Assembly: GCF_000621745.1 (NCBI RefSeq)
Contig: NZ_JHXK01000009.1
Location: 124,001 to 188,000 of the forward strand
Reading direction: 5' to 3'
DNA: 64,000 bases
DNA from: Clostridium beijerinckii HUN142
GTDB lineage: Bacteria > Bacillota > Clostridia > Clostridiales > Clostridiaceae
This document shows, piece by piece, positions 1 through 64,000 of this stretch (position 1 is its first letter; every line of letters begins with the position of its first letter). The translations under genes were made by a program, and so were the position numbers. The notes under the pieces were generated by a model. It ran no database searches and was not told the origin of the DNA. It saw nothing but the letters and a program-made list of their open reading frames with translations.

Positions 1-12
1 TCCTTTTAACAT
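1..12 (-). CDS. Start of an unidentified gene running off the left edge
   Basis: Only the first four codons (Met-Leu-Lys-Gly) lie inside the window. The ATG sits behind a strong AGGAGGAG ribosome binding site at about 17-24 on the minus strand. Its promoter carries the same AAACGTTT core found at the LacI gene's own promoter, so it is probably the regulator's target. The product cannot be judged from four codons. Confidence 0.6.
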
Positions 13-49
13 ATTAGCTCCTCCTAATTGTTTCACTTATTAACTTTAT

Positions 50-68
50 ATTATAGCGAAACGTTTTG
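50..68 (-). promoter_or_regulatory. Promoter with LacI-type operator for the gene at the left edge
   Basis: A TATAAT -10 box lies at 50-55 (minus strand). Just upstream, at 59-66, is AAACGTTT, the centre of a near-palindrome from 57 to 68. The same core occurs at 1137-1144 before the LacI-family gene. An operator in the -10/-35 spacer fits repression by steric block. That it binds the adjacent LacI protein is inferred. Confidence 0.6.
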
Positions 69-111
69 TTTTTTATTTAAAAATCATGTGTAATTTCTTA
101 CACACGTATTT

Positions 112-1125
112 TCACTTAACTTTTCCAATAGATTTAGTAACAATTAAATCTGATTTCAATCTATTTATTGATGGGAAATTGCTATTATCCCCACTCATTC
201 TTTTAAGTAATAATTTTGCTGTCGTTTCACCTATCTTTTCCATAGGTTGAACTACTACTGATAGCGGCGGATTCAATACCCTTATTAATTCCATATTATC
301 GAAACCTATTATCGATAAATCATCCGGTATATTAATCCCCATCTCATTTATTGCCATTACTGCACCTAATGTCATTTCATAATTAGTTACATAAACGGCA
401 GTTGGCGGATCATCCATGCTCAACAATTCCTTGAAAAGAGCATATCCACTATCCATCCTGTAATCTCCATATTTTATTAAATTCGAATCGATTTTAAATG
501 AATAATCTTCATGTACTCTATAATAACCTTTTAATCTTTGCTCAGCGGTATACATTTCTTGAGGTCCTACAATTACACCTACTCTTTTATGTCCCTTGGT
601 AAATAGAGTTTCTACTGCATTATATGATGAATTTAAATTATCCCCAAGTACCACATCACATTCTATATCTTTTAAAAGTCTATCAATAAGTATTACAGGT
701 ATTCCACTTTCTAATATATCACGTAACTCGTTTACTTCTTTCCCTGATGGTACTAAAACTATTGCATCTACTGACTTATTAACTAAGAATTCTAATTTCT
801 TCTTTTCTAAGTCATAATCTTGCTTATAGTCACATATTATAGTTCCGTAACCGTCTTTCAAAAGAACATCTTCTATTTTTGAAACAATTGATGTAAAAAA
901 CAGATTATTTAAATCTGGTAGAGCGATCCCTACTGTTCTAGTTTTATTAGTCTTTAATCCTCTTGCCATTTCATTAACTGTAAAATTTAATTCTTCAATG
1001 GCAGCTTGAATTATTTCTCTATTTTTATCTAAAACATTTCCACCATTTATGTATTTAGATATAGTTGCTATTGATAAGCCTGTTTTTCGAGCTACATCTT
1101 TAATTGTCGCACTTATTATAACCAC
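112..1125 (-). CDS. LacI-family transcriptional regulator
   Basis: Cytoplasmic sugar-responsive repressor or activator of about 337 aa, the usual LacI length. Residues about 6-55 form the helix-turn-helix and hinge (TIKDVARKTGLSIATISKYI). The remainder is a periplasmic-binding-protein-like sensor domain with GIALPDLNNLFF, VILIDRLL and LSIIGFDN, typical landmarks of the family. The start is awkward: the only canonical in-frame start is a GTG at 1125 that lies inside the GGGAGGTGG ribosome binding site, and no ATG, TTG or other GTG precedes the helix-turn-helix. Translation may begin at an ATA or ATT codon a few bases on. An operator-like palindrome overlaps the promoter, suggesting autoregulation. 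The effector sugar cannot be told from sequence. Confidence 0.9.
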   Translation of the reverse strand: MVIISATIKDVARKTGLSIATISKYINGGNVLDKNREIIQAAIEELNFTVNEMARGLKTNKTRTVGIALPDLNNLFFTSIVSKIEDVLLKDGYGTIICDYKQDYDLEKKKLEFLVNKSVDAIVLVPSGKEVNELRDILESGIPVILIDRLLKDIECDVVLGDNLNSSYNAVETLFTKGHKRVGVIVGPQEMYTAEQRLKGYYRVHEDYSFKIDSNLIKYGDYRMDSGYALFKELLSMDDPPTAVYVTNYEMTLGAVMAINEMGINIPDDLSIIGFDNMELIRVLNPPLSVVVQPMEKIGETTAKLLLKRMSGDNSNFPSINRLKSDLIVTKSIGKVK

Positions 1126-1134
1126 CTCCCTAAG

Positions 1135-1184
1135 TGAAACGTTTAGCTTAATTCAATATTATATCTTTCTATTTTATTTGTCAA
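1135..1184 (-). promoter_or_regulatory. lacI promoter with overlapping operator
   Basis: On the minus strand TTGACA (1179-1184) is followed by TATAAT (1158-1163, 15-nt spacer) or TAATAT (1156-1161, 17-nt spacer). An imperfect palindrome centred on AAACGTTT (1137-1144), with outer arms TAAG and CTTA, lies at or just after the start site. This matches the core at 59-66, so autoregulation is likely. Confidence 0.65.
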
Positions 1185-1276
1185 TAGATAATGTCTAATT
1201 TTACTAAACAAATTAGTAATAATTTGTTTTCTTATATTATTAATTAATTAAAAATATCTAAGCCAGTGCTCAAATT

Positions 1277-1374
1277 GAGGAATGCACTAAAAACCTATAT
1301 CACTTTAGAGTTTTCATATTTCATTTTATTATCACTAAAATTACTGCCTAGTCTTGCCCTTTTTAGCATTCCTC
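1277..1374. repeat. Long-loop inverted repeat in the 1126-1488 intergenic region
   Basis: GAGGAATGC (1277-1285) recurs in inverted form as GCATTCCTC (1366-1374). The flanks ACTAAAA and TTTTA extend the pairing with a small bulge, and about 80 nt lie between the arms. There is no U-tract, so it is not an evident terminator. Nothing else but the lacI promoter was seen in this gap. Confidence 0.45.
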
Positions 1375-1488
1375 TTTTGGGTTTATCCTATCTTTTTATT
1401 GTATACTTCTATTTTCTTAACTCCTCATTAAGTAATTAAAATATTAATTACCAAAGTTGGATAATACGTTTAGCTTTGTACACTAACA

Positions 1489-3954
1489 CTAATGTTTAAT
1501 GTTCTTACTTATAATCTCCATAAAAGTTTCTGGGGGTACTACTCTTACGCTTTTGTTTTCTTTTAGCATGTTTGTAACTTTCTCTACATTACTTGTCTCT
1601 TTTGTCCATACATGAACATAAACAAATGTGTATGCTTCTGGATTATGGACATCTGTTTGTCCTAAACTAACTCTATCATTTATCTTTTTTACTAACTCTT
1701 CTTCGTCTTCAAGTGAATTCCAAAGTAGATCTCTGCAAGACACTAATGGTTTATTATTAGACCATAAAATTTCTCCTTTATAATTATCGTGTCTATGATA
1801 ATCAAGATAAAATAAACCTTTGATATTTGATTTTTTAGTAAACTCATTCCATAGCTCAACATCATGAAAGGCGGAATCATCTATTATTGATACGTAATTT
1901 TCATTTACTCTTTTCATATAACTATTTAATGATTCAACATATGAACTTAATTTATTACGTGGGAATTTGCTTGGATATATGTATCCATTTCCTGATGGAG
2001 CCACGATAAAATTATTCCTTGGATTTTCATTGCTTACGCTTTTATAATATAAATCAAACACAGTAGGGCTTAAATAATATAACGCTGGAGTCATAGACCA
2101 ACCTAAAGAAAGTTTGTCTCTATTTTCATAACCAAACCACTTAGGCGAACCATAATTAGTTCCAAGATTCCACTGCTGATTATCTCCATCTGACATTATA
2201 AAAGTAACATAGTGAACATTTTCTTCTTTAGGAACTGTTAATGAAGTTTTTTTAGTAATGCCAGGTTTAGGAAAAGCACTCAATGTAGTTAAATTATAGG
2301 ACCAATCTGCTGCAACCATGCTCACACCATGTTTTGACGCTGTACTCACGTTAATAAACTCATCTGGACCCCAGCCTAAACATGTTGGGTTACTATCCAT
2401 AGACGAAAATACCTTATCTCTAAGAGCTGTTTTATCTACACTTCCTTCGTAAAATATTAAAGATTTAGTCATTATGGCATAGTCCCTTAATGCATCAATT
2501 CTATCAGGAGAAAGCTCCATTACCATGGAATGATTTAGCCCTTTATTCCACAAATTATCATAGGCCCAATTTTCATCTGTACTTCTGCAATCTCCTTTAC
2601 TTTCTATACCAAGTTCCTTTATTTTAGGTTCTAGCTTTTCATCAATAACTATAGCGTTTTTAAGGCCTGCTAAGGAACAAGCATTATTTATTGAAGGATC
2701 TTTAGCTTCACCATTATAAAGCACGTACCCTTTTATATAGTCTTTATATATTTTTATTAGCTCCCAAGGATCTGATATCATTTCATAAGGTACATTATGA
2801 TTACTTTTTAAATCTTCCAACCATATTTTATAATCAGGCTGAGAAGAATTAAGTGTATATATTTGAAAAGAACAATGATTATTAACTAGCCCCTGAAGGC
2901 TAGTTATCATTGTTCTTTCACCAGGTGTCATCGAATCTAAAGAAATCGCATATAAAGATTTAGGAATTATATTATTTTTCATATAAACAGAATTTACATT
3001 TGATACCTTGATAGCATTAGATTTATCTGTTTCATCTATACTCGAAGCTTTACTATTCCACTCACTCCATTTAGTATCAAATGAGTCTCCGTTAGCTTTG
3101 CAATAATCATAGAATTTATTTAAGAATCCCATTCTTTCATTATTATAAAAAGACTTCAATGTAGTATCCTCAAAATTTGCTAATACCAATTGTCTTTTAA
3201 TTATGCCATCAGCATTGACATCTTTATAATTATTAATCATGTCGTACATTATCATGAAAGTAGATGTTCTTCCTATACCCTCTTTGCAATGAAAGTGAAG
3301 CCAAGAATCTTTTGGTTTATTTTTTATGAATTCCATAAAATAATCAACCATATCATCGGTAGGTATTCCACCATCTCTAACTGTTACTCTTTCATATCCT
3401 AAATTTTTTGATTTAGTAAGTTCTTCTTCGCTTTGAACTGTTTTAACATCCATAGTTTGTTTAGAATTATTATAAAAAGTTATAGGTTCATTTAATTTGA
3501 TACTTTTTAAATCCTCTTTTTCCTTAGCTATAACTTGATCTCTTGTAAGTCCCACATTAGCATTATTCTTTGCATCTGCCCAGCTAACTGAGAACCCATT
3601 TATGAATCCGTGACACTCTTGTCTTAAATCTATTACTGTGGTAGGGAGAGAAGTATCAATTGCCTTTATTAAAAGATCTATATTATTCCCTGAAAATTGT
3701 TGACTGCCAGAAATATTCAGCTTATCTAGCCCCTTAAGATCTAAATCTTTATTGTCCTTTATAACTGCTAAATCAGTAGTTTTTCGGAAATGCTTTGGTA
3801 AAACACTATTATAATTAACTGAGTCCAGAATTAGATGTACGCCATTATCCTTATCCGATGACACTTCAGCTATTGCATTGTTATTCACTGCAAATGAAAA
3901 AATACTGACTATCAGCAGCATTAAAATTGTAATCTTTTTAAAATTTTTCTTCAT
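1489..3954 (-). CDS. Secreted cysteine phytase (PTP-like) fused to a GxGYxYP putative glycoside hydrolase
   Basis: An 821-aa exported protein with a signal peptide at about 1-29 (lysines, hydrophobic core, AIAE). Residues 40-290 resemble PTP-like inositol-phosphate phosphatases: the P-loop is HCKEGIGRT at 222-230 (nucleophile C223, R229), and RDGGIP near 194 is a plausible general-acid loop. Residues about 320-821 match GxGYxYP-type proteins, with SDGDNQQW near 588 and the diagnostic GNGYIYP at 655-661. The family knowledge suggests release of phosphate from phytate or another inositol phosphate, while the second half is only a putative glycosidase. It is monocistronic with a clear RBS. Joining both activities in one secreted chain is unusual and points to a phosphorylated glycan or glyco-inositol substrate (inference). 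Confidence 0.8.
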   Translation of the reverse strand: MKKNFKKITILMLLIVSIFSFAVNNNAIAEVSSDKDNGVHLILDSVNYNSVLPKHFRKTTDLAVIKDNKDLDLKGLDKLNISGSQQFSGNNIDLLIKAIDTSLPTTVIDLRQECHGFINGFSVSWADAKNNANVGLTRDQVIAKEKEDLKSIKLNEPITFYNNSKQTMDVKTVQSEEELTKSKNLGYERVTVRDGGIPTDDMVDYFMEFIKNKPKDSWLHFHCKEGIGRTSTFMIMYDMINNYKDVNADGIIKRQLVLANFEDTTLKSFYNNERMGFLNKFYDYCKANGDSFDTKWSEWNSKASSIDETDKSNAIKVSNVNSVYMKNNIIPKSLYAISLDSMTPGERTMITSLQGLVNNHCSFQIYTLNSSQPDYKIWLEDLKSNHNVPYEMISDPWELIKIYKDYIKGYVLYNGEAKDPSINNACSLAGLKNAIVIDEKLEPKIKELGIESKGDCRSTDENWAYDNLWNKGLNHSMVMELSPDRIDALRDYAIMTKSLIFYEGSVDKTALRDKVFSSMDSNPTCLGWGPDEFINVSTASKHGVSMVAADWSYNLTTLSAFPKPGITKKTSLTVPKEENVHYVTFIMSDGDNQQWNLGTNYGSPKWFGYENRDKLSLGWSMTPALYYLSPTVFDLYYKSVSNENPRNNFIVAPSGNGYIYPSKFPRNKLSSYVESLNSYMKRVNENYVSIIDDSAFHDVELWNEFTKKSNIKGLFYLDYHRHDNYKGEILWSNNKPLVSCRDLLWNSLEDEEELVKKINDRVSLGQTDVHNPEAYTFVYVHVWTKETSNVEKVTNMLKENKSVRVVPPETFMEIISKNIKH

Positions 3955-4427
3955 GTTGTTCCTCCTATTTTTAGATAATCATTAGTTATAATGATAGTAT
4001 CCGATAAGAGAATAACTTTTATTCAAAATAATAATTTAAAGTTATATAAATAAAGAATTTCATATATTTCATCTTGTATTCCAAACCATATGACAATGCT
4101 ATATTTACTTTACCTTTATTTATCAAAAATCAATACATTATAAAGTTTATTGTCTTTTTACATATTTTTCATCCTTCCTACAGTATAAGATATTAAATCT
4201 ACAATATTCATATTTTATATAACAAATGGAATTTTATGCCACACCCAAGTATATCTATAAATTATAGCCATTTTATTTATAGAATTTATTTTTTTCAAAG
4301 CATAAATCTATCCGAAGTCTAGTTGCTGTAAAACTATAACTTCTTTAAACAATATCTAGCAGTAGCACATCCTAGATTATTTAATTAAACCAAAATTCCA
4401 TAAAGTATAAGGAGGATGAGAACTAAT
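3955..4427. other. Divergent intergenic region, no gene seen
   Basis: This 473-nt AT-rich stretch separates the minus-strand phytase gene from the plus-strand amidase gene and must hold both promoters. No convincing consensus promoter, repeat or reading frame was recognised. Confidence 0.5.
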
Positions 4428-5420
4428 ATGTGCACAGCAATAACGCTACAATCTAAAAAGATGGAGAATTTTTTTGGAAGAACTATGGATTTTTCTTATG
4501 ATATTGAGCCAGAACTTTATGTCGTACCCAAATATTATCTCTGGAATAATGCTCTTAGTATGAATAAAATTTGCGATCACTATAGCTTTATAGGCATTGG
4601 ACAAGAAGCAGGTGGAATGCTTGGTTTCTTTGATGGGGTAAACGAAAAAGGATTTGCGGCTGCAGCATTATATTTTGCAGGTTATGCTAAATACAAAACT
4701 CATAAGGATTCTATTAGCAGAGAAGCTGTTTCTTCCTTAGATTTTCTTCATTATATTTTAGGAAGATGTGAATCAGTAAAAGATCTTAAAGAAATATTAA
4801 TGGAGATAGATATTGTAGGTCTTGAAGATCCTGTAACGCAAACAGTCGCGCCTTTACATTGGATTGCTACAGATAAATGCGGAGAATGTGTCGTCATTGA
4901 ACAAACAGAAAGAGGTCTAACTTTATACAAAAATTCAATTGGAGTTATGGCCAATAGTCCTGATCTTCAGTGGAACATGACTAATTTACGAAATTACATG
5001 AATGTGTCTCCAACTCAGACTAGTGATGCATGCTGGGGTAACATTCATTTAAGGCCATTTGGTCAGGCTGGAGGAACTATGCAGTTACCTGGTGGCTACA
5101 CATCTCCAGAACGATTTGTAAGAACAGCATATCAAAAAACACATATTAAAACACCTAGTGACAGTTTAGAAGCAATAAACACATGCTTTCATATTATGGA
5201 AAGTGTTACTATTCCAAAAGGAATAGTAATAACAAATAGAGATACTTATGATTATACAAAATACACTGCCTTTGTTAATACAAATACTTGTGAATATTTC
5301 TTTAAAACTTACGATAATCCTAATATTGCAAGGGCAAGCCTTTGTGATAACTATAAAGAGAGTACTGAGCTAATCTCTCTAGGAAAGTTAAGTAAACCAA
5401 TTAAATTTGAGAAAATATAA
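4428..5420 (+). CDS. Choloylglycine hydrolase / penicillin V acylase family amidase
   Basis: Linear-amide C-N hydrolase of the Ntn superfamily, 330 aa. The start is placed at 4428 rather than at an ATG 12 nt earlier because the nucleophilic Cys must follow the initiator Met (MCTAITL) and become N-terminal after Met removal. Counting from there, C2, R18 (GRTMDFSYD), D21, N176 and R229 fall almost exactly where bile salt hydrolases and penicillin acylases have their catalytic set. Substrates in the family are conjugated bile salts, penicillin V or N-acyl homoserine lactones, and sequence alone does not choose between them. No signal peptide, so it is cytoplasmic. It is followed by a strong bidirectional terminator. 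Confidence 0.88.
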   Translation: MCTAITLQSKKMENFFGRTMDFSYDIEPELYVVPKYYLWNNALSMNKICDHYSFIGIGQEAGGMLGFFDGVNEKGFAAAALYFAGYAKYKTHKDSISREAVSSLDFLHYILGRCESVKDLKEILMEIDIVGLEDPVTQTVAPLHWIATDKCGECVVIEQTERGLTLYKNSIGVMANSPDLQWNMTNLRNYMNVSPTQTSDACWGNIHLRPFGQAGGTMQLPGGYTSPERFVRTAYQKTHIKTPSDSLEAINTCFHIMESVTIPKGIVITNRDTYDYTKYTAFVNTNTCEYFFKTYDNPNIARASLCDNYKESTELISLGKLSKPIKFEKI

Positions 5421-5476
5421 AACTATTTTCATTATACTTTGTGAAGTCTTTGCCTTCATTGGCAGTTTCTAAAGAA

Positions 5477-5514
5477 TAAAAAAGTTCACCATAAAACAAT
5501 GATGAACTTTTTTT
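5477..5514. terminator. Bidirectional intrinsic terminator
   Basis: AAAGTTCA (5481-5488) pairs with TGAACTTT (5503-5510), with A-run before and T-run after. It can end both the amidase transcript (+) and the anti-sigma operon (-). Confidence 0.85.
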
Positions 5515-5607
5515 GAGTGCCTATTATACTCTACTATTAATTTATTTTTACTATCTTTAAATCTAATTATATCTCAGTCAAACTATTTTTTATAAGAAAA
5601 AGTATAT

Positions 5608-6726
5608 CTATTTTTTTAGTTCAATTACTATATCATCTAATACAAATTCATTATTTTTAGGATGATTTTCATCTATAGTAGGGCTTGTATCAACTGCTTT
5701 TCCCGCTCCATTACCTGATTCTTGATGTACATTATTTGATAAATGTACTTTAGGTGTTATTATTATTTTTGTTGCATTTGGATCTAGCTTGCCAAAGTTT
5801 GACATAGATATCCCATCATATCTTCCTTTAATACCTTCATTAGTTGAAACGCTTGTTGCTGTATAGACATTTCCCAAATCATCTTTTACTTCTTCTATCG
5901 GAATGTCAGCAACAAAATATTTATCTTGTAACTCTTTTGAAATTTTTTGAGAATAGTTTAAGGTAAATGATACTGGTGTCTTTGAAATACTCTCTATATT
6001 CAATTGAGCTCCATTTTTTTCAGTTGTCTTATTTACCATTTGTTTAATATTATCTAATGCCTGCAAATTAATTTTAAACTTCCAATTTCCCTTTATTTCT
6101 TTAGAATTTTCAAAGCTCATATCGCCTATATCTGTGAAATTTAATTCAAAGTTTATTGCTTTCCTTTCTTCATTTATAGTAATAGTTTCTTCACCTACAT
6201 AAGTATTCTCAGCAACCCTTTTTACTCCAGAACTTCCTCCTGTCCCGCCATTATAATCTTTTATAGTAATCCTTGGTCCATTCATATTAAAAAATGGATT
6301 ATCGCCTAAATCTTTATCACTTGTTATTTCATAGGTATAAGTTAAAGTTTTTCCATCAAATATTGCGTCTTTTATTGTGACTTTAATACCATTACTTTCT
6401 TGTGTAGCCCCTACCACATCTGCATATTCTCTATATTTATCATATGCACCAGTTCTACCATTATCTATAAACCTAAATATATCTCCAACTATAGGAATTT
6501 CTGCTGAATAAGATGGATAAGCTACTCCCAAAGTTCCTACACCTCCAATTAACAAACAACATAAAACTGCTACAGCTATTCCCTTATTTTTATAGGATTT
6601 ATTTTTATTTATAGAATTCTTTAAATACTTTTTTACCTTTGCTTTTTCAATATCAGTTGCTTCTATTATCTCCATTTCATCTTCATCTATTTCTATATCA
6701 TTTAGAATTTCATAAATATCTTTCAT
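5608..6726 (-). CDS. DUF4179 membrane protein, probable anti-sigma factor
   Basis: A 372-aa single-pass membrane protein. An acidic cytoplasmic N-terminus (1-48) precedes one transmembrane helix at about 49-70 (IAVAVLCCLLIGGVGTLGVA). The signature YPSYSAEIPIVGDIFRFID and a long extracytoplasmic beta-rich domain follow. This layout is that of DUF4179 proteins, which are encoded after ECF-type sigma factors and are thought to hold them inactive at the membrane. The gene begins two bases after the sigma stop codon and has its own GGAGG site, so both are made from one mRNA. The sensed signal is unknown. Confidence 0.8.
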   Translation of the reverse strand: MKDIYEILNDIEIDEDEMEIIEATDIEKAKVKKYLKNSINKNKSYKNKGIAVAVLCCLLIGGVGTLGVAYPSYSAEIPIVGDIFRFIDNGRTGAYDKYREYADVVGATQESNGIKVTIKDAIFDGKTLTYTYEITSDKDLGDNPFFNMNGPRITIKDYNGGTGGSSGVKRVAENTYVGEETITINEERKAINFELNFTDIGDMSFENSKEIKGNWKFKINLQALDNIKQMVNKTTEKNGAQLNIESISKTPVSFTLNYSQKISKELQDKYFVADIPIEEVKDDLGNVYTATSVSTNEGIKGRYDGISMSNFGKLDPNATKIIITPKVHLSNNVHQESGNGAGKAVDTSPTIDENHPKNNEFVLDDIVIELKK

Positions 6727-6727
6727 A

Positions 6728-7273
6728 TTATACTACCTCCAAATTTAACCTAAGTTTTTTCTTACCTCTATAAACTCTATTGTCTAATGCAGCTCTGGTA
6801 AGTCCAAATTTTCTAGCAATATCCTCAGACTTTTCCCCTAGAAAGAACTTCATAATAAATATGTCCCTATCCATAGGCTCAAGAGTGTTAATTAAATTTA
6901 TCAATTCATTTCTTTCTTCTAGCTTAATAATTTCTTCTTCCACTAATTCATTTGTGCTTATTTCCTTATCCTCTATGCTTACATTCAGATTCTTAACTTC
7001 TTTCCTGTAATAATCAATAGCCTTAAATCTTGCTATCTTAAATATCCATTTCTTGAAATCAACTTCTTCACCTGTAAATTTATCTGAATTATTCCATACT
7101 GAAAGAAACACATCATTTATACACTCCTCAATAATTCCATCCTTATTAAGTGGCGAAAGTATTTTGTATACTGCTGACTTAACTAATACTAAATATTTAT
7201 CTACTATAAATTCTAGTGCATCTTCTTTCCTCTTTTTCAGCCTACTGATATAATTTTTTTCGGTACACCTCAT
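6728..7273 (-). CDS. ECF-type RNA polymerase sigma factor
   Basis: Sigma-70 family protein of 181 aa. Region 2 spans about 15-90 (EECINDVFLSVWNNSDKF, WIFKIARFKAIDYYRK) and region 4 about 120-175 (LEPMDRDIFIMKFFLGEKSEDIARKFGLTRAALDNRVYRGKKKLR), the normal two-domain ECF form. It is followed at once by the DUF4179 membrane protein, its likely anti-sigma partner. ECF pairs of this kind usually control their own operon and a small envelope-stress regulon. The target promoters cannot be named from this window. Confidence 0.9.
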   Translation of the reverse strand: MRCTEKNYISRLKKRKEDALEFIVDKYLVLVKSAVYKILSPLNKDGIIEECINDVFLSVWNNSDKFTGEEVDFKKWIFKIARFKAIDYYRKEVKNLNVSIEDKEISTNELVEEEIIKLEERNELINLINTLEPMDRDIFIMKFFLGEKSEDIARKFGLTRAALDNRVYRGKKKLRLNLEVV

Positions 7274-7766
7274 TGAAATTTCTCCAATCCATTTTTTTCG
7301 TAAAAGCTCTTACACTTTATATAACGTAAATAAAAATGTTTTCTCTCATTTTATTTTTATTTGTTCTACATATTTCTATTTTATTACTATATAAAGATTT
7401 TCACATTCATTAAATTTATTAAACCTCTTCGTGTTAAATCAAATTAAGGACTCATAGTAAAATGGGGCTGCCTTCTCTGAATCTAAGAAATACTTTTTAC
7501 CTAATTGACTTTCCTTTAATATATAAATTTTAAATAAGGCAATTCATTTTTTATAAAATCATTTAGTTTATAGTTCTTGCTTATCCGCTAAGACCTAATG
7601 AATTAAACCTTTTAGAATTCATATAGATGAACCATAAAATTTTCTTTGTGTCTTTACTTCAACTGTTTTGATTATTTACTACTTAAAAAATTTTAGGATA
7701 CTTATGTAATCTATGGAATTAATGCGTATATCATATACGAAAATAAAATGAAGGAGGTAAAAATAT
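7274..7766. other. Intergenic region, no gene seen
   Basis: The stretch holds the divergent promoters of the sigma operon (-) and the DUF1659 gene (+). A short palindrome, GTATATCATATAC, sits about 30 nt before the DUF1659 start and could be an operator. No reading frame of note was seen. Confidence 0.45.
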
Positions 7767-7991
7767 ATGGCTGTAACTAAAACTATTGACTCTGTTTCTC
7801 TTAGTATTGAAGTTCAAAAAGGAGTAGATAAAGCTGGAGATCCAATTTATACTAAGAAAACTTTCTCAAGCATGAAAACAGATGCAACACCTGAAAATAT
7901 CTATGCTGTTGCTGATGCAATTAAAGCTGTTATGGAAGCTAATACTAGGGACTACTTTATAAATGAATCTTCTAGTTTAGCAAATGCTTAA
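7767..7991 (+). CDS. DUF1659 domain protein
   Basis: A 74-aa soluble protein without signal peptide or membrane segment, starting MAVTKTIDSVSLSIEVQKG behind a perfect AAGGAGG site. It resembles DUF1659 small proteins, which in Firmicutes are regularly encoded just before a DUF2922 protein, as here (8110). Function is unknown. Two stem-loops lie between the two genes and may set relative transcript levels. Confidence 0.75.
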   Translation: MAVTKTIDSVSLSIEVQKGVDKAGDPIYTKKTFSSMKTDATPENIYAVADAIKAVMEANTRDYFINESSSLANA

Positions 7992-8010
7992 GCAGATAAG
8001 CGAGATAAGT

Positions 8011-8070
8011 GAGAGTCCAAATCTATGATTTGGTTTCTCGAACTTAGTTAAATCATGTATATGATTTAAC
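8011..8070 (+). repeat. Two tandem stem-loops between the DUF1659 and DUF2922 genes
   Basis: CCAAATC (8017-8023) pairs with GATTTGG (8027-8033), flanked by GAGA and TCTC. GTTAAATCAT (8047-8056) pairs with ATGATTTAAC (8061-8070). Neither has a U-tract, so they look like RNA processing or stability elements within an operon rather than terminators. Confidence 0.6.
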
Positions 8071-8109
8071 TTCCTTAACTCTAATCTAAACAGAAAGGTG
8101 GTGAATTAA

Positions 8110-8328
8110 ATGGAATATTCTTTATCTATGACTTTTTTAACTGCGGCTGGTGAAAAAAGTACTTTAAGTGTTTCTGGTGCTAAACCTACTCTTACAAAAG
8201 ACGAGATTAATGCACTTATGGATACTGTAATTGCTAAAAATGTTTTCAAAACTAATTCTGGTGATTTAGTTAAGAAATCTGGTGCTCAAGTTACTCAAAG
8301 ACAAGTTACTAAATTTGATGTAGCTTAA
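8110..8328 (+). CDS. DUF2922 domain protein
   Basis: A 72-aa soluble protein (MEYSLSMTFLTAAGEKSTLS, then TKDEINALMDTVIAKNVF). It fits the DUF2922 family, which accompanies DUF1659 in many clostridia and bacilli. The RBS AAAGGTGG is well placed. Family function is unknown, and the constant pairing suggests a joint role. A strong terminator follows at 8343. Confidence 0.75.
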   Translation: MEYSLSMTFLTAAGEKSTLSVSGAKPTLTKDEINALMDTVIAKNVFKTNSGDLVKKSGAQVTQRQVTKFDVA

Positions 8329-8342
8329 GTTTTAAGTAACCT

Positions 8343-8384
8343 AAAAAAGGAAGCTTGTCTCACTGTGGATAAGCTTCCTTTTTT
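8343..8384 (+). terminator. Intrinsic terminator of the DUF1659-DUF2922 operon
   Basis: AAAAAAGGAAGCTT (8343-8356) pairs with AAGCTTCCTTTTTT (8371-8384), a near-perfect 14-bp stem ending in a U-tract. Confidence 0.92.
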
Positions 8385-8594
8385 ATTATCTTCATTATCT
8401 AATGATTCGATTATTCAAGTTAATACCTTATAAAATTCTATGCTTAAGGTTTCTAGGCTCCTGATGATTCAAATTTTCCCAAGATTCTATAAATGCATCT
8501 TTCTCTGGTAACACTCATTTTTACATTTTAAATAGTAAACTACCAATCTTGTCTTATCCCCTCTTCAGGTTTAATTTTTATTTTTAATATTTCA

Positions 8595-8623
8595 GAATAT
8601 ATTCTCATCACTTTCACATAATA
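8595..8623 (+). promoter_or_regulatory. Sigma-G-like (forespore) promoter
   Basis: GAATA (8595-8599) and CATAATA (8617-8623), 17 nt apart, resemble the sigma-G consensus (G-A/C-ATA, about 18 nt, CATnnTA). The same two boxes with the same spacing occur before the paralogue at 62913. The gene lies about 50 nt downstream. Confidence 0.5.
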
Positions 8624-8675
8624 AAATTAAGTTTTTAATTACATAATATTTTAATTTAGAAAGGTGATTAATCTA

Positions 8676-8990
8676 ATGAAAAAATATATGCTTGCATTTT
8701 TAATTTTTTTACTACTAATCTTTCATATGCTTACAATCCCTGTTGGAGCTGAACCCAAAACCTTAAATCAAGGATTCTATAAAGTTGAAGATTTAAACTT
8801 ATCTAAAGGTGTTCACACTGTACAAAATGCTTCACCTACTGATTATGCCTTTATTGCTATTTTTGATTCCAATCAACTCACTAGACAATATATGAGGTTA
8901 GACCCACAATCAGCCAAATATACTTTAATACCTTTAGAAACGGGATTTGACATAATTGTCTCTAGTAAAAGCGGCATTATTATAAATTAG
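8676..8990 (+). CDS. Small secreted protein, paralogue 1 of 3
   Basis: A 104-aa protein with a signal peptide at about 1-24 (KKY, a hydrophobic stretch, VGAEP) and a mature domain of about 80 aa. Shared family features are K-(T/I)-L-x-x-G-(F/I)-Y near the mature N-terminus, D-x-N-L-S, T-V-Q-N, and a closing beta-rich segment ending in I-I-V. Closest in the window are 9041 (38 nt downstream, probably the same mRNA) and 62913. I recognise no named domain. ATG 8676 is preferred over a GTG at 8664 that overlaps the AAGGTG ribosome site. The promoter upstream looks like a sigma-G promoter, so a spore-related role is inferred. Confidence 0.75.
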   Translation: MKKYMLAFLIFLLLIFHMLTIPVGAEPKTLNQGFYKVEDLNLSKGVHTVQNASPTDYAFIAIFDSNQLTRQYMRLDPQSAKYTLIPLETGFDIIVSSKSGIIIN

Positions 8991-9040
8991 AAAAAATACC
9001 AATTTCATTTGTTATATAAAAATAAAAGGTGGTCATATTC

Positions 9041-9358
9041 ATGAAAAAATTTATTTATGTATTAGTATTTTTCTTCCTTGTTTCTTCTAATATTATAATT
9101 CCACCTTGTGCGGCTGAAACTAAAATTCTCAAGCGTGGTTTCTATAAAATTGAAGATTTAAATTTATCTATAGATAATCCATATACAGTTCAAAATAATT
9201 CTTTTAATGAGCGGATTTATATAGTTGTTGTAGATGCTACGGAAACGCCTATACAATCTATTCGCCTATGGCCCCAATCACAAAAATTCAATTTATTTCC
9301 TCTCAAAGCTGGATATAAAATTATAATAACTGGTGATGGTGAATTAGTTATTTCATAA
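9041..9358 (+). CDS. Small secreted protein, paralogue 2 of 3
   Basis: A 105-aa protein with a signal peptide (about 1-25, ending near CAAE). Its mature part aligns throughout with the preceding gene (GFYKIEDLNLS, YTVQN, an R-L-W-P-Q-S-Q-K motif, ending G-E-L-V-I-S). It has its own AAAGGTGG site. ATG 9041 is chosen over a GTG 12 nt earlier that lies within that site. The two genes are a tandem duplication with moderate divergence. Function unknown. Confidence 0.75.
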   Translation: MKKFIYVLVFFFLVSSNIIIPPCAAETKILKRGFYKIEDLNLSIDNPYTVQNNSFNERIYIVVVDATETPIQSIRLWPQSQKFNLFPLKAGYKIIITGDGELVIS

Positions 9359-9384
9359 GAGATGCTTTTATAGTGTCTCTTATG
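9354..9384. terminator. Weak hairpin after the secreted-protein pair
   Basis: CATAAGAGA (9354-9362) pairs perfectly with TCTCTTATG (9376-9384). No U-tract follows, so it may be an mRNA 3' end stabiliser rather than a true terminator. Confidence 0.4.
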
Positions 9385-9566
9385 ATACGGTTCGCTTAAA
9401 TTATTCTTCACTTCATTCCTCCAATAAGACTTTAGAACTTCCCACAAATAAGTATATTTCTCCCCCAAAAATTTCTTCATAACTTATATAGAATTTGAAT
9501 TTTTTAATACGCTTCATACCAGTTCACTAATTATCACTCTTAGTTATTTCTACAAAGACACCCTCG

Positions 9567-9908
9567 TTAATTTCTAGTTCTTTTCTTATTTTTTTTAATA
9601 ATATCTATAACTACTATCAGTAAATATGTTATTAAAGACAATATTAAATAAACTATTATGGCTGGAATTATGCTGCCCATTCTATACCATTGATTAATAG
9701 GCAGTATGATTGATAGTGATAATAACAAAAATCCAATCAACATATTTTTTATTGATTTGAAGGAAATAATAGTCTGAATTATAAACATTATCGGAAATAA
9801 AATATAAATTCCAATTAAAATCCACTTACTATACGGAAAATGAGAATCTATGAATATAAATAAGAATGTTAATATACTCGGTAATATAGTTAAAAGTATT
9901 TTTTTCAT
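9567..9908 (-). CDS. Small integral membrane protein in an ABC transporter operon
   Basis: A 113-aa protein with four predicted transmembrane helices (about 4-20, 29-47, 54-75, 80-104) and a lysine/arginine-rich C-terminal tail. It has no recognised domain. It is the last gene of the operon, 14 nt after the ATPase gene, so it may be an accessory subunit or an immunity-type protein of the transporter. Confidence 0.65.
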   Translation of the reverse strand: MKKILLTILPSILTFLFIFIDSHFPYSKWILIGIYILFPIMFIIQTIISFKSIKNMLIGFLLLSLSIILPINQWYRMGSIIPAIIVYLILSLITYLLIVVIDIIKKNKKRTRN

Positions 9909-9922
9909 AAATTATGACTCCT

Positions 9923-10600
9923 TTATTTAATACTATCCCATTTTCCATCTTTCATTTTCAAGGTTTTATTGCAAAAGCTTGCAACAAGATTATCATGTGT
10001 CACAACTAATATTGTCTTATTATGTTTTTGGTTTAATTCTTGCAATATTTTCATGATTTTAATGCTATTTTCTTGATCCAATGCTCCTGTTGGCTCATCA
10101 GCTAATATAATTTCGCTTTCTTGAGTAAGTGCTCTAGCAATGGCAACTCTTTGCTGCTGCCCTCCTGATAATTGCCTAATACTTTTATTTTTTAAATTCA
10201 ATATATCTAATTCTTTTAAATACTTTATTGCCTTATTTATTCGTTCTTTTCGTGAAATACCTCTAAATTTAAGAGGAAGCATTACATTTTCTAACACGCT
10301 AAGATCTTTTATTAATGCAAAGTTTTGAAATATAAAAGAAATCTTTTCATTTCTGATTTTAGATAAATGATTAAGCTTATTAAAGTCTACTTGAAAATCG
10401 TCAATATAATATTCACCTTGGCTTGGAGTATCTATACATCCCAATATATTAAGCAATGTGCTTTTACCACAACCAGAAGGCCCCATAATAGCTATAGTAT
10501 CACCTTTATCCACCTTTATGCTTATTCCATCTACTGCTATAACTTCGTTATCACCTTTTCCATAGGTTTTATATATATTTCTTAAATCTAATATACTCAT
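9923..10600 (-). CDS. ABC transporter ATPase, MacB/LolD type
   Basis: A 225-aa nucleotide-binding subunit. Walker A is GPSGCGKS (40-47), the Q-loop FQNFAL is near 91, the signature LSGGQQQR lies at 144-151, Walker B ILADEP at 165-170 and the switch histidine in VVTHD. The subfamily powers FtsX-fold permeases that act by mechanotransmission (peptide or antibiotic export, cell wall control, lipoprotein release) rather than classic transport. Its ATG overlaps the stop of the upstream permease gene by 4 nt, so translation is coupled. Confidence 0.92.
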   Translation of the reverse strand: MSILDLRNIYKTYGKGDNEVIAVDGISIKVDKGDTIAIMGPSGCGKSTLLNILGCIDTPSQGEYYIDDFQVDFNKLNHLSKIRNEKISFIFQNFALIKDLSVLENVMLPLKFRGISRKERINKAIKYLKELDILNLKNKSIRQLSGGQQQRVAIARALTQESEIILADEPTGALDQENSIKIMKILQELNQKHNKTILVVTHDNLVASFCNKTLKMKDGKWDSIK

Positions 10601-11820
10601 TCTGTAAATCCTCCCATCATCTCTTTTGGAGTCAACTTATTTATTTCTTTAAAACTCATTAGCACAATTAAAATAATTGTTAATAACAATATCCCAATGG
10701 AAATATATAAATTAAATAATAAGTTTTCATTAATAAAAAATGCATAAACGCTTCCGCAGTTCTTTAAATAAAATAAACTTCCTCCTATGATTCCAATTAG
10801 TATATTTATAAAAAACTCAGAAGAAAATGTTTTAAATATATCTTTTTTACTAATTCCAAAAGAATAAAGAATTCCAATCCTATCTACATCTTCGGTTATT
10901 TTATAACTAATTGTAGTAATTATTGATGCAGATGCAATAATAGTAATTATAATTATTCTAAATATTTCATAGTACTTTTTTGATTTTATTTCTTCCAAAA
11001 ATTTATCTAAATCATCACCAAAATCTGAAACAACTATATCATCAGAAATTTTTCTTATATTTGATTCTAATTCAGTTGAATTATTTTCTTTGTCACCATT
11101 GAAAAATATCGTTATAGGTTGATATCCAAAATTTTGAAAGAATGTTTCGTCACTAAGTGGAATAACAAATGACTTATTTAATAAAAATGAGCTATCTACA
11201 CTATTTGTATAATCAAATGCTAATACATCCTTCTTAAATTGCCCTACAATTTTATAAGTTATATTATTAGCTACATAGCTAGTGCCAACCTTAACTTTTT
11301 TAGCCAAATCATTTCCGACAATCACAGGTATATATTCATCATTTCTAATCCATTCCTCTTTTGAAATTTCTTGAGTTATATTATTTTGATAATGTTCTAT
11401 CATTCCATAATTGAATCCAATTGGATGTATCAACTCATCATTTGTATCTTTTTCTGTAAAATTAGACTCTAAGTCTTTAGAATTTAACCCTAAAACATCA
11501 ATTGGAATATCCGTATACAGATCCCTTTGAATAAAACCGTAAGTATAATTATTTTTTGATATTAACTCAAGACTTTCCTTTATATCATTTTTATAATCTT
11601 CAATATCTTTGTTTTCCTTAAGGATCATCTTATAAAACGTCATGAACTTAGAATTATCTATGGAAATTGATCTGTTGTACCTATTTCTATATGACCTATC
11701 AAAGTTAATTAAAGAAACCAAAGACGCAGCATAAAATATCCATAAAGCTACTTCCAATATAATTAATACATTAACTATCAAGTTTCTTTTTATATCAAAA
11801 AAGATAAATTTGCTTTTCAT
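10597..11820 (-). CDS. FtsX-type ABC permease, second subunit
   Basis: A 407-aa protein with one N-terminal helix (about 11-33), a large extracytoplasmic domain (about 35-285) and three C-terminal helices (about 287-310, 333-352, 368-395), the MacB/FtsX layout. It lies 5 nt after the first permease gene and overlaps the ATPase gene. A predicted heterodimer with the 366-aa permease would form the membrane part of the exporter. The substrate is not evident. Clostridial relatives often handle antimicrobial peptides or bacteriocins. Confidence 0.85.
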   Translation of the reverse strand: MKSKFIFFDIKRNLIVNVLIILEVALWIFYAASLVSLINFDRSYRNRYNRSISIDNSKFMTFYKMILKENKDIEDYKNDIKESLELISKNNYTYGFIQRDLYTDIPIDVLGLNSKDLESNFTEKDTNDELIHPIGFNYGMIEHYQNNITQEISKEEWIRNDEYIPVIVGNDLAKKVKVGTSYVANNITYKIVGQFKKDVLAFDYTNSVDSSFLLNKSFVIPLSDETFFQNFGYQPITIFFNGDKENNSTELESNIRKISDDIVVSDFGDDLDKFLEEIKSKKYYEIFRIIIITIIASASIITTISYKITEDVDRIGILYSFGISKKDIFKTFSSEFFINILIGIIGGSLFYLKNCGSVYAFFINENLLFNLYISIGILLLTIILIVLMSFKEINKLTPKEMMGGFTE

Positions 11821-11825
11821 ACTAC

Positions 11826-12926
11826 TTACCTTATTTCTTTCATTATTTTAAATCTAATTACATTAAACAACACTAGTATAGATACAATTATAGATATTAT
11901 AAATATTAGCATTGAACTTAATATGATATTTGGAATGTTAACAGCTGAATATTGAGATGAGAAAGACTTCATCATAAAATCTATTGTAATTTTTGATAAA
12001 GCTAGTCCAGCAATAATTCCAATCGAAGATATTCTTATGAATTTTGCAAAAACCTCTTTAAATACATCAGAGTTTTTAGCCCCCAAGACTTTCATAATAG
12101 CAACTTTTTCACGTATATTTTTAGCAAAGAAATATGAAAATAAAAGTAAATTTGCTATACCAAGTATTATTTGATATAAGCTATTTTTAAGTTCGTAAAC
12201 ATTTTTGAATAAATAATCGATAACCGAAGTCCTAGAAATCTCTTTTTCAGAAACATTAATATTTTTCAGGTTAATTTCTTTAATGTCTATATTACTTATA
12301 TTATTCTCATAAAAAATAACATTAGGAACCTTAGTGTTTATAAAATATAGAGATCTTATCGGAATTATACTGCTATATTTAAATACTTCAGTATTTCCAA
12401 GAACCCCAACAACTTTATAATCTTCATTAAATATTTTTATATAACGTTCTCCATTTTTCTCTTCAACTAATCTTTCTAAACCAAAACCTATAATAGCAAC
12501 TTTTTCATTGCTCATTAACTCTTCTTCAGTTAAGTATCTTCCTTTAATTAAATTTCTACTTTCTATGTCAATCCCATTAGAGCAAGGCCATATATCATTA
12601 ATATAAAACTTATTATCAACTTGTATTTGATCTTCAAATGGCTTTAAAATAATTTTCTTATATCCTGCCTCTTGAACAGCATCTACTATTTCTGATAAGC
12701 TTGGATTTTCTTTATCCTCATCTTTATTTACAACTTCAGCTCCATCAACATATTTAGTATCATGTACTGTATCTATTTTTAGATACTTATAATCTTTATT
12801 AAATCGGTTTTGTTCTGTAACTCTATTATAATTTGAATATACAATACTTATTGTTAAACTAAATGCAAAAGTTGACACTAAAAAACCAATTATTAAAAAT
12901 AGCTCTATCTTAGTATATTTATTCAT
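11826..12926 (-). CDS. FtsX-type ABC permease, first subunit
   Basis: A 366-aa permease with an N-terminal helix (about 8-30), an extracytoplasmic domain (about 31-250) and C-terminal helices at about 252-270, 294-315 and 335-358. The KVAIMKVLGAKNSDVFKEVF segment matches the coupling region of MacB-like permeases. It is the first gene of the four-gene operon. The RBS is a modest GGAG. A perfect 13-bp inverted repeat lies 16 nt upstream of the ATG. Confidence 0.85.
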   Translation of the reverse strand: MNKYTKIELFLIIGFLVSTFAFSLTISIVYSNYNRVTEQNRFNKDYKYLKIDTVHDTKYVDGAEVVNKDEDKENPSLSEIVDAVQEAGYKKIILKPFEDQIQVDNKFYINDIWPCSNGIDIESRNLIKGRYLTEEELMSNEKVAIIGFGLERLVEEKNGERYIKIFNEDYKVVGVLGNTEVFKYSSIIPIRSLYFINTKVPNVIFYENNISNIDIKEINLKNINVSEKEISRTSVIDYLFKNVYELKNSLYQIILGIANLLLFSYFFAKNIREKVAIMKVLGAKNSDVFKEVFAKFIRISSIGIIAGLALSKITIDFMMKSFSSQYSAVNIPNIILSSMLIFIISIIVSILVLFNVIRFKIMKEIR

Positions 12927-12941
12927 ATATTACTCCACATG

Positions 12942-12974
12942 AATATTAGTAAAGCGCTGATCTTTACTAATATT
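12942..12974 (-). promoter_or_regulatory. Perfect inverted repeat before the ABC operon, candidate operator
   Basis: AATATTAGTAAAG (12942-12954) and CTTTACTAATATT (12962-12974) form a perfect 13-bp inverted repeat with a 7-nt centre, 16 nt upstream of the first permease start. There is no U-tract on either side. It may be an operator or a 5' UTR hairpin. The rest of the 12927-13300 gap shows nothing else recognisable. Confidence 0.55.
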
Positions 12975-13300
12975 ATTATCTGAATTTTTATTTTAAGTTA
13001 ACCTACATTCAAGTAAATGCGCTTTTTTCTAAACCTATGAGTTTGAGAATAAACTGAGATTTCTCTTTCACTTTTATATTCTATCAAAAATACCCTAAAT
13101 GTACAAAAATATACTTTTATGCTAATAACATTAAAATTTACTCAAGATAGAATATAGCTAACTATTTCTTTATTTCTTAATATCAAGGCAGTATACAACT
13201 GAGATTTTCTCCTATTCCATTACAAATTTTCTGCAATTGCCTATGCGTTTTTCTTAAATTCAGCTAATAATAAATCTTAGCACTCAATAAAAAAACAATA

Positions 13301-13359
13301 GACAACATATTGACTACATTGGAATAATATGCTATTGTAATTTTAGACAGTATATTGTC
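13301..13359 (+). promoter_or_regulatory. marR promoter with two operator-like sites
   Basis: TTGACT (13310-13315) and TATTGT (13333-13338) have a 17-nt spacer. GACAGTATATTGTC (13346-13359), with palindromic GACA and TGTC ends, covers the expected start site. A related 14-mer, GACAACATATTGAC (13301-13314), 11 of 14 identical, overlaps the -35. The arrangement suggests autorepression by the MarR protein. Confidence 0.6.
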
Positions 13360-13380
13360 CAACTAAGGAGGAGATATTTT

Positions 13381-13929
13381 ATGGATAACTATAAAGCGCT
13401 TTTTTTAATACAACAAATATACGCAACTCTGTTTTCTCTTACTAATAAAATTCAAATTAAGGGTGATGAATATTGTGAACCTTTAACTAGCAGACAGCTT
13501 ATGGCAATGGTTGCCATTATTCATTTACCTGAAAATGAAACAACTCTAAATAATATCGCTAAAAAACTAGGTACAACAAAACAGAGTGTAAAACAATTGA
13601 TTACTAATTTAGAGAACAAAGGATATGTCCTTACTGTGCCAAGCCAATATGATAAACGTGCAGTTAATGTGAAAATAACTGAAGCTGGAACGGATGCCAT
13701 GATGATAGGTGCCGAAAAATCGATGGAGTTTTTTGGGATGCTTTCTAAAGGCTTTTCCATTGAAGAAATGGAAATCTTATGGACGTTATTAAAGAAATTA
13801 TATAGATTTGATGGCGAAGAACAAGACGGTTTTGAAGAAGAAGCTGAATTTGACATGGGTGATGATGCACTGGAAATACAAAAGAGAGCATTAAATGAAT
13901 TTGATAGAGCAAGAAATGAAGGAAAATAA
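13381..13929 (+). CDS. MarR-family transcriptional regulator
   Basis: A 182-aa winged helix protein. The recognition region is about 54-100 (TTLNNIAKKLGTTKQSVKQLITNLENKGYV, then the wing with SQYDKRAVNVKIT). The C-terminus (about 147-182) is an acidic extension (FDGEEQDGFEEEAEFDMGDD) longer than in typical MarR proteins. It is followed 26 nt later by a serine hydrolase gene, probably co-transcribed and co-regulated. Two operator-like repeats lie at its promoter. Confidence 0.9.
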   Translation: MDNYKALFLIQQIYATLFSLTNKIQIKGDEYCEPLTSRQLMAMVAIIHLPENETTLNNIAKKLGTTKQSVKQLITNLENKGYVLTVPSQYDKRAVNVKITEAGTDAMMIGAEKSMEFFGMLSKGFSIEEMEILWTLLKKLYRFDGEEQDGFEEEAEFDMGDDALEIQKRALNEFDRARNEGK

Positions 13930-13955
13930 AAAATAAATAAAGGTGGTACAATATT

Positions 13956-15401
13956 ATGAATGATATTCTATCTAATAACTCTCAAGATCTTAATGACTTT
14001 TTATCTAAGTATATGAATAAGTGGAAAATTCCCGGAATGGCTGTAGGTATTATTAAAGATGATGAAATAATATACTGCAATGAGTTAGGACTGCGCGATG
14101 TTAACAAAAATTTGAATGTTACAAAAGATACTTTATTTGCTATAGGTTCTGCAAGTAAATCTTTTACCTCACTATCAATAGGCATATTAGTGGATGAAGG
14201 TAAGCTTGATCTTGATACTCCTATAAAAAAATACATGCCTAGTTTTGAAATGCAAAATAAATATGCTGAAGAACATCTTACATTAAGGGACATGCTTTGT
14301 CATCGTTCTGGATTACCTAGACATGATATTTTATGGTATACAAATCCTTCTTTAAGCAGAAAAGAACTGGTAGATAAAATTAAATACTTGGAATTTAGTA
14401 AAGATTTCAGAGAAACATGGCAATATAATAATTTGATGTATGCCACAGCTGGCTACCTTGTTGAACTAGTTACAGGAATGACATGGGAAGAATTTGTGAA
14501 ATCAAGAATTCTTGAGCCTCTTGGTATGAACAGCACAAATTTCTCAGTAGATGCTTTAAAAGAGTCTTCTGATTACAGTAAGCCCTATGCGCAAAAAGGT
14601 GAAGAAATTAATCAAATAGACTTTAGAAAACTAGATGCTGTTGCTCCTGCTGGTTCTATGAATTCAAGTTTAAATGATATGTTAAAATGGCTTAGCCTTC
14701 ATTTGAATAAAGGTAAAGTAAATGGAAAACAGATTATATCAGAAAAAACTATAAGTGAGTTACATTCACCTCAACTCCCTTGTGAGCTAATCCCTTTAAA
14801 GTTTGATGAATTGCAATTTTCATCTTATGCTTTAGGCTGGTTTGTTGAAGCATATAGAGGAAGAAAACATGTTAACCATGGTGGAAATATAGATGGATTT
14901 TGCTCCTATACGAGCTTTCTTCCAGACGAGAATATTGGCGTAGTTATTCTTACTAATTTAAATAATCCTGTCTGTGCAATGCCTATAGCATACCATATAT
15001 ATGACAAGCTTTTAGGCTATGACCATAGTGATTTTTGTGAAAAACTAGAGGATGAAGCTGCAAAGATGATGAAAGCAATGGAAGCTGCTACTAAGCCTAC
15101 AATAGACTCAAAAAAAGATAACTCAACTCCATCTCACTCCCTTGAAGAATATACTGGCATATATGAAAATCCAGCATATGGTTCTTTAAAAATCGAAGTA
15201 AAAGATAATAGATTAAAATTAATTTATAATAATATAGACTATACACTTAATCATAAATGCTATGACATTTTTACCATGACAATAATGGAATATTACTTGG
15301 TTGATGTGACCTTTAATTATGATAGTAATGGAAATATTAAAAGTGTTTCAATACCTTTTGAGGAGACTGTAAAAGAAATTTTGTTCATGAAATGTAAATA
15401 A
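13956..15401 (+). CDS. Serine hydrolase of the class C beta-lactamase / esterase family
   Basis: A 481-aa protein. The catalytic motifs are SxxK at S65-A-S-K68, YxN at Y157-N-N159 and HGG at 308-310, the set of class C beta-lactamases, DD-peptidases and related esterases. A C-terminal beta domain from about 385 (LEEYTGIYENPAYGSLKIEV) resembles DUF3471. No signal peptide is visible, so it is likely cytoplasmic and may be an esterase or peptidase rather than a beta-lactamase. It sits in an operon with MarR, which may control it in response to its substrate. Confidence 0.88.
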   Translation: MNDILSNNSQDLNDFLSKYMNKWKIPGMAVGIIKDDEIIYCNELGLRDVNKNLNVTKDTLFAIGSASKSFTSLSIGILVDEGKLDLDTPIKKYMPSFEMQNKYAEEHLTLRDMLCHRSGLPRHDILWYTNPSLSRKELVDKIKYLEFSKDFRETWQYNNLMYATAGYLVELVTGMTWEEFVKSRILEPLGMNSTNFSVDALKESSDYSKPYAQKGEEINQIDFRKLDAVAPAGSMNSSLNDMLKWLSLHLNKGKVNGKQIISEKTISELHSPQLPCELIPLKFDELQFSSYALGWFVEAYRGRKHVNHGGNIDGFCSYTSFLPDENIGVVILTNLNNPVCAMPIAYHIYDKLLGYDHSDFCEKLEDEAAKMMKAMEAATKPTIDSKKDNSTPSHSLEEYTGIYENPAYGSLKIEVKDNRLKLIYNNIDYTLNHKCYDIFTMTIMEYYLVDVTFNYDSNGNIKSVSIPFEETVKEILFMKCK

Positions 15402-15422
15402 TAATAATAATAATAATACTAC

Positions 15423-15466
15423 AGAATTGCATTTATAGATCTTCTTTATTTGCAATTCTCTTTATA
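15423..15466 (+). terminator. Probable terminator after the serine hydrolase gene
   Basis: AGAATTGCA (15423-15431) pairs with TGCAATTCT (15451-15459), followed by a short T-rich stretch. A run of ATA triplets (ataataata...) immediately precedes it. Confidence 0.65.
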
Positions 15467-15610
15467 GGGTCAGAACCTTCTCCTACAGCAATAATATCTG
15501 CTCTAAAATCTACTAAAAAACATTGTGAAACTCTATTTTTTAGCAGTGCAATTTTTCAACCTACATATGCTCTTATTGATTAATAAACACTGATCATGTG
15601 TTTTTAATAT

Positions 15611-16852
15611 TTACAAAACTCTAATTATTCCTAATACCAAACCAACGCAAAAACCACAAATAGCACCATTTATCCTTATCCACTGCAAGTCATCACCTAC
15701 ACGCTCTTCAATCAATTTTATAAGGGTTTCAGTATCTAATCTTTCAATATTATCTCTAACTAATCTGCCTATATTTTCATGATTGGAATTTATGTAACCT
15801 GATACACGTTCCTGTATCTGCTGCTCTAATTTATTTATTAAATCAATATCCTCTGATATATTGTCTATTAAATTGCTTAGCATTGGCAGTATATTATTTC
15901 TTATGTAGTCTTCTTTAACATAACCTAATATTATATTTTTTAATTCATATAATATTTTTATTGTAAAGTTATTTAGTTCAACATTACTGCCTAATCTCAT
16001 TTTATACTCATCTATTTTTTGTATAACTTCTTCATTGTTACTTATGTTTCTTATATTGCTCTGCATTAATTCAAGCAGTGTAATTCTACTGGTATTATCA
16101 TGTTTTTTTAAATCCTTTAATATTACAACGACTAAATCTTGAGCTATTTTTCCTACTTTATCTTTTCCTAAAACATTTAAGACTGTATTTAATGAATATT
16201 GCATTATTCCACTTATCTTTAGTTTATTTATAGAATTGAATACTATATTTCCAAGTTCATTCTTTACTTTATCTTGCTTTACTATCTCTTCAAGCTTAAT
16301 AAGTAAATTATCTAAAATTTTCTCTTCATAATTATTTCTTAAGAATATGCCAATTAATTTTTCAAGAAAGTTTTTAGAATCTAATGTATTCAAATATTTT
16401 TGAATTAGTTTAAGCAAAGATGAAGAAACTTTTTCTATAGGAATATGCTCTATGACACGTTTAATAACATACATTCCTGCTTCTATTCCTTGCTTAGAAC
16501 ATATAATTTTTTTGCATATATTTAATATTTTTTTCACTACTTCTAATTCATGTACTTTATTTATAATACTTGATTTATTGAGCAAGTTGTTTTCAACTAT
16601 TGATACTAAACCTTCTGTTATTCTTTTACGATTCCTAGGCAGAAGTGCAGTATGTGGAATTGGAATTCCTAAGGGATACCGAAAAAGTGCTACTACTGCA
16701 AACCAATCTGAAAATCCACCTACCACTCCAGCTTCAAATCCACTTTGCAATATAGTTATTATAGGTGTATTTTGTGGAAACAAAGTAATTATAAAACCTA
16801 TAAACATAATGACTAATAAAATTAAGGCTCTTTGATTAGTTTTCATTTTCAT
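15611..16852 (-). CDS. DUF445 family membrane protein
   Basis: A 413-aa protein with an N-terminal membrane segment pair (about 6-40), then the DUF445 hallmark GFEAGVVGGFSDWFAVVALFR and PHTALLPRNRKRI. A long helical middle and a C-terminal hydrophobic helix (about 390-412) follow. The start is placed at 16852 because AGGAGG lies 8 nt upstream, whereas the longer in-frame option lacks an RBS. It lies 73 nt downstream of apbE on the same strand. Family function is unknown. Confidence 0.85.
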   Translation of the reverse strand: MKMKTNQRALILLVIMFIGFIITLFPQNTPIITILQSGFEAGVVGGFSDWFAVVALFRYPLGIPIPHTALLPRNRKRITEGLVSIVENNLLNKSSIINKVHELEVVKKILNICKKIICSKQGIEAGMYVIKRVIEHIPIEKVSSSLLKLIQKYLNTLDSKNFLEKLIGIFLRNNYEEKILDNLLIKLEEIVKQDKVKNELGNIVFNSINKLKISGIMQYSLNTVLNVLGKDKVGKIAQDLVVVILKDLKKHDNTSRITLLELMQSNIRNISNNEEVIQKIDEYKMRLGSNVELNNFTIKILYELKNIILGYVKEDYIRNNILPMLSNLIDNISEDIDLINKLEQQIQERVSGYINSNHENIGRLVRDNIERLDTETLIKLIEERVGDDLQWIRINGAICGFCVGLVLGIIRVL

Positions 16853-16925
16853 ATTATAGCCTCCTATATTGTCAGTATGTAAACATATTGTAAAATTTAT
16901 ACTAGACTGAGGCATAATAAAAAAA

Positions 16926-17972
16926 TTAATTGGCAAATTTAAAGTCTGGATCTAATTTATCTAATTTTATATTCCAATTTGAAGATTTATAAATATTGTA
17001 ATCAGAAGTTATTGCCATGCAAGAAACACCTTGCAAACTGTCTATAAATTTCAAACCATTATCCACACCTGCTATGAAAACAGTTTTGGTTAAAATATCA
17101 GCAAGCATATTGCTATCAGGAATACTGCTGTCTACAACTATGGTGACACTCATTACACCATTATCTGTTGGATATCCTGTGCTTGGGTTTAATATATGAT
17201 GATACCTCTTACCATCCTTTATAAAATATCTTTCATAATCCCCAGAAGTAGAAAGTGCTTGTTCTGATAAATTAATTATACCCACATAATCTTGATCGCT
17301 GTCTTTTCTAGGATGCTTAACTCCAACATTCCATGGTGTTCCATCTGGCTTTTTACCAACTGTATATATAGAACTACCTCCAAGGCTTATAATCCCGCCT
17401 TTAATATCGTACTCTTTATAAATTTTTAACACTTCATCTGCGGCAAATCCTTTAGCTATTCCACCTAAATCTATTGCCATACCTTCTTTTAGTAACTTAA
17501 TACTATTATTCTCTTCATTTATACTGATATCATTATATCCAACTAGCGGTAGTTTTGATTTAATCTCTTCATCTGTAGGTATTCTTTCGTTATCAGTTCC
17601 TATTCCCCAAAGATTTACAAGTGGGCCTACAGTTATGTCAAATACCCCATTACTTAACTTAGAATACTTAACTGCGGTTTCAACCATTTTTATAATCTCA
17701 GGATGTACTTGTACATATTCTTTACCTGCAGCTTGATTAATTTTACTTATGTCACTGCTATCTATAGTCACACTTGCCATTTGCTCAATCTCATCTAATC
17801 TTGAAAGAGATGCTTCTATAGCTTCATTAGCTTTTGGACCATATGCTTTTAGCTGAAAAACAGTATCCATTTTCAATGCCGTTTTAGTAATAATCTCCTG
17901 ATTCTTTGAACACCCTGAAAAAATAAGAATACATAGTATGCATGTCATTAACATAGATATTTTTTTAATCAC
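16926..17972 (-). CDS. apbE: FAD:protein FMN transferase, lipoprotein
   Basis: ApbE attaches FMN covalently to a threonine of extracytoplasmic flavoproteins such as RnfG, RnfD or NqrC subunits. The protein has an N-terminal lipoprotein signal with lipobox IFSGC, then MDTVFQLKAYG, GVFDITVGPL, DLGGIAKGFAAD (FAD binding) and HHILNPSTGYP, the family landmarks, over about 348 aa. A GTG at 17972 with GAGGG 8 nt upstream is chosen. An ATG 15 nt earlier has no RBS. DUF445 follows in the same direction. No flavoprotein target is encoded within the window. Confidence 0.92.
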   Translation of the reverse strand: MIKKISMLMTCILCILIFSGCSKNQEIITKTALKMDTVFQLKAYGPKANEAIEASLSRLDEIEQMASVTIDSSDISKINQAAGKEYVQVHPEIIKMVETAVKYSKLSNGVFDITVGPLVNLWGIGTDNERIPTDEEIKSKLPLVGYNDISINEENNSIKLLKEGMAIDLGGIAKGFAADEVLKIYKEYDIKGGIISLGGSSIYTVGKKPDGTPWNVGVKHPRKDSDQDYVGIINLSEQALSTSGDYERYFIKDGKRYHHILNPSTGYPTDNGVMSVTIVVDSSIPDSNMLADILTKTVFIAGVDNGLKFIDSLQGVSCMAITSDYNIYKSSNWNIKLDKLDPDFKFAN

Positions 17973-18137
17973 TTTAATCGCCCTCATAATTCAATTTAAT
18001 AAATTTATTAACCTATCAAACATTTTACATCATTTTAGAGTCATTTTATAGAATTTTTTCCAATAAAGTAATACTTTTATTTACATTTTATTTTGCGGCT
18101 ATGTTCTAATGTAGTGTTGATATTAAGACATAAAAAT

Positions 18138-18164
18138 ATAGATGGGATTGTCCATCTATGTTTT
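18138..18164. terminator. Bidirectional intrinsic terminator
   Basis: ATAGATGG (18138-18145) pairs with CCATCTAT (18152-18159), with A-rich and T-rich flanks. It serves the minus-strand membrane protein gene at 18189. Confidence 0.82.
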
Positions 18165-18188
18165 TACATATATTACATTTATCAATTT

Positions 18189-18479
18189 CTATAATCCAAA
18201 AACGGAAGCTGGTAAACTCCAAAGAATTACTGGCCAAAATAATAATATAAAATTAATTACTATTAACAGCAGCCCTAATTTTGTTTTATGTTTAATCACT
18301 CCAAATATTGAAAGTATTCCACCTATAATTGCAAATATAAATGGTCCGTAATACAATAAAAATCCTTCTAAGCGTGTAGAATGAGTCGGCATTAGTTGAA
18401 TATACTCATTTACTAATACTAAAAAGGATACTATTAAAATACCTATAGAACATTTTGTAAATATGCTTTCTTCTTTCAT
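18189..18479 (-). CDS. Small membrane protein of unknown function
   Basis: A 96-aa protein with three predicted transmembrane helices (about 9-27, 42-62, 68-90), behind a good AAGGAGG site. No family recognised. It is a single-gene unit between two terminator or promoter regions, so context gives no hint of role. Confidence 0.7.
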   Translation of the reverse strand: MKEESIFTKCSIGILIVSFLVLVNEYIQLMPTHSTRLEGFLLYYGPFIFAIIGGILSIFGVIKHKTKLGLLLIVINFILLFWPVILWSLPASVFGL

Positions 18480-18594
18480 ATACTACCTCCTTAAATTATA
18501 ATATAAAGTTATTGTTTATTAGATTATAATTCTACTTCATACTTATAATAACATAACTTACAAAATACATATTTTACTATACATAGACAAGTTC

Positions 18595-18690
18595 TCTATT
18601 TTTTAAATCTTTTGCTTTTATGTATGAATGCGTTACATTGTTTTGAACAATAAAGTTCTTAGCCTTTATTGTTTCTTTTACGAGAGCGTC
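18595..18690 (-). mobile_element. Short IS1595-type end remnant
   Basis: About 90 nt (from TTCTCTATTTTTTAAAT to the CTTAGCCTTTATTGTTTC stretch) align collinearly with 58817-58905, where the adjoining sequence encodes the C-terminus of an IS1595-like transposase. Shared blocks include TTCTCTATTTTT, TATGTAT and CTTAG-CTTTA. Here no transposase codons remain. The rest of 18480-18860 shows nothing else. Confidence 0.5.
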
Positions 18691-18861
18691 TCGGCATATT
18701 AGAATGTTTTGTATCTTAAAACTTTCAGCAAAGAATACTCTATCTGGACTTAGTCCTCCTTAGTCACTTAAGTACTTTATTGCTAAAACTTACTATGAAT
18801 AGTATAATCTTTTTATGTCAAATACTTTAATTATATGAATGCAAACTGTAGTCTGCATTTA

Positions 18862-19045
18862 AGTAATAAGGGAATGGAGTGAAATTCTTCAACTACCCCA
18901 GTAACCGTGAAACTGACGAAATCAAAGGCACAATCAAAAATAACAAGTCCAATCTGTTATTTTTTGATTGTTTCTAACATGCCACTGAGAAATTGGGAAG
19001 GCTTGAAATTAGGATGAAGTTAAGTCGGGATACCTTGTTTTTATA
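18862..19045 (+). promoter_or_regulatory. Cobalamin riboswitch upstream of btuFCD
   Basis: The conserved core is readable: GGGAATGGAGTGAAATTC, then CCCAGTAACCGTGA, the B12-box context GCCACTG (18981-18987), GGGAAGG, and AAGTCGGGATACCT (19022-19035). A variable arm of perfect complementarity (ACAATCAAAAATAACA with TGTTATTTTTTGATTGT) lies inside. Binding of adenosylcobalamin is expected to favour the terminator at 19319 and shut off corrinoid uptake. Confidence 0.9.
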
Positions 19046-19318
19046 CACCGATAATATCCTCTGAGGGTGGGATATTAGGCACATGGCAATAAATTTTAAG
19101 TACAACGCTACCATGAATATTTTTCATCAGTCAAGAAGGTAAATTGATCTCATCATATCAAGTCTATTAGGTCAGTCTACTTCCGAAGGATAGTTGAAAA
19201 TAAGCTGGTAAATGAACTTGTTATTTTTTGAATGTGACTTAAGTAATCATGCGTTTTATTAAAATAAGACTTATAAGTTTTATTCTGATTTTTATAAGCA
19301 TGTTTATTATGCGTCTAT

Positions 19319-19347
19319 GCATACTCTCGATGGGTATGCTTTTTTTG
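19319..19347 (+). terminator. Riboswitch-controlled terminator before btuF
   Basis: GCATAC (19319-19324) pairs with GTATGC (19334-19339), followed by eight T residues. It ends 36 nt before the btuF start, the position expected for an expression platform. Confidence 0.85.
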
Positions 19348-19382
19348 TTACCCTTAAATACAATATATTTTAGGAGGGCATC

Positions 19383-20297
19383 ATGAAACTAAAAAATAAA
19401 TTTTTATCACTTTTTCTAATAGTTATATTAGCTATGAGTACACTTTTCGGTTGTGGTAATAAGACTGCAACAATGACAGATAGAGAAGGTACCAGCTTTA
19501 AGCTTCCTGAAAAAGTAAACACTATAATATCTACAGCGCCATCAAATACCGAAATATTAGTTGGGCTGGGACTTTCAGATAAGCTAGTAGCTATAGATAA
19601 ATATTCGTCAGATGTGGATGGTATTAATAAAGATTTACCTAAGATTGACTTTAAGAATCCAGATGCTGAAACTCTTGTGAGTTTAAAGCCTGACATAATA
19701 ATAGCTTCAGGACATAATAAAACTGGGAGTGAAGACCCCTTTGCAGCTGTTAAAGAAGCTGGAATCCCTGTTGTATACATACCTACTAGTTCAAGCATAG
19801 AAGACCTTTATAAAGATATTGACTTTATATCAAAAATCACTGGTACTGAGAAAAAAGGTGATGAGATGACAGCTAATCTAAAAGATGAAATAAATTCAAT
19901 AAAGAAAATTGGAGATACTATTACTGATAAGAAAAATGTATATTTTGAAATAGGGTCAACTTCAGGTTTATATAGTTTTGGTAATAATACATTTTTAAAT
20001 GAAATAATTGAAATTGTAGGCGCCAAAAATATCTTTGCTAATGAAAATTCGTGGATATCTCCAAGTCCTGAAGCTGTAGTAAAAGCTAATCCTGATGTAA
20101 TACTTACAAATGAACCTACAAGTAATGCTGTCGATAATATAAAGACTCGTGAGGGTTTTCAAGAAGTTACTGCAATTAAAAATAATAAAGTCTTTGCTAT
20201 TGATAATAATTCCTCTTCGAGGCCATCACAAAATCTACTGAAAGCACTTAAACAAATAGCAAAAGCTATTTATCCTGAGGAATATGCAAATGTATAA
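19383..20297 (+). CDS. btuF: Corrinoid (vitamin B12) ABC transporter substrate-binding lipoprotein
   Basis: A 304-aa lipoprotein with signal peptide and lipobox TLFGC (C24). The two-lobe BtuF/FhuD-type binding fold is indicated by NTIISTAPSNTEILVGLGL, ETLVSLKPDIIIASG and SPEAVVKANPDVIL. It catches corrinoids outside the cell and hands them to BtuCD. Specificity is inferred from the cobalamin riboswitch 340 nt upstream and the following permease and ATPase genes. Other members of this fold carry heme or siderophores. It overlaps the permease gene by 14 nt. Confidence 0.9.
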   Translation: MKLKNKFLSLFLIVILAMSTLFGCGNKTATMTDREGTSFKLPEKVNTIISTAPSNTEILVGLGLSDKLVAIDKYSSDVDGINKDLPKIDFKNPDAETLVSLKPDIIIASGHNKTGSEDPFAAVKEAGIPVVYIPTSSSIEDLYKDIDFISKITGTEKKGDEMTANLKDEINSIKKIGDTITDKKNVYFEIGSTSGLYSFGNNTFLNEIIEIVGAKNIFANENSWISPSPEAVVKANPDVILTNEPTSNAVDNIKTREGFQEVTAIKNNKVFAIDNNSSSRPSQNLLKALKQIAKAIYPEEYANV

Positions 20298-21312
20298 AAA
20301 AATTATTATACTATTAATACCCTTAACATTTTTAATTTTATGTATCGGAACTTCTATTGGAAGTTCCGATACCAGCTTAATACATATTGCATCGATAATT
20401 GGATATAAAGTTTTAGGAATTCCATTACTTAAAGAGATTAACCCTAATGATGTGGCGATAATTTGGAGTTTAAGGTTGCCTAGAGTTTTTTTAGCCTTTC
20501 TTGTAGGTAGTTCCTTATCAGTTAGTGGTGCTGTTGTTCAATCATTACTTAGAAATCCACTTGCTTCACCCTATACCTTAGGAGTATCTTCTGGGGCTTC
20601 TCTTGGAGTTGGATTTCTTATAATATCTGGTTTTTCAATACCTATGCTTGGCAGGCTTACTCTTCCTTTAACAGGCTTTTTATGTGGGCTTTTGACTGTA
20701 TTTATTATCATAAAATTTGCCTACAATGTTGATAAAAGCATGTCAACTTCAACTATAATTTTATCTGGTATGGTTTTTTCTTTATTTTGCAGCGCAATAC
20801 TTACAACAGTAACAGCCTTATATAGTGAAGATATAAAAAGCATAGCTCTTTGGGAAATGGGTTCCTTTTCTATGAAGGGATGGTCATATGTACAAATGGG
20901 AGTTCCCTTCTTTATAGTTGGAATAATAGGTGTTATGCGCTACTGCACTGAAATGGATATATTATCTTTTGGTGAAGATCAAGCAAAATCAGTTGGAGTA
21001 GATGTTAATGCCATAAAGACTCGACTTCTTATTTTCTCTGCTATATTAACAGGTTCTGCTGTAGCCTTAAGTGGAATCATTGGTTTTGTTGATTTAATAA
21101 TTCCTCACTTAGTAAGAAGAATCATTGGAGCAAAGCATAAATATGTAATTCCAGTCTGTATAATTTTAGGCGGCTGTTTTATGGTGATTACTGATCTAGT
21201 AGCAAGAATAATTATAATACCATCAGAATTGCCAGTTGGCGCTATTACTGCTCTGATTGGAGCTCCATTTTTTGCATACATATATTTTAATAAGGCACAT
21301 GAAAGAAAATAA
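20284..21312 (+). CDS. btuC: Corrinoid ABC transporter permease (FecCD family)
   Basis: A 342-aa protein with about ten transmembrane helices. Landmarks of the FecCD/BtuC family are RLPRVFLAFLVGSSLSVSGAVVQSLLRNPLASPYTLGVSSGASLG, ALSGIIGFVDLIIPHLVR and ELPVGAITALIGAPFFAYI, cited here as separate blocks. It overlaps btuF by 14 nt. A second in-frame ATG at 20290 is possible. It forms the membrane channel for B12 import, driven by the downstream ATPase. Confidence 0.92.
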   Translation: MQMYKKIIILLIPLTFLILCIGTSIGSSDTSLIHIASIIGYKVLGIPLLKEINPNDVAIIWSLRLPRVFLAFLVGSSLSVSGAVVQSLLRNPLASPYTLGVSSGASLGVGFLIISGFSIPMLGRLTLPLTGFLCGLLTVFIIIKFAYNVDKSMSTSTIILSGMVFSLFCSAILTTVTALYSEDIKSIALWEMGSFSMKGWSYVQMGVPFFIVGIIGVMRYCTEMDILSFGEDQAKSVGVDVNAIKTRLLIFSAILTGSAVALSGIIGFVDLIIPHLVRRIIGAKHKYVIPVCIILGGCFMVITDLVARIIIIPSELPVGAITALIGAPFFAYIYFNKAHERK

Positions 21313-21334
21313 TAAATCAAAGTAGGTGATGATT

Positions 21335-22090
21335 TTGTTAGAACTTAAGAATTTTTCTTGTGGATATGACAAAATAGATATCATAAAGAATATTGCCTTT
21401 AAAGCTAAAAGAGGAGAAATTCTTTGCATAGTTGGTCCAAATGGATGTGGAAAAAGTACACTTTTAAAAGCTATAGGCAGACTCATTGAATATAAAGGAA
21501 CACTAACATTTGATTCAAAGGATATAAAAAATTTACCTGTGAAGGAATTTGCAAAACACATTGCACTTATGACTCAAAGTAACAATGTTTACTTTCCTTA
21601 CACAGTTTATGAAACTGTTGCTTTAGGCAGATATGCTTATTTAAAAGGAGCTTTATCATCTTTAAGTAAGGAAGATGATTTAATCATAATGGAGGCTATA
21701 AAAAGTGTTGGCCTTATAGATTCAAAAGATAAACTTATAAGTGAATTATCTGGCGGCCAGCTTCAACGTGTCTTCATAGCAAAAGCCTTTGCCCAAGATC
21801 CAGAAATTATTTTATTAGATGAACCAACAAATCATCTTGATTTAAAGTATCAAATTGAGATTCTAGAATATTTAAGCCTTTGGGCAAAAGAAAATAATAA
21901 AATTGTAATAGCTGTATTACATGATTTAAATTTATCTAATTTATTTGGTAAGAAAATTATATTACTAAGCGATGGCCAAATAGTCAGCCAAGGTACACCT
22001 AAAGAGGTATTTCTGGAAGATAACTTAAAAAATGTATATAATATAGACGTGAAAAATTTCATGATTAGCGCTTTAAAGCAGTGGCAATAA
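21335..22090 (+). CDS. btuD: Corrinoid ABC transporter ATPase
   Basis: A roughly 251-aa ATPase of the iron-chelate/B12 family. Walker A is VGPNGCGKST near residue 33, the signature LSGGQLQR is near 138, Walker B LLDEPTNHLD follows and then the H-loop AVLHD. A TTG at 21335 is chosen as start because AGGTG lies 6 nt before it. ATG 21329 and GTG 21326 lie on top of that site. It is the last gene of the riboswitch-controlled btuFCD operon, followed by a terminator. Confidence 0.92.
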   Translation: MLELKNFSCGYDKIDIIKNIAFKAKRGEILCIVGPNGCGKSTLLKAIGRLIEYKGTLTFDSKDIKNLPVKEFAKHIALMTQSNNVYFPYTVYETVALGRYAYLKGALSSLSKEDDLIIMEAIKSVGLIDSKDKLISELSGGQLQRVFIAKAFAQDPEIILLDEPTNHLDLKYQIEILEYLSLWAKENNKIVIAVLHDLNLSNLFGKKIILLSDGQIVSQGTPKEVFLEDNLKNVYNIDVKNFMISALKQWQ

Positions 22091-22182
22091 GATATATCGG
22101 TAAAAGAAGCGACTTAATTGAATACTTATTTTCTAATTAGATAGTATAGATATCTAATAAATATTAATTGACACATATACGC

Positions 22183-22204
22183 GCCCCTTTATTGGGGCAT
22201 TTTT
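22183..22204 (+). terminator. Terminator of the btuFCD operon
   Basis: GCCCC (22183-22187) pairs with GGGGC (22195-22199), followed by ATTTTT. This is a compact GC-rich stem in AT-rich surroundings. Confidence 0.8.
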
Positions 22205-22390
22205 ACGCTAAATATTAGCATTGGGGATTTAAAGCTACTTCAAGTGTTCCGTATAATGTTTGAAATGTTTCTTCTGGTGGTATGGCTTTTATCTCCATAC
22301 TTAACGAATACCTTATAATGGAACAATCTATCCGCTTTCAATCAAACTCATTACAATATGTTTTAAATCCAATGCAATATGTTTATAAAT
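22205..22390 (-). other. Intergenic stretch with a possible gene fragment
   Basis: On the minus strand (about 22211-22330) a short open frame reads MEIKAIPPEETFQTLYGTLE and ends soon after. An in-frame stop lies just upstream of its conserved-looking part and there is no clear RBS. It may be the decayed tail of an unrecognised gene. Nothing else seen. Confidence 0.3.
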
Positions 22391-22861
22391 TTATAATTCT
22401 ATAAATCCAATCTTTTTATAAAGATTTACAGCACCTGCATTATCAGGGTGTACATATAAAATCAAATCATTATATCCTAAATTCATTAATACATTTATGC
22501 TCTTTTTCAAAAGATTACTTGCCATCCCCAGTTTCAAATATTTCTTAACTGTAAATAATTCTGAAACAAATGGTTTCTCTTTAAATAAACTGATAAGAAT
22601 TACAGCAGCAATTTCCCCATTTTGTTTAATTTGAAATGAAGCATCGGGGATAAATGTGCCAAAAGTACTTTCAACAACACTACAAATCTCTTTATTTAAC
22701 TCTTCTATTGTTTCACCATTGAAGTCTACTGTATCTTTAAATGCATCTAACATAGAAACTGATAATCCATCTATATCATTAGAATCTATCTTATCAAATG
22801 TATAAATTCCTTCTAGTTCTTGTGGTGCGAGCTTGCAAATCATACCTATTCTTTCACTCAT
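22391..22861 (-). CDS. GNAT-family N-acetyltransferase
   Basis: A 156-aa protein whose C-terminal half fits the GNAT fold: AAVILISLFKEKPFVSELFT (beta strands 4-5), YLKLGMASNLLKKSIN (acetyl-CoA loop with Q/R-x-x-G replaced by L-G-M-A) and HPDNAGAVNLYKKIGFIEL, the usual ending. The N-terminal part (DGLSVSMLDAFKDTVDFNGE) is variable, as is normal. The substrate is unknown. Single gene with a GGAG site. Confidence 0.8.
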   Translation of the reverse strand: MSERIGMICKLAPQELEGIYTFDKIDSNDIDGLSVSMLDAFKDTVDFNGETIEELNKEICSVVESTFGTFIPDASFQIKQNGEIAAVILISLFKEKPFVSELFTVKKYLKLGMASNLLKKSINVLMNLGYNDLILYVHPDNAGAVNLYKKIGFIEL

Positions 22862-23276
22862 ATATTATTCTCCTAATTTTTTTCTTATTTTGTCCTATAT
22901 GAAACTTATATTGTAAATTATAATGTATTTTCTAATATCACATTATTCAATTTACAAAGAAGCTTTTTATAATTACTTAGTTAAATCTACATATTGTAAT
23001 TTAAATTTGCCACCATCCTGACACATTGGACTATTATAATAATATTATAAAGATAATAAAAACTTTTTTTCATAAATTTTTCCCCCTATAAATATAAATC
23101 AAAGAGTAACATTCATATTCCCGTTATGACATGTTACTCTTTATTTCAAGTAATTATTAAACTCATACATGATTTAGTGATATTAAATATCTAAGAATCA
23201 CAAATTCACTTTTCCCATAAAGTGCAATTTCATTTTCTATCATCTATTATCTTAATTTATAACGTCAGAAATCAGC
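22862..23276. other. Intergenic region with one large hairpin
   Basis: AAAGAGTAACA (about 23100-23110) pairs perfectly with TGTTACTCTTT (about 23131-23141), a strong hairpin with T-rich or A-rich flanks that could terminate transcripts from either side. Near 22930 the string AATATCACATTATTC is shared with 25933, upstream of the GGDEF gene. No reading frame was seen. Confidence 0.55.
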
Positions 23277-24245
23277 TTATTTATATAATTTTAAATTTTC
23301 TCCTTGGTTTTCAATCCACAAGTTTAAAAGTTCTTTTAGATCTTCAACCCTTTCCTTATCTGTAGCACCTTCATTAGATTCTAGTTTTTCAACAACTTTA
23401 AACTCGAAGGCACTTTCCCCATAAGCTGCCCAATCTTCCTTTAATTTTTTAGATTTAGCTCTCCCCAAATTTAGCTGAAATTTGATTGATTCAAAGGGCT
23501 TATATAAATTTGTACATATATCCACGAAAGAATATCCATTAACTGTATTATATATTTGAACTATTCCCATTTCTATTTCTTGTTGTTTATAATTATTTAT
23601 TATCTCTTTTTTACTCATTTTATCCATAATAACTTCCTCACATTTCTTATAATATTTACTTCCATCATCATTTCTTCCCAAGTATCCATAGTCCACTAAG
23701 TATCTTCGTATTATTGCATCATCTTCGTAAATAGGCTTAATAATTCTTTTTACTTCAGCTTCCGTATACTCTTTATTTGGTTCAAACAAGTTAGCAAACC
23801 TTGGTAATAATGCTTTTCTTTTCTCTTCTTTAGCTGGAAAGTTTCTAAGTTTTGGATTGGCTATTTTACTATTCCCATCGTCAGCTAACTCTATAGCTGC
23901 CAAGAAAGCTCTTGCTTGTCTCGCCCTTTCTCTTAGCGCAAATCTCATATTTCTTACTGTTGATTCTGCACATCCAAGCTTAATTCCGATTTCTTTATTA
24001 CTATACTTATTTGACACCATTTCCAAAAGCTCTTTCTGAATTTCAGTAAGTCCAGTATATTTCTTATCAAGCATAAGTACTCTATCGATGGGGCTCCCAT
24101 GCTCTGCTGTATGAATGCTTATGTCACTACTATTTTTGCCTGTATATTTTCCGCATATTAAACAAATAAATTCTGCTTTTTTGCTATCCCATATGTAACC
24201 CCTTTTAAAGTCATCAATAGTTGCATCACGAATAACCTCTTTCAT
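23277..24245 (-). CDS. HTH-DUF2087 protein with degenerate GIY-YIG-like C-terminus
   Basis: A 322-aa three-part protein. Residues about 1-55 hold a small domain with a C-x2-C pair (FICLICGKYTG) and a distal H-x4-H. About 65-100 is a LuxR-like helix-turn-helix (LTEIQKELLEMVSNKYSNKEIGIKLG). About 130-200 is DUF2087 (the RRYLVDYGYLGRNDDGSKYY ending). About 220-285 resembles the GIY-YIG nuclease domain (GIVQIYNTVNGYSFVDI, then FQLNLGRAK, EDWAAYGESAFEFKVVEKL). The GIY and YIG tyrosines are partly lost, so nuclease activity is doubtful. The start at 24245 has AAGGAG 6 nt upstream. A role as DNA-binding regulator or nuclease-derived sensor is inferred. Confidence 0.75.
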   Translation of the reverse strand: MKEVIRDATIDDFKRGYIWDSKKAEFICLICGKYTGKNSSDISIHTAEHGSPIDRVLMLDKKYTGLTEIQKELLEMVSNKYSNKEIGIKLGCAESTVRNMRFALRERARQARAFLAAIELADDGNSKIANPKLRNFPAKEEKRKALLPRFANLFEPNKEYTEAEVKRIIKPIYEDDAIIRRYLVDYGYLGRNDDGSKYYKKCEEVIMDKMSKKEIINNYKQQEIEMGIVQIYNTVNGYSFVDICTNLYKPFESIKFQLNLGRAKSKKLKEDWAAYGESAFEFKVVEKLESNEGATDKERVEDLKELLNLWIENQGENLKLYK

Positions 24246-24540
24246 TTTCTTCTCCTTGTCTATTAATTTAATAGACATTTTATCATTTTAATATATATAT
24301 GTCAATTTTACTGTTTAAAATTGGTTAATAAAATATCTTATAAATATCTCATTAACCAACTTTCAAAGAATATTCTATAGGGTACTAAATCAAGCTAATT
24401 CATAGTCATCACTATTATATTAAAAACTATATATTTAAAGGATTTATTGTTATCATTAAATTTCAAATGCATAGAAGTCCGTAAAGAGAGATATGATGAA
24501 TTTTACATAAAGAAGTTTTTAGAGTTAGCGTTGTAGTGAC

Positions 24541-24620
24541 TGAACATCAAATAAATTAAAAAAGAGCTGACTATCTATTATTTATCAGCTCCTACTTAGG
24601 TATTTTTTATATTTTATGTT
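24541..24620 (-). terminator. Terminator of the diguanylate cyclase gene, within a duplicated 80-bp block
   Basis: On the minus strand GAGCTGA pairs with TCAGCTC, followed by a T-run (24552-24592 core). The surrounding 80 bp, down to the last codons of the GGDEF gene, recur almost identically at 26023-26104 with one indel and few substitutions. Confidence 0.85.
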
Positions 24621-25704
24621 CTTGATTGTTAAATAAAACCACTTTATTTCTTCCAGTATTTTTGGCTTGATATAGTGCTGTGTCAGCCATTTCAAGCAAA
24701 TTATCAATTTGAGTTGTCGTATTAGGATATGATGCTATTCCGATTGAAATTGTAATTTTTATAAATTTATTATCTGAAATATAAAAATCATTATCTTCAA
24801 CCTTCTCCCTTAGTCTTTCCGCAATCTTAGCAGCTTTAGAGTCTGAACAATCTAATAATATTATAGAAAACTCTTCCCCTCCCATTCTAGATACAACATC
24901 ATAATCCCTGCATGTATGAAGAAGTATTAAGGCTAAACTCTTTAAAATAGTATCCCCTGCATTATGCCCATAAGTATCATTTATTTTCTTAAAAAAATCA
25001 ATATCTATAAACAACATAGATAGCTCTTCTTCTTTTCGTACAGCCCTCTGAGAAATATTATTGAAACTATTGTCAAATTCCCTTACATTATTCAAGCCAG
25101 TTAAATAATCTTTTGTTGCCTCATTTCTTAACTTTTGATAAATTCTAACTGTTTCAAATATGTAGTCTGCGTATTTAATTGAGATATACGATACTATTAA
25201 ATATCCAGAAAAGTATAAACTCACTGCTTGAAAAACAAATTTAACATTTTGAGGTACTGTAAATGATGAAATAACTGATGCTATAACAAAGAAGATCATG
25301 GAATAAATATATTTACGTTTTTTTGATATCTTTAATAAAGAAATAATTCCAAATCCGATCCCCATAGCTAAAGCAATTGCTGATCCAATTAGTGATATAT
25401 CAGACACTCCCAAAATTAAAGATCTAAAAATAGCTATCAGAATGGAAGCAATAATTGAAGAGAAAAAACCACTATAAATAGCAGAAAATAAAATTGGTAT
25501 GTACCTAAAATCAATAAAAGCATCTGGCGTAATATGTACACTGTTTATCATCAGTATCACACCTAATATCCCGCTATAAAGTCCCCATAAAAACTTACTT
25601 TTCAATGACATATCTTCAAAAATTCTTTTATTCCTAAGAAGATGCTGAGCAATACTCATAAACGCTATTAAAATACATGCATTTTGAAAAAACTCAAGAA
25701 CCAT
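24607..25704 (-). CDS. Membrane diguanylate cyclase (5TMR-LYT plus GGDEF)
   Basis: Makes the second messenger c-di-GMP from two GTP. The 365-aa protein has five or six transmembrane helices (about 5-180) of the 5TM-5TMR_LYT sensor type (HITPDAFIDFRYIPILFSAIYSGFF). A GGDEF domain from about 195 (DYLTGLNNVREFD) carries the active-site motif GGEEF at 275-279. The product-inhibition site RxxD is intact (R266-D269, five residues before GGEEF), so feedback control is likely. Genomic context gives no ligand. It is a single gene with its own terminator. Confidence 0.92.
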   Translation of the reverse strand: MVLEFFQNACILIAFMSIAQHLLRNKRIFEDMSLKSKFLWGLYSGILGVILMINSVHITPDAFIDFRYIPILFSAIYSGFFSSIIASILIAIFRSLILGVSDISLIGSAIALAMGIGFGIISLLKISKKRKYIYSMIFFVIASVISSFTVPQNVKFVFQAVSLYFSGYLIVSYISIKYADYIFETVRIYQKLRNEATKDYLTGLNNVREFDNSFNNISQRAVRKEEELSMLFIDIDFFKKINDTYGHNAGDTILKSLALILLHTCRDYDVVSRMGGEEFSIILLDCSDSKAAKIAERLREKVEDNDFYISDNKFIKITISIGIASYPNTTTQIDNLLEMADTALYQAKNTGRNKVVLFNNQEHKI

Positions 25705-26022
25705 AATTTATAACCCCTTTTTCATAAATTTATACTTGCTTATCCAACAAATTTAATATTTCTAAAATCCCCCATATCTAATTACACATTGATAATTTAT
25801 ATTTCAATCCCACAAAAGTGAATATTTGCAGAACAAAGCTTGTCCATTTGTACTAATAACAAGTTAAGTATTCCTTCTTGCCTTGTATCTTAATCCCCCG
25901 AACATACTTTAGTATTATAGCATATTTTGCAAATATCACATTATTCGATTTTCAAAGAGTATTTCTTATTTACTACGCTGAATCTTTCATATAAAAGTTT
26001 CTATCTCTAATGTCATATTGGC
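25705..26022. other. Intergenic region upstream of the GGDEF gene
   Basis: It contains the GGDEF promoter region (a TATAAT on the minus strand near 25915) and the AATATCACATTATTC string shared with about 22930. No coding frame was seen. Confidence 0.4.
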
Positions 26023-26104
26023 TGAACATCAAATAAATTAATAAAAGAGCTGACTATCTATTATTTATCAGCTCTTACTTAGGTATTTTTTATATTTTAT
26101 GTTT
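26023..26104 (-). terminator. Terminator of the cbi operon, second copy of the duplicated block
   Basis: About 80 bp nearly identical to 24541-24620, including the GAGCTGA/TCAGCTC hairpin and the ATAAAATATAA that forms the GGDEF stop region in the other copy. Here those codons are orphaned (KHKI-stop preceded by a stop), so this copy looks derived from a gene-end duplication. It now terminates cbiN. Confidence 0.8.
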
Positions 26105-26187
26105 CTAATTACTTTATCCATCTTATAGTGAAGAAATAAGGGCACCAATATATTCCACAGAATATCTTCTAATAGATTAAAGAACTA

Positions 26188-26505
26188 TTACTTTTTCTTA
26201 TCCTTTTCTATTTTGTGTCTCTCTACTAACCTTCCCATTATAAAGGCAATTACACCTACTCCAATACCAGTCTGTACGCAGAAAAGCAGACTTTCTACCT
26301 CACCTGGCAATTCTCCACCAATCCAAGTTTCCATAACTGGTTTAAACCAAGGCTTGTACTCAGTACCTGTAATTTCAGAAACTACTTTACTTCCAGCATC
26401 ATCAGATCCACCAAATTCAGCGCCTCTTAGTGTGAATAATGGGATAACAGCAATTAATGCCGCAATAATTAGCAGAATTATAACTGTTTTTTTAGTCTTT
26501 GACAT
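26188..26505 (-). CDS. cbiN: Cobalt ECF transporter accessory subunit CbiN
   Basis: A 105-aa protein with two transmembrane helices (about 7-25 and 78-95) flanking a short extracytoplasmic loop with GAEFGGSDDAG, YKPWFKP and GELPGEVESLLFCVQTGIG, as in CbiN. With CbiM it forms the metal-binding part of the CbiMNQO cobalt importer. Its ATG overlaps the cbiM stop (TAATG). It is the last gene of the riboswitch-controlled operon. Confidence 0.92.
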   Translation of the reverse strand: MSKTKKTVIILLIIAALIAVIPLFTLRGAEFGGSDDAGSKVVSEITGTEYKPWFKPVMETWIGGELPGEVESLLFCVQTGIGVGVIAFIMGRLVERHKIEKDKKK

Positions 26506-27257
26506 TAATTTTCTCCTCCCTTCACTAATCCAAGACCTGTTAATTCAGATTTTGCATATGTTTCAAGGCCAATTATAATAACAACTGTCAAAATACCTTC
26601 TATAACTGCAAGTGGAACTTGAGTTGGAGCAAATACTGCAAGGAATTTAGCCGCCGATACCATAAAACCGCCGTTTTCGGATGGATATGCAAGTGCAAGC
26701 TGAATACTTGTTACACAATAAGTAAATAAATCACCAATTGATGCAGCCAAGAAAATGCCTACATATTTATTAACTTTTAAAGCCTTACATAATCTATATA
26801 TTCCATAGGAAACAAATGGGCCTGCAATAGCCATAGAAAATGTATTAGCACCAAGAGTAGTAATTCCTCCATGAGCAAGCAGTATTGCCTGGAAAATAAG
26901 TACAATAATTCCCAAGATACTAACAGCGCTTGGCCCAAACAATATTGCACCAAGTCCAGTACCAGTCATGTGTGAACAGCTTCCTGTTACTGATGGTATC
27001 TTTAACGATGAAAGTACAAAAACAAATGCTCCCGCCATAGCCAAAATGGTAATTGCTCTACGATTCTCTGCCAATGTCTTCTTAATTGATAAATAACCTA
27101 TAACTATGAATGGAATGCAAATAGCACCCCATATAATGCAAAATTGTGGTGGAAGATACCCTTCCATAATGTGCATGGCATTTGCTGCTTTATCTACTCC
27201 AAATATTAAAGCAAATGCTGCAGCTAGAGCGACAATTCTCTTTTCTTTTTTATTCAT
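26505..27257 (-). CDS. cbiM: Cobalt ECF transporter substrate-binding subunit CbiM
   Basis: A roughly 250-aa integral membrane protein. An N-terminal signal-like helix (about 4-27) precedes MHIMEGYLPPQ. In CbiM/NikM the Met-His at the mature N-terminus binds the metal, so cleavage just before it is expected. Later landmarks are SVTGSCSHMTGTGLGAILFGP and FVSYGIYRLCK. ATG 27257 is taken because GAGGGGGAG lies just before it. It imports Co2+ for B12 synthesis, consistent with the cobalamin riboswitch upstream. Confidence 0.93.
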   Translation of the reverse strand: MNKKEKRIVALAAAFALIFGVDKAANAMHIMEGYLPPQFCIIWGAICIPFIVIGYLSIKKTLAENRRAITILAMAGAFVFVLSSLKIPSVTGSCSHMTGTGLGAILFGPSAVSILGIIVLIFQAILLAHGGITTLGANTFSMAIAGPFVSYGIYRLCKALKVNKYVGIFLAASIGDLFTYCVTSIQLALAYPSENGGFMVSAAKFLAVFAPTQVPLAVIEGILTVVIIIGLETYAKSELTGLGLVKGGEN

Positions 27258-27295
27258 TTTTCTCCCCCTCAAAAAGCTTTCAATATTTATAGTTT

Positions 27296-28123
27296 CTATT
27301 TTCCAAGCATTTCTTTAAATTCCTTTATACTTTTAGGATATTCCCTTATATCTTTTAAAATATTTTTTCCTATAAGAGATTCATAAACTTCTAACAATGT
27401 TGGCTGTTTCAAATTTGCTTGTTTTAAAATTTCCTTGTTTTGAAAAATCTCTAGAGGTGATCCATCTGCAATAATTTTCCCCTCATTAAACACAAGAACT
27501 CTTTCAGCCCATCTATATGTAAAATCCACATCATGTGTAGATATTAACATTGTCTTTCCCTCTGCTCCGAGTTTTAATAACACCTCTTCTAACATCATTG
27601 CATTTAATGGATCCAGAGCTGCTGTTGGTTCATCAAAAATTATGATTTCTGACTTCATTGCAATAATGTCAGCAATACTTACACGCTTCTTTTCCCCACC
27701 ACTTAAGTAATGAGGTGGACGGTCCTTTAAATGAGAAATATTCATATATTCTAGTGCTTCATCCACCCGTTTTAATACTTCTTCTTTTGGAAGTTTCAAA
27801 TTCATAGGTCCAAACCCAACTTCTGCTCTAACTGTAGACGCAATAATTTGATTATCAGCATCTTGAAACACTATTCCTATGTTTTTTCTAAGTTCCTTTA
27901 AATTCTTTTTATTTATAACAGTATCTCTATAAATAATTTTTCCTTGTTCTGGTGTAAGTACCCCATCTACATTTAAGAAGAATGTGGATTTTCCTGAGCC
28001 ATTAGACCCAATGATAGCTATTTTCTCACCTTCATAAATATCCACACTTACCCCATCTAATGCAGACTTTCCATTTCCGTAATCATAATGGAGATCTTCA
28101 ATTTTTAATATTAATTTTCTCAT
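27296..28123 (-). CDS. cbiO: Cobalt ECF transporter ATPase CbiO
   Basis: A 275-aa ATPase. Walker A is GSNGSGKST (39-47), the Q-loop FQDADNQ near 86 is typical of ECF ATPases, the signature LSGGEKKR is at 140-147 and Walker B IIFDEPTAALD from 161. It energises the CbiMNQ complex. It lies between cbiQ and cbiM, 38 nt before the latter. Confidence 0.93.
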   Translation of the reverse strand: MRKLILKIEDLHYDYGNGKSALDGVSVDIYEGEKIAIIGSNGSGKSTFFLNVDGVLTPEQGKIIYRDTVINKKNLKELRKNIGIVFQDADNQIIASTVRAEVGFGPMNLKLPKEEVLKRVDEALEYMNISHLKDRPPHYLSGGEKKRVSIADIIAMKSEIIIFDEPTAALDPLNAMMLEEVLLKLGAEGKTMLISTHDVDFTYRWAERVLVFNEGKIIADGSPLEIFQNKEILKQANLKQPTLLEVYESLIGKNILKDIREYPKSIKEFKEMLGK

Positions 28124-28204
28124 AATCGTTCCTTTCTAAGCACATGAAGATAAATAACAAGTTTGAAATGAGATAAAGTAAATTTGTTATTTTTCGGATT
28201 TACC

Positions 28205-29113
28205 TTATCTTGTAAAGTACCAAAGCAAAATCAAAAAAATTATGAATACTGCTGCGAAAACAATCTGTACTACTTCTATATTTTTATCTTCTTCCAAAAA
28301 TACGAGATCTCCATCATAACATCGTGATTCCATTGCATCATAATAAGCATTTGCTTTCCTAAGTGAAATAATAAGCATGTTACTTGCAATACTCCCAAAT
28401 GTATAGCATGAAGTTTTAAAATCACAATAACCTTGACGTGATTTTGCAGAGTTTTTCATTTTTGTAAATACATCCATTAAGATAAATATATAACGATAAA
28501 TAAGACTCATTAACTCTACAATAAGCTTTGGTATATGCGCCTTTCTAAGAACATAAATAATCTCAGAAGTTGGAGTCGATAAGGTCATCATCTGCAGAGC
28601 ACTTATAGCTGCAAAAATCTTCAAAATTAGAAACACCATTTTCTTAAGCTGAGCAGTCGAAGTAAAAATATAGCAAAATCCAAGATATAAATTATATTGT
28701 CCTATTGGCTGTTTTGAAAAATCAATAGCAATAGTAAAAGTGCTTAGTAAAATAAAAGTAATTGGAATTGCCAATATTGACAGGTATTCAATTAATGGAA
28801 GCTCTCCTTTAATAACTGTGAGATAAGCCATTCCAATTATCACTGCAATAGATACGTATGGGCTATTAAATGTAATGCAAAGAACAAGCGTCAAAACTGA
28901 TAAATATACTTTAAATTCAGCATTCCAATGTCTGATTTTTGAAGCATATGCATAAAAATCAATTGAATATCCTTCTCCATGTTTATGTCCTATTTTATGT
29001 TTATGATGATGAACTCCATCCCTATGAGCATTCATACTTTTATATTTCCATATGAATACGAATAAGAAGACAATCACCAGAAACATAGCACATAAAATAA
29101 TTATTTTTTCCAT
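28205..29113 (-). CDS. cbiQ: Cobalt ECF transporter transmembrane subunit CbiQ with His-rich loop
   Basis: A 302-aa protein. One N-terminal helix (about 4-22) is followed by a histidine-rich segment (HRDGVHHHKHKIGHKHGEGY, about 30-49), then the CbiQ body with four or five helices and coupling motifs (RKAHIPKLIVELMSLIYRYIF and SRCYDGD). The extra N-terminal helix and His cluster are additions to the usual CbiQ and may buffer or sense metal. It is first in the operon, so the order is cbiQ-O-M-N instead of the common M-N-Q-O. Confidence 0.92.
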   Translation of the reverse strand: MEKIIILCAMFLVIVFLFVFIWKYKSMNAHRDGVHHHKHKIGHKHGEGYSIDFYAYASKIRHWNAEFKVYLSVLTLVLCITFNSPYVSIAVIIGMAYLTVIKGELPLIEYLSILAIPITFILLSTFTIAIDFSKQPIGQYNLYLGFCYIFTSTAQLKKMVFLILKIFAAISALQMMTLSTPTSEIIYVLRKAHIPKLIVELMSLIYRYIFILMDVFTKMKNSAKSRQGYCDFKTSCYTFGSIASNMLIISLRKANAYYDAMESRCYDGDLVFLEEDKNIEVVQIVFAAVFIIFLILLWYFTR

Positions 29114-29251
29114 ATCTCATCTCCTTTGATTTTCTATCTATATTTGCTTCTGTACAAATTAACAATTAAAGTTTGCTAGTTATATATGCGTACTATGCCA
29201 TAATATGTGATCCATTATAGCTTGTCTTTAATTTTTGTATAGTTTTTATGC

Positions 29252-29289
29252 AAAATAAAAAGTCTTTCTAACAAAAGCGTTAAAAAGAC
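29252..29289 (-). terminator. Riboswitch-linked terminator before cbiQ
   Basis: On the minus strand GTCTTTTTAAC pairs with GTTAGAAAGAC, followed by TTTTTATTTT. It lies between the riboswitch (29541-29692) and cbiQ, about 140 nt from the start codon, and is the probable expression platform. Confidence 0.8.
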
Positions 29290-29540
29290 ATAATAACAAA
29301 ACATAATCACTTATATAAAATCAGTGAATAAATCTTCGCTAAAACGCCCCCTCTATCACTCGTAGAGTTTAGTCACATTAAAAAGATAACAATTCAATAT
29401 GATAGTCTATTTTCTATCACACTTCCTCGTCACATGCACATAATAGCCCTCTATGAGATGTATCTGTCTCGTCATCTTACGAAAATTTAAAATACACATC
29501 GCATCTTGGACTTGTCATTTTCTCTAATGTGCCCTATGGT

Positions 29541-29692
29541 GCAAAATATAGGCAGGTCTTCTGACTTAAGAATCATCATTTAAGTACGTCTTCCCTAATT
29601 AAAAGTGACATAATGTACTTAAGCTCCTCTAATACAGCTACGGGATAGTTTAGGAATTTCACCTAATTCCCTTTTAATTAATCAAAAATCAT
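29541..29692 (-). promoter_or_regulatory. Cobalamin riboswitch upstream of the cbi operon
   Basis: Read on the minus strand: GGGAATTAGGTGAAATTCC, then ATCCCGTAGCTGTATTAGAG, GTCACTTTTAATTAGGGAAG and AAGTCAGAAGACCTGCC. These are the conserved core blocks of the B12 riboswitch with the right spacing. B12 should repress cobalt uptake through the terminator at 29252. Confidence 0.93.
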
Positions 29693-29820
29693 TTTAAAAT
29701 TTCAATTAAGTTGATTTTAATTAAACCTATATTTTATTTATAAAATTTTGCTAATTTACATTTATATTCTTAACCATAACATTTTTAGTAAAAAAAATCA
29801 ATTCAATTCTCTACTGTATA

Positions 29821-29935
29821 GATATACAACTCTAAAACTAAATTTATGTGGTAACTTACCGAAATCATAAATATTTTGATTCCGAAAAACTATAGAAATA
29901 TATTTATGATTTCTAGTGAAGATATGAACTTAAGG
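29821..29935 (+). repeat. Structured dispersed repeat, compact full copy
   Basis: GAAATCATAAATAT (29861-29874) and ATATTTATGATTTC (29900-29913) form a perfect 14-bp inverted repeat around a 25-nt loop containing TTCCGAAAAACTAT. The flanks (AACTCTAAAACTAAATTT, GTAACTTACC and CTAGTGAAGATATGAACTTA) are shared with copies near 35.6, 44.85, 50.6 and 62.0 kb. No coding potential. The rest of 29693-30140 shows nothing else. Confidence 0.8.
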
Positions 29936-30140
29936 ATTTAGCTCATCAAAATAGGACTATATGTAGAATGGTTATCTATTATTAAACTTTTGTATACACT
30001 CATAACAGAAATACATATATTTTTGTAACCTCAAGAGCCATAATATTCAGAAAATGTTTGAAGATGCATCTTATATATAAAGCATAAAATAAAAATTTTA
30101 TCAAATAATATTATAGAAATTAAATTAGGGAGTGATTAAT

Positions 30141-30299
30141 ATGAAACATAATGAAAGTATTGGATGTTCTGTAACAGAGTGCAAATATCATTGTAAAGAT
30201 GACGCTTACTGTACTTTGGACAAAATTAAAGTAGGCACTCATGAATCTAGTGCTAAAACTGTAGAATGTACTGATTGTCAGTCTTTCGAATTACACTAA
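30141..30299 (+). CDS. Small Cys-rich DUF1540 protein
   Basis: A 52-aa protein behind GGGAGTG. It has six cysteines in a DUF1540-like pattern: SIGCSVTECKYHCKDDAYCT, later VECTDCQSF. DUF1540 proteins are small, probably metal-binding, and common in clostridia, where several are linked to sporulation. No operon partner. Two terminators follow in tandem. The 180-nt leader is preceded by a structured repeat element. Confidence 0.8.
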   Translation: MKHNESIGCSVTECKYHCKDDAYCTLDKIKVGTHESSAKTVECTDCQSFELH

Positions 30300-30302
30300 T
30301 AA

Positions 30303-30333
30303 AGAATCTATATTTTAACTACAGATTCTTTTT
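30303..30333 (+). terminator. Terminator after the DUF1540 gene
   Basis: AGAATCT (30303-30309) pairs with AGATTCT (30323-30329), followed by TTTT. Confidence 0.78.
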
Positions 30334-30346
30334 AACCTAAGAAAAT

Positions 30347-30386
30347 AGAGATAGTATTTCTGGGTGTTCTGCTATCTCTATTTTTT
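30347..30386 (+). terminator. Second terminator, AGAGATAG family
   Basis: AGAGATAG (30347-30354) pairs with CTATCTCT (30372-30379), followed by ATTTTTT. The same stem sequence recurs at 36620 and 62619. Confidence 0.75.
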
Positions 30387-30433
30387 GCAATGAATTTCTA
30401 TTATTTTATCATACTACTATAATAAGTTCTATA

Positions 30434-30580
30434 TTATTTATCAATCAATTCTTTCTTAACATATTCATTAATAGTATATTCTTCACCTTCAAATATATCT
30501 GTCAAATGCAATATTATTTCTTGTTCTTCTGGAAGATCTCTTATTGTATCTTTGATTGTATCTATCGTTACATCTTTCAT
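30434..30580 (-). CDS. Small acidic protein of unknown function
   Basis: A 48-aa acidic protein (MKDVTIDTIKDTIRDLPEEQ, ending EYVKKELIDK) in a clean open frame. AAGGTGG lies 13-14 nt upstream, a rather long spacing. It has no hydrophobic segment and no recognised domain. It is a lone gene between terminators, and the helical charged composition is its only hint. Confidence 0.5.
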   Translation of the reverse strand: MKDVTIDTIKDTIRDLPEEQEIILHLTDIFEGEEYTINEYVKKELIDK

Positions 30581-30710
30581 AAAATAAAATCACCACCTTG
30601 ATGTTATTATGAGATATTATATTACATGAATCCAAAATAATCCATAGTATAAATATTGGAAATTTGCTAATGCTATAAATGCTAATCTTTTATAGCTTGG
30701 CAGGTTGCCA

Positions 30711-30754
30711 AAAGACAGTAAATTAATTAATAGTTTACTGTCTTTTGTTTTTTT
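30711..30754. terminator. Strong intrinsic terminator
   Basis: AAAAGACAGTAAA (30711-30723) pairs with TTTACTGTCTTTT (30735-30747), followed by a long T-run. No plus-strand gene precedes it closely. A small hairpin TTGGC/GCCAA lies just upstream. Confidence 0.75.
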
Positions 30755-30840
30755 TCAGGCCAATTTAATATAATGATAATAGATATCTTTTGTGTCATAT
30801 ATACCTAAGGGATTGTATTTATGTATGATCCCTCATCATA

Positions 30841-30877
30841 AAAAGCAGTAGTTAGTGATCTCCTGACTACTGCTTTT
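30841..30877 (-). terminator. Terminator of the acetyltransferase gene, GCAGTAGT family
   Basis: AAAAGCAGTAGTTAG pairs with CTGACTACTGCTTTT. The AAAGCAGTAGT stem recurs at 33733, 37311 and 37391, each time downstream of a minus-strand gene. Confidence 0.8.
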
Positions 30878-30945
30878 GTAAATAAAAAACATAATTCATA
30901 CATAAAATATATGCAAAATCATCGGATACAAACTACGTCTACTCA

Positions 30946-31410
30946 CTACAATATTATATTTGCATAAAACATATTGTCCACTATTTTTATATTTCCATTA
31001 TATCTTTCCCATATTCTTTTAGAAGCAATATTTTCTTTGTTAATTTTGGCACTCAAACATTTTATTCCTTTTCCTTTGGCATAATCTAATATTTTAGAAA
31101 AAGCACTGCTTGTATATCCTTTTTCCCAATAATCGCTCCCAATCCAGTAACCAACTTGAGCCTTACTTTCTTCTATATTTTGATGGCTCAATGAAATTAT
31201 TCCTATAGCTATACCATTTAATGCAATAGCAAATATTTCTGAATTGGTGCTTTCAGCCCATTTGTCATTATGTCTAATAAACTCCTCTTTAGATATCTTA
31301 TGATCGCTTACTCCTAATTCAGCTTGCAGTTTTTCATCGTTATTTAATATTTCTAAAAGTTGAATTGCAAAATTATCGTCTATTCTTATCAATGCTATAT
31401 TCTCTGCCAT
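30946..31410 (-). CDS. GNAT-family N-acetyltransferase
   Basis: A 154-aa protein of the ribosomal-protein/aminoglycoside-like acetyltransferase type. Landmarks are IGIISLSHQNIEESKAQVGYWIG, then YWEKGYTSSAFSKILDYAKG (acetyl-CoA loop) and INKENIASKRIWERYN. The substrate is unknown, with no operon partner. The RBS is weak. Confidence 0.82.
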   Translation of the reverse strand: MAENIALIRIDDNFAIQLLEILNNDEKLQAELGVSDHKISKEEFIRHNDKWAESTNSEIFAIALNGIAIGIISLSHQNIEESKAQVGYWIGSDYWEKGYTSSAFSKILDYAKGKGIKCLSAKINKENIASKRIWERYNGNIKIVDNMFYANIIL

Positions 31411-31526
31411 AATCTAATACGCGCCTGCTTTCATTGTCATGCTTTAATTTAAATTTTTCATGAATTTAACAAGTACTTTCTAAGTGTTTCTTTACTTGAT
31501 ACTTAATATTTTAATTTGGTTTCACT

Positions 31527-32552
31527 TTAATTTATTAAATTTTTAACCTGCATTACTGTCAATCCTGTTTTTTCCGCTATAACTTCTGTATCTAAAATAT
31601 CCATAAGCTTTTTAGCTATTGCTATTTTTTCTTCCATTCTCCCCTGATTTTTGGCTTCATTTATTTTTTCCCTTTCAAATTGTTTTTCAGTCTCCCTACT
31701 TTTCCAAAACGATATTGCTTCTGAATCAGTACTCATATATTCAATTCCCTTTTGTGTTATCTTGATTTCCATCTCTCTCATGATCCCAAATTTGCCTTTG
31801 TATTCTAACATTCCAGATTTAGTAAGCTCTCCTACTCTCCAAAATATATAGTCATCTGAAATTCTCATTTCACTATGTCCCATTACACTTCCAACAATTC
31901 TTGCACATTTTCTAAATTCATTTTCAGTATACTTCAATATATTTATATCAAAATAATCTTCACTTACAGCTTGTACCTTGCCATCCTTGAAAATACGAAG
32001 TATTGAATTATTATCTTTTAATAAATCCCATTGATCAATTAGATTATTATATTCCTGATATTCAATTTTCCTTCTTATTTTTATGAATTCTTTTAACCTC
32101 TCAGTACCAATTTCTGCTACCGCTCTATATGTACGTATAATTCTATAATCCTCATAAATTTTTTCTGAAACATTCACCAAATATATATTTTCTATCTTAT
32201 CTTTCAATAATTCTAAAGTATACATCATCCCACACATATCACTGCTGCATTCCCCATACCATAGATAAATTACGTCCGCATCCTTAATGTTTGAAATTTC
32301 ATTATAAAATTGCTTATAATATTTTTTAAGATAATCAATTTCTTCCAAGTGAATTCTTTCATCTTCTTTATTAATACTATCTAACCATTCTAATCTCTCG
32401 CTTAAATTTATACCCTTCTTGATTGTTCCAATAGAAATATCATCAGGAAACACTATAACTTTTTTCCCTTCAAATAATTTTTTCTTTTTAACAGCCTGTC
32501 TTAAACTACCTCCTGCTGATTCTGAAAAGCATATATGTACAATATCTTTCAT
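31527..32552 (-). CDS. DUF1835 protein with an Rpn/PD-(D/E)XK-type C-terminal tail
   Basis: A 341-aa soluble protein. The N-terminal 120 residues match DUF1835 (HICFSESAGGSLRQAV, VIVFPDDISIGTI, VIYLWYGECSSDMCG). The middle (to about 275) resembles the companion DUF3658-type region. The last 55 residues are a charged coiled coil ending EKIAIAKKLMDILDTEVIAE plus KTGLTVMQVKNL, which looks like the tail of Rpn-family recombination-promoting nucleases rather than of DUF1835 proteins. No biochemical function is established for DUF1835. The graft at the C-terminus is unusual. Confidence 0.75.
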   Translation of the reverse strand: MKDIVHICFSESAGGSLRQAVKKKKLFEGKKVIVFPDDISIGTIKKGINLSERLEWLDSINKEDERIHLEEIDYLKKYYKQFYNEISNIKDADVIYLWYGECSSDMCGMMYTLELLKDKIENIYLVNVSEKIYEDYRIIRTYRAVAEIGTERLKEFIKIRRKIEYQEYNNLIDQWDLLKDNNSILRIFKDGKVQAVSEDYFDINILKYTENEFRKCARIVGSVMGHSEMRISDDYIFWRVGELTKSGMLEYKGKFGIMREMEIKITQKGIEYMSTDSEAISFWKSRETEKQFEREKINEAKNQGRMEEKIAIAKKLMDILDTEVIAEKTGLTVMQVKNLIN

Positions 32553-32745
32553 ATTCTCCTCCTATTTACTTAATATTAATTCTAATTATCTATATGTTTA
32601 ATAATAAATTCACATTTAAAATTCTAGTGAGACAAGTGCTTAGTTAAAGCCAGAATGTAGAAATTAAATTGCAATATACATATGTTGTAATAATAAACTT
32701 GCATTTAAACTCCTAGTAAAGTGAACATGAAGCTATACTTGCGCC

Positions 32746-32860
32746 ACTAGCTCCAACGCCGCATTTTTCAAGCATATTCTGAAGAATATATATTCTTCTC
32801 TGGTAACATTCTAAAGAATACATATTCTTCAGAATAAATATGGTAAAGAATGTTCCCGAT
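32746..32860. repeat. Hairpin repeat, copy 1
   Basis: The left arm at 32775-32795 (TATTCTGAAGAATATATATT plus C) pairs with 32816-32836 (GAATACATATTCTTCAGAAT plus A) at 20 of 21 positions around a 20-nt loop. Together with the flanks (CACTAGCTCCAA, GCATTTTT) it recurs at 34601-34712. No coding potential. The remaining 32553-33190 stretch holds no gene; AAGTTAGTG near 33076 and its inverted partner near 33120 are the only other structure. Confidence 0.75.
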
Positions 32861-33199
32861 TTTTTGTATATATCTTAAGTGAAAATCAAAAACCAATCTT
32901 CCAAATATTATATCACAAGAAATAATATTCCAAAAAGCAACGTTCAAAAAATAATCTTTTAAAAGTATTTAATTACATCAATAACACTTTGATCTTTGTA
33001 TTTTAGTATTCTGAGTATCTATTGACCATAAAATAACAGCGTTATATAATCAGTCTATGGTTTAGATGTTATTAAAAGTTAGTGTCCTTAAGTGAACAAA
33101 TATACTAGATAGTTTTTAAGTGCTAACTTGTAGACTTTTCTCTTGAACGTGACCATGTGAATTAAGTGTAATCAATAATATTTTTTTATAAGGAGATCA

Positions 33200-33562
33200 A
33201 TAAAATCTAATAAAGAGGCCTAGGAAGAAGCATTTGAACGCCGAGCAAAAGGTTGGTCTGAGGATGTATACGAAAGTTTACAAAATGAAACCTATCCATT
33301 CCTTAAGAAAGAATTGATTGAGGAATTACTTGAATTTGATTTTACTAATAAAACAGTAAGCCAATTCTGCTGTAATAATGGTAGATAGCTATTATGAATA
33401 ATGAAGTTTGGTGCTAAACAAGGTGTTGGTTTTGATATCGCTGAAAACATGGTTTTCTTTGCTAATGAAACTGCAAAGAAAGCAAAAACCAAATGCTTGT
33501 TTGTAGCAACAAACATTCTTGATATTGATGAGAAACTCTTACTTTTTTCCAGTCGTGACTAG
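33200..33562 (+). pseudogene. Decayed class I SAM-dependent methyltransferase
   Basis: A GGAG site is followed by ATA instead of ATG, then KSNKEA, a TAG where a Trp would be expected, and EEAFERRAKGWSEDVYESLQ with ETYPFLKKELIEELLEFDF. The frame is lost after QFCCNNG (the SAM-binding motif I region) and resumes as FGAKQGVGFDIAENMVFFAN and ATNILDIDEKLLLF, then stops. Only the first third of a methyltransferase remains. The start-codon loss, nonsense codon, frameshift and 3' truncation all point to a dead gene. Confidence 0.75.
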
Positions 33563-33610
33563 AGACAATAAATTAAACTTCTGTATTAATTTATTGTCTT
33601 TTTTATTTTT
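33562..33610 (+). terminator. Terminator after the methyltransferase remnant
   Basis: AGACAATAAATTAA pairs with TTAATTTATTGTCT, followed by TTTTTTATTTTT. Confidence 0.85.
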
Positions 33611-33732
33611 GTAACATTTCTCTTACTCTACAGTATATTAATTAATATACTGGCATTTTCTCCATGCCATATTAATTTTTTGATAGAAATAAACAGAAAA
33701 TATTATCACCTTTCGCGTTTATTTCTTAGTAT

Positions 33733-33766
33733 AAAAGCAGTAGTTCGAAACCTCTTACTACTGCTT
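33733..33766 (-). terminator. Terminator, GCAGTAGT family
   Basis: AAAGCAGTAGT (33733-33743) pairs with ACTACTGCTT (33757-33766). It lies about 115 nt beyond the ymaF-like gene and matches hairpins at 30841 and 37311. Confidence 0.65.
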
Positions 33767-33880
33767 CATTTACTTTATTTGATTATAAATACATTAACAA
33801 TTTAATATTTTTCAATTATGTCATCCATTGTAATTATAAGCTTACTTAGATATATTAATTTTAAATACTATTGTTTGATT

Positions 33881-34294
33881 CTAACATTTTTTATCTTCTG
33901 GTACATTAGTAGGATCTTCAATTAGAGTAGTGAAAAAATAATCATGTTGATGTCCATCTGCAACAGTTGTTCTACCCTTTACTAAATGAATGTGTTTTCC
34001 ACCTGGAAGATAAATAGCTGGACCAGTAGTGTCACAAATCTCGTGAAAATGATCACCAAAAGTATCTGTAAACTCAGCTACTTTATGGATATGAGTCTTT
34101 CCATATTTAATTGGAGGACCAGTCACACCAGCAATACGATGATTGTGCAATTCACCTTCATCATCTTCTTCATAATCTGTGCTTGATTCAAATTCATGAT
34201 TATGATTTTTTATCCTGTAACTTTTTTCATCATAATCCTTTTTATCGTTATAATCACATTTATTTTTATCATAATTATAATAATTGTTTCCCAT
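33881..34294 (-). CDS. YmaF-family His-rich protein
   Basis: A 137-aa soluble protein. An N-terminal Tyr/Asn/Lys/Asp-rich stretch precedes the YmaF repeat-like core, with THIHKVAEFTDTFGDHFHEI, GGKHIHLVKGRTTVADGHQH and LHNHRIAGVTGPPIKYG. The regularly spaced His-x-His pairs suggest metal binding, but the family has no known function. Start at 34294 behind AAGGAG. A longer in-frame start lacks an RBS. Confidence 0.85.
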   Translation of the reverse strand: MGNNYYNYDKNKCDYNDKKDYDEKSYRIKNHNHEFESSTDYEEDDEGELHNHRIAGVTGPPIKYGKTHIHKVAEFTDTFGDHFHEICDTTGPAIYLPGGKHIHLVKGRTTVADGHQHDYFFTTLIEDPTNVPEDKKC

Positions 34295-34391
34295 TTTCTT
34301 TTCTCCTTCGTTATTCATCATAATTTATTAAAGTAATGATTTCCTAATTTTATATTATGCTAATTCACATAATTTGTTATTGATTTTACAG

Positions 34392-34435
34392 AAAAATAAA
34401 AGGTAGACTAAGTATTTCTACCTAATCTACCTTTA
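34392..34435 (-). terminator. Intrinsic terminator upstream of the ymaF-like gene
   Basis: On the minus strand GGTAGAttaggtagaaatacttagTCTACC (shown in part) is followed by TTTTATTTTT. It ends minus-strand transcripts entering from the membrane-protein gene at 34763. Confidence 0.75.
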
Positions 34436-34600
34436 CTAAACAGAGTATGTGCAATTTAGTAATAATCATTATATCATATTGCTTTAATTCGTAAATGATT
34501 TTCTATCAATAAATACAGTTACTCTATCTACATCTATATTTTATATTGTAGATTTTATTATTAGTTTATTGCCTAAGAATTTAAAGTGAATATAAAACCA

Positions 34601-34712
34601 CACTAGCTCCAAACCCGCATTTTTAAGCATATTCTGAAGAATATATATTCTTCTCTGGTAGTATTCTAAAGAATACATATTCTTCAGAATAAATATGGTA
34701 AAGAATATTAGA
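34601..34712. repeat. Hairpin repeat, copy 2
   Basis: Same element as at 32746: arms at 34630-34650 and 34671-34691 with the same loop except for a few bases. Shared flanks are CACTAGCTCCAA and GCATTTTT on the left and AATATGGTAAAGAAT on the right. The two copies are about 1.85 kb apart in the same orientation. Confidence 0.75.
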
Positions 34713-34762
34713 ATATTCTCCTTCTAATAACTTAATGCCAATACAAATATTTTGCTTCACAA

Positions 34763-35200
34763 TTAATTTCGCATGTCATAATAAATATAACTCGCTATAT
34801 CAGCAACTACCATAATTGTAGGAACAATTCCTATCCCAACAAAAAAGCCACATAATATAATATTTTTTGTTATTGCTAATCCAATTATAGATAGCACTGT
34901 GATTACAATACAAATAAAGAATGTAATATTGAACGCACTGCTTTTTGATTTCATATTTATAAAATTTTCTCGTTCATCATTATTTTGCATATCTTCTTTT
35001 GTGCACTTAACGCTTAAACTTCTATATACTTCCGTTACTCCAAACAATACACAAAAACCATCTAATACGAGATACTTAATAATTTTTAAAGTATCTGTAT
35101 TATTAAATCTTAAAATTATAAATGAAATACTGACTGCTGCTATCAATAGAAATACTATTCCACTCCAAAATTTCTTTTTATTATATATTTCTTTCTTCAT
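34763..35200 (-). CDS. Membrane protein of unknown function
   Basis: A 145-aa protein with four predicted helices (about 11-30, 39-56, 90-108, 114-138) and a cytoplasmic loop containing NDERENFINMKSKS, a motif reminiscent of DUF2178-type small membrane proteins. Good AAAGGAG site. The upstream minus-strand gene at 35307 could be co-transcribed. No function can be assigned. Confidence 0.65.
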   Translation of the reverse strand: MKKEIYNKKKFWSGIVFLLIAAVSISFIILRFNNTDTLKIIKYLVLDGFCVLFGVTEVYRSLSVKCTKEDMQNNDERENFINMKSKSSAFNITFFICIVITVLSIIGLAITKNIILCGFFVGIGIVPTIMVVADIASYIYYDMRN

Positions 35201-35306
35201 TTTTTAATTCTCCTTTATAATTGTTGAATAGTAGCATTAAAGACAGACGTTATTTTGTATTCCAGCATAAGTGATGATTGATTATACTGCTTTTTATTTA
35301 CGATCA

Positions 35307-35516
35307 TCATTTATTTTTTCTTGATTTTTCTTTTGATAAAAGATATATATTGAATAGAATTCCTAGTGTCCCAATAACTCCTGATATAATATATATCAAA
35401 TCGCTTGTTTTTTTCCATATTATAACTGAACCAATTATCATACAGACAAATATAATACACAAAACTGAAATAACTATGTTTACAATAATATTGTTTAAAG
35501 AATCTTTCTTAAACAC
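35307..35516 (-). CDS. Small membrane protein of unknown function
   Basis: A 69-aa protein with two helices (about 10-30 and 36-56) and a Lys/Arg-rich tail. The probable start is a GTG with GGAAGG about 12 nt upstream, so the start is uncertain. It is not recognised. It lies about 106 nt before the 145-aa membrane protein gene in the same orientation and may form a unit with it. Confidence 0.55.
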   Translation of the reverse strand: MFKKDSLNNIIVNIVISVLCIIFVCMIIGSVIIWKKTSDLIYIISGVIGTLGILFNIYLLSKEKSRKNK

Positions 35517-35631
35517 AATATATCATCCTTCCTTGAATAATAAGGTTTTCTAAAATTATTATGGCACTATTACAACAAAATCCTTAATATGAATGTGATA
35601 TTGTTCATTCTTCAATGTGCATATAGATGTC

Positions 35632-35752
35632 ATACGTATATGGTAACTTACCGAAATTCAATATATTTCTATTCCAGGTGACTTATGAAATTTTCGCTGA
35701 AAGATTCTAAATTGGATCATGCAACTATTTCTGCATGCTCCAAATAGCTAAT
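35632..35752 (+). repeat. Structured dispersed repeat, variant copy
   Basis: Begins with TGGTAACTTACCGAAAT (35641-35657) as in the 29.8 kb copy. It then follows the 50.6 kb copy (ATTCC, CTTATGAAATTTTCGCTGAA, GATTCTAA) and ends in a hairpin, TTGGATCATGCA with TGCATGCTCCAA. The right basal arm is missing or diverged. It abuts the 3' end of the acetyltransferase gene and may act as its terminator on the minus strand. Confidence 0.6.
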
Positions 35753-35758
35753 TACTTT

Positions 35759-36349
35759 TCATATTTCAAATCCAGTCTTATCTTCTTCTGTAATTTCTCT
35801 AATTACTTTACATGGTACACCGGCAGCAATTACATTTGCTGGAATGCTTTTTGTAACTACACTACCTGATCCTATAATTGTATTATCTCCAATTGTGACC
35901 CCTTGATTTATATTAACTCCTGCTCCAATCCATACATTATTGCCTATGTTTACAGGTTTTGCATAGCAGCCCCCTGCTACTCGTTCTTTTGCATACGTTG
36001 CATGATTAGATGTATAAATTCCAACTCTTGGACCAAATAAAACATTGTCACCTATGTTTATCCCTCCACCATCTAACATTACGCAATCGAAATTGGCATA
36101 AAAATTATCTCCGATTGTAATATTAAAACCAAATTCACATCTAAATGTTGGTTCAAAGTGAACTCCTCTTCCAATACCTTTCAGTAACTTCTTTAATATT
36201 TCTTCTCTCTCATGTTGAGGTTTACCAAAACTATCATTATATTCATTTGTAAGAAATACTGTTTTTTCTCTTGCCTGAACCAATTCTGTTGTCAAATCAT
36301 TGTACATTTTACCAGATAAAATTAATTGTTTCTGTTCTTCCAAATTCAT
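35759..36349 (-). CDS. Sugar O-acetyltransferase (maltose acetyltransferase / LacA type)
   Basis: A 196-aa left-handed beta-helix acetyltransferase that transfers acetyl from acetyl-CoA to a sugar hydroxyl. An N-terminal Mac domain (MNLEEQKQLILSGKMYNDL) is followed by hexapeptide repeats (ITIGDNFYANFDCVMLDGGG, NIGDNVWIGAGVNI, VTIGDNTIIGSGSVVTKSIP). The catalytic His is in SNHATYAKER. ATG 36349 with GGAGGG 5 nt upstream is chosen over an upstream TTG frame. Family members probably detoxify excess sugars. Confidence 0.9.
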   Translation of the reverse strand: MNLEEQKQLILSGKMYNDLTTELVQAREKTVFLTNEYNDSFGKPQHEREEILKKLLKGIGRGVHFEPTFRCEFGFNITIGDNFYANFDCVMLDGGGINIGDNVLFGPRVGIYTSNHATYAKERVAGGCYAKPVNIGNNVWIGAGVNINQGVTIGDNTIIGSGSVVTKSIPANVIAAGVPCKVIREITEEDKTGFEI

Positions 36350-36466
36350 AATACCCTCCAACCATACTTTAGGATTTTTAACACGATTATATAAATAATC
36401 TTTGTTTGCCAACTCATTACCATCATAATCAAATTATAACATATATTGTTTATTTTTTACCATTTC

Positions 36467-36550
36467 TTGACCTTAATAATAAATTTGAGCTATACTAATT
36501 ATGCAAAATAGATTGGTGGTAGCTACGGCTGCTGCCTTTTTATTTCTTTA
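36467..36550 (+). ncRNA. Promoter running straight into a terminator, possible tiny RNA
   Basis: TTGACC (36467-36472), an 18-nt spacer and TATACT (36491-36496) make a good promoter. About 10 nt beyond the predicted start lies GGTGGTAGC-TACG-GCTGCTGCC (about 36515-36536), a 9-bp stem (three G-U pairs) with a UACG loop, followed by TTTTTATTTC. The predicted transcript is only about 40 nt. This may be a tiny RNA or an attenuator whose downstream gene has been lost. Nothing else is seen in 36350-36711 apart from the hairpin at 36620. Confidence 0.45.
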
Positions 36551-36619
36551 TTATTCATGTGTATATTATTTTAAAATTATGTTAATAATTAAAATACGTT
36601 TCCTATTTCCAATAAATAT

Positions 36620-36668
36620 AGAGATAGCTTATTATCATTCACATGATTTTCTGCTATCTCTTATTTTT
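36620..36668. terminator. AGAGATAG-family hairpin
   Basis: AGAGATAGC pairs with GCTATCTC around a 25-nt loop, followed by TTATTTTTG. Same stem as at 30347 and 62619. It lies downstream of the promoter/terminator pair at 36467. Confidence 0.65.
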
Positions 36669-36711
36669 GTTATTTAGTAAATTTACTAAACAATAAATAT
36701 TCTTTTAACAA

Positions 36712-36999
36712 CTAACGACAATTAATATTTCTTACACAATCCAAAGCTTTTTGCTTTGTGTTTTCGCATGCTTCCTTTGCTCCCTGCTCGTATCCTTTAC
36801 AGTATCCTTCTTCACGTCCAGCTTCCACGCCATCACAATACCCTTTATTTTGTCCTTGATTATACGCATCTTCCAATGCATCTCTTCCAGGATAATCCAT
36901 TCTTGGACAACACTCAGCATCTTCACTAAGGGTTCCTTCACAATTAATAGTATACATGATTCCAAGATCATCACAATCACAGCATTTTTTGTTACTCAT
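36712..36999 (-). CDS. Cys-rich protein with GX3 (Yae1-like) repeats
   Basis: A 95-aa soluble protein. The N-terminal half is Cys-rich (NKKCCDCDDLG, then EDAECCPRMDYPG). The C-terminal half has regularly spaced glycines (YNQGQNKGYCDGVEAGREEG, YCKGYEQGAKEACE), the deca-GX3 pattern seen in Yae1-type helical proteins. The cysteines inside the GX3 part could bind metal or crosslink. There is a perfect GGAGGAG site. Function unknown. A spore-coat or metal-binding role is only a guess from the composition. Confidence 0.65.
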   Translation of the reverse strand: MSNKKCCDCDDLGIMYTINCEGTLSEDAECCPRMDYPGRDALEDAYNQGQNKGYCDGVEAGREEGYCKGYEQGAKEACENTKQKALDCVRNINCR

Positions 37000-37428
37000 C
37001 TTTTTCTCCTCCGTAGCAAATAATAAATTTAAACATTTATATTTAATAATGCAAATTCATTTTTATATTTTTTTCATAGCGCACTTCATACTATCATTAA
37101 GTTATAGTACATAAGAATCTCTTTACAATTTCATAATATGTATTAGTTTAAGATTTGCCATAAAAGAAATAAGGATAATATTAATTTTCTTATTCATTTT
37201 TATCACATTTTCATTGCCGGATAATATACTAATAGAGTGGATATATTTTCATTATTTAATTCTTGATTTCATACTAATGATATACTACAACTGTGTGTTT
37301 CCTAAAAAGCAAAAGCAGTAGTTAGGTCACTCCTTTCTACTGCTTTATTAAGTTTAATCCCAAGAAATACTATATAAAAACATAAAAATAAGCAGTAGTC
37401 AGATTTCTCCTTTCTACCGCTCATTATA
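37000..37428. other. Intergenic region with two tandem GCAGTAGT hairpins
   Basis: Two minus-strand terminators of the same family stand 40 nt apart. At 37311-37347 AAAAGCAGTAG pairs with CTACTGCTTT. At 37391-37421 AGCAGTAGT pairs with CTACCGCT. The latter sits directly after the aldo/keto reductase stop. No reading frame was seen. Confidence 0.65.
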
Positions 37429-38271
37429 TTAGAATTCCTCGTAAACTCTAGGGTCTTGATTAGTTGTACGACCATCTCCACGAGAAAGTCCAGAAATGAT
37501 TCTCATTTCATCTTCTGATAATTCAAAATCAAAAATATTTAGATTATCTAATTGATGCTCTTTTGATGATGCTTTCGGAAGTGGAATAGCTCCTAATTGT
37601 ACATGCCAACGTAAAATTACTTGTGAAATAGATTTTTTATGCGCTTCAGCAATTCCAGCAATTTTCTCGTCTTTTAACATACTATTACCTCTTCCAAGAG
37701 GACTCCAAGATTCTGTAACTATACCATGTTCTTTATTACAAGCACGTTGTTCTTCTTGATTAAAATAAGGATGAAGCTCAATTTGATTAATACTAGGAGT
37801 TACTCCAGTTTCCTTTATTAAAGTTATTAAATGTTCAGGCATGAAATTGCAAACACCTATTGATCTAATTAAACCTCTTTTCTTTAATTCAATCATTGCC
37901 TGCCAAGCTTCAACATATAAATTAATTCTTGGATTAGGCCAATGAATAAGATATAAATCATAATAATCTAATCCAGCTCTAAATAATGATTCTTCAACTG
38001 TATTAATAGCTTCTTTATATGAGTGATGACGACCAGGCAATTTAGAAGTAATTATAAGTTTTTCTCTTGAAACAGAGCTTTTCCTTACCGCTTCACCAAC
38101 TGCACCTTCATTTTCATAATTAAATGCCGAATCAATTAATCTGTACCCTAAATCAATTGCTTCTTTAATCCTATTAGCTCCGTCTATACCATTTAAGGTA
38201 TATGTTCCAAAACCAATGCTTGGCACTTTAAGTCCATCATTTAATAAATATTCTGTAATGTTCTCTACCAT
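37429..38271 (-). CDS. Aldo/keto reductase
   Basis: NADPH-dependent reductase of carbonyls, 280 aa, (beta/alpha)8 barrel. Family signatures are GFGTYTLNG, YRLIDSAFNYENEGAVG (catalytic Asp and Tyr), IITSKLPG (Lys), YDLYLIHWP (His), and the NADP-binding PLPKASSKEHQLDNLNIFDF. It is probably a 2,5-diketogluconate reductase-like broad-range aldehyde or ketone reductase. Single gene with AAAGGAG. Confidence 0.9.
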   Translation of the reverse strand: MVENITEYLLNDGLKVPSIGFGTYTLNGIDGANRIKEAIDLGYRLIDSAFNYENEGAVGEAVRKSSVSREKLIITSKLPGRHHSYKEAINTVEESLFRAGLDYYDLYLIHWPNPRINLYVEAWQAMIELKKRGLIRSIGVCNFMPEHLITLIKETGVTPSINQIELHPYFNQEEQRACNKEHGIVTESWSPLGRGNSMLKDEKIAGIAEAHKKSISQVILRWHVQLGAIPLPKASSKEHQLDNLNIFDFELSEDEMRIISGLSRGDGRTTNQDPRVYEEF

Positions 38272-38467
38272 AAATTATCAATCTCCTTTAAGTTTCCAAT
38301 ATTCTCATAAAATTTAATAACAGCTTTTATTGTATCTTTATTTTAACGTTTACTTTATTATAGCATATCTTTGCTTTCTTACAAAAAAATGGAGAGCATA
38401 AGATTATTTTCATGCCCTTAAAACTATTTTATATTAAGATATCCTCTGATAAAATATCTTTATCTAA

Positions 38468-38662
38468 TTATCTCCATATCAAGCGTAATACTTTACAAGC
38501 ACAGAACGCAATAAATCCTGCTATAATTGATACAATTATAACCTTAAAAACATTACCGCTTAATCCAATTTTGTCAGTTAAGGAAAAACCTATTCCTGAG
38601 CCAAAAAAGCCACCAATAGCCCCTCCTATTCCTCCAATAGATCGTTCTCTTCCTTCTTTCAA
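38468..38662 (-). CDS. Glycine-rich membrane peptide
   Basis: A 64-aa protein with a glycine-zipper-like stretch (IGGIGGAIGGFFGSGIGF) followed by one hydrophobic helix (about 38-58). The only in-frame start is TTG, very close to a GGAG, so translation is uncertain. Similar small glycine-zipper proteins insert into membranes. No function assigned. On the minus strand it is followed by a hairpin/T-run (38390-38415) resembling that after the lysozyme gene at 41700. Confidence 0.45.
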   Translation of the reverse strand: MKEGRERSIGGIGGAIGGFFGSGIGFSLTDKIGLSGNVFKVIIVSIIAGFIAFCACKVLRLIWR

Positions 38663-38901
38663 ACTCCATCATCTCTTTCTATATTAGTTAAATCAATGTA
38701 ATAATTATAATACTTATGTTCTTTTTACGATTGAATCACTTTAATTTACTATTAGTTCTATATAATAGCAACTGTAAAATCTTGTCTCTCCAATAGCATA
38801 AAGAATAGTTATTCTTTTTATCTTATTAAATAATATTCTTTTAAACATATTCTTCTGCTTAATCTTAGTATTATAAGAACGTTTCATAGATTATTCTCGT
38901 T

Positions 38902-39519
38902 TTATGTAATATTGATTGATAAATTTTTGAACTCTTGAATAAGTTTTTTATAATTTCTTTTTTCATGGTCAAAATAAATAATATTCATTCCCATGCTCTT
39001 AGGAACAATAAGATTCTTTTCTTGATTATCAATGAATACACATTCATCAGTATTCACATTCAATTCTCCTATAGCTTTTACAAAAATTTCATTACAGTCT
39101 TTTCCTGAACCAATTTCTGCTGAAACAGTGATTGAATCAAATATTTTATTCCAATCATAGTATTTAACAATGTCATCTATACGATCTTTCTTGTTGTCAG
39201 TAACCATAGCAATTTTATAATTTTGCTGTTTCAGTTCATCTATAAATGCTATCATTTGCATATCTATCGGGGTATTTATAAAGGACTCATATAATATATT
39301 TATATCAATTTTAGAATTTAGTCCTTTGCATAATTTTTCCCAGATGTCTTCATGACTAATTTTTCCGTATAAAAGATCATCATTATATTTATAATACTCT
39401 TTTTCAAATATTTCTATATCTAAGCCAGTTTTCTTGCAAATGTAATTACATATCGATAGTGAGCCAGTTGCATCAGTCGTTAGTACACCATCAAAATCAA
39501 ATAATATTGCTTTAATCAT
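38902..39519 (-). CDS. HAD-family hydrolase (phosphatase-like)
   Basis: A 205-aa haloacid dehalogenase-like phosphohydrolase. Motif I is DFDGVLTTD (in IKAILFDFDGVL), with V in place of the usual T after G. A helical cap follows (GLDIEIFEKEYYKYNDDLL), motif II is in MVTDNKKDRI, motif III at the K of GSGKDCNEIF and motif IV is CVFIDNQEKN. The start at 39519 has GGAAG 10 nt upstream. The substrate is unknown. Confidence 0.85.
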   Translation of the reverse strand: MIKAILFDFDGVLTTDATGSLSICNYICKKTGLDIEIFEKEYYKYNDDLLYGKISHEDIWEKLCKGLNSKIDINILYESFINTPIDMQMIAFIDELKQQNYKIAMVTDNKKDRIDDIVKYYDWNKIFDSITVSAEIGSGKDCNEIFVKAIGELNVNTDECVFIDNQEKNLIVPKSMGMNIIYFDHEKRNYKKLIQEFKNLSINIT

Positions 39520-39624
39520 AAACTCACTTCCTATTATATAAATAATCATTGTTTTATCATAATTCACATTGGTGTGCAGCATTTATAAACTTGAATCGGT
39601 ACACCCCTTAGTAATATATTAAAT

Positions 39625-40098
39625 TCATTTATTTATAATAATCTTCATATTATCTTTTAAATTAGTTTTATCTACTTGAACTAACATAACCCATTTCCAT
39701 ATACCATCAAATCCCTCTATGCCATCAACTTGTGCAACTGACGATGGTTTCAAGTTTACTGTTAAAGTATCATTGCCTACATTTATACTTTCAACACTAT
39801 ACCCTTGTACTGAACTAGTTTGGGAAGGTATTTGTAAGTATAATATTGCCATTTCTTTATCAGGTGATTTCATTGGAATTTCTCTTGGTGTAAAATAGTT
39901 ATCTTTAAACATTTGAAACTCTTCATTAGTCAACATTAGAATCGTATCTTTCTGAATAGCTTGTTCTTCATCAGTTTTACTAAACCCAATTACATTAGAA
40001 TAAAATTCTTTAAATGCAACATTTTTATTGGTTGAGCATGCAATCAAAAATTGAAACATAATTATTGTAGTAATGATTAAAAGAAAGACTCTTTTCAT
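39625..40098 (-). CDS. Lipoprotein of unknown function
   Basis: A 157-aa predicted lipoprotein with lipobox FLIAC near residue 21. The mature domain (VAFKEFYSNVIGFSKTDEEQ, later QVDGIEGFDGIWKWVMLVQV) has no family I can name. RBS AGGAGG-like (GAGGGGAGG). It follows the YcxB-like gene on the same strand by about 45 nt, so both may be one operon. Confidence 0.65.
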   Translation of the reverse strand: MKRVFLLIITTIIMFQFLIACSTNKNVAFKEFYSNVIGFSKTDEEQAIQKDTILMLTNEEFQMFKDNYFTPREIPMKSPDKEMAILYLQIPSQTSSVQGYSVESINVGNDTLTVNLKPSSVAQVDGIEGFDGIWKWVMLVQVDKTNLKDNMKIIINK

Positions 40099-40143
40099 AT
40101 TATACCTCCCCTCAAAATTTAAATGGTTTTATAAAATTTAAAA

Positions 40144-40677
40144 CTAAACAGAATCAGGATAACTATATTTTAATTCTAAATTTGTATTATTAATAATAGT
40201 ATCTAAAAACAGCTTCTTATCTTCCATTGAAGAAAGCGACGATAGAGGTATTACTAAACTTTCACCATTTATTGTAGGTATAAAAATATATTCTTCTAAT
40301 AAATACAGACCTTTTATAGAATTCCAATTATGAATTTTCTCTGAAAATTTAGTATTAGTATTTATTCCTTTTTCTATAAGCTTTAAATGTTTTGCTTCAA
40401 ATGTATCTGTTAATTTATCTGTTCCATATATTCTTAGAAGTTTTCTTCTTAATGATCTGTCAAATATCTTTTTTCTAGAAAAGAAGAATATAATGTACAT
40501 AATAATAACAGTTTCAATATATAAAATACTTCCAAGTAAAAGTATCAATCCAAGCAGTATAAAAGAAACAAATCCAACATATACACGAATTTGTTTTTTA
40601 TAAGTTTTTGTGTTAACAATATACTTCATATTAAAAGCTATTAATTCATCCCTTGAAATTTTAAACTCTATCTCCAT
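40144..40677 (-). CDS. YcxB-like membrane protein
   Basis: A 177-aa protein. An N-terminal MEIEFKISRDELIAFNMKYI precedes two close transmembrane helices (about 35-75) and a C-terminal domain with IHNWNSIKGLYLLEEYIFIP and VIPLSSLSSMEDKKLF, the usual pattern of YcxB-like proteins. The function of the family is unknown. ATG 40677 with TAGGAGG is chosen over an in-frame start 45 nt upstream without RBS. Probably co-transcribed with the following lipoprotein gene. Confidence 0.75.
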   Translation of the reverse strand: MEIEFKISRDELIAFNMKYIVNTKTYKKQIRVYVGFVSFILLGLILLLGSILYIETVIIMYIIFFFSRKKIFDRSLRRKLLRIYGTDKLTDTFEAKHLKLIEKGINTNTKFSEKIHNWNSIKGLYLLEEYIFIPTINGESLVIPLSSLSSMEDKKLFLDTIINNTNLELKYSYPDSV

Positions 40678-40923
40678 AATACCTCCTATTTTGTGGCTTA
40701 TTCTAATCTTAAAGAGAAGCATTTATTGCTACTATTTAAAAACATGTTGATATCTAAGCAACTACAAACTTTTCTTCATTTTTATATATGTTGTTTTACC
40801 GTATTTCCCACTTAATATTGATATTATAAAAATATCACTTGCACAAAATACATTAGCAATATATCATCTCAATTTTCATTAAGTGCACATTTTAAGAAGA
40901 TTGTGCAACAAATTTATTGTATA

Positions 40924-41517
40924 TCATGCATATTTTATTGGATTATATTTGTCAGCATATTCTTCTTTTGCTTTTTGTGTATATTTCAAAATAAAATCAG
41001 ATTTAGCATCTGTATAACCATCCCTATCATGCTCATATCTTTCTTTCAGCCCCAACTTTAGTTTTTCATATTCCTTCGCAACTTCTTTATGTTCTATAAG
41101 GTAATCTCTAAAATATAATTCATTCCAATTACCATAGTAGCGAACATGTAAATGATATACTTTTTCTGCAAATCCTTGTTTTGTATATCCTTTATTAAAT
41201 GACATTTTCATGAAAGGTTTATTTTCAGATGACATTAATAACCAACCATTATGTAGTAGAATATTTTTTAATTGTTCAATATCTGTTTCGGTATTTATTT
41301 CTAATAAAATATCTACTGTTGGCTTAGCAATCAAGCCTTTAACCGCTGTACTTCCTATGTGATTAATACGCAGAATATTTTTCTTATCAATACAATTTAA
41401 AAGTCTTTGTTTTTCAATTTCATACCAATCTTTATAATCTGTATTATGCTCTTTTAAGATGATAGGAAACAACTCCCATAGTTCTTCAAGTGTCATTTCT
41501 GACAATTCTTTTTCCAT
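40924..41517 (-). CDS. GrpB-family nucleotidyltransferase-like protein
   Basis: A 197-aa protein of the GrpB/UPF0157 group of the nucleotidyltransferase superfamily. Landmarks are INHIGSTAVKGLIAKPTVDI (fold motif with the G-S-T-A-V and D-I-L carboxylate), HLHVRYYGNWNELYFRDYL and KLGLKERYEHDRDGYTDAKS. Activity is not established for the family. Start at 41517 behind GGAGG. Confidence 0.85.
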   Translation of the reverse strand: MEKELSEMTLEELWELFPIILKEHNTDYKDWYEIEKQRLLNCIDKKNILRINHIGSTAVKGLIAKPTVDILLEINTETDIEQLKNILLHNGWLLMSSENKPFMKMSFNKGYTKQGFAEKVYHLHVRYYGNWNELYFRDYLIEHKEVAKEYEKLKLGLKERYEHDRDGYTDAKSDFILKYTQKAKEEYADKYNPIKYA

Positions 41518-41735
41518 ATAAGTACCTCCACTCAAGAAAATATAAAGAATATTTTCTTCACAACAATTTACTATTCCGAACCAAATTCCTGTTCCATATA
41601 ATGATTATTATAACATATATTTCAAAACACCACATAAGCTGATCATATAACGACTCTCTACAATTCTTTTACTAAGGACATATCAGAAAAGCACAAAAAA
41701 ATAGAGGACACAAGATTACTCTCATGCCCTTTAAA

Positions 41736-42521
41736 CTATTTTATATCACAAAACCAACTTCCTAACGTATCTTTTAATTCTAAACATTTGCTCATAGGCA
41801 AATTTTGAGTTTCAACCCAGATTCCATTTTCATTTGAATTAGCATAGATACGAATATCTTCAAAATATTCTTGCACATATCCCATGTCAACTCCAGCAAA
41901 ACTTCCATCACCTCTATATCCAATTGGAAGATAATTGATTCTTACATATCCATTAGTTTTATTTATTATTCCATCATTAAACTCATTCATATCACAATCA
42001 GTATCTATACCATTTACGCATCCTGTTTCAGAATATTGGTGCCCTACTCTATTAGTAAAGAAATTAGACTTTAATTTCCATGGAGTATTATTATAATTTG
42101 CCTCCCACAGTGGATAACCAGCAATTTTGTCATCCAAATTATCTATAAAACTAGTATAAGTATAAATACCAATTTGCATATTTGATATCTCTTTAAATTT
42201 AGCAATAAATCTTAATATAAAGTCAATTAATCCATCAAAATTACTTTCTATATCTAACATTGGAATTAGATCATTTGCTTTATCCTTTATAGCATTATAA
42301 AAACTATTAGCCTGAGTTTCTGGCTCACTAGTCCCAACCAGGAAATGATAAAATCCCGTTTTTAATCCTTCGCAATGTGCATTGGAATAATTAGCCTCTA
42401 AACAGCGATCTTTGAATGTTGTGCCTTCTGTAGCTTTAATGTAAACAGCTTCTATTCCTGAATCTTTCACCTGTCCAAAATTTATGCTTCCATTATGATT
42501 ACTTACGTCTATACCTTTCAT
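41736..42521 (-). CDS. GH25 lysozyme-like muramidase
   Basis: A 261-aa glycoside hydrolase family 25 protein that cleaves the MurNAc-GlcNAc bond of peptidoglycan. Catalytic-region motifs are GIDVSNHNG (D5), YIKATEGTTF (E32), and MLDIESN (D90, E92). The barrel ends near 190 with GIDTDCDMNEF. The last 65 residues (GDGSFAGVDMGYVQEYFEDI and onward) form an unrecognised tail, perhaps wall binding. There is no signal peptide, so release could need a holin or lysis. The frame is open 81 codons further upstream, but the AAAGGATGG site and the barrel start favour 42521. Confidence 0.85.
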   Translation of the reverse strand: MKGIDVSNHNGSINFGQVKDSGIEAVYIKATEGTTFKDRCLEANYSNAHCEGLKTGFYHFLVGTSEPETQANSFYNAIKDKANDLIPMLDIESNFDGLIDFILRFIAKFKEISNMQIGIYTYTSFIDNLDDKIAGYPLWEANYNNTPWKLKSNFFTNRVGHQYSETGCVNGIDTDCDMNEFNDGIINKTNGYVRINYLPIGYRGDGSFAGVDMGYVQEYFEDIRIYANSNENGIWVETQNLPMSKCLELKDTLGSWFCDIK

Positions 42522-42860
42522 ATATACCATCCTTTCTACTACACCTCTTTTATTAGTTATTTTTATATAATAAAAACACCTACTTTTTGATATGCTCCCT
42601 TTATAATAGTCAGTTAAAATAATAAACTTGACAGTATGAAGGGATAATATCATTTCCGTAAGTGTTTTTAGTTCATCTACTATTATAGATGATTTCAATA
42701 CTAATTTTTGATAGATATTATTTAGGATTTCTAAAATTTTTCTATTAATTTTATTTTGCTCCAAGTGAATAATTTATTTATTTAATGCTGTTTATCTATG
42801 AATTGTTTTACTGATATAATTCTAATGATATCTTTAAAGTAACAATAATTTTTAACTTTT
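42522..42860. other. Divergent region upstream of lysozyme and sigma genes
   Basis: The frame of the lysozyme gene stays open to about 42764 but shows no family resemblance there. No other structure was noted before the sigma promoter at 42861. Confidence 0.35.
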
Positions 42861-42888
42861 TGTAACGAAATCTTTTTTTAATAGTCAT
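42861..42888 (+). promoter_or_regulatory. Possible autoregulated ECF sigma promoter
   Basis: TGTAAC (42861-42866) followed after 16 nt by AGTCAT (42883-42888) resembles ECF -35 (AAC core) and -10 (CGTC-like) elements, about 75 nt before the sigma gene. Tentative. Confidence 0.35.
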
Positions 42889-42962
42889 ATATATAAATAC
42901 TAAAAATTCACCTAAATCTTTGAATAATCATTTTAAGATTTATATTGTAAAAGGGGAGGCAG

Positions 42963-43463
42963 ATGGAAAAAACTGATTTTGAAATAATATATGAATTATA
43001 TGTTAAGAATGTATTTAAGTTCTTACTAAAATTAACTAAAGACTATGATTTAGCAGAAGATTTAACGCAAGAGACTTTTGTAAAGGCATTTAATAAAATT
43101 GAAAGTTTTAAAGGAAAAAGTAAATTGATTGTTTGGCTGTGTCAAATAGGAAAAAACTTATATTTCGACTATTTAAAAAAGACATCTAAAATAGTTGATA
43201 TTGAAAACATACAAGAAATGGAGTTTAATACAGAAAATCTTTTAGAAGATGATTTTGTTAAAAAAGACGAATTAAGTTATATTTTAAAAATAGTTATGCA
43301 AATGTGTGATCCTTACAAAACCGTATTCTTTAATAGAACATATTTAGAATTAAGTTATAAAGAGATAGGTAAAAAATATGAAAAAAATGAAACTTGGGCA
43401 AGAGTTACATTTCATCGTGCAAAACTAATGTTACAAAAAAGCCTAAAGGAGATGAAAATATGA
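42963..43463 (+). CDS. ECF-type RNA polymerase sigma factor
   Basis: A 166-aa sigma-70 family protein. Region 2 is FEIIYELYVKNVFKFLLKLT with DLAEDLTQETFVKAF and LIVWLCQIGKNLYFDYLKK; region 4 is LSYKEIGKKYEKNETWARVTFHRAK. RBS GGGGAGG. Its stop overlaps the start of the zinc-finger anti-sigma gene (ATGA), the standard sigma/anti-sigma pair. This kind of pair responds to envelope or antibiotic stress in clostridia (family knowledge). Confidence 0.92.
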   Translation: MEKTDFEIIYELYVKNVFKFLLKLTKDYDLAEDLTQETFVKAFNKIESFKGKSKLIVWLCQIGKNLYFDYLKKTSKIVDIENIQEMEFNTENLLEDDFVKKDELSYILKIVMQMCDPYKTVFFNRTYLELSYKEIGKKYEKNETWARVTFHRAKLMLQKSLKEMKI

Positions 43464-44395
43464 AATGTGAAGTAATTATGGACTTGTTACCTGCATACAT
43501 CGATAATACATGCAGTCCCGAAAGCAAACTTCTTGTAGAAGAGCATTTACATGATTGTGCACAGTGTAGCAAACTTTTTAAAGAGGCTACAGAAAATGTT
43601 GAGGTTAAAAGTTATGATGATAGTGACACTTATGCTAATCTCCAAGAGAAAGATTTATTACTGAATGCTAAAAAGAATATACGATTTGAGACCATAAAAA
43701 AAATATTTAAAGTTATATATACTGTTATTATTGGTCTTAATATATTAGGGATAATTGCTGGATATCTTTCTATTAAAATAGGTTATGATTTAGAATATCC
43801 AAGATTCTATTTTGGAAGTTTAGGAATTAAAACATATAGTATCTTATTTATTATGTTTATGCTTCCTTTATTTTGCAGTATCTTAGGAGAAATTATTTTA
43901 AGTAAAATGAATTACATTAAATCATACGGATGGAAAATTACTTTAAATGTTTTAGCGTTATTAATTTCTATCATGTTAAGTTTGGCTAGTGGATTTATGT
44001 TAGTTTTTGTAACTCCTCCATTAGATTCATTTACAAATTCACCTAATAATTACTTACATGTTGGTAATGATATGCGTAAATATGAAGCCATTTATAAGAA
44101 TTTTTTCCCTGAAAAAGTGCCAGATGATGCTGAAAATATCGACTATTCCTACAGAAAATATAACGGTTTATTTGAAACAACAAGTAAGATTTCAGCTTCT
44201 TGGTCATTGCCAGAAGAATCTTATGAATACTATAAACAAATAATTGAAAAAAATTCAACAATGAATGAAATTGAAACTAATAAATATGAAATATATTTGT
44301 CTGGCTACACTTATCCACCTAACTTAAAATTAAATTTTGAATTTAATGATGAGAAAAAAGAACTAAAATATACTGCAATAATTGAAAAGAAGTAA
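43460..44395 (+). CDS. Zinc-finger (ZAS) membrane anti-sigma factor
   Basis: A 311-aa protein. The N-terminal zf-HC2 domain has MKCEVIMDLLPAYIDNTCSP and HLHDCAQCSKLF, the H-x3-C-x2-C zinc site of ZAS anti-sigma factors. Three transmembrane helices follow (about 82-105, 128-150, 165-190), then an extracytoplasmic C-terminal domain of about 115 aa (YLHVGNDMRKYEAIYKNFFP). It holds the upstream sigma factor inactive until a signal arrives. Start at 43460, behind AAAGGAG. Confidence 0.88.
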   Translation: MKCEVIMDLLPAYIDNTCSPESKLLVEEHLHDCAQCSKLFKEATENVEVKSYDDSDTYANLQEKDLLLNAKKNIRFETIKKIFKVIYTVIIGLNILGIIAGYLSIKIGYDLEYPRFYFGSLGIKTYSILFIMFMLPLFCSILGEIILSKMNYIKSYGWKITLNVLALLISIMLSLASGFMLVFVTPPLDSFTNSPNNYLHVGNDMRKYEAIYKNFFPEKVPDDAENIDYSYRKYNGLFETTSKISASWSLPEESYEYYKQIIEKNSTMNEIETNKYEIYLSGYTYPPNLKLNFEFNDEKKELKYTAIIEKK

Positions 44396-44455
44396 TAAGC
44401 TTATCATTAATAGTTAGTTTAGGAAATAAGATCTTTGAAAAATCAAAGTTTTTAT

Positions 44456-44492
44456 AAAAAAAGGAATGTATATATTTAGCTACATTCCCTTT
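44456..44492. terminator. Bidirectional terminator
   Basis: AAAAAGGAATGTA pairs with TACATTCCCTTTT. It closes the sigma/anti-sigma operon (+) and the phage remnant unit (-). Confidence 0.85.
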
Positions 44493-44511
44493 TACATCCC
44501 TTTTGAAGTTT

Positions 44512-44760
44512 TTATTTTACAACAAATATTTCCGAGGAAATACCTTTACCAAAATCATTATGATATATACTTTTCCATCTTAGTGGCTGCTTGTTGCTCC
44601 ACACTTGAGGTAATCTTATAAGTTTTCCTGTTCTTTCTCCGATCTCTATTCCATTTATTCCTATGATTTCTTCCTCAAGCTCCTGAACCCTTATATCTAT
44701 ATCTTGTATATCTGCTAAAATCTCTCTATATCTTCTTACCTTATCTATTGTACTGTTCAT
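44512..44760 (-). pseudogene. Frameshifted phage-type regulatory protein
   Basis: The N-terminal part (MNSTIDKVRRYREILADIQD, VQELEEEIIGINGIEIGERT) looks like small clostridial phage proteins. After ERTGK the frame goes wrong at an A-run. With one more base it would read TYKITSSVEQQAATKMEKYI, the continuation expected for that family, followed by a stop. The gene therefore seems frameshifted and truncated. It is the last piece of the prophage-like block that starts at 47796. Confidence 0.6.
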
Positions 44761-44848
44761 ATTAATCACTCCTAGTTTCTAAATTTCTAAAAATAATTAA
44801 AATCTATTTTGTATATAGATACCCAATTTACAAATTTGTTAAAACATT

Positions 44849-44877
44849 AAGTTTATATCTTCACTAGAAATTATATT
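44849..44877 (-). repeat. Structured dispersed repeat, right-end fragment
   Basis: AAGTTTATATCTTCACTAGAAATTATATT (described in part) matches the right flank and arm of the 29.8 kb copy in inverted orientation, with about three mismatches. The left part is absent. The rest of 44761-45136 holds an inverted repeat (ATTACAATGATA/TATCATGTAAT, near 44965-45000) and no gene. Confidence 0.5.
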
Positions 44878-45136
44878 CTGCTTATATATTCAACATATAT
44901 AGTCAAATGAATTTAGATAAAATAAATAGGGAATTCTGCCGCAATTTTTGTTATTAAAAACCATTACAATGATATATTTATATGTTATCATGTAATTGTA
45001 ATCATTCCCAATTCCTTGTTTGCAGAGTGATATTCATATATATCACTCCTCCTTACTCATTAACCTTCTTACTTACTAATCTTTCAAAAATTCCTTATAT
45101 CTCAACAAAATAGATTCTAATTTAAGCAAGTTTTTT

Positions 45137-45793
45137 CTACAAACTATAAAGTTCAGCTCTAAGCCACTTTAATTTATTCTTTATCAATTCTATTTCTATT
45201 CTTAAATTATCTATTCCATCTAGGCATGTAAAATAAGCATTTTCTGCCACATCTCTTTGAAGTCTTAATTCCGCTACATCTTTATTTCCCTTAACTAATT
45301 CCATTATTAAGGTAGCCGGATATTTATCTTCCCTAAGTTTTAATATTTCTTCTGCTTGTTTTACTTTATATTCTTTCTCTGCCTGTGCCTTTTTAAGCCC
45401 CAAAGTTTTTAATTGTGTATTGCTCCTGTTTAATGCTATGATGCATGTATTTAATCTTTGTATAATTCCTTTTGAATCCATATTATTTCTCTCCTCAACT
45501 TTATTAATTAAAACTTTATTCTTGATATCTTTACTATTTTGGCTTATTTCATTATTTTCATAATCTAATGCATTAACTTCCTTTATGAGCACAAAATCTT
45601 TTTCACACTCTAAATCTTTGGTTCCATTTGCACCGCTATATTCATTTTTCAAAACCTCTCCCCCCATTAACTCAGCACTTTTTTTCTCTAAGATTTTATT
45701 TATCTTATCTCCAAATTCAGCATGTTTTTTAAAAATTATTTTTCCTGGCATATTGCTGCTTTTTAAACATATGCACCAGTGTACATTTGACAT
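45137..45793 (-). CDS. Phage-type coiled-coil protein, possibly two genes joined
   Basis: A 218-aa soluble protein. The last 114 residues (from MDSKGIIQRLNTC, ATG at 45481) are a helical coiled-coil phage protein (KKAQAEKEYKVKQAEEILKL, LRIEIELIKNKLKWL). A strong GAGGAG site lies just before that internal ATG, so this part can be made on its own. The first 104 residues (MSNVHWCICLKSSNMPGKII and a charged region) resemble no family I know and may be a separate gene whose stop was lost. It follows the DnaC-like gene by 4 nt. Confidence 0.6.
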   Translation of the reverse strand: MSNVHWCICLKSSNMPGKIIFKKHAEFGDKINKILEKKSAELMGGEVLKNEYSGANGTKDLECEKDFVLIKEVNALDYENNEISQNSKDIKNKVLINKVEERNNMDSKGIIQRLNTCIIALNRSNTQLKTLGLKKAQAEKEYKVKQAEEILKLREDKYPATLIMELVKGNKDVAELRLQRDVAENAYFTCLDGIDNLRIEIELIKNKLKWLRAELYSL

Positions 45794-45797
45794 ATTC

Positions 45798-46580
45798 TCA
45801 CCTCAGTCTATAATTATTTTCCGTGCCTTGAATTTCAACCATGAAATCCTTAGTCATTTCATATATTCTGCTTCCTATTGCTTCATCAAAATTTAGCAGC
45901 CTTTCAACTGTAAACTCACTCGAGACAATAAGTGGCAGGTGATTAAAATATCTATAATTTATCAGCTCAAACATTATATTTATGTCTGTTTCATTAACTT
46001 TTCCTTTATATAAATCATCAATTAATAGAATTTCGCAGGTTTGATATTTGCTTAAGGTCTTTTTATAATATTCTTTGTCTAGGATATTTTGTTTAAGGCT
46101 TGTAATCACATCTCTATAAGGCATGTAAACAACTTTTATATTATTTTTCAAGAAATTATTTGCAAGAGCTAAGGCAATATGAGTCTTTCCGCTTCCTGAA
46201 TTACCACAAAGTATAATTGAATTTTTCCTATTTGATCTTATCTCATCAAAACTCATATAATAATCTGTTGCAATAAATTTCATTTTTTTAGAAGTTCTTG
46301 ACCATTCTTCAAAATTACTAAATGTCTTTTCTAAATTTTCTGGATTTATCCCACTATTTTTCCATAGCCTTTTGACATTTTCAATCTCTAAGCACGAACA
46401 TGGCGTCATTAGTGGCTGTGCATGAAATTGAGCTTTTATAATATAACCCGTATCTTTGCACTTTTCACATTTAAAATGGCCTGTCTCTTGTACAACCTGC
46501 ACTTGCTTTTGGTTTCCGTTCTGAGATTTTGATATTGAATTTGCTCTCACTTGATCTAATATTCTTTGAAGTGCTTCCAT
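45798..46580 (-). CDS. DnaC-like phage replicative helicase loader
   Basis: A 260-aa AAA+ ATPase. An N-terminal zinc-binding motif (C38-x2-C41, later C61-x-C63) is typical of Gram-positive phage and ICE DnaC/IstB-like loaders. Walker A is GNSGSGKT (126-133) and Walker B ILLIDDL (184-190). In phages such proteins load the replicative helicase at the origin. It is preceded by, and overlaps for 110 nt, a replisome-organizer gene. Its RBS GGAGG lies inside that gene. Confidence 0.88.
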   Translation of the reverse strand: MEALQRILDQVRANSISKSQNGNQKQVQVVQETGHFKCEKCKDTGYIIKAQFHAQPLMTPCSCLEIENVKRLWKNSGINPENLEKTFSNFEEWSRTSKKMKFIATDYYMSFDEIRSNRKNSIILCGNSGSGKTHIALALANNFLKNNIKVVYMPYRDVITSLKQNILDKEYYKKTLSKYQTCEILLIDDLYKGKVNETDINIMFELINYRYFNHLPLIVSSEFTVERLLNFDEAIGSRIYEMTKDFMVEIQGTENNYRLR

Positions 46581-47259
46581 AAATATACTTTTCCTCCTTC
46601 AATGGATATAGTCCCTGCCAACAATTCTCTATGCTGTTTTCTAAAATTTTAATTTGTATTTCCTCATCTTGAGATAAATCTTTTAATTTATTTAGCAATA
46701 TTTTTAGTGCTTTATCTGTTACTGGCTTTTTAATTCTTTCTCTCATTTTTATAAATTCTGATATACTTTCAATTAGCAGCTTATTTTTAGTGAACTCTTC
46801 TATAAATACAGTATTCTTATCATTATTATAATTTTTATTATTCTTGTTAGTTGTTAACTCTTTGCCAGCTGTTTGTGAGATGCTTGTTAATTCACTGTTA
46901 GAATGCCTGCTATTTTTCTCTTGTTTCCCTTGGTAAAGTTCCCAGTTTACTATCTTTATGAGTCTTCCAGTCTTTGTTACCTCCTGTGTTAAAAAATCAT
47001 ATCTCTCAAATTTTTTAAGAGCAGTCCTTACATTTTGAAGTGATATACCATCACCACTTTTTTTAACTATTCCCTCTAATGAAGTTACAAATTGACCTGC
47101 TTCTGCTTTAAATTTTGTTCCTTTCCATTCCCACTCTCTTCTTTCATGATTTGCCATACTTAGAATTGTAATCAATATAACCTTTTGCTCTAAAGTTGAA
47201 TTTAACCAAATAGCTTTTTCAAATAAAACTCTGTGAATCTTAAACCAGCCCTCACTCAT
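46471..47259 (-). CDS. Phage replisome organizer / DnaD-like protein
   Basis: A 262-aa protein. The N-terminal winged-helix part (SEGWFKIHRVLFEKAIWLNS, MANHERREWEWKGTKF, GQFVTSLEGI) is that of phage replication initiators. A low-complexity Asn/Lys linker near 140 precedes a helical C-terminal region (KALKILLNKLKDLSQDEEIQ). The last 36 codons overlap the DnaC-like gene in another frame, unusually long for such pairs, and look unconserved (RSSESKFNIKISERKP), so a frameshift near the end is possible. Confidence 0.8.
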   Translation of the reverse strand: MSEGWFKIHRVLFEKAIWLNSTLEQKVILITILSMANHERREWEWKGTKFKAEAGQFVTSLEGIVKKSGDGISLQNVRTALKKFERYDFLTQEVTKTGRLIKIVNWELYQGKQEKNSRHSNSELTSISQTAGKELTTNKNNKNYNNDKNTVFIEEFTKNKLLIESISEFIKMRERIKKPVTDKALKILLNKLKDLSQDEEIQIKILENSIENCWQGLYPLKEEKYIYGSTSKNIRSSESKFNIKISERKPKASAGCTRDRPF

Positions 47260-47305
47260 CTTATCAACTCCTATATCATCTTATAGCTTTCGTATTCTGT
47301 ATTAA

Positions 47306-47494
47306 TCATCTTACATCTACTTCTCTTCCCTTATCACACATCCAAAAGGAATCATATTCATATGTGGCACATTTTAAACCTTCTAACTCTTCGTTATCTT
47401 CTTCATAATCAAAGCTCTTCAATTCAATAGAATCTGCCCTGCATACTCCATCTTTATAATTTTTACAGGTTCTCCAGTTACACTTAATTAACAA
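47306..47494 (-). CDS. Small Cys-rich phage-type protein
   Basis: A 62-aa protein starting at TTG behind AGGGGG (spacing about 8). Cysteines are spaced as C-x4-C-x6-C early (KCNWRTCKNYKDGVC) with two more later (KCATYEYDSFWMC), a likely small zinc-binding fold of the DUF1540-like kind. It lies between the XRE regulator and the replication genes, so it is probably part of the prophage early operon. Confidence 0.65.
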   Translation of the reverse strand: MLIKCNWRTCKNYKDGVCRADSIELKSFDYEEDNEELEGLKCATYEYDSFWMCDKGREVDVR

Positions 47495-47589
47495 TTTGAA
47501 TTCCCCCTGACATTAAATATCTATCTCAATAGCTTTTGTTTTCTTGCTGTTCTTAATGTGCTCCTAAGTTTTGCTATATCTTTTATTGT

Positions 47590-47796
47590 CTAACCTATTA
47601 TCTTCAAATCCTTAAATATGTCATCTGTTGAACATTTGTAAATATTTGCGAGTCTTTTTATCAGTGCTGGCGATGGTCTTGTCCATCCTTGTTCTAACTT
47701 ATAAAATGTACTTTTACTTATTTTCAATGCTTCTATAACCTCTTCACTATCAAGACCTGAGTTCAATCGTCTTAATCTTATTGGTGTTAATTTCAT
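47590..47796 (-). CDS. XRE-family (Cro/CI-like) regulator
   Basis: A 68-aa single-domain helix-turn-helix protein (LTPIRLRRLNSGLDSEEVIE, ISKSTFYKLEQGWTRPSPAL, LANIYKCSTDDIF). It is the size of phage Cro or excision activators rather than of a full repressor. The ATG at 47796 follows GGGGGAGAAGGT. Three GATAAA/TTTATC sites upstream are likely operators. It probably controls the replication block at 44.5-47.3 kb. Confidence 0.85.
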   Translation of the reverse strand: MKLTPIRLRRLNSGLDSEEVIEALKISKSTFYKLEQGWTRPSPALIKRLANIYKCSTDDIFKDLKIIG

Positions 47797-47855
47797 ACCT
47801 TCTCCCCCATTCAATCGACTTTCTTAATTACTTGTCTGTGTTACTATACTTATAT

Positions 47856-47991
47856 TTTATCAGTTTTCCCGATAAACCCAAAATCCCTTTTTATCGTCAA
47901 TAATGATATTTTTATCAATTATATCAGTCATTCTTATTTTTTCTCTTTTTCCCTTAATCTTCCTAATTAATTTATCAGTATATATGATAAA
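47856..47991. promoter_or_regulatory. Operator cluster upstream of the XRE regulator
   Basis: A 21-bp perfect palindrome spans 47971-47991 (TTTATCA, seven central bases, TGATAAA). A second 21-bp site at 47856-47876 has TTTATC and GATAAA ends. A degenerate third lies near 47888-47915. Equal site length and repeated half-sites suggest binding of the small XRE protein to several operators. The remainder of 47797-48301 shows only the terminator at 48131. Confidence 0.65.
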
Positions 47992-48130
47992 TATGTAAAA
48001 TTAATAAGGGTCAGATATTCTCTATCTCTTATTAATTCTTTAATCATCTTGATTTTTACAAACCTCTTCCACTTAACCATTTATATCATTGTCTTTCAAA
48101 ATTCAGAAGTTTTATACTTTTTAAGCAAAT

Positions 48131-48164
48131 CAAAAAAACAGCCTACATATTTAATGTAAGCTGT
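48131..48164 (-). terminator. Terminator of the MFS transporter gene
   Basis: ACAGCCTACA (48138-48147) pairs with TGTAAGCTGT (48155-48164). On the minus strand it is followed by a run of T. It lies about 140 nt beyond the stop codon. Confidence 0.8.
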
Positions 48165-48301
48165 CAGACTCTATATACTATGAAGGCAATTCATCTCCTT
48201 GCCTTATACAAAATCTCAGGCGACATGGACCTTTTATCATTTTTATATTCCTTACAATCCAAAATGAAGATGGATACTTGCCTAAAAATAAAGTATGTAT
48301 T

Positions 48302-49537
48302 TTATATATTTACATGGGTTCTTTTATATAAAACTGGTATTGCGAATGCTATAAGGAGTATTCCCATAAAAGCAGGTGCTGAATGACCAAGTGATACATA
48401 GATTTGTCCACCAATGATAGGTCCAATCATTCTTGCTAAAGCCTGAATAGATTGACTGCCTCCTTGAATCCTTCCTTGTTCACTGGAATCGACAGACTTA
48501 GAAAGCATCCCATTGAATGAAGGTCCAAAGATTGAATCACCAAAACCGAATATAAACATTCCAATGATAAACAGAGGATAAAATAATAACAAAGCTGATA
48601 GAGCAATAAAAGCATAGCCTATAATCTCAGAAACCATTCCGAGAATTGCTATTTGTTTATCATTAAGTTTTATCAAAAGCTTTGGCATTATAAGACTCTG
48701 TGAAATGATATCTTGAAAGCCCATAATTGAAAACATAAGTCCGATTACTGTAGGCTTCCAGCTAAAAGTATCTATTGTAAATTGTGAAAAAACTGCTTGC
48801 AGAGATCCGTTTGGTATCCAAAGTAAGAATCCTGATATAAGTAACATCTTTATGCTTTTCATAGAAAGTATGCTTGCAAGCTGTGTAAATGGATTTAGTC
48901 TCACAAAAGTGATCTTCTCTAATCTATCTTCATTGTGAAGACTCTCAGGCATAAAAAAGATTCCATAAACAACATTTAGTAAAGTTATTATTGCCCCAAA
49001 ATACATTGGTACAGAATAACCAAACTTAGCAAGTAATCCACCTAAAGTTGGACCAATTACAGTACCTACACCTACAATAGCGCTCACCCATCCAAAGTAT
49101 TTAGTTCTCTGATTACTAGGAATTATATCTGCAAAATATGCGAAAATAGTACTTATGGTCCCACCTGTTATACCATCTATTATGCGCCCGGCAAATAGTA
49201 TCCATAAGGCTCCTCCTATACCAAAGACTACGTACCCGATTGCTGAACCCAAGAGACATACTAAGAGTACTGGACGGCGGCCATATCTATCGCTCAAAGC
49301 GCCAAGACCTGGAGCTGCTAAAAACACACAAACTGCATAAACAGATGTAAGAAGTGTAACAACTATAGCTTGCTCTCCTGGATTGCTTGTATAAGGCTGA
49401 ACTAAGAATGGAACGACTGGTGCTATGATCGTAAAGCCTATTCCACAAAGAAATACAGATATAAGACCGAATATTAAAGCATGTTTATCTATAATTTGTT
49501 CTGAGTTTTGTTCATTATTTGATTTAAATTTGGACAT
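48302..49537 (-). CDS. MFS drug exporter (TetA/DHA1 type)
   Basis: A 411-aa protein with twelve transmembrane helices. The loop 2-3 motif A is GALSDRYGRRPVLLVCLLGS, and FAGRIIDGITGGTISTIFAY is the TetA-like segment. The second half has FIFGFGDSIFGPSFNGMLSK and GRIQGGSQSIQALARMIGPI. It is a proton-driven multidrug or tetracycline exporter, with the substrate not predictable. Upstream, on the same strand, is a flavodoxin-like reductase 190 nt away with its own tightly regulated promoter. Confidence 0.88.
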   Translation of the reverse strand: MSKFKSNNEQNSEQIIDKHALIFGLISVFLCGIGFTIIAPVVPFLVQPYTSNPGEQAIVVTLLTSVYAVCVFLAAPGLGALSDRYGRRPVLLVCLLGSAIGYVVFGIGGALWILFAGRIIDGITGGTISTIFAYFADIIPSNQRTKYFGWVSAIVGVGTVIGPTLGGLLAKFGYSVPMYFGAIITLLNVVYGIFFMPESLHNEDRLEKITFVRLNPFTQLASILSMKSIKMLLISGFLLWIPNGSLQAVFSQFTIDTFSWKPTVIGLMFSIMGFQDIISQSLIMPKLLIKLNDKQIAILGMVSEIIGYAFIALSALLLFYPLFIIGMFIFGFGDSIFGPSFNGMLSKSVDSSEQGRIQGGSQSIQALARMIGPIIGGQIYVSLGHSAPAFMGILLIAFAIPVLYKRTHVNI

Positions 49538-49726
49538 TTAAACCCTCCTATCAATATTTGTTATTTTGTAAAGATTTATGAGTGATGTTGATATAAACTG
49601 AGTGAATCCTACTGCTAATAGTTGTTATTTTGTTTCATTAAGAACTATTATTACCGTGTAACAAATTGGGTATTTTTGACCATCCCTCCAAAATGGAGAA
49701 ATGAGCAAAGATACCTAGTATCCTTA

Positions 49727-50308
49727 TTACTTCGAGATCCCTTCCGAAACAATTGTTTTTCCTACATCTTTTAACATAATGTTAAGATCTTCTCTTTCAT
49801 TTGCTGGTCCATTTCTCAAACCAGTAACAACCGGTACCTCTGTAACATCAAATTCAAGCATCTCAAACATGTGCTTAGTATAATCAATATACGACTTGAA
49901 CAGTTCTGGATCCGGATTTCCCTGATTAAACGTAAGCATTAGCCTTTTTTCAGCTGCGCTTTCTTCCTTAAAATATGGAGAGTATCGTGGAGAGAATCGT
50001 GCAAACATCCTGTCAATGATGATCTTTCCTTGAGCACTCATCTGCATCATATAAATCGGCGAACCGAAAACAATCACATTTGCACGGTCAATTGCATCAT
50101 TAAGTTTTTGCATATCATCTTTGATAACACACCCCTGATCACCTTTATGGCAGGCCCAACATCCTTGACATGGTTTGATATCAAGATTATTGAAATCAAA
50201 GAATTGAGTTTCAGCACCTTGTTCTTTCGCACCTTTGAGTATTTTATTTACTATCCAGGCAGTATTCCCTTCTTTTCGTGAACTAGCACTAATTCCGATT
50301 ACATTCAT
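49727..50308 (-). CDS. Flavodoxin-fold NAD(P)H-dependent reductase
   Basis: A 193-aa FMN-binding protein of the iron-sulfur flavoprotein/azoreductase-like group. Start MNVIGISASSRKEGNTAWIV (FMN phosphate loop), then PCQGCWACHKGDQGCVIKDD (four cysteines, as in [4Fe-4S] flavoproteins of anaerobes) and VFGSPIYMMQMSAQGKIIID. It probably reduces quinones, nitro compounds or oxygen species. ATG 50308 has AAGGAGG. The promoter has two tandem operator palindromes, so expression is induced by some compound, as is common for detoxifying flavoproteins next to drug exporters. Confidence 0.88.
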   Translation of the reverse strand: MNVIGISASSRKEGNTAWIVNKILKGAKEQGAETQFFDFNNLDIKPCQGCWACHKGDQGCVIKDDMQKLNDAIDRANVIVFGSPIYMMQMSAQGKIIIDRMFARFSPRYSPYFKEESAAEKRLMLTFNQGNPDPELFKSYIDYTKHMFEMLEFDVTEVPVVTGLRNGPANEREDLNIMLKDVGKTIVSEGISK

Positions 50309-50397
50309 ACTTTTTCCTCCTTGCATATCTTTTATATCTATAATTTGTTTTGTACTTTCTGATTTCATTTTAAATTCTCCTTTCGTAGCAGATACTT

Positions 50398-50455
50398 TTT
50401 TGTTTACCTCTCAACAAAATCATCTTAACACCATTTTGTTTACCTGTCAACAAAA
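50398..50455 (-). promoter_or_regulatory. Promoter with two tandem operators for the reductase gene
   Basis: TTGACA (50445-50450) and TAAGAT (50422-50427) stand 17 nt apart on the minus strand. Two 22-bp near-palindromes (TTTTGTTTAC, two bases, GT-AACAAAA ends) lie at 50398-50419 and 50434-50455, centres 36 bp apart. One covers the -35, the other the start site. The fit to a TetR/MarR-type repressor is good. Which regulator acts is unknown. Confidence 0.7.
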
Positions 50456-50471
50456 TATCACCAATAAAAAT

Positions 50472-50512
50472 GCAGCCTATTACAAATATTTATAGGCTGC
50501 TTGTTGTTTTAT
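50472..50512 (+). terminator. Hairpin with T-rich tail
   Basis: GCAGCCTAT (50472-50480) pairs perfectly with ATAGGCTGC (50492-50500), followed by TTGTTGTTTTATT. A related stem (CAGCC/GGCTG) closes the MarR gene at 56431. Confidence 0.6.
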
Positions 50513-50567
50513 TATAGATAAACAATTTAAGAATTAAACTTATTAGATGAACATATTTACAAAGTCG

Positions 50568-50805
50568 CTAAAACTTTGAGTTCATATCTGCACTAGAAAT
50601 CATAAATATATTTGTGTAGAAAACATTTGAAAATGAGCTGTTAAAGGTTCTTAGCCGTAGGTTGTTCCATTTTAGCTTGTCAAACTGAAAGTTGGAGCAT
50701 GCTAAAGTGGATGCAACCTGCTGCTTAGAACCTTCAGTGATATTTTCATAGCTTTTCGGAATCAAAATATTTATGATTTCGGCAAGTTATATGCATAAGT
50801 TCCGG
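50568..50805 (-). repeat. Structured dispersed repeat, expanded copy with nested hairpins
   Basis: The same 14-bp basal arms as at 29.8 kb occur here in inverted orientation: GAAATCATAAATAT (50596-50609) and ATATTTATGATTTC (50767-50780). Between them lies a 157-nt insert-like domain with nested complementarities: AAGGTTCTTAGC (50644-50655) with GCTTAGAACCTT (50723-50734), AGGTTG (50659-50664) with CAACCT (50714-50719), and CCATTTTAGC (50667-50676) with GCTAAAGTGG (50701-50710). This predicts a long branched stem. It begins 3-4 nt after the YibE/F stop codon. It is non-coding as far as I can see; a 65-codon frame through it is an accident of the fold. Confidence 0.8.
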
Positions 50806-50808
50806 TAT

Positions 50809-52029
50809 CTAAAGTGCATTAGAACTAGTTTCTTGTTCTTTAACGGAACTTTGCTTTCCTTGAAGCAGTTTTGCTGCAATAGCCGATACAATTGGAACTG
50901 TAAGTATAACTGCTAAGCTCCCGCAAACAGCATTAAGAATATCAATTGCAACACCATTTGAGTTAATCAATTGCCTAAACTGTACTTGATAAGAGTACAT
51001 TAAAATAAAAGAGAAAATGGATTCACCTAAGAACGCTAAAATAAGAGTATTACTCATAGTCCCCATCATATCTCGTCCAATATTCATACCTGAACTGAAT
51101 AATTCACTGAAGGAAGCCTCCTGATTTTGCTTCTTTAGTTCATTGATTGAGGTAGCAATAGAAATAGCAATATCCATTACAGCTCCAAGTGAAGCAATAA
51201 TGATACCTGTAAATAAAAGGTCTTTCACCTGCAGCTTGCTTTGTCCAGCAATGTTAAGCAATGCATCTGTATCTGAAGATGTATAACCAGATATACCTAG
51301 AATCCTACTAAAAATAAGCATAATTACAACTGATACAACAACACCTGCCACTGTTCCTAATACAGCGGACAAAGTTTTTCTGTCAAAGCCGCCTACTAGA
51401 AAGAGGGTTACGCAAGAAGTTACAATGACAAGCAATATAGTTGCCAAGACATCAGACACACCCATGAAAAGTAATGGAACAAAAATAAATAATACCGTGG
51501 TCAAGGTAAATATTATCCCTAGAACAGAATGAAAACCACGCCATCCACCTACTAAGCAGATTGCTCCAATAAAAAGGCCTATAAGTACAAGTAAAGGAAC
51601 AACACGATATGGTGCAAACATATAAACATTTACGTATGATTTATCATCAGTAGATGTATTAACAGACACCACAATATCCTGTCCATTATGAAGAATAAAA
51701 TTAGTATCATAATTAAGGGCATTATTAACCTTAAAAGTCTGTCCTTTATATTGCCCACTTTCTATAAGTACATCTACAATCTGTCTTCCAATGTAAAGCC
51801 CAGAAAACCCTGATGAATTTATTATCTGCTCATCAATTGAGAGAACCTTACCCTTTTCATAATGTACTTCTCCACCAGCTCCTGAACTAAATGGATTATA
51901 AATAGGCGTATGTGAGCTAAAAAGTATAGCCAGTATAATGTAAACAGACAAAATGGCAATAGATCCAATAATTTTGCCCCCTATCTTAATAGATGAAATC
52001 CAACCTAATTTTATATTCATAATATTCAT
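50809..52029 (-). CDS. YibE/F-family membrane protein
   Basis: A 406-aa protein with an N-terminal helix (about 17-38), an extracytoplasmic beta-rich domain (about 50-145, GLYIGRQIVDVLIESGQYKG), then about seven helices with the family landmarks GFHSVLGIIFTLTTVLFIFVP, LVGGFDRKTLSAVLGTVAGV, GAVMDIAISIATSINEL and GMNIGRDMMGTMSNTLILAF, cited as separate blocks. Function is unproven. YibE/F proteins are candidate transporters. The gene is 110 nt downstream of a secreted metallophosphoesterase and may be co-transcribed with it. Confidence 0.88.
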   Translation of the reverse strand: MNIMNIKLGWISSIKIGGKIIGSIAILSVYIILAILFSSHTPIYNPFSSGAGGEVHYEKGKVLSIDEQIINSSGFSGLYIGRQIVDVLIESGQYKGQTFKVNNALNYDTNFILHNGQDIVVSVNTSTDDKSYVNVYMFAPYRVVPLLVLIGLFIGAICLVGGWRGFHSVLGIIFTLTTVLFIFVPLLFMGVSDVLATILLVIVTSCVTLFLVGGFDRKTLSAVLGTVAGVVVSVVIMLIFSRILGISGYTSSDTDALLNIAGQSKLQVKDLLFTGIIIASLGAVMDIAISIATSINELKKQNQEASFSELFSSGMNIGRDMMGTMSNTLILAFLGESIFSFILMYSYQVQFRQLINSNGVAIDILNAVCGSLAVILTVPIVSAIAAKLLQGKQSSVKEQETSSNAL

Positions 52030-52140
52030 GCTATTCTCCTACTTCTATACTGCCTTATAAAAAGCAGTTTAATTTTATATGACAAACAGTCCAGTCAATA
52101 TAAACTGAACTTTTGTCTTTTACTAAGTTATGCTTATTTA

Positions 52141-53799
52141 TTATTTCTTTGTAATAGTGTAGCTATCAATTAATGATTGATTACCAATTGTATAATCATT
52201 TGCTGCATAAGTATTGATTGTAAATGTATCATCAGTGAAACTTACATATGAGTACGATGGAACATACCCCTGCCATCCAACAACACTAAATGAATGATCA
52301 GCACTTCCGCCAATTGTATCATTATTACCCTTGTTGAAGTCATAATATTTACTTCCTGTACCTGAATCAAGAGTAAAGTAAACTGTTCCCTTAGGATTAG
52401 TTACACTGTCTGGATATTCTTTTTTTGCATAAGTAGCATTTGGATTTGTAGTGCCTGGTACAGAAGCGTTGCTACTATTTTTCAAAGTTTCAGGAGCACC
52501 AGTATTAGGATCAACAGCACTTCCATTTAACATTTGTGCAGTACGAGTATAGTAGTGATCATGCCCTTGTAGTACAACATCTATATTGTATTTATCCATC
52601 ATTTTTGTCCAAGTATTACGTATTGTTAAAACTGGATCATCAAGTTCATTTTTAGTATTGTGATTAGCTTCGCTGTATGCAGATTGGTGCCATGTAGCAA
52701 CCTTCCACTTTACATTTGGATTGGCTTTAATAGCCTCTGCTATAAATTGATCATGATCAGCAGTACCATAGTTATTTGCATTCAATACTAAAAATAATAC
52801 TGGACCAGCAGTAAACCAGTAGTCACCATCATTTCCATATTGTGTAGCACCTAACTTACTTATATTAGGCTGATTGTAGTGATAGCCATAATATTCACCC
52901 ATTTGATGATCATGATTACCACAAAAAGCAGCTAAAGGCATATTTTGCATGTAATTCACTGTAGAATCTGGATTAAAGAAATCCCTATATTGATACCATT
53001 GTCCATCAGATGAATTTGAAGGTTGAACTAAGTAATTATAGTCGTTAATTTGATCTCCCATTGAAAAAAGGAAGTTTAAGTCCTTATTTTGAGTCACTAG
53101 TTTCAGCATATTATTCCAGCCTGTTTTATCATCATTTAAGTTCTTGTGACCACCTGTAGCATTAGATTTGGCAGTACCTTTAGAATTATCAAATGCACCA
53201 ATTTGTGGATCACCAAAAGCAGCAAACGTTACTTTATCGGTAGGTAGTGTGGTAATTGTATAAACTGGACTCCAATTGCCTTGTCCATCACTTACAGAAT
53301 AAGAGTACTGTGTATCTGGATCTAACCCTTTTACTTTCACTTTATTTGAATATTCACCAGTTGGAGCACCTGCTGTTTTCTTCCCATTATAAACATCATC
53401 CCCATTATTAGCAGGAGTAGCCTTTCCATCAATATCTGTAAGGGCTGTCTCACTCTGATTAATAGATTGTGTAGCTTTTACAACAGTTTGTTCCGCATCC
53501 TGAATATCTGCAGAAGTTGGAAATTCTGTACCATTCATATTAGATGTACGTGAAATTTTTATTTGTGTCTTTCCAGAAGATTGTGTGAACCAAGCAAAAT
53601 CAAGCTCTTTTGGATCAGAACCAACATTTGCATTAATATTATAAGGTCCTGTAACCTTAGGTAATGAGAAATTTTCAATACCTGATATACCAGTAATTTC
53701 GGCATTAACGTTCCTTATAAAAGGTATACTGGCAGACGTAGCCATGACTGTAGCTACAGCAATTGGAAGCATGAATTTAACTTTCTTACTAATTTTCAT
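52141..53799 (-). CDS. Secreted purple-acid-phosphatase-like metallophosphoesterase
   Basis: A 552-aa exported phosphatase. Signal peptide about 1-33 (VNAE). An N-terminal Fn3-like domain spans about 60-185 (TQIKISRTSNM, VKVKGLDPDTQYSYSVSDGQ). The catalytic domain from about 190 has all five metal-site blocks: GDPQ with D197, GDQ (248-250), GNHDH (294-298), H371 and GHDH (412-415). Family members hydrolyse phosphate monoesters using a di-metal centre. With the phytase-like protein at 1489 it suggests active scavenging of organic phosphate. Confidence 0.9.
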   Translation of the reverse strand: MKISKKVKFMLPIAVATVMATSASIPFIRNVNAEITGISGIENFSLPKVTGPYNINANVGSDPKELDFAWFTQSSGKTQIKISRTSNMNGTEFPTSADIQDAEQTVVKATQSINQSETALTDIDGKATPANNGDDVYNGKKTAGAPTGEYSNKVKVKGLDPDTQYSYSVSDGQGNWSPVYTITTLPTDKVTFAAFGDPQIGAFDNSKGTAKSNATGGHKNLNDDKTGWNNMLKLVTQNKDLNFLFSMGDQINDYNYLVQPSNSSDGQWYQYRDFFNPDSTVNYMQNMPLAAFCGNHDHQMGEYYGYHYNQPNISKLGATQYGNDGDYWFTAGPVLFLVLNANNYGTADHDQFIAEAIKANPNVKWKVATWHQSAYSEANHNTKNELDDPVLTIRNTWTKMMDKYNIDVVLQGHDHYYTRTAQMLNGSAVDPNTGAPETLKNSSNASVPGTTNPNATYAKKEYPDSVTNPKGTVYFTLDSGTGSKYYDFNKGNNDTIGGSADHSFSVVGWQGYVPSYSYVSFTDDTFTINTYAANDYTIGNQSLIDSYTITKK

Positions 53800-54012
53800 A
53801 TAATCTTACCACCTTCTAAATATTTTGTTCTTATATAAAGTTACTCCTTTTATTTTAAATACCAGTTAACTTATAGTTAATTTCACTTTAAATATTATAA
53901 TTTACCTAAAATTACATATTTTTACTGGCATTGCGTTGGTAAGACTACGTTACATACAATTTTATTACAAAGGAATTATGAAATCTCTGGTATAAGCCAC
54001 ACAAAATTTTAA

Positions 54013-54115
54013 CAATAGCAAGTGACCGCTTTATTGCCTGAGCTTTCAAGATTGGCGACAGCACAAAAGAATTGGTTCAGCAAGTATTGGCATCAAAGAA
54101 GATTGAACAGCAGGC
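54013..54115 (+). pseudogene. IS21 IstA-like transposase fragment
   Basis: In one frame the stretch reads IASDRFIA, a stop, then AFKIGDSTKELVQQVLASKK and IEQQAC, which resembles the C-terminal part of IS21-family IstA proteins. It then breaks down. No ends or partner ATPase gene are visible. It marks a probable insertion scar just upstream of a less AT-rich gene pair. The rest of 53800-54270 shows nothing else. Confidence 0.45.
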
Positions 54116-54269
54116 ATGCTCAGCATGGAAGAGGTGTATTACCCCAAACTCAACCACAAAGCAGACCTGACAAACCGTCAAATCTTCTGAAAAAAGTATT
54201 CCGCCGCAAGATGGAAATATATAGTTAGGTTAGGCAAAAATATATACAATAAATTGTTTACTATCACAG

Positions 54270-54334
54270 TTGACACTTTAATCCATTTATTATATACTGT
54301 GAATGCATTCACAGTATATAGCGAATAGATTCAC
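54270..54334 (+). promoter_or_regulatory. tetR promoter with perfect 30-bp palindromic operator
   Basis: TTGACA (54270-54275), a 17-nt spacer and TATACT (54293-54298) form a near-ideal promoter. A perfect 30-bp palindrome at 54291-54320 (half site TATATACTGTGAATG) overlaps the -10 and start site. A degenerate second site, GCGAATAGATTCAC (54321-54334), follows. Autorepression by the TetR protein is strongly suggested. Confidence 0.8.
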
Positions 54335-54354
54335 ACAACAATAAGGAGGGTTCT

Positions 54355-55014
54355 ATGCCAAAAAAAGCTTTCTTTCGCCTGGATGAAACAAAACGCGAGG
54401 AAATATCAAATAGCGCTATGCAGCTTTTTGTTAATTATCCATACGATGATATAAATATGAAGATGACTTTAGACGCATTGTCCATGCATCCTGGAACATT
54501 TTATCGGTATTTTGATGATAAAGATGATCTTTATTGTCTCTTGATACAAAATGTGACCCAGAAAAGAGCTGAATTTTTTAATAACCGTAATCAAGATTCA
54601 ATTTTGCAGATTTTCCTTACCGGCTTATTTGATAATGATAATGGGATTGGGGCCGAACCGCTTAATGAATTGGAAGTCAAGTTCATTGAAACAATTTTAT
54701 CCATTCCCGAGAACATCTTGCTTCACATATACCTGAATGTACTGAAGGGCGAATCATTCCCTTTGGTTAAGGACATTCTTCGCCGAATGAGGTTTGATGG
54801 ATATCTACGGCCAGATATTGACGACAACCTGATTTCTTTTATGTTTGAGACAATGCAATTTAATTTGATTTTATTTTTTAGGGAATTCGGTATTAAGGAC
54901 TTTGAGCTGCAGCATAAGGTCAGCAAATACTTTACAGACTTTTTCTGCCATGGTTTGGTTGAAGATCATAAGTATTCTGAGCTCATGAGCAATCTCAAGA
55001 AAGTCAAGGAATAG
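54355..55014 (+). CDS. TetR-family transcriptional regulator
   Basis: A 219-aa regulator. The helix-turn-helix is in residues about 8-55 (REEISNSAMQLFVNYPYDDI, MTLDALSMHPGTFYRYFDDK). The C-terminal ligand-binding domain is unassigned. RBS AAGGAGG. It is followed 130 nt later by a predicted lipase/esterase-like hydrolase which it may control. Codon use here (more G/C at third positions) differs from most of the window, so both genes may be a recent acquisition. Confidence 0.88.
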   Translation: MPKKAFFRLDETKREEISNSAMQLFVNYPYDDINMKMTLDALSMHPGTFYRYFDDKDDLYCLLIQNVTQKRAEFFNNRNQDSILQIFLTGLFDNDNGIGAEPLNELEVKFIETILSIPENILLHIYLNVLKGESFPLVKDILRRMRFDGYLRPDIDDNLISFMFETMQFNLILFFREFGIKDFELQHKVSKYFTDFFCHGLVEDHKYSELMSNLKKVKE

Positions 55015-55143
55015 ATACGAATCCATTAAGATATGATGGAAATCATTTTATAGCATTCGAAGCCCGAAAGTATTTGTAGCACTATGCCGTTCGGGTTTCG
55101 TAAACACTACAATTATTATAAAACGAGAGAGAGGAACAAAAAA

Positions 55144-56292
55144 ATGAAAACTTATGACGCATTTCCAAAACCGATCGGCAACTATACCGTCGGGCGAACA
55201 CAAATTGATTTTAAGTACGTAGCATCAGATAATTCAGAAAGAGAACTGACAGCGTTTTTCTTTTATCCGTCCGACAGCAGCGAAGGCAAGCCAACAGCAG
55301 AATACGCATTTCCAGAGCTGCCATCACTGTGGAATGAAAGTATGGTTAAGAATGGTCTTGAAATGGATAATTTTTTTGATTTCAATATTAAAACATGCTG
55401 TTACGAAGATCTGGCATTATCTCAAAAGGAAAATCGTTATCCAGTTGTATTCTATGTTCATGGCGGAACTACATACCCGCAGCAAAATACTGTAACCTGC
55501 CAAGACCTGGCAAGTGCTGGCTATATTGTTGTAGCAATTGGTCATCAAGGAGGAGGTGTATACAGACTCAAGGATGGGCGACTTAGTCACATTTCAAAGA
55601 AATATTACGAAGATTTACAGGAATTCGGCACTGACCCAGTGACAAAGGATATAGCTCCAATTCTGGTAGAGAAGCTTGAAAAAGAAAAAGCACTTGAAAT
55701 TTCTCGTAAAGTAACTTCGTCACCTGGAGCAGTCAAGTTTGCAAAGTATGCCGATCTTCAGAGCGAGGACATAAGATATGTAGCAGATTGCCTGTACAAA
55801 ATGAATACAGGTGACATTGGATCCATATTTAAAGACAGATTGAAACTTGAAATCGGCATTGGCGTGTTCGGGCACTCATTTGGAGGAGCTACAACAGCAA
55901 TTGTTTGCCGTGACGACGACCGATTTGTCTGCGGCATCGATTTTGACGGTGGTCTATTTTGTCAGGATAGCGACCTTAAGAAACCCTTCATGATGCTCGG
56001 CAGTACGGTATCCTATAATGTGGATGCGCTTTTTCTTGAATCAAACAGCGGAGAAACCTATTTTGTCATTCTTGATAATGTAGTGCATTTTGACTTCGGC
56101 GATTTCATATTTCTTGCTAAAAATGAAGCCTTGCAACTGTCATTAAGAGGAACCAGGGATGCAATGGAGCTGCGCAACATTCTTACAACTTATACAAAGG
56201 CGTTTTTTGATAAATATATGCTGAAAAAATCAGTGGAAATTGAAAGCCTGGCGTTCGATGGCGTGGAAATGATCAAGAAGTCGAAAAAATAA
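55144..56292 (+). CDS. Alpha/beta hydrolase, platelet-activating-factor acetylhydrolase-like
   Basis: A 382-aa esterase. The nucleophile elbow is GHSFGG (in GIGVFGHSFGGATTAIVCRD), the oxyanion region is VFYVHGGTTYPQQ, and a C-terminal HFDFGDF supplies the likely catalytic His; the acidic residue is probably in the DFDGG region. The overall plan (TVGRTQIDFKYVA, then ELTAFFFYPSD) matches bacterial PAF-acetylhydrolase-like proteins, which cleave short acyl esters. No signal peptide. ATG 55144 follows a GAGAGAGG site. A shared, comparatively G+C-rich composition links it to the TetR gene. Confidence 0.82.
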   Translation: MKTYDAFPKPIGNYTVGRTQIDFKYVASDNSERELTAFFFYPSDSSEGKPTAEYAFPELPSLWNESMVKNGLEMDNFFDFNIKTCCYEDLALSQKENRYPVVFYVHGGTTYPQQNTVTCQDLASAGYIVVAIGHQGGGVYRLKDGRLSHISKKYYEDLQEFGTDPVTKDIAPILVEKLEKEKALEISRKVTSSPGAVKFAKYADLQSEDIRYVADCLYKMNTGDIGSIFKDRLKLEIGIGVFGHSFGGATTAIVCRDDDRFVCGIDFDGGLFCQDSDLKKPFMMLGSTVSYNVDALFLESNSGETYFVILDNVVHFDFGDFIFLAKNEALQLSLRGTRDAMELRNILTTYTKAFFDKYMLKKSVEIESLAFDGVEMIKKSKK

Positions 56293-56370
56293 GTAGCAAA
56301 ACGCTAGGAACGACTCCGATGAAAGCACTTGAGCTTAGTTCTTTGGAATGTACTCTGCGTCATCTATGGA

Positions 56371-56392
56371 CTGTGTCGCCTAGTAAGGCGAC
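56371..56392. other. GC-rich hairpin after the hydrolase gene
   Basis: GTCGCC and GGCGAC form a perfect 6-bp stem around TAGTAA. There is no U-tract. Its G+C richness stands out from the flanks and marks the right border of the foreign-looking segment. Confidence 0.45.
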
Positions 56393-56430
56393 ATAAACCT
56401 TATACTTGATAATATTTACCATACAATAAA

Positions 56431-56470
56431 AATACAGCCCATTCCAAGTGGAATTAGGCTGCTTATAGTT
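56431..56470 (-). terminator. Terminator of the MarR gene
   Basis: CAGCC-ATTCC pairs with GGAAT-GGCTG (56435-56461) with small bulges. On the minus strand it is followed by TATTTTTATT. Confidence 0.7.
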
Positions 56471-56479
56471 TTATTTTAA

Positions 56480-56962
56480 TTATTCAGATTTATCAGATTT
56501 AGAATCTATTCCAAGTTTATTTATTTCTGCGTCCAAATGCCTGCTATATTTTTCTATGAATCCAAGCATAGCGTCAAATTGTTCATCAGTCACTTGTTCA
56601 AATACGACTTTATCTCGATCTTGAAACTCTTTATGCAGCTTTTCATGGAGGTCATAAACTTTTTGCCCTTGTTCAGTGAGCCTAAAATAGATTTCTTTCT
56701 TATTATCTGGTTTCTGATAGCTTTCTATAATGCCTCTTTGTATAAGCTTCTTTGTCATTTTACTTATAGCTCCCCTAGTCATATAAAGAGACTCTGCAAG
56801 TTTTGTCACGTTGGACTCTACGTTTCTTCCAATACATTCAATGTAATGTACTTCTGATGGGTTATATCCCTTAAGACTATCTTCCATCTTAAGTTTATTA
56901 AGCCAAGCCATCTTATTAAATACTTTCCTAAAATCCATTAAGACCTGTTCTTGTTTGTTCAT
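56480..56962 (-). CDS. MarR-family transcriptional regulator
   Basis: A 160-aa winged-helix protein (VTKLAESLYMTRGAISKMTK, KLIQRGIIESYQKPDNKKEI with the wing, YFRLTEQGQKVYDLHE). The RBS GGGAGG is clear. An ACAATA/TATTGT inverted repeat at 57025-57045 upstream may be its operator. It stands alone next to the hydrolase gene (opposite strand), so its target is open. Confidence 0.88.
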   Translation of the reverse strand: MNKQEQVLMDFRKVFNKMAWLNKLKMEDSLKGYNPSEVHYIECIGRNVESNVTKLAESLYMTRGAISKMTKKLIQRGIIESYQKPDNKKEIYFRLTEQGQKVYDLHEKLHKEFQDRDKVVFEQVTDEQFDAMLGFIEKYSRHLDAEINKLGIDSKSDKSE

Positions 56963-57024
56963 GGCCTATCCTCCCACTTTTTAACGCATTAACAATATTA
57001 TATTACTCTTTTGTTTCCATTTCA

Positions 57025-57045
57025 ACAATATTAAAATATTATTGT
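57025..57045 (-). promoter_or_regulatory. Possible MarR operator
   Basis: ACAATA (57025-57030) and TATTGT (57040-57045) are inverted around an AT-only centre, 63 nt upstream of the MarR start. A second ACAATATTATA-like half lies near 56992. AT-richness makes chance matches likely. Confidence 0.35.
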
Positions 57046-57085
57046 AATAAATTGAACTATACGTAAAAAGTTATTCTTATCCCTA

Positions 57086-57274
57086 TTATGCTTCCTTATA
57101 CTCTATTTGTATCTTTTTATCCTCACTTCTTACAAATGTATTGCAGGTATTACAATTATAACTATTTGTTATAATCTTAAAAAGATTCCCTTTTTCGTCT
57201 TCTTCATTTCTCTCTACAGTATTTACATTCATAATTTCTAATGCATGACATTTAGGACAATATTCATTAACCAT
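57086..57274 (-). CDS. Small zinc-ribbon protein
   Basis: A 62-aa protein with two C-x2-C knuckles (EYCPKCHALE and YNCNTCNTFVRSEDK), the size and layout of a free-standing zinc ribbon. No other domain. It probably binds nucleic acid or a protein partner. RBS GAGGAAG. Single gene. Confidence 0.75.
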   Translation of the reverse strand: MVNEYCPKCHALEIMNVNTVERNEEDEKGNLFKIITNSYNCNTCNTFVRSEDKKIQIEYKEA

Positions 57275-57480
57275 AATTTACACTTCCTCATAACATAATT
57301 TTGTATTTAAAAATATTTTTTATGATTCAACCATTTTTTATTCTTGCCAAAAACTACATATATTTATGTTAAATGCAATTTTCACTAAACTATATATATT
57401 TATCTTAAATCTAAATTTTATTATATGCCGTATCTCTGTATTTAAAAAATACTTTAAAAGCTACTCTTAAAATAGATTCA

Positions 57481-58149
57481 TCATTTGCAGTTCTCAGAAT
57501 CACCAACTATCTCTAGTAACTTGCAAGGCTTGTCTATAATGTAATCAGCACCTTTTTCCTTTAGAAGCTCTCTATCTCTAAATCCCCAAGTTACGCCTAC
57601 ACATTTAACTCCAGCATTTCTAGCTGTTTTTACATCTACTTCTGAATCGCCAACATATATAGCTTTATCATCAGTAGAATCTAACTCCTTTAAAGCTTTA
57701 ATTACTGTATCAGGGGCTGGCTTTTTAGCAATATTTGAACTTTCTCCAATCGCAACTTTTATATATTGTTCAAAATAAATCTTATTAAGCTCTTTTACTG
57801 CTGAATCAAATTTATTAGAAACAATTGCAATCTTATAGTTTTCCTTTGATAAAACATCTAAAAGCCCCATGATTCCTTCATATACTTTAGTTTTATTTTG
57901 CATATTTTTTGAATAATGACTCCGAAAATCTGCAAGACATTCCTTATAATAAGGATTATTTAAGCCGTCAGGTACAGAAAGCTCCATTAAACGCCCAACT
58001 CCGTTTCCTACAAAACTTCTAACTTCTTCCTTTTTTCTAGATGGAAAATTATATTTTCCTAATGCAAAATTCACGCTATCAGCAAGATCTTCAAGAGTGT
58101 CAAGAAGCGTTCCATCCAAATCAAATATAACTGTATCATATTTCTTCAT
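57481..58149 (-). CDS. HAD phosphatase, phosphoglycolate/pyrophosphate phosphatase type
   Basis: A 222-aa HAD subfamily IA phosphatase. Motif I is VIFDLDGTLLDTLEDLADSV, motif II is VSNKF (IAIVSNKFDSAVKELNK), motif III is KKPAPDTV and motif IV is YVGDSEVDV. An alpha-helical cap contains VRSFVGNGVGRLMEL. It resembles Gph/PpaX enzymes that remove phosphate from 2-phosphoglycolate or pyrophosphate. ATG 58149 has AAGGAG 8 nt upstream. Confidence 0.9.
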   Translation of the reverse strand: MKKYDTVIFDLDGTLLDTLEDLADSVNFALGKYNFPSRKKEEVRSFVGNGVGRLMELSVPDGLNNPYYKECLADFRSHYSKNMQNKTKVYEGIMGLLDVLSKENYKIAIVSNKFDSAVKELNKIYFEQYIKVAIGESSNIAKKPAPDTVIKALKELDSTDDKAIYVGDSEVDVKTARNAGVKCVGVTWGFRDRELLKEKGADYIIDKPCKLLEIVGDSENCK

Positions 58150-58296
58150 AAATAGTATCTCCTTAAAAAACATATAAATTTATAATTAAGCTTTGTTTTA
58201 AATGTATGTTGATAAATTATATAAACAAAAGGATACATCTTTCCTGTTCCTTTTGTTTGAATGAGTTTACAAAATATTTTACTTATACGAATTATG

Positions 58297-58776
58297 TTAT
58301 AATCTTGAAACTTGTATTTCTTTTGCTAATTTACTTTTTCTTAAACTTCTTGTTTTTATTTGAGAAATCAGAATTCCTATATTGGGATATGATAACCGTA
58401 CTAAAAAATAATTAATAAATTCTATAATAGCAAACAGCATCAAAAATACTCCCCAAAAATAATACTTAAATGAAATTGATTTACTAACTATTAATATAGG
58501 GATATATCCTAAAATTAATAGCAGGTTAATATACTTTAGCACAAAATAAAATTTGCCAGTTGAGTTAAAAGTTATATTCTTATTTGTAAGTCTCTTTAGA
58601 CATATAAACCAATAAACTGAACCTTGTAACAATATTAAACATAATACTGTTAATGGGTAAATAACTTGAACTGTATGTTCTTTAAACCATATAAAATAAC
58701 ACAACCAAAACGCAAAAACACTTGCTAATTCACCAGTTGATAATTTTAACAATTCTTTTCCTATAGATTTTTTCAC
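58297..58776 (-). CDS. Membrane protein of unknown function
   Basis: A 159-aa protein with four predicted helices (about 14-30, 35-55, 78-98, 108-130) and a basic tail (KTRSLRKSKLAKEI). It starts at GTG behind GGGAG. Not recognised. Single gene. Confidence 0.6.
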   Translation of the reverse strand: MKKSIGKELLKLSTGELASVFAFWLCYFIWFKEHTVQVIYPLTVLCLILLQGSVYWFICLKRLTNKNITFNSTGKFYFVLKYINLLLILGYIPILIVSKSISFKYYFWGVFLMLFAIIEFINYFLVRLSYPNIGILISQIKTRSLRKSKLAKEIQVSRL

Positions 58777-58816
58777 GTTTTCTTTCTCCCATAAATAATT
58801 CTATTTAAATAAATTT

Positions 58817-59130
58817 TGGTTCTCTATTTTTAAATGCCTTTACCATAGTATGTATAATTATATAGTATATTGCTTTGAATTATAAAATTCTTAGTCTTTA
58901 ATAGTGTCTTTTTCCACACTAAAAACTTTAAGCTATTTAAACCATTTAAGATAGTTTGAAAGATATTTAGTTGCAACTCCATTAAACCTACGCATCCATC
59001 TTTTTAAATTAGAGTGTATTGCATTTATATGTTGTGTATGTGATACACATCTTCTTTGTGTCTACCTCGTTTAATTCTCTTATGCTCTAAGGACATTTCT
59101 ATTGAAAATTGAATTTGCTGATTCCCTTTT
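58817..59130 (-). mobile_element. IS1595-family insertion sequence remnant
   Basis: On the minus strand the stretch encodes [12 protein letters not shown] in one frame and, after a frameshift, [20 protein letters not shown] and [11 protein letters not shown] then stop. This is the conserved C-terminus of IS1595/ISXO2-like transposases (H-x-N-x3-x-H-S-x-L-K-x-W). The N-terminal and catalytic Asp region is missing. The sequence after the stop down to 58817 matches 18595-18690. It is inactive. Confidence 0.65.
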
Positions 59131-59174
59131 TCTTAACCTCTTTACCTCTTTTATCTTTATATATTTATATTTCA

Positions 59175-59822
59175 TTATTCTCTTTTAACCTCATAAAATA
59201 CACCTTCATCAAAATAAATTAAAGTATTATTGTCCTTGATGAATAAAGTTATTTTATCTGATACATTTAATTGCATAATAGAATCAGTGCTAACACCTAT
59301 TTTTGAAAGATTGGTCTTATACTCACTCGCCATATTATTTTGAGTTTTGTTTGTCATCTTATATTGTGGATTATTATAAGATTCATTACCAAAGGTCGCT
59401 AAGTTATTGGACAAACTAATCTTTAAACCTATTAGTGATGTTTTTTCACCAACAGATACCTTTGCATACCCTGCCACTTTTTTGATTTCCCAATTACCAT
59501 AAAATGATTTTTCATCATTACTAGTTTCTTTATCATTGCTTTGTGCATTAGAATTATTATTTTTGCCATTATTGTTTTTCTCCACTGCAATATTTCTATC
59601 TTTGCTATCAGTAGATAAGCTGGCAGTCTTATTTGTTTCAGTATTATTATCTGTATTTTTTGAATCACTGTTGCTAGTAGTATTATCACTAGTATCTGTA
59701 GTAGCCTCAATGGTTGTATCATTATTGGTTGGGTTAGCATTATTTTGTGGTTTTTGATTTCCACAACCACTTAATGTTACTAATATAGCTGCTACTAATA
59801 AGATAATTTTTATTTTTTTCAA
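59175..59822 (-). CDS. Lipoprotein with Asn/Ser/Thr-rich linker
   Basis: A 215-aa predicted lipoprotein. Signal and lipobox VTLSGC lie near residue 20. A long low-complexity Asn/Thr/Ser/Asp linker (to about 110) precedes a globular domain beginning FYGNWEIKKVAGYAKVSVGE and containing LFIKDNNTLIYFDEGVFYEV. The C-terminal domain resembles conserved clostridial lipoproteins of unknown role. The start is a TTG with AAGGAG 8 nt upstream, because the longer frame lacks a site. Confidence 0.7.
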   Translation of the reverse strand: MKKIKIILLVAAILVTLSGCGNQKPQNNANPTNNDTTIEATTDTSDNTTSNSDSKNTDNNTETNKTASLSTDSKDRNIAVEKNNNGKNNNSNAQSNDKETSNDEKSFYGNWEIKKVAGYAKVSVGEKTSLIGLKISLSNNLATFGNESYNNPQYKMTNKTQNNMASEYKTNLSKIGVSTDSIMQLNVSDKITLFIKDNNTLIYFDEGVFYEVKRE

Positions 59823-59962
59823 TTTTATTCTCCTTATTGTATTAACTTGTTGTATTTTAATACGAGCATATTTTAACATAAACATACACGACTTACAAAT
59901 TTTATATTTACTCTAAATTGTAAATGCGCTTTTGTAATAATATTATAAAGTGTACATTATAG

Positions 59963-59996
59963 AAATAACCTTCAGAATCTCTGTAGGTTATTTTTA
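59963..59996. terminator. Bidirectional hairpin upstream of the lipoprotein gene
   Basis: AAATAACCT (59963-59971) pairs with AGGTTATTT (59985-59993), with a T-rich tail. It ends transcripts coming from the right on the minus strand or from the left on the plus strand. Confidence 0.7.
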
Positions 59997-60000
59997 TCTC

Positions 60001-60290
60001 TCCAAATGTCTATCTTTAATTTTCTTTAGGGCAGCATTTTTCTTTCTAATAATTTTATGATAAGGTATTTTCTTTTTAGCTGCATAATCAGTTAGTCTAT
60101 AGCAATTATTTAACTGACTATAAACTTATTATAGTAAACCTGAAAGATTAATGAAAATTCATCTAGTTCAACATCTAATATTATTTTTTGAAGTTCAACT
60201 ATTTTATCATTATTACAGATAATCTTTTTAGCAAATTTAAGATAACAGATGAAAACATAAGTTTCATGTATACCATATCATAATATAATT
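60001..60290 (-). pseudogene. Decayed regulatory-protein-like gene
   Basis: Minus-strand frames show ETYVFICYLKFAKKIICNND and KIVELQKIILDVELDEFSLI, a stop, then in a shifted frame RLTDYAAKKKIPYHKIIRKK and NAALKKIKDRHLE. The second piece looks like the helix-turn-helix end of a phage/sigma-like protein. The broken frame suggests a dead gene. The identification is weak. No other coding frame lies between 59823 and 60415. Confidence 0.3.
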
Positions 60291-60414
60291 CAGTTTCTAT
60301 GATATCGCCAGTTTTACTTTATCAGCATAACCGTTAAAATTAATATATGTCATGACATTAACTTTATTTAACAGGAAATAAACAATCCTAAATAAATCGC
60401 TTGGAGGTCAGAAT

Positions 60415-60951
60415 ATGGATATAGACTTATTAGAGAAACTTATCATATTTCAGAAAGATAAAGATAATTTTATAGAAACCTTATCTTATTTTAATCCAAA
60501 GATAAAATACCTAAGCTATAAACTAAAATATCCTGAAGCTGAAACAGACCTTATCATATTTCTTTATGAATTAATTACAAAAATAAAATTATATAAATTT
60601 GTTTCTAGTGCAGATGCTTTAAGATATATAAAAAGATGTCTTAGAAATCAAGCAATTAGATTATCATATAAAGTTAATCGTGATAAAAACCTTCTCATCT
60701 TTAATTCTGACGATGAATCATTAGAATCATTTAATAAAAATAATTCCATCAATGATTATTCAGATGTATTCTTCAACGATTTAATTTCATCATTAAAACC
60801 TAGACAAAAACAAATTGTTTATTATAAATTTCATATGCAGCTTTCAGATATTGAAATTGGTAAAATTCTCAAAATATCTAGGCAATCTGTAAATAAATCT
60901 AAAAGAGTTTCTTTAAATGTACTAAAAACTCGGTTATATATGGAGGGATGA
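60415..60951 (+). CDS. Group V sigma factor, UviA/TcdR/BotR-like
   Basis: A 178-aa sigma factor. Segments KIKYLSYKLKYPEAETDLII and FVSSADALRYIKRCLRNQAI correspond to region 2, and LISSLKPRQKQIVYYKFHMQ with LSDIEIGKILKISRQSVNKS to region 4. The features (Y-x-E-A-E-x-D-L-I motif, SRQSVN helix) are those of clostridial toxin and bacteriocin sigma factors. Directly downstream, 4 nt away, is a UviB-like holin gene, as in uviAB of C. perfringens and with parallels to TcdR/TcdE in C. difficile. It likely activates a bacteriocin or toxin locus. None was identified in the window. Confidence 0.8.
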   Translation: MDIDLLEKLIIFQKDKDNFIETLSYFNPKIKYLSYKLKYPEAETDLIIFLYELITKIKLYKFVSSADALRYIKRCLRNQAIRLSYKVNRDKNLLIFNSDDESLESFNKNNSINDYSDVFFNDLISSLKPRQKQIVYYKFHMQLSDIEIGKILKISRQSVNKSKRVSLNVLKTRLYMEG

Positions 60952-60955
60952 TATT

Positions 60956-61177
60956 ATGTATGATGATCTTATAAAGGTTGCTATGACTCAAGGAATTTGG
61001 ACATTACTTAGTTGTGTGCTTATAGTATACATATTAAAAGCACAGGAATCTAGAGACCTAAGGCAGGAAGAAAGAGAAAAAAATTATCAGGAAATAATTA
61101 AGGAACTTACTGATAAATTAAATCTTCTAGATTCCATGAATTCAGCTCTAAATGAAATCAAAATTAAGATTAATTAA
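60956..61177 (+). CDS. BhlA/UviB-family holin-like peptide
   Basis: A 73-aa protein with one N-terminal transmembrane helix (about 12-28, GIWTLLSCVLIVYIL) followed by an EERE-rich amphipathic helix (RQEEREKNYQEIIKEL) and a hydrophilic tail, the layout of BhlA/UviB holins. Such proteins permeabilise the membrane to release bacteriocins or toxins. RBS GGAGGG, 4 nt after the sigma gene, so the two are translationally linked. Confidence 0.88.
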   Translation: MYDDLIKVAMTQGIWTLLSCVLIVYILKAQESRDLRQEEREKNYQEIIKELTDKLNLLDSMNSALNEIKIKIN

Positions 61178-61259
61178 AGTTTATCTTTTAGATTTCTCTA
61201 ATATAAAAACCATTTATTTCTTTGAGATGTGTATTAAAAAGTGTTTAATAATATAAAAT

Positions 61260-61307
61260 AAAAGTATATAATCTTTAAAGTTTATGGATTATATACTTTT
61301 ATTTTTA
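61260..61307 (+). terminator. Terminator of the sigma/holin operon
   Basis: AAAAGTATATAATC pairs with GATTATATACTTTT, followed by ATTTTTAT. It is a perfect 14-bp stem. Confidence 0.9.
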
Positions 61308-61398
61308 TGTAAGCATAATGCTATTGTGTTTATTTTTGTCATATAATTATGTATAATATAACTTGATTAAGTTTAGATTGAGGTGATTTATTATTTTA

Positions 61399-61923
61399 TT
61401 GTTTAAATATTTAGATATTCTTCTATTCCTTGTTTTTTTCTGCTTATCATTAATTTTTATGATAAATTATATCCAGTCATACCATAGATTGGTTGGAGAT
61501 AAAAAAGCTAATTTAGTAATTGATTCACATTTGCGTTCCAATAAACACTCATATTTTATGTATATCTTTATTGTATTTCTTATAGTAAGAAATATTGTAG
61601 AAAGCTTTTCTTTATACTTACTTCTAAGTAATTGTACTCTTATATTTATTATTATTTTATGTCTATTTTTATATGACAAAGTTGTATCTAAAATGTATTT
61701 TCTTGAAGATGGAATTTTTATTGGAAATAAATTCATTGAATATATAGATATAAGAAGCCTTGACTTTATAGAAGAAAAAAATGAGGTTTTAATTATAAAG
61801 ATATATTATATTTTTTTAGAAAAAGATTTTACTATTTCATATAAAATAAATCATGATTCAAAAAGTAAAATCGAGGATTATATTAATTCATTAAGTATTA
61901 ATGTTAATATTAACGGGGAATAG
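61399..61923 (+). CDS. Membrane protein with YcxB/DUF5673-like tail
   Basis: A 174-aa protein with three or four helices (about 5-24, 50-68, 74-92) and a soluble C-terminal domain (LEDGIFIGNKFIEYIDIRSL with IEEKNEVLIIKI) resembling the cytosolic part of YcxB-like or DUF5673 proteins. The start is a TTG. GAGGTGA lies 12 nt upstream, longer than normal spacing, so the N-terminus is uncertain. Single gene with a strong terminator. Confidence 0.6.
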   Translation: MFKYLDILLFLVFFCLSLIFMINYIQSYHRLVGDKKANLVIDSHLRSNKHSYFMYIFIVFLIVRNIVESFSLYLLLSNCTLIFIIILCLFLYDKVVSKMYFLEDGIFIGNKFIEYIDIRSLDFIEEKNEVLIIKIYYIFLEKDFTISYKINHDSKSKIEDYINSLSINVNINGE

Positions 61924-61934
61924 ATAAAACTTAC

Positions 61935-61977
61935 AAAATCCACTCTATGTTGAAAATTCATAGAGTGGATTTTTTAT
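61935..61977 (+). terminator. Intrinsic terminator
   Basis: AAATCCACTCTATG pairs with CATAGAGTGGATTT, followed by TTTATT. It is a perfect stem of about 14 bp. Confidence 0.9.
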
Positions 61978-61978
61978 T

Positions 61979-62053
61979 ATAGATATCGAGCTTTAAAACT
62001 AAATTTGTGCGGTAACTTAACAAAATCATAAATATTTTGTTCCGAAAAACTAT
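61979..62053 (+). repeat. Structured dispersed repeat, left-half copy
   Basis: TAGATAT, then TTTAAAACTAAATTTGTG, GGTAACTTAACAAAATCATA and AATATTTTGTTCCGAAAAAC are collinear with the 29.8 kb copy at about 90% identity. The right basal arm is absent. It lies just after a terminator and about 105 nt before the next gene. Confidence 0.7.
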
Positions 62054-62157
62054 TTATTCTAGTTATTGCTTGATTCACATTTATATATTCTTTAAAATTA
62101 ATATAATATTGCATATTATTGTAAATTTATATATTACAAATAAAATGGGGGATCAAC

Positions 62158-62499
62158 ATGAATGAATTTATCTGCTTTTTGGAAGAATATTTTTTCTTAG
62201 TACTTTCAATATTGCTATTTGTAATTGGCTTTAGCTGTCGTTTCAATTCATTAAAGGCTATTACTTCTCTTAAACTTAATATTGCTAAAAGAAAATATAC
62301 TATAATTGATGAAAAAGAATACTTAAAATTTGAGGGAACTTACAATTTACTTATAGGATGCTTATCTTTTATTAGCTTTTTAATAGTTACATTAAAGGAA
62401 GACTTGATTTTTCCTGTACTAACCATAGAGGTAATTATAATAAATATAATTATTTACTTTTATAATAATCTAAAAAAGGACTTTCTACAAAATAAATAA
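62158..62499 (+). CDS. Small membrane protein, DUF3784-like
   Basis: A 113-aa protein with three helices (about 9-28, 61-79, 84-103) and a cytoplasmic loop KRKYTIIDEKEYLKFEGTYN, similar in plan to DUF3784 membrane proteins. RBS GGGGGA. Function unknown. Followed by an AGAGATAG-family terminator at 62619. Confidence 0.6.
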   Translation: MNEFICFLEEYFFLVLSILLFVIGFSCRFNSLKAITSLKLNIAKRKYTIIDEKEYLKFEGTYNLLIGCLSFISFLIVTLKEDLIFPVLTIEVIIINIIIYFYNNLKKDFLQNK

Positions 62500-62618
62500 T
62501 TCATAGTTTACAATATTAAAATTTTTCTATGTAATGTGAAAAATTTTAATATTGGTGAATATTTCATTTAACTTATGCAAACAATTATCATTGAAGTATT
62601 AACTTTCAACTATGGTAA

Positions 62619-62657
62619 AGAGATAGCATTTTAAATTACCCTGCTATCTCTTTTTTA
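62619..62657 (+). terminator. Terminator, AGAGATAG family
   Basis: AGAGATAGCA pairs with TGCTATCTCT, followed by TTTTTTA. Same stem sequence as at 30347 and 36620. A second hairpin (GTGAACCACC region to GCCCTTA/TAAGGGC near 62783-62800) follows in the 62658-62832 gap. Confidence 0.8.
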
Positions 62658-62832
62658 TTATTTATTTAACCTAACAATTATTTACAATATTATAGTTTTG
62701 AATATTTTTTTATAAATGACATATACTACTCTCGTAAAATAGTAGTAATTTAATTTCATTAAAAGTGAACCACCAGAATAAGCCCTTATTTGCAAGGGCT
62801 TATTTTTGTATTATTAAATAAATATCTATTCT

Positions 62833-62861
62833 GAATATATATATTAACTTTTCACATAATA
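62833..62861 (+). promoter_or_regulatory. Sigma-G-like promoter
   Basis: GAATA (62833-62837) and CATAATA (62855-62861) stand 17 nt apart. Bases just after (AAATAA) and before (CTTTTCA) also match the promoter at 8595-8623. The shared block suggests forespore expression of the paralogous secreted proteins. Confidence 0.5.
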
Positions 62862-62912
62862 AAATAAATCAATTAATTATACAGTTTAATTAAGAAAGGT
62901 GGATGATTTTTA

Positions 62913-63233
62913 ATGAAGAGATTTCGTACAGCATTATTTGCTTTCTTATTAGTATTATTTACATCATTGACAACCAGCGCTTATAGTCAATCTGGTAAAA
63001 CTCTTTCTCAAGGAATTTATAATGCAAGAGATTCAAATTTATTAATAAGTACTCCTATGACAGTTAAGATTGATTCTCCTAGCGGCAAGGCTATTATCTT
63101 TATACTTGATTCTGATTATTCCATGAAGGAAATGGTAAAGTTAGAAGCCGAATCCACTGAACACACTTTAAAGCCATTTGATTATGGTTCCTTAATCATA
63201 ATCGTTGGTAATTCAAGTGTTACCTTTTACTAA
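62913..63233 (+). CDS. Small secreted protein, paralogue 3 of 3
   Basis: A 106-aa protein with a signal peptide (about 1-25, ending SAYSQ). The mature part follows the pattern of the 8676 and 9041 products: KTLSQGIYNARDSNL, TVKIDSPSGKAIIFILDSDY, KLEAESTEHTLKPFDYGSLI. It is 53 kb away from the tandem pair but carries the same kind of promoter and RBS (AAAGGTGG). Function unknown. An extracytoplasmic spore role is inferred from the promoter only. Confidence 0.75.
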   Translation: MKRFRTALFAFLLVLFTSLTTSAYSQSGKTLSQGIYNARDSNLLISTPMTVKIDSPSGKAIIFILDSDYSMKEMVKLEAESTEHTLKPFDYGSLIIIVGNSSVTFY

Positions 63234-63234
63234 A

Positions 63235-63260
63235 AGGCACTAGAAATAGTGCCCTTCTTA
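63235..63260 (+). terminator. Short terminator-like hairpin
   Basis: GGCACT pairs with AGTGCC around AGAAAT, followed by CTTCTTATATTT. Confidence 0.6.
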
Positions 63261-63294
63261 TATTTCAAAATTTATTTATTCATAATTCTATATC

Positions 63295-63597
63295 TTAGTG
63301 ATGGAAGTTTATAAACACCAATACTATTATACAAACAACAATGTTAGGCATTAAAATAGTCAGCAAATTACTTACTATTTTTGTCCTTTTATTTCTCTCA
63401 TCTTTTCCTTCACTTAGGTAATTAGCTAAGTATTTATCGCCACTAATAAATGAACCATTTAAAATTCCACATATAACAATACAAAAAGCACTTAAAAAAC
63501 CAGATATTTTTAATGTTATATTATAATCATTCATTAAAAATCCTGCTATATATGACACCATCGCAATAATTAAACCAATAATAAATGATGTTTTCAA
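63295..63597 (-). CDS. DUF5316-like membrane protein
   Basis: A 100-aa protein with three helices (about 5-22, 30-50, 75-96). The loop SGDKYLANYLSEGKDERNKR between helices 2 and 3 matches DUF5316-type small membrane proteins. The start is TTG with AGGAGG 7 nt upstream. Function unknown. Confidence 0.65.
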   Translation of the reverse strand: MKTSFIIGLIIAMVSYIAGFLMNDYNITLKISGFLSAFCIVICGILNGSFISGDKYLANYLSEGKDERNKRTKIVSNLLTILMPNIVVCIIVLVFINFHH

Positions 63598-63698
63598 AAC
63601 TTTTCCTCCTCATATACGAAGCCTCACATACTTATTAAGAATAAACGTTTAAATTTTAATTATCATAATTACGTTTTGATATAATTACTAATTATGCA

Positions 63699-64000
63699 TT
63701 ATTCATAGTAAGTATACCCCTTCATTTTACTTTGTATTACTAATATAAGATTTATAAAATGAAATCCTGGAAATGATAATATAACCAAAATATTAGAAGC
63801 ATTAAAAATTATTATTACTATTCCAGCTATAATAAGATACACTGAATTTAATATTGCAAACTTTAACTGCATCCTAAAAAATTCTCTTGGTTTTATAATT
63901 GTCATTTCTGTTTTTCTTGCAAATCTTTTATTGTAGTAAGTAATTTTATCCTTACAACAAATAGAATATATTAAATAGATTACTCCAATTAAAATTGGTA
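63699..64000 (-). CDS. Membrane protein cut by the right edge of the window
   Basis: The frame that ends at 63699 stays open to the window edge, at least 100 codons. The first methionine inside (near 63905) has no RBS and is preceded by KRFARKTE, so it is not the start. Visible parts are a helix at the edge (PILIGVIYLIYSI, then CCKDKITYYNKRFARK), a cytoplasmic segment with IIKPREFFRMQLKF, and two further helices (SVYLIIAGIVIIIF, LVILSFPGFHFINLILVI). The plan recalls DUF3784-like proteins. N-terminus not seen. Confidence 0.65.
   Translation of the reverse strand, partial: PILIGVIYLIYSICCKDKITYYNKRFARKTEMTIIKPREFFRMQLKFAILNSVYLIIAGIVIIIFNASNILVILSFPGFHFINLILVIQSKMKGYTYYE

Follow-up and report, generated by a model that had tools for sequence, protein, structure and literature searches.

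As far as the portions of the literature considered here describe them, the known systems closest to the element reported in this work are RUP with IS630-Spn1 and the Correia elements (PMC2229807, PMC10969869). RUP, an element of pneumococcus that is mobilised by IS630-Spn1, is 107 bp long, is present in 108 intergenic copies, has TA as its target and forms a stable stem loop, according to the relevant part of PMC2229807. For Coxiella, and in work on MITE-derived small RNAs, MITEs have been proposed as a source of small RNAs in the sections of the two sources that concern this point (PMC5896051, PMC10969869). Bacterial MITEs are usually seen as shrunken transposons and their hairpins as by-products. 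Here, we analysed a stretch of 64,000 nucleotides from Clostridium beijerinckii HUN142, referred to as the window, which contains an element that is repeated many times per genome and has, as its interior, an extensive covarying fold whose loops hardly vary; this interior is found with ends of more than one kind. We consider it probable that this element is a MITE with IS630-type ends carrying, as its cargo, a strand-specific module of about 188 nt in which pairing is conserved. No description of the element was found in the literature that we searched.

RESULTS

One nearly complete copy and four relatives in the window

A reading of the window from its letters alone (the sequence-only reading) had named five places, near 29.82, 35.63, 44.85, 50.57 and 61.98 kb, as copies of a dispersed structured element. 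Related sequence is present at all five, but they are not equal copies: the one at 50.6 kb alone is nearly complete, and the other four are truncated or deleted relatives. The feature that had been placed at 50568..50805 is real but was drawn too short, the element running from about 50513 to 50813. The features are as follows, with the 50.6 kb copy read along its better-folding strand.

50513..50813, + strand: whole MITE copy (placed by the match of the terminal inverted repeat [TIR] at C6:174513, which is window position 50513, and by the alignment of copies)
50513..50543, + strand: 5' terminal inverted repeat TATAGATAAACAATTTAAGAATTAAACTTAT, with 0 mismatches to the TIR pattern
50595..50782, + strand: putative structured RNA module running AGAAA...TTTCGG, scored in the window by model R1 at 213.2 bits (E 2.9e-37; this sequence is among those from which the model was built)
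50783..50813, + strand: degenerate, shortened 3' terminal repeat, ending in TATCTAAA
29817..29978 (right limit uncertain), - strand: internal-deletion derivative with TIR and base helix only, loop of 25 nt (TIR at C6:153817)
35622..35798, - strand: truncated or diverged relative with a TIR-like start, TATAGATG
44814..44880, + strand: fragment of the 5' end that retains the start of the base helix and a TIR with 5 mismatches
61978..62051, - strand: fragment of the 3' end that retains the 3' side of the base helix and a TIR with 3 mismatches

For two of these places, a perfect 14-bp inverted repeat had been described, GAAATCATAAATAT, and it was reproduced exactly, at 29861-29874/29900-29913 with a loop of 25 nt and at 50596-50609/50767-50780 with a loop of 157 nt; with up to 2 mismatches, the same word occurs 15 times in the window versus 5.97 expected. 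The shoulder words listed for the 35.6 kb copy are likewise present there. When run on the window, the covariance model found three of the five places, scoring the 29.8 kb copy at 51.3 bits (29859-29914, - strand) and the 35.6 kb relative at 30.5 bits (E 8.4e-4; 35651-35798, - strand) in addition to the 50.6 kb module; the two end fragments, near 44.85 and 61.98 kb, went undetected.

The hairpin at 50.6 kb is far beyond chance. On the + strand, positions 50521-50830 fold with -98.2 kcal/mol compared to a mean of -59.9 (sd 4.2) for 100 shuffles (z -9.1), and on the - strand with -80.7 kcal/mol (z -6.6). The stop codon of a YibE/F-like gene (50809-52029, - strand) is a TAG inside the 3' terminal repeat, at 50809-50811 on the - strand. 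At the gathering threshold, Rfam matches in the whole window are just two cobalamin riboswitches, at 29534-29745 (- strand) and 18826-19052 (+ strand), both of which lie away from the element. The window also contains a direct repeat of 90 bp (32765-32854 and 34620-34709), the two units of which are 96% identical and have internal complementary blocks.

Ends and copy number of the element

A blastn search of the own genome (G000) with the 50.6 kb copy gave 78 matches, a number that includes antisense matches to the same hairpins. Aligned in one orientation, the copies start with TATAGATA and end with TATCTATA, forming a 31-bp terminal inverted repeat. A degenerate pattern of this repeat, allowing up to 3 mismatches, matched 112 times in G000 versus 0 times for the reversed pattern, and in a second genome, G008, 137 TIRs were found with up to 2 mismatches. 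From TIR to TIR the elements typically measure 281-342 bp, deleted copies being shorter and copies with inserted blocks reaching up to 467 bp; pairings longer than this represent chance or adjacent elements. The copies thus have the size of a MITE (under about 500 bp, without a transposase gene of its own). The blastn search of plasmid and phage records gave no match to the element.

Several copies carry additional blocks. Different subfamilies have an inserted block of about 20 nt, TAACCACAAGGGTCATAATA, at roughly one and the same position in the arm (L114:1543-1750, L027:1246-1449 and others), and larger apical modules with common words (GTGAGA..TCGAACTT) are also seen in different subfamilies (L064 at C17:30288-30754, L158, L159, L161, L178 and L180). 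Judged from these words, it looks as if peripheral domains had been exchanged between subfamilies.

Relationship to an IS630-family insertion sequence

In G000, PF13358 (DDE_3) matches were found at three contig ends only, each just inside a MITE-type TIR; that the contigs break at the transposase suggests that the IS is itself repeated. A complete IS is present in G040 (L194:619-1818), where two overlapping frames of 180 and 190 amino acids are bounded by the TIRs of the MITE, so that terminal inverted repeats are common to the MITE and a full IS630-family element at this locus as well as at the three contig ends. The first frame contains HTH_33/HTH_29 and the second DDE_3 (6.6e-27), and from this arrangement we infer a probable frameshift between them. 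The IS is directly followed by a MITE, with a TA common to both (near 1817). Where elements abut (nine pairs), the overlap of their repeats is TA at seven junctions and TATA at two, a pattern that would be expected of a TA target. Given that the same repeats enclose IS630 transposase genes and that TA is shared at the junctions of abutting elements, it is very likely that the IS630 transposase moves the MITE, which it would do in trans and into TA dinucleotides.

The assignment as an IS630-type MITE is well supported, and the earlier suggestion of a non-autonomous mobile element is borne out by ends that are those of an IS630-family insertion sequence. That reading had also set a match to a known IS-derived MITE against its own proposal. 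A related IS was indeed found, and MITE is the right term; yet the IS does not explain the conserved interior, since the interior also occurs between other ends. At E<=1e-10, 4 of the 68 genomes in the genus yielded a close relative of the transposase fragment, with stops in two cases, compared to 20 of the 68 for the module. More distant transposase relatives were detected in Clostridium sp. OS1-26, C. magnum, C. ragsdalei and others. Five genomes with IS relatives gave no match to the module, a negative that by itself says little, although the same model does match other genomes of the genus.

Comparison of 12 sites of G000 with G040 gave six that look filled (three of these calls resting on spacing alone and one made by eye), one without the element and five that could not be judged; the site of the window copy is filled in G040 too (two matches). 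The site without the element is C26:10606-10916, where G040 lacks a 668-bp block consisting of a MITE copy and a degenerate neighbour, while both flanks align between the two genomes at 94-97% identity. The right border of the block lies at the TATCTA end of the element and the left border at no recognised end. Such an absence is consistent with mobility and also with a deletion in G040. When the joined flanks of 12 G000 copies were compared with G040, the junction was crossed at the C26 site only, by a few letters, because the left flank there is itself element sequence. Where the gene at the site of the window copy occurs in G052, G076 and G056, the model found no module nearby, and the intergenic regions gave no alignment to the window.

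Covariation in the interior module

The module comprises 188 nt. Its copies from G000 and G008 (n=48) can be aligned between AGAAA and TTTCGG, and some stretches, GTTGTT and CAAC for example, do not vary. For this first set, 49 cores were extracted, one chance match (C33_5048) was removed, and cores with apical inserts of more than 70 nt were left out. RNAalifold predicted 34 pairs for it, 16 of which have changes on both sides. On this structure, 96.6% of the cells pair, compared to 36-47% when the partners are slid by 1-3 columns, and cells changed on both sides number 154 versus 38.6 in shuffles. For a second set, 48 sequences from 16 genomes were picked by hand, leaving out large-insert copies and the weak G063/G044 matches described below. 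Aligned without structure, these gave 71 predicted pairs; at 50 of them, two or more Watson-Crick types occur, each in at least two sequences. The loop motifs stay nearly constant while the helices change; as read by eye from the alignments, the conserved internal loops of the rod are AGAAA/UUUCGG, GCAUUUGAAAA/UUUUC..UAGUCC, UUAGAA, GUUGUUCC/GGnUGCAAC and GCUUGUC/GGAGCAUGC.

Compensatory base-pair changes beyond controls, as looked for in a structured RNA family, are thus present in the module. A covariance model with covarying pairs and further copies in related genomes were among the checks that had been proposed for the element, and both had a positive outcome. No family of Rfam release 15 matches the module at its gathering score, a match to a named family having been set against the proposal by the sequence-only reading; the matches listed in E-value searches are all below gathering and are mostly to miRNA-precursor hairpins, with one to 23S-methyl at 26.4 bits compared to a cut-off of 50.

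Strand preference of the fold

In the first set, whose orientation was fixed by a sequence motif and not by energy, the same strand folds better in all 48 copies (two genomes), with a mean gap of 13.7 kcal/mol. The consensus folds of this set have energies of -22.6 versus -13.4 with G-U pairs and -9.9 versus -9.1 without them; for the 16-genome set the values are -114.8 versus -105.6 with G-U and -107.2 versus -104.4 without. Leaving out G-U pairs thus makes the two strands nearly equal. Even when the structure of the 16-genome set is derived without G-U pairs, it holds 112 G-U cells versus 42 A-C cells. In a set of 52 sequences across kinds of ends, 51 again fold better on this strand (by 10.9 kcal/mol on average; the exception is G082_L230), a count that is partly circular, as sequences first found by the model were oriented by model score. 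Simulated decayed palindromes, used as control hairpins, show the preference in 93 of 200 cases. With DNA parameters, the same strand of the set of 52 is better in 45, with a mean gap of 2.5 kcal/mol. One sequence in this set and in the tree below, L229, was assigned to the G082 ends on the basis of its module alone; those ends are missing from its own flanks.

Covariation, constant loops and folding preference for one strand together point to selection on a single-stranded structure, most simply RNA, so that a selected, strand-specific structured module appears well supported. Selection on structure had been suggested by the sequence-only reading, and strong compensatory change and strand-specific folding now speak for it.

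Distribution of the module and other kinds of ends

In these genome-wide searches, the best candidates per genome were scored and weak relatives can therefore be missed. The model matched 20 of 68 genomes of the genus (E<=0.01), and 15 of these 20 have at least 32-38 matches each, antisense matches possibly included. Across the order, 18 of 225 genomes matched at E<=0.001, all in the genus of the window (1 of 56 genera), and a class-wide draw gave 5 of 391 at E<=1e-5, again in one genus of 222.

In two genomes, the module has different ends. In G082, it lies between GGGGCTGTCTCA repeats; the pattern GGGGCTGTCTCANAAT has 93 matches there versus 0 for the control, and 10 of 12 examined pairs of ends hold words of the module. 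Most of these pairs span 273-277 bp, deleted ones 152-181 bp and enlarged ones 432-441 bp; over its whole range of 152-441 bp, the examined sample (n=12) is too short for a transposase, and no ORF resembling a transposase was seen in L290. The G082 elements with GGGGCTGTCTCA ends may be MITEs of IS1182 type. In G021, the module is within an element of about 0.78 kb with yet other ends, present in seven copies, at least four of which (L255, L257, L259 and L260) contain a second, inverted hairpin. In L259 (reverse strand, ~2474-3256), the 5' sides of the two inverted module hairpins of such a 0.78-kb element face each other. In a tree of the modules, separate clades are formed by the G082 copies (support 1.0) and by those of G021, whereas the other subfamilies are intermingled across genomes.

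The module was also detected on one viral contig, where it lies between portal-like and scaffold-like genes (gene names judged by eye); this copy, L335:3726-3915 (- strand), is situated in a cluster of phage structural genes, with its 3' end towards the stop of the portal-like gene. A second viral contig gave no match to the model, and a second viral pattern was also without a match. Weak single matches in G063 and G044 (L268, ~2295-2493; L269, ~2363-2566) have a similar fold and common flanks and are possibly a distant relative with other ends. No neighbour gene common to these single-copy loci was seen on reading them.

Gene neighbourhood and transcription signals

A stop codon within 90 bp, of a gene pointing in, was found at the 3' end of the module in 30 of 52 loci and at the 5' end in 3 of 52; these loci were listed by hand with approximate ends, and a few (L174, L175 and L178) do not have TATAGATA ends. 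Start codons pointing away occur near the 3' end in 8 and near the 5' end in 6 of the 52. When the ends were set by the TATAGATA repeats, using 48 of 69 TIR pairs and dropping 21 without clear orientation, the stop counts were 19 versus 2 of 48, or 18 versus 2 of 46 without the double entries of L187 and L130. One of the two genes running into the 5' end is the IS transposase itself (L194). With the other two kinds of ends, the counts are 5 versus 3 of 11 and 5 versus 4 of 7, both being small numbers. Since these show no such orientation bias, the bias towards gene ends may belong to the target choice of the IS630 vehicle.

Upstream of the module, -10-like boxes are present in 16 of 54 cases versus 14.7 in shuffles, which is no enrichment, and scanning the window copy for promoters yielded 2 sites versus 1.8 in shuffles, and no terminator. 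With both measures at the level of shuffles, a promoter of the element's own is not supported. Sequences resembling intrinsic terminators were noticed, by eye only, beside the 5' end of several copies.

DISCUSSION

The data presented here lead us to favor an element in which an IS630 transposase would supply mobility and the interior would be the part that matters to selection. It appears that the module rather than the ends is the unit under selection, as its fold is kept by compensatory changes and it is present in elements with other ends. On one strand, the module would form a long rod in which the internal loops are conserved. If this strand is transcribed, the rod could be bound or processed, via these loops, by a host RNA-binding factor, and as a result the element would benefit or its insertions would be tolerable. 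We infer that binding or processing of this kind is the most likely mechanism, and we put it forward tentatively. A bolder version is conceivable but rather unlikely: the RNA module, and not the ends, may be a selfish, vehicle-independent unit that several unrelated transposon ends have acquired, that promotes its own spread or tolerance by way of a host RNA-binding factor and whose peripheral modules are exchanged between subfamilies.

The hairpin might instead act in cis, in the 3' untranslated region of mRNAs, as a stabiliser, an RNase III site or a terminator, in the manner of Correia/NEMIS or ERIC elements and with no separate role as a noncoding RNA. The stop codons pointing into the 3' end of the module at 30 of 52 loci and the stop that the window copy provides for the YibE/F-like gene agree with this, as do the RNase III cleavage of Correia elements and the RNase E effects of ERIC reported in the relevant part of PMC10969869. 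However, the neighbouring gene usually enters the module at its 3' end, and read-through would therefore transcribe the less stable strand, whereas the pairing is tuned on the other one; in addition, the orientation bias is missing from the other two kinds of ends (5 versus 3 of 11 and 5 versus 4 of 7, with numbers that are small). We thus regard a purely cis-acting role as a serious alternative but an unlikely one.

Two further explanations place the pairing at the DNA level. If one strand formed a single-stranded hairpin bound by a transposase or a replication protein, a preference for one strand would be expected, and DNA parameters do favor the same strand in 45 of 52 sequences; however, the mean gap falls from 10.9 to 2.5 kcal/mol with these parameters. 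IS630-type ends act as double-stranded DNA, which also counts against such a hairpin, and we consider it improbable. In a plain palindromic MITE, the two arms would be kept alike by template switching or gene conversion without any selection, and long stem loops are indeed usual in bacterial MITEs, according to the portion of PMC2229807 on this subject. This would not account for helices that vary while the loop motifs stay, for the 112 G-U versus 42 A-C cells seen even on a structure derived without G-U, or for the simulated decayed palindromes, which show no strand preference (93 of 200). The excess of G-U over A-C and these controls disfavor maintenance as a DNA-only palindrome, and we hold this explanation to be very improbable. 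A MITE carrying a structured, strand-specific module thus remains our preferred reading.

The module is a candidate RNA family that is absent from Rfam, and its copies are naturally occurring compensatory variants with which one could test whether the RNA of a mobile element is functional. In addition, the recurrent hairpins beside gene ends in these genomes now get a name.

The comparison with known systems shows both shared and distinct features, taking the latter from the portions of the sources considered here. Similar to RUP, the Clostridium element shares its terminal repeats with a full IS630-type element, probably targets TA and is predicted to form a stable stem loop (PMC2229807); unlike the 107-bp RUP, it is typically 281-342 bp long and contains a 188-nt covarying module that is also found between other ends. 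The Correia/NEMIS elements of Neisseria are likewise MITEs with TA termini whose transcript is a long stem loop (PMC2229807, PMC10969869); the likeness is one of description, and the sections of these sources considered here make no mention of diverged subfamilies with compensatory changes or of several kinds of ends. For the Coxiella MITEs, a role as a source of small RNAs was proposed in the corresponding sections, whereas the evidence for the Clostridium module is structural covariation and not expression. With the RNA families of Rfam, the module shares a strong structure, but none of them matches it at the gathering score.
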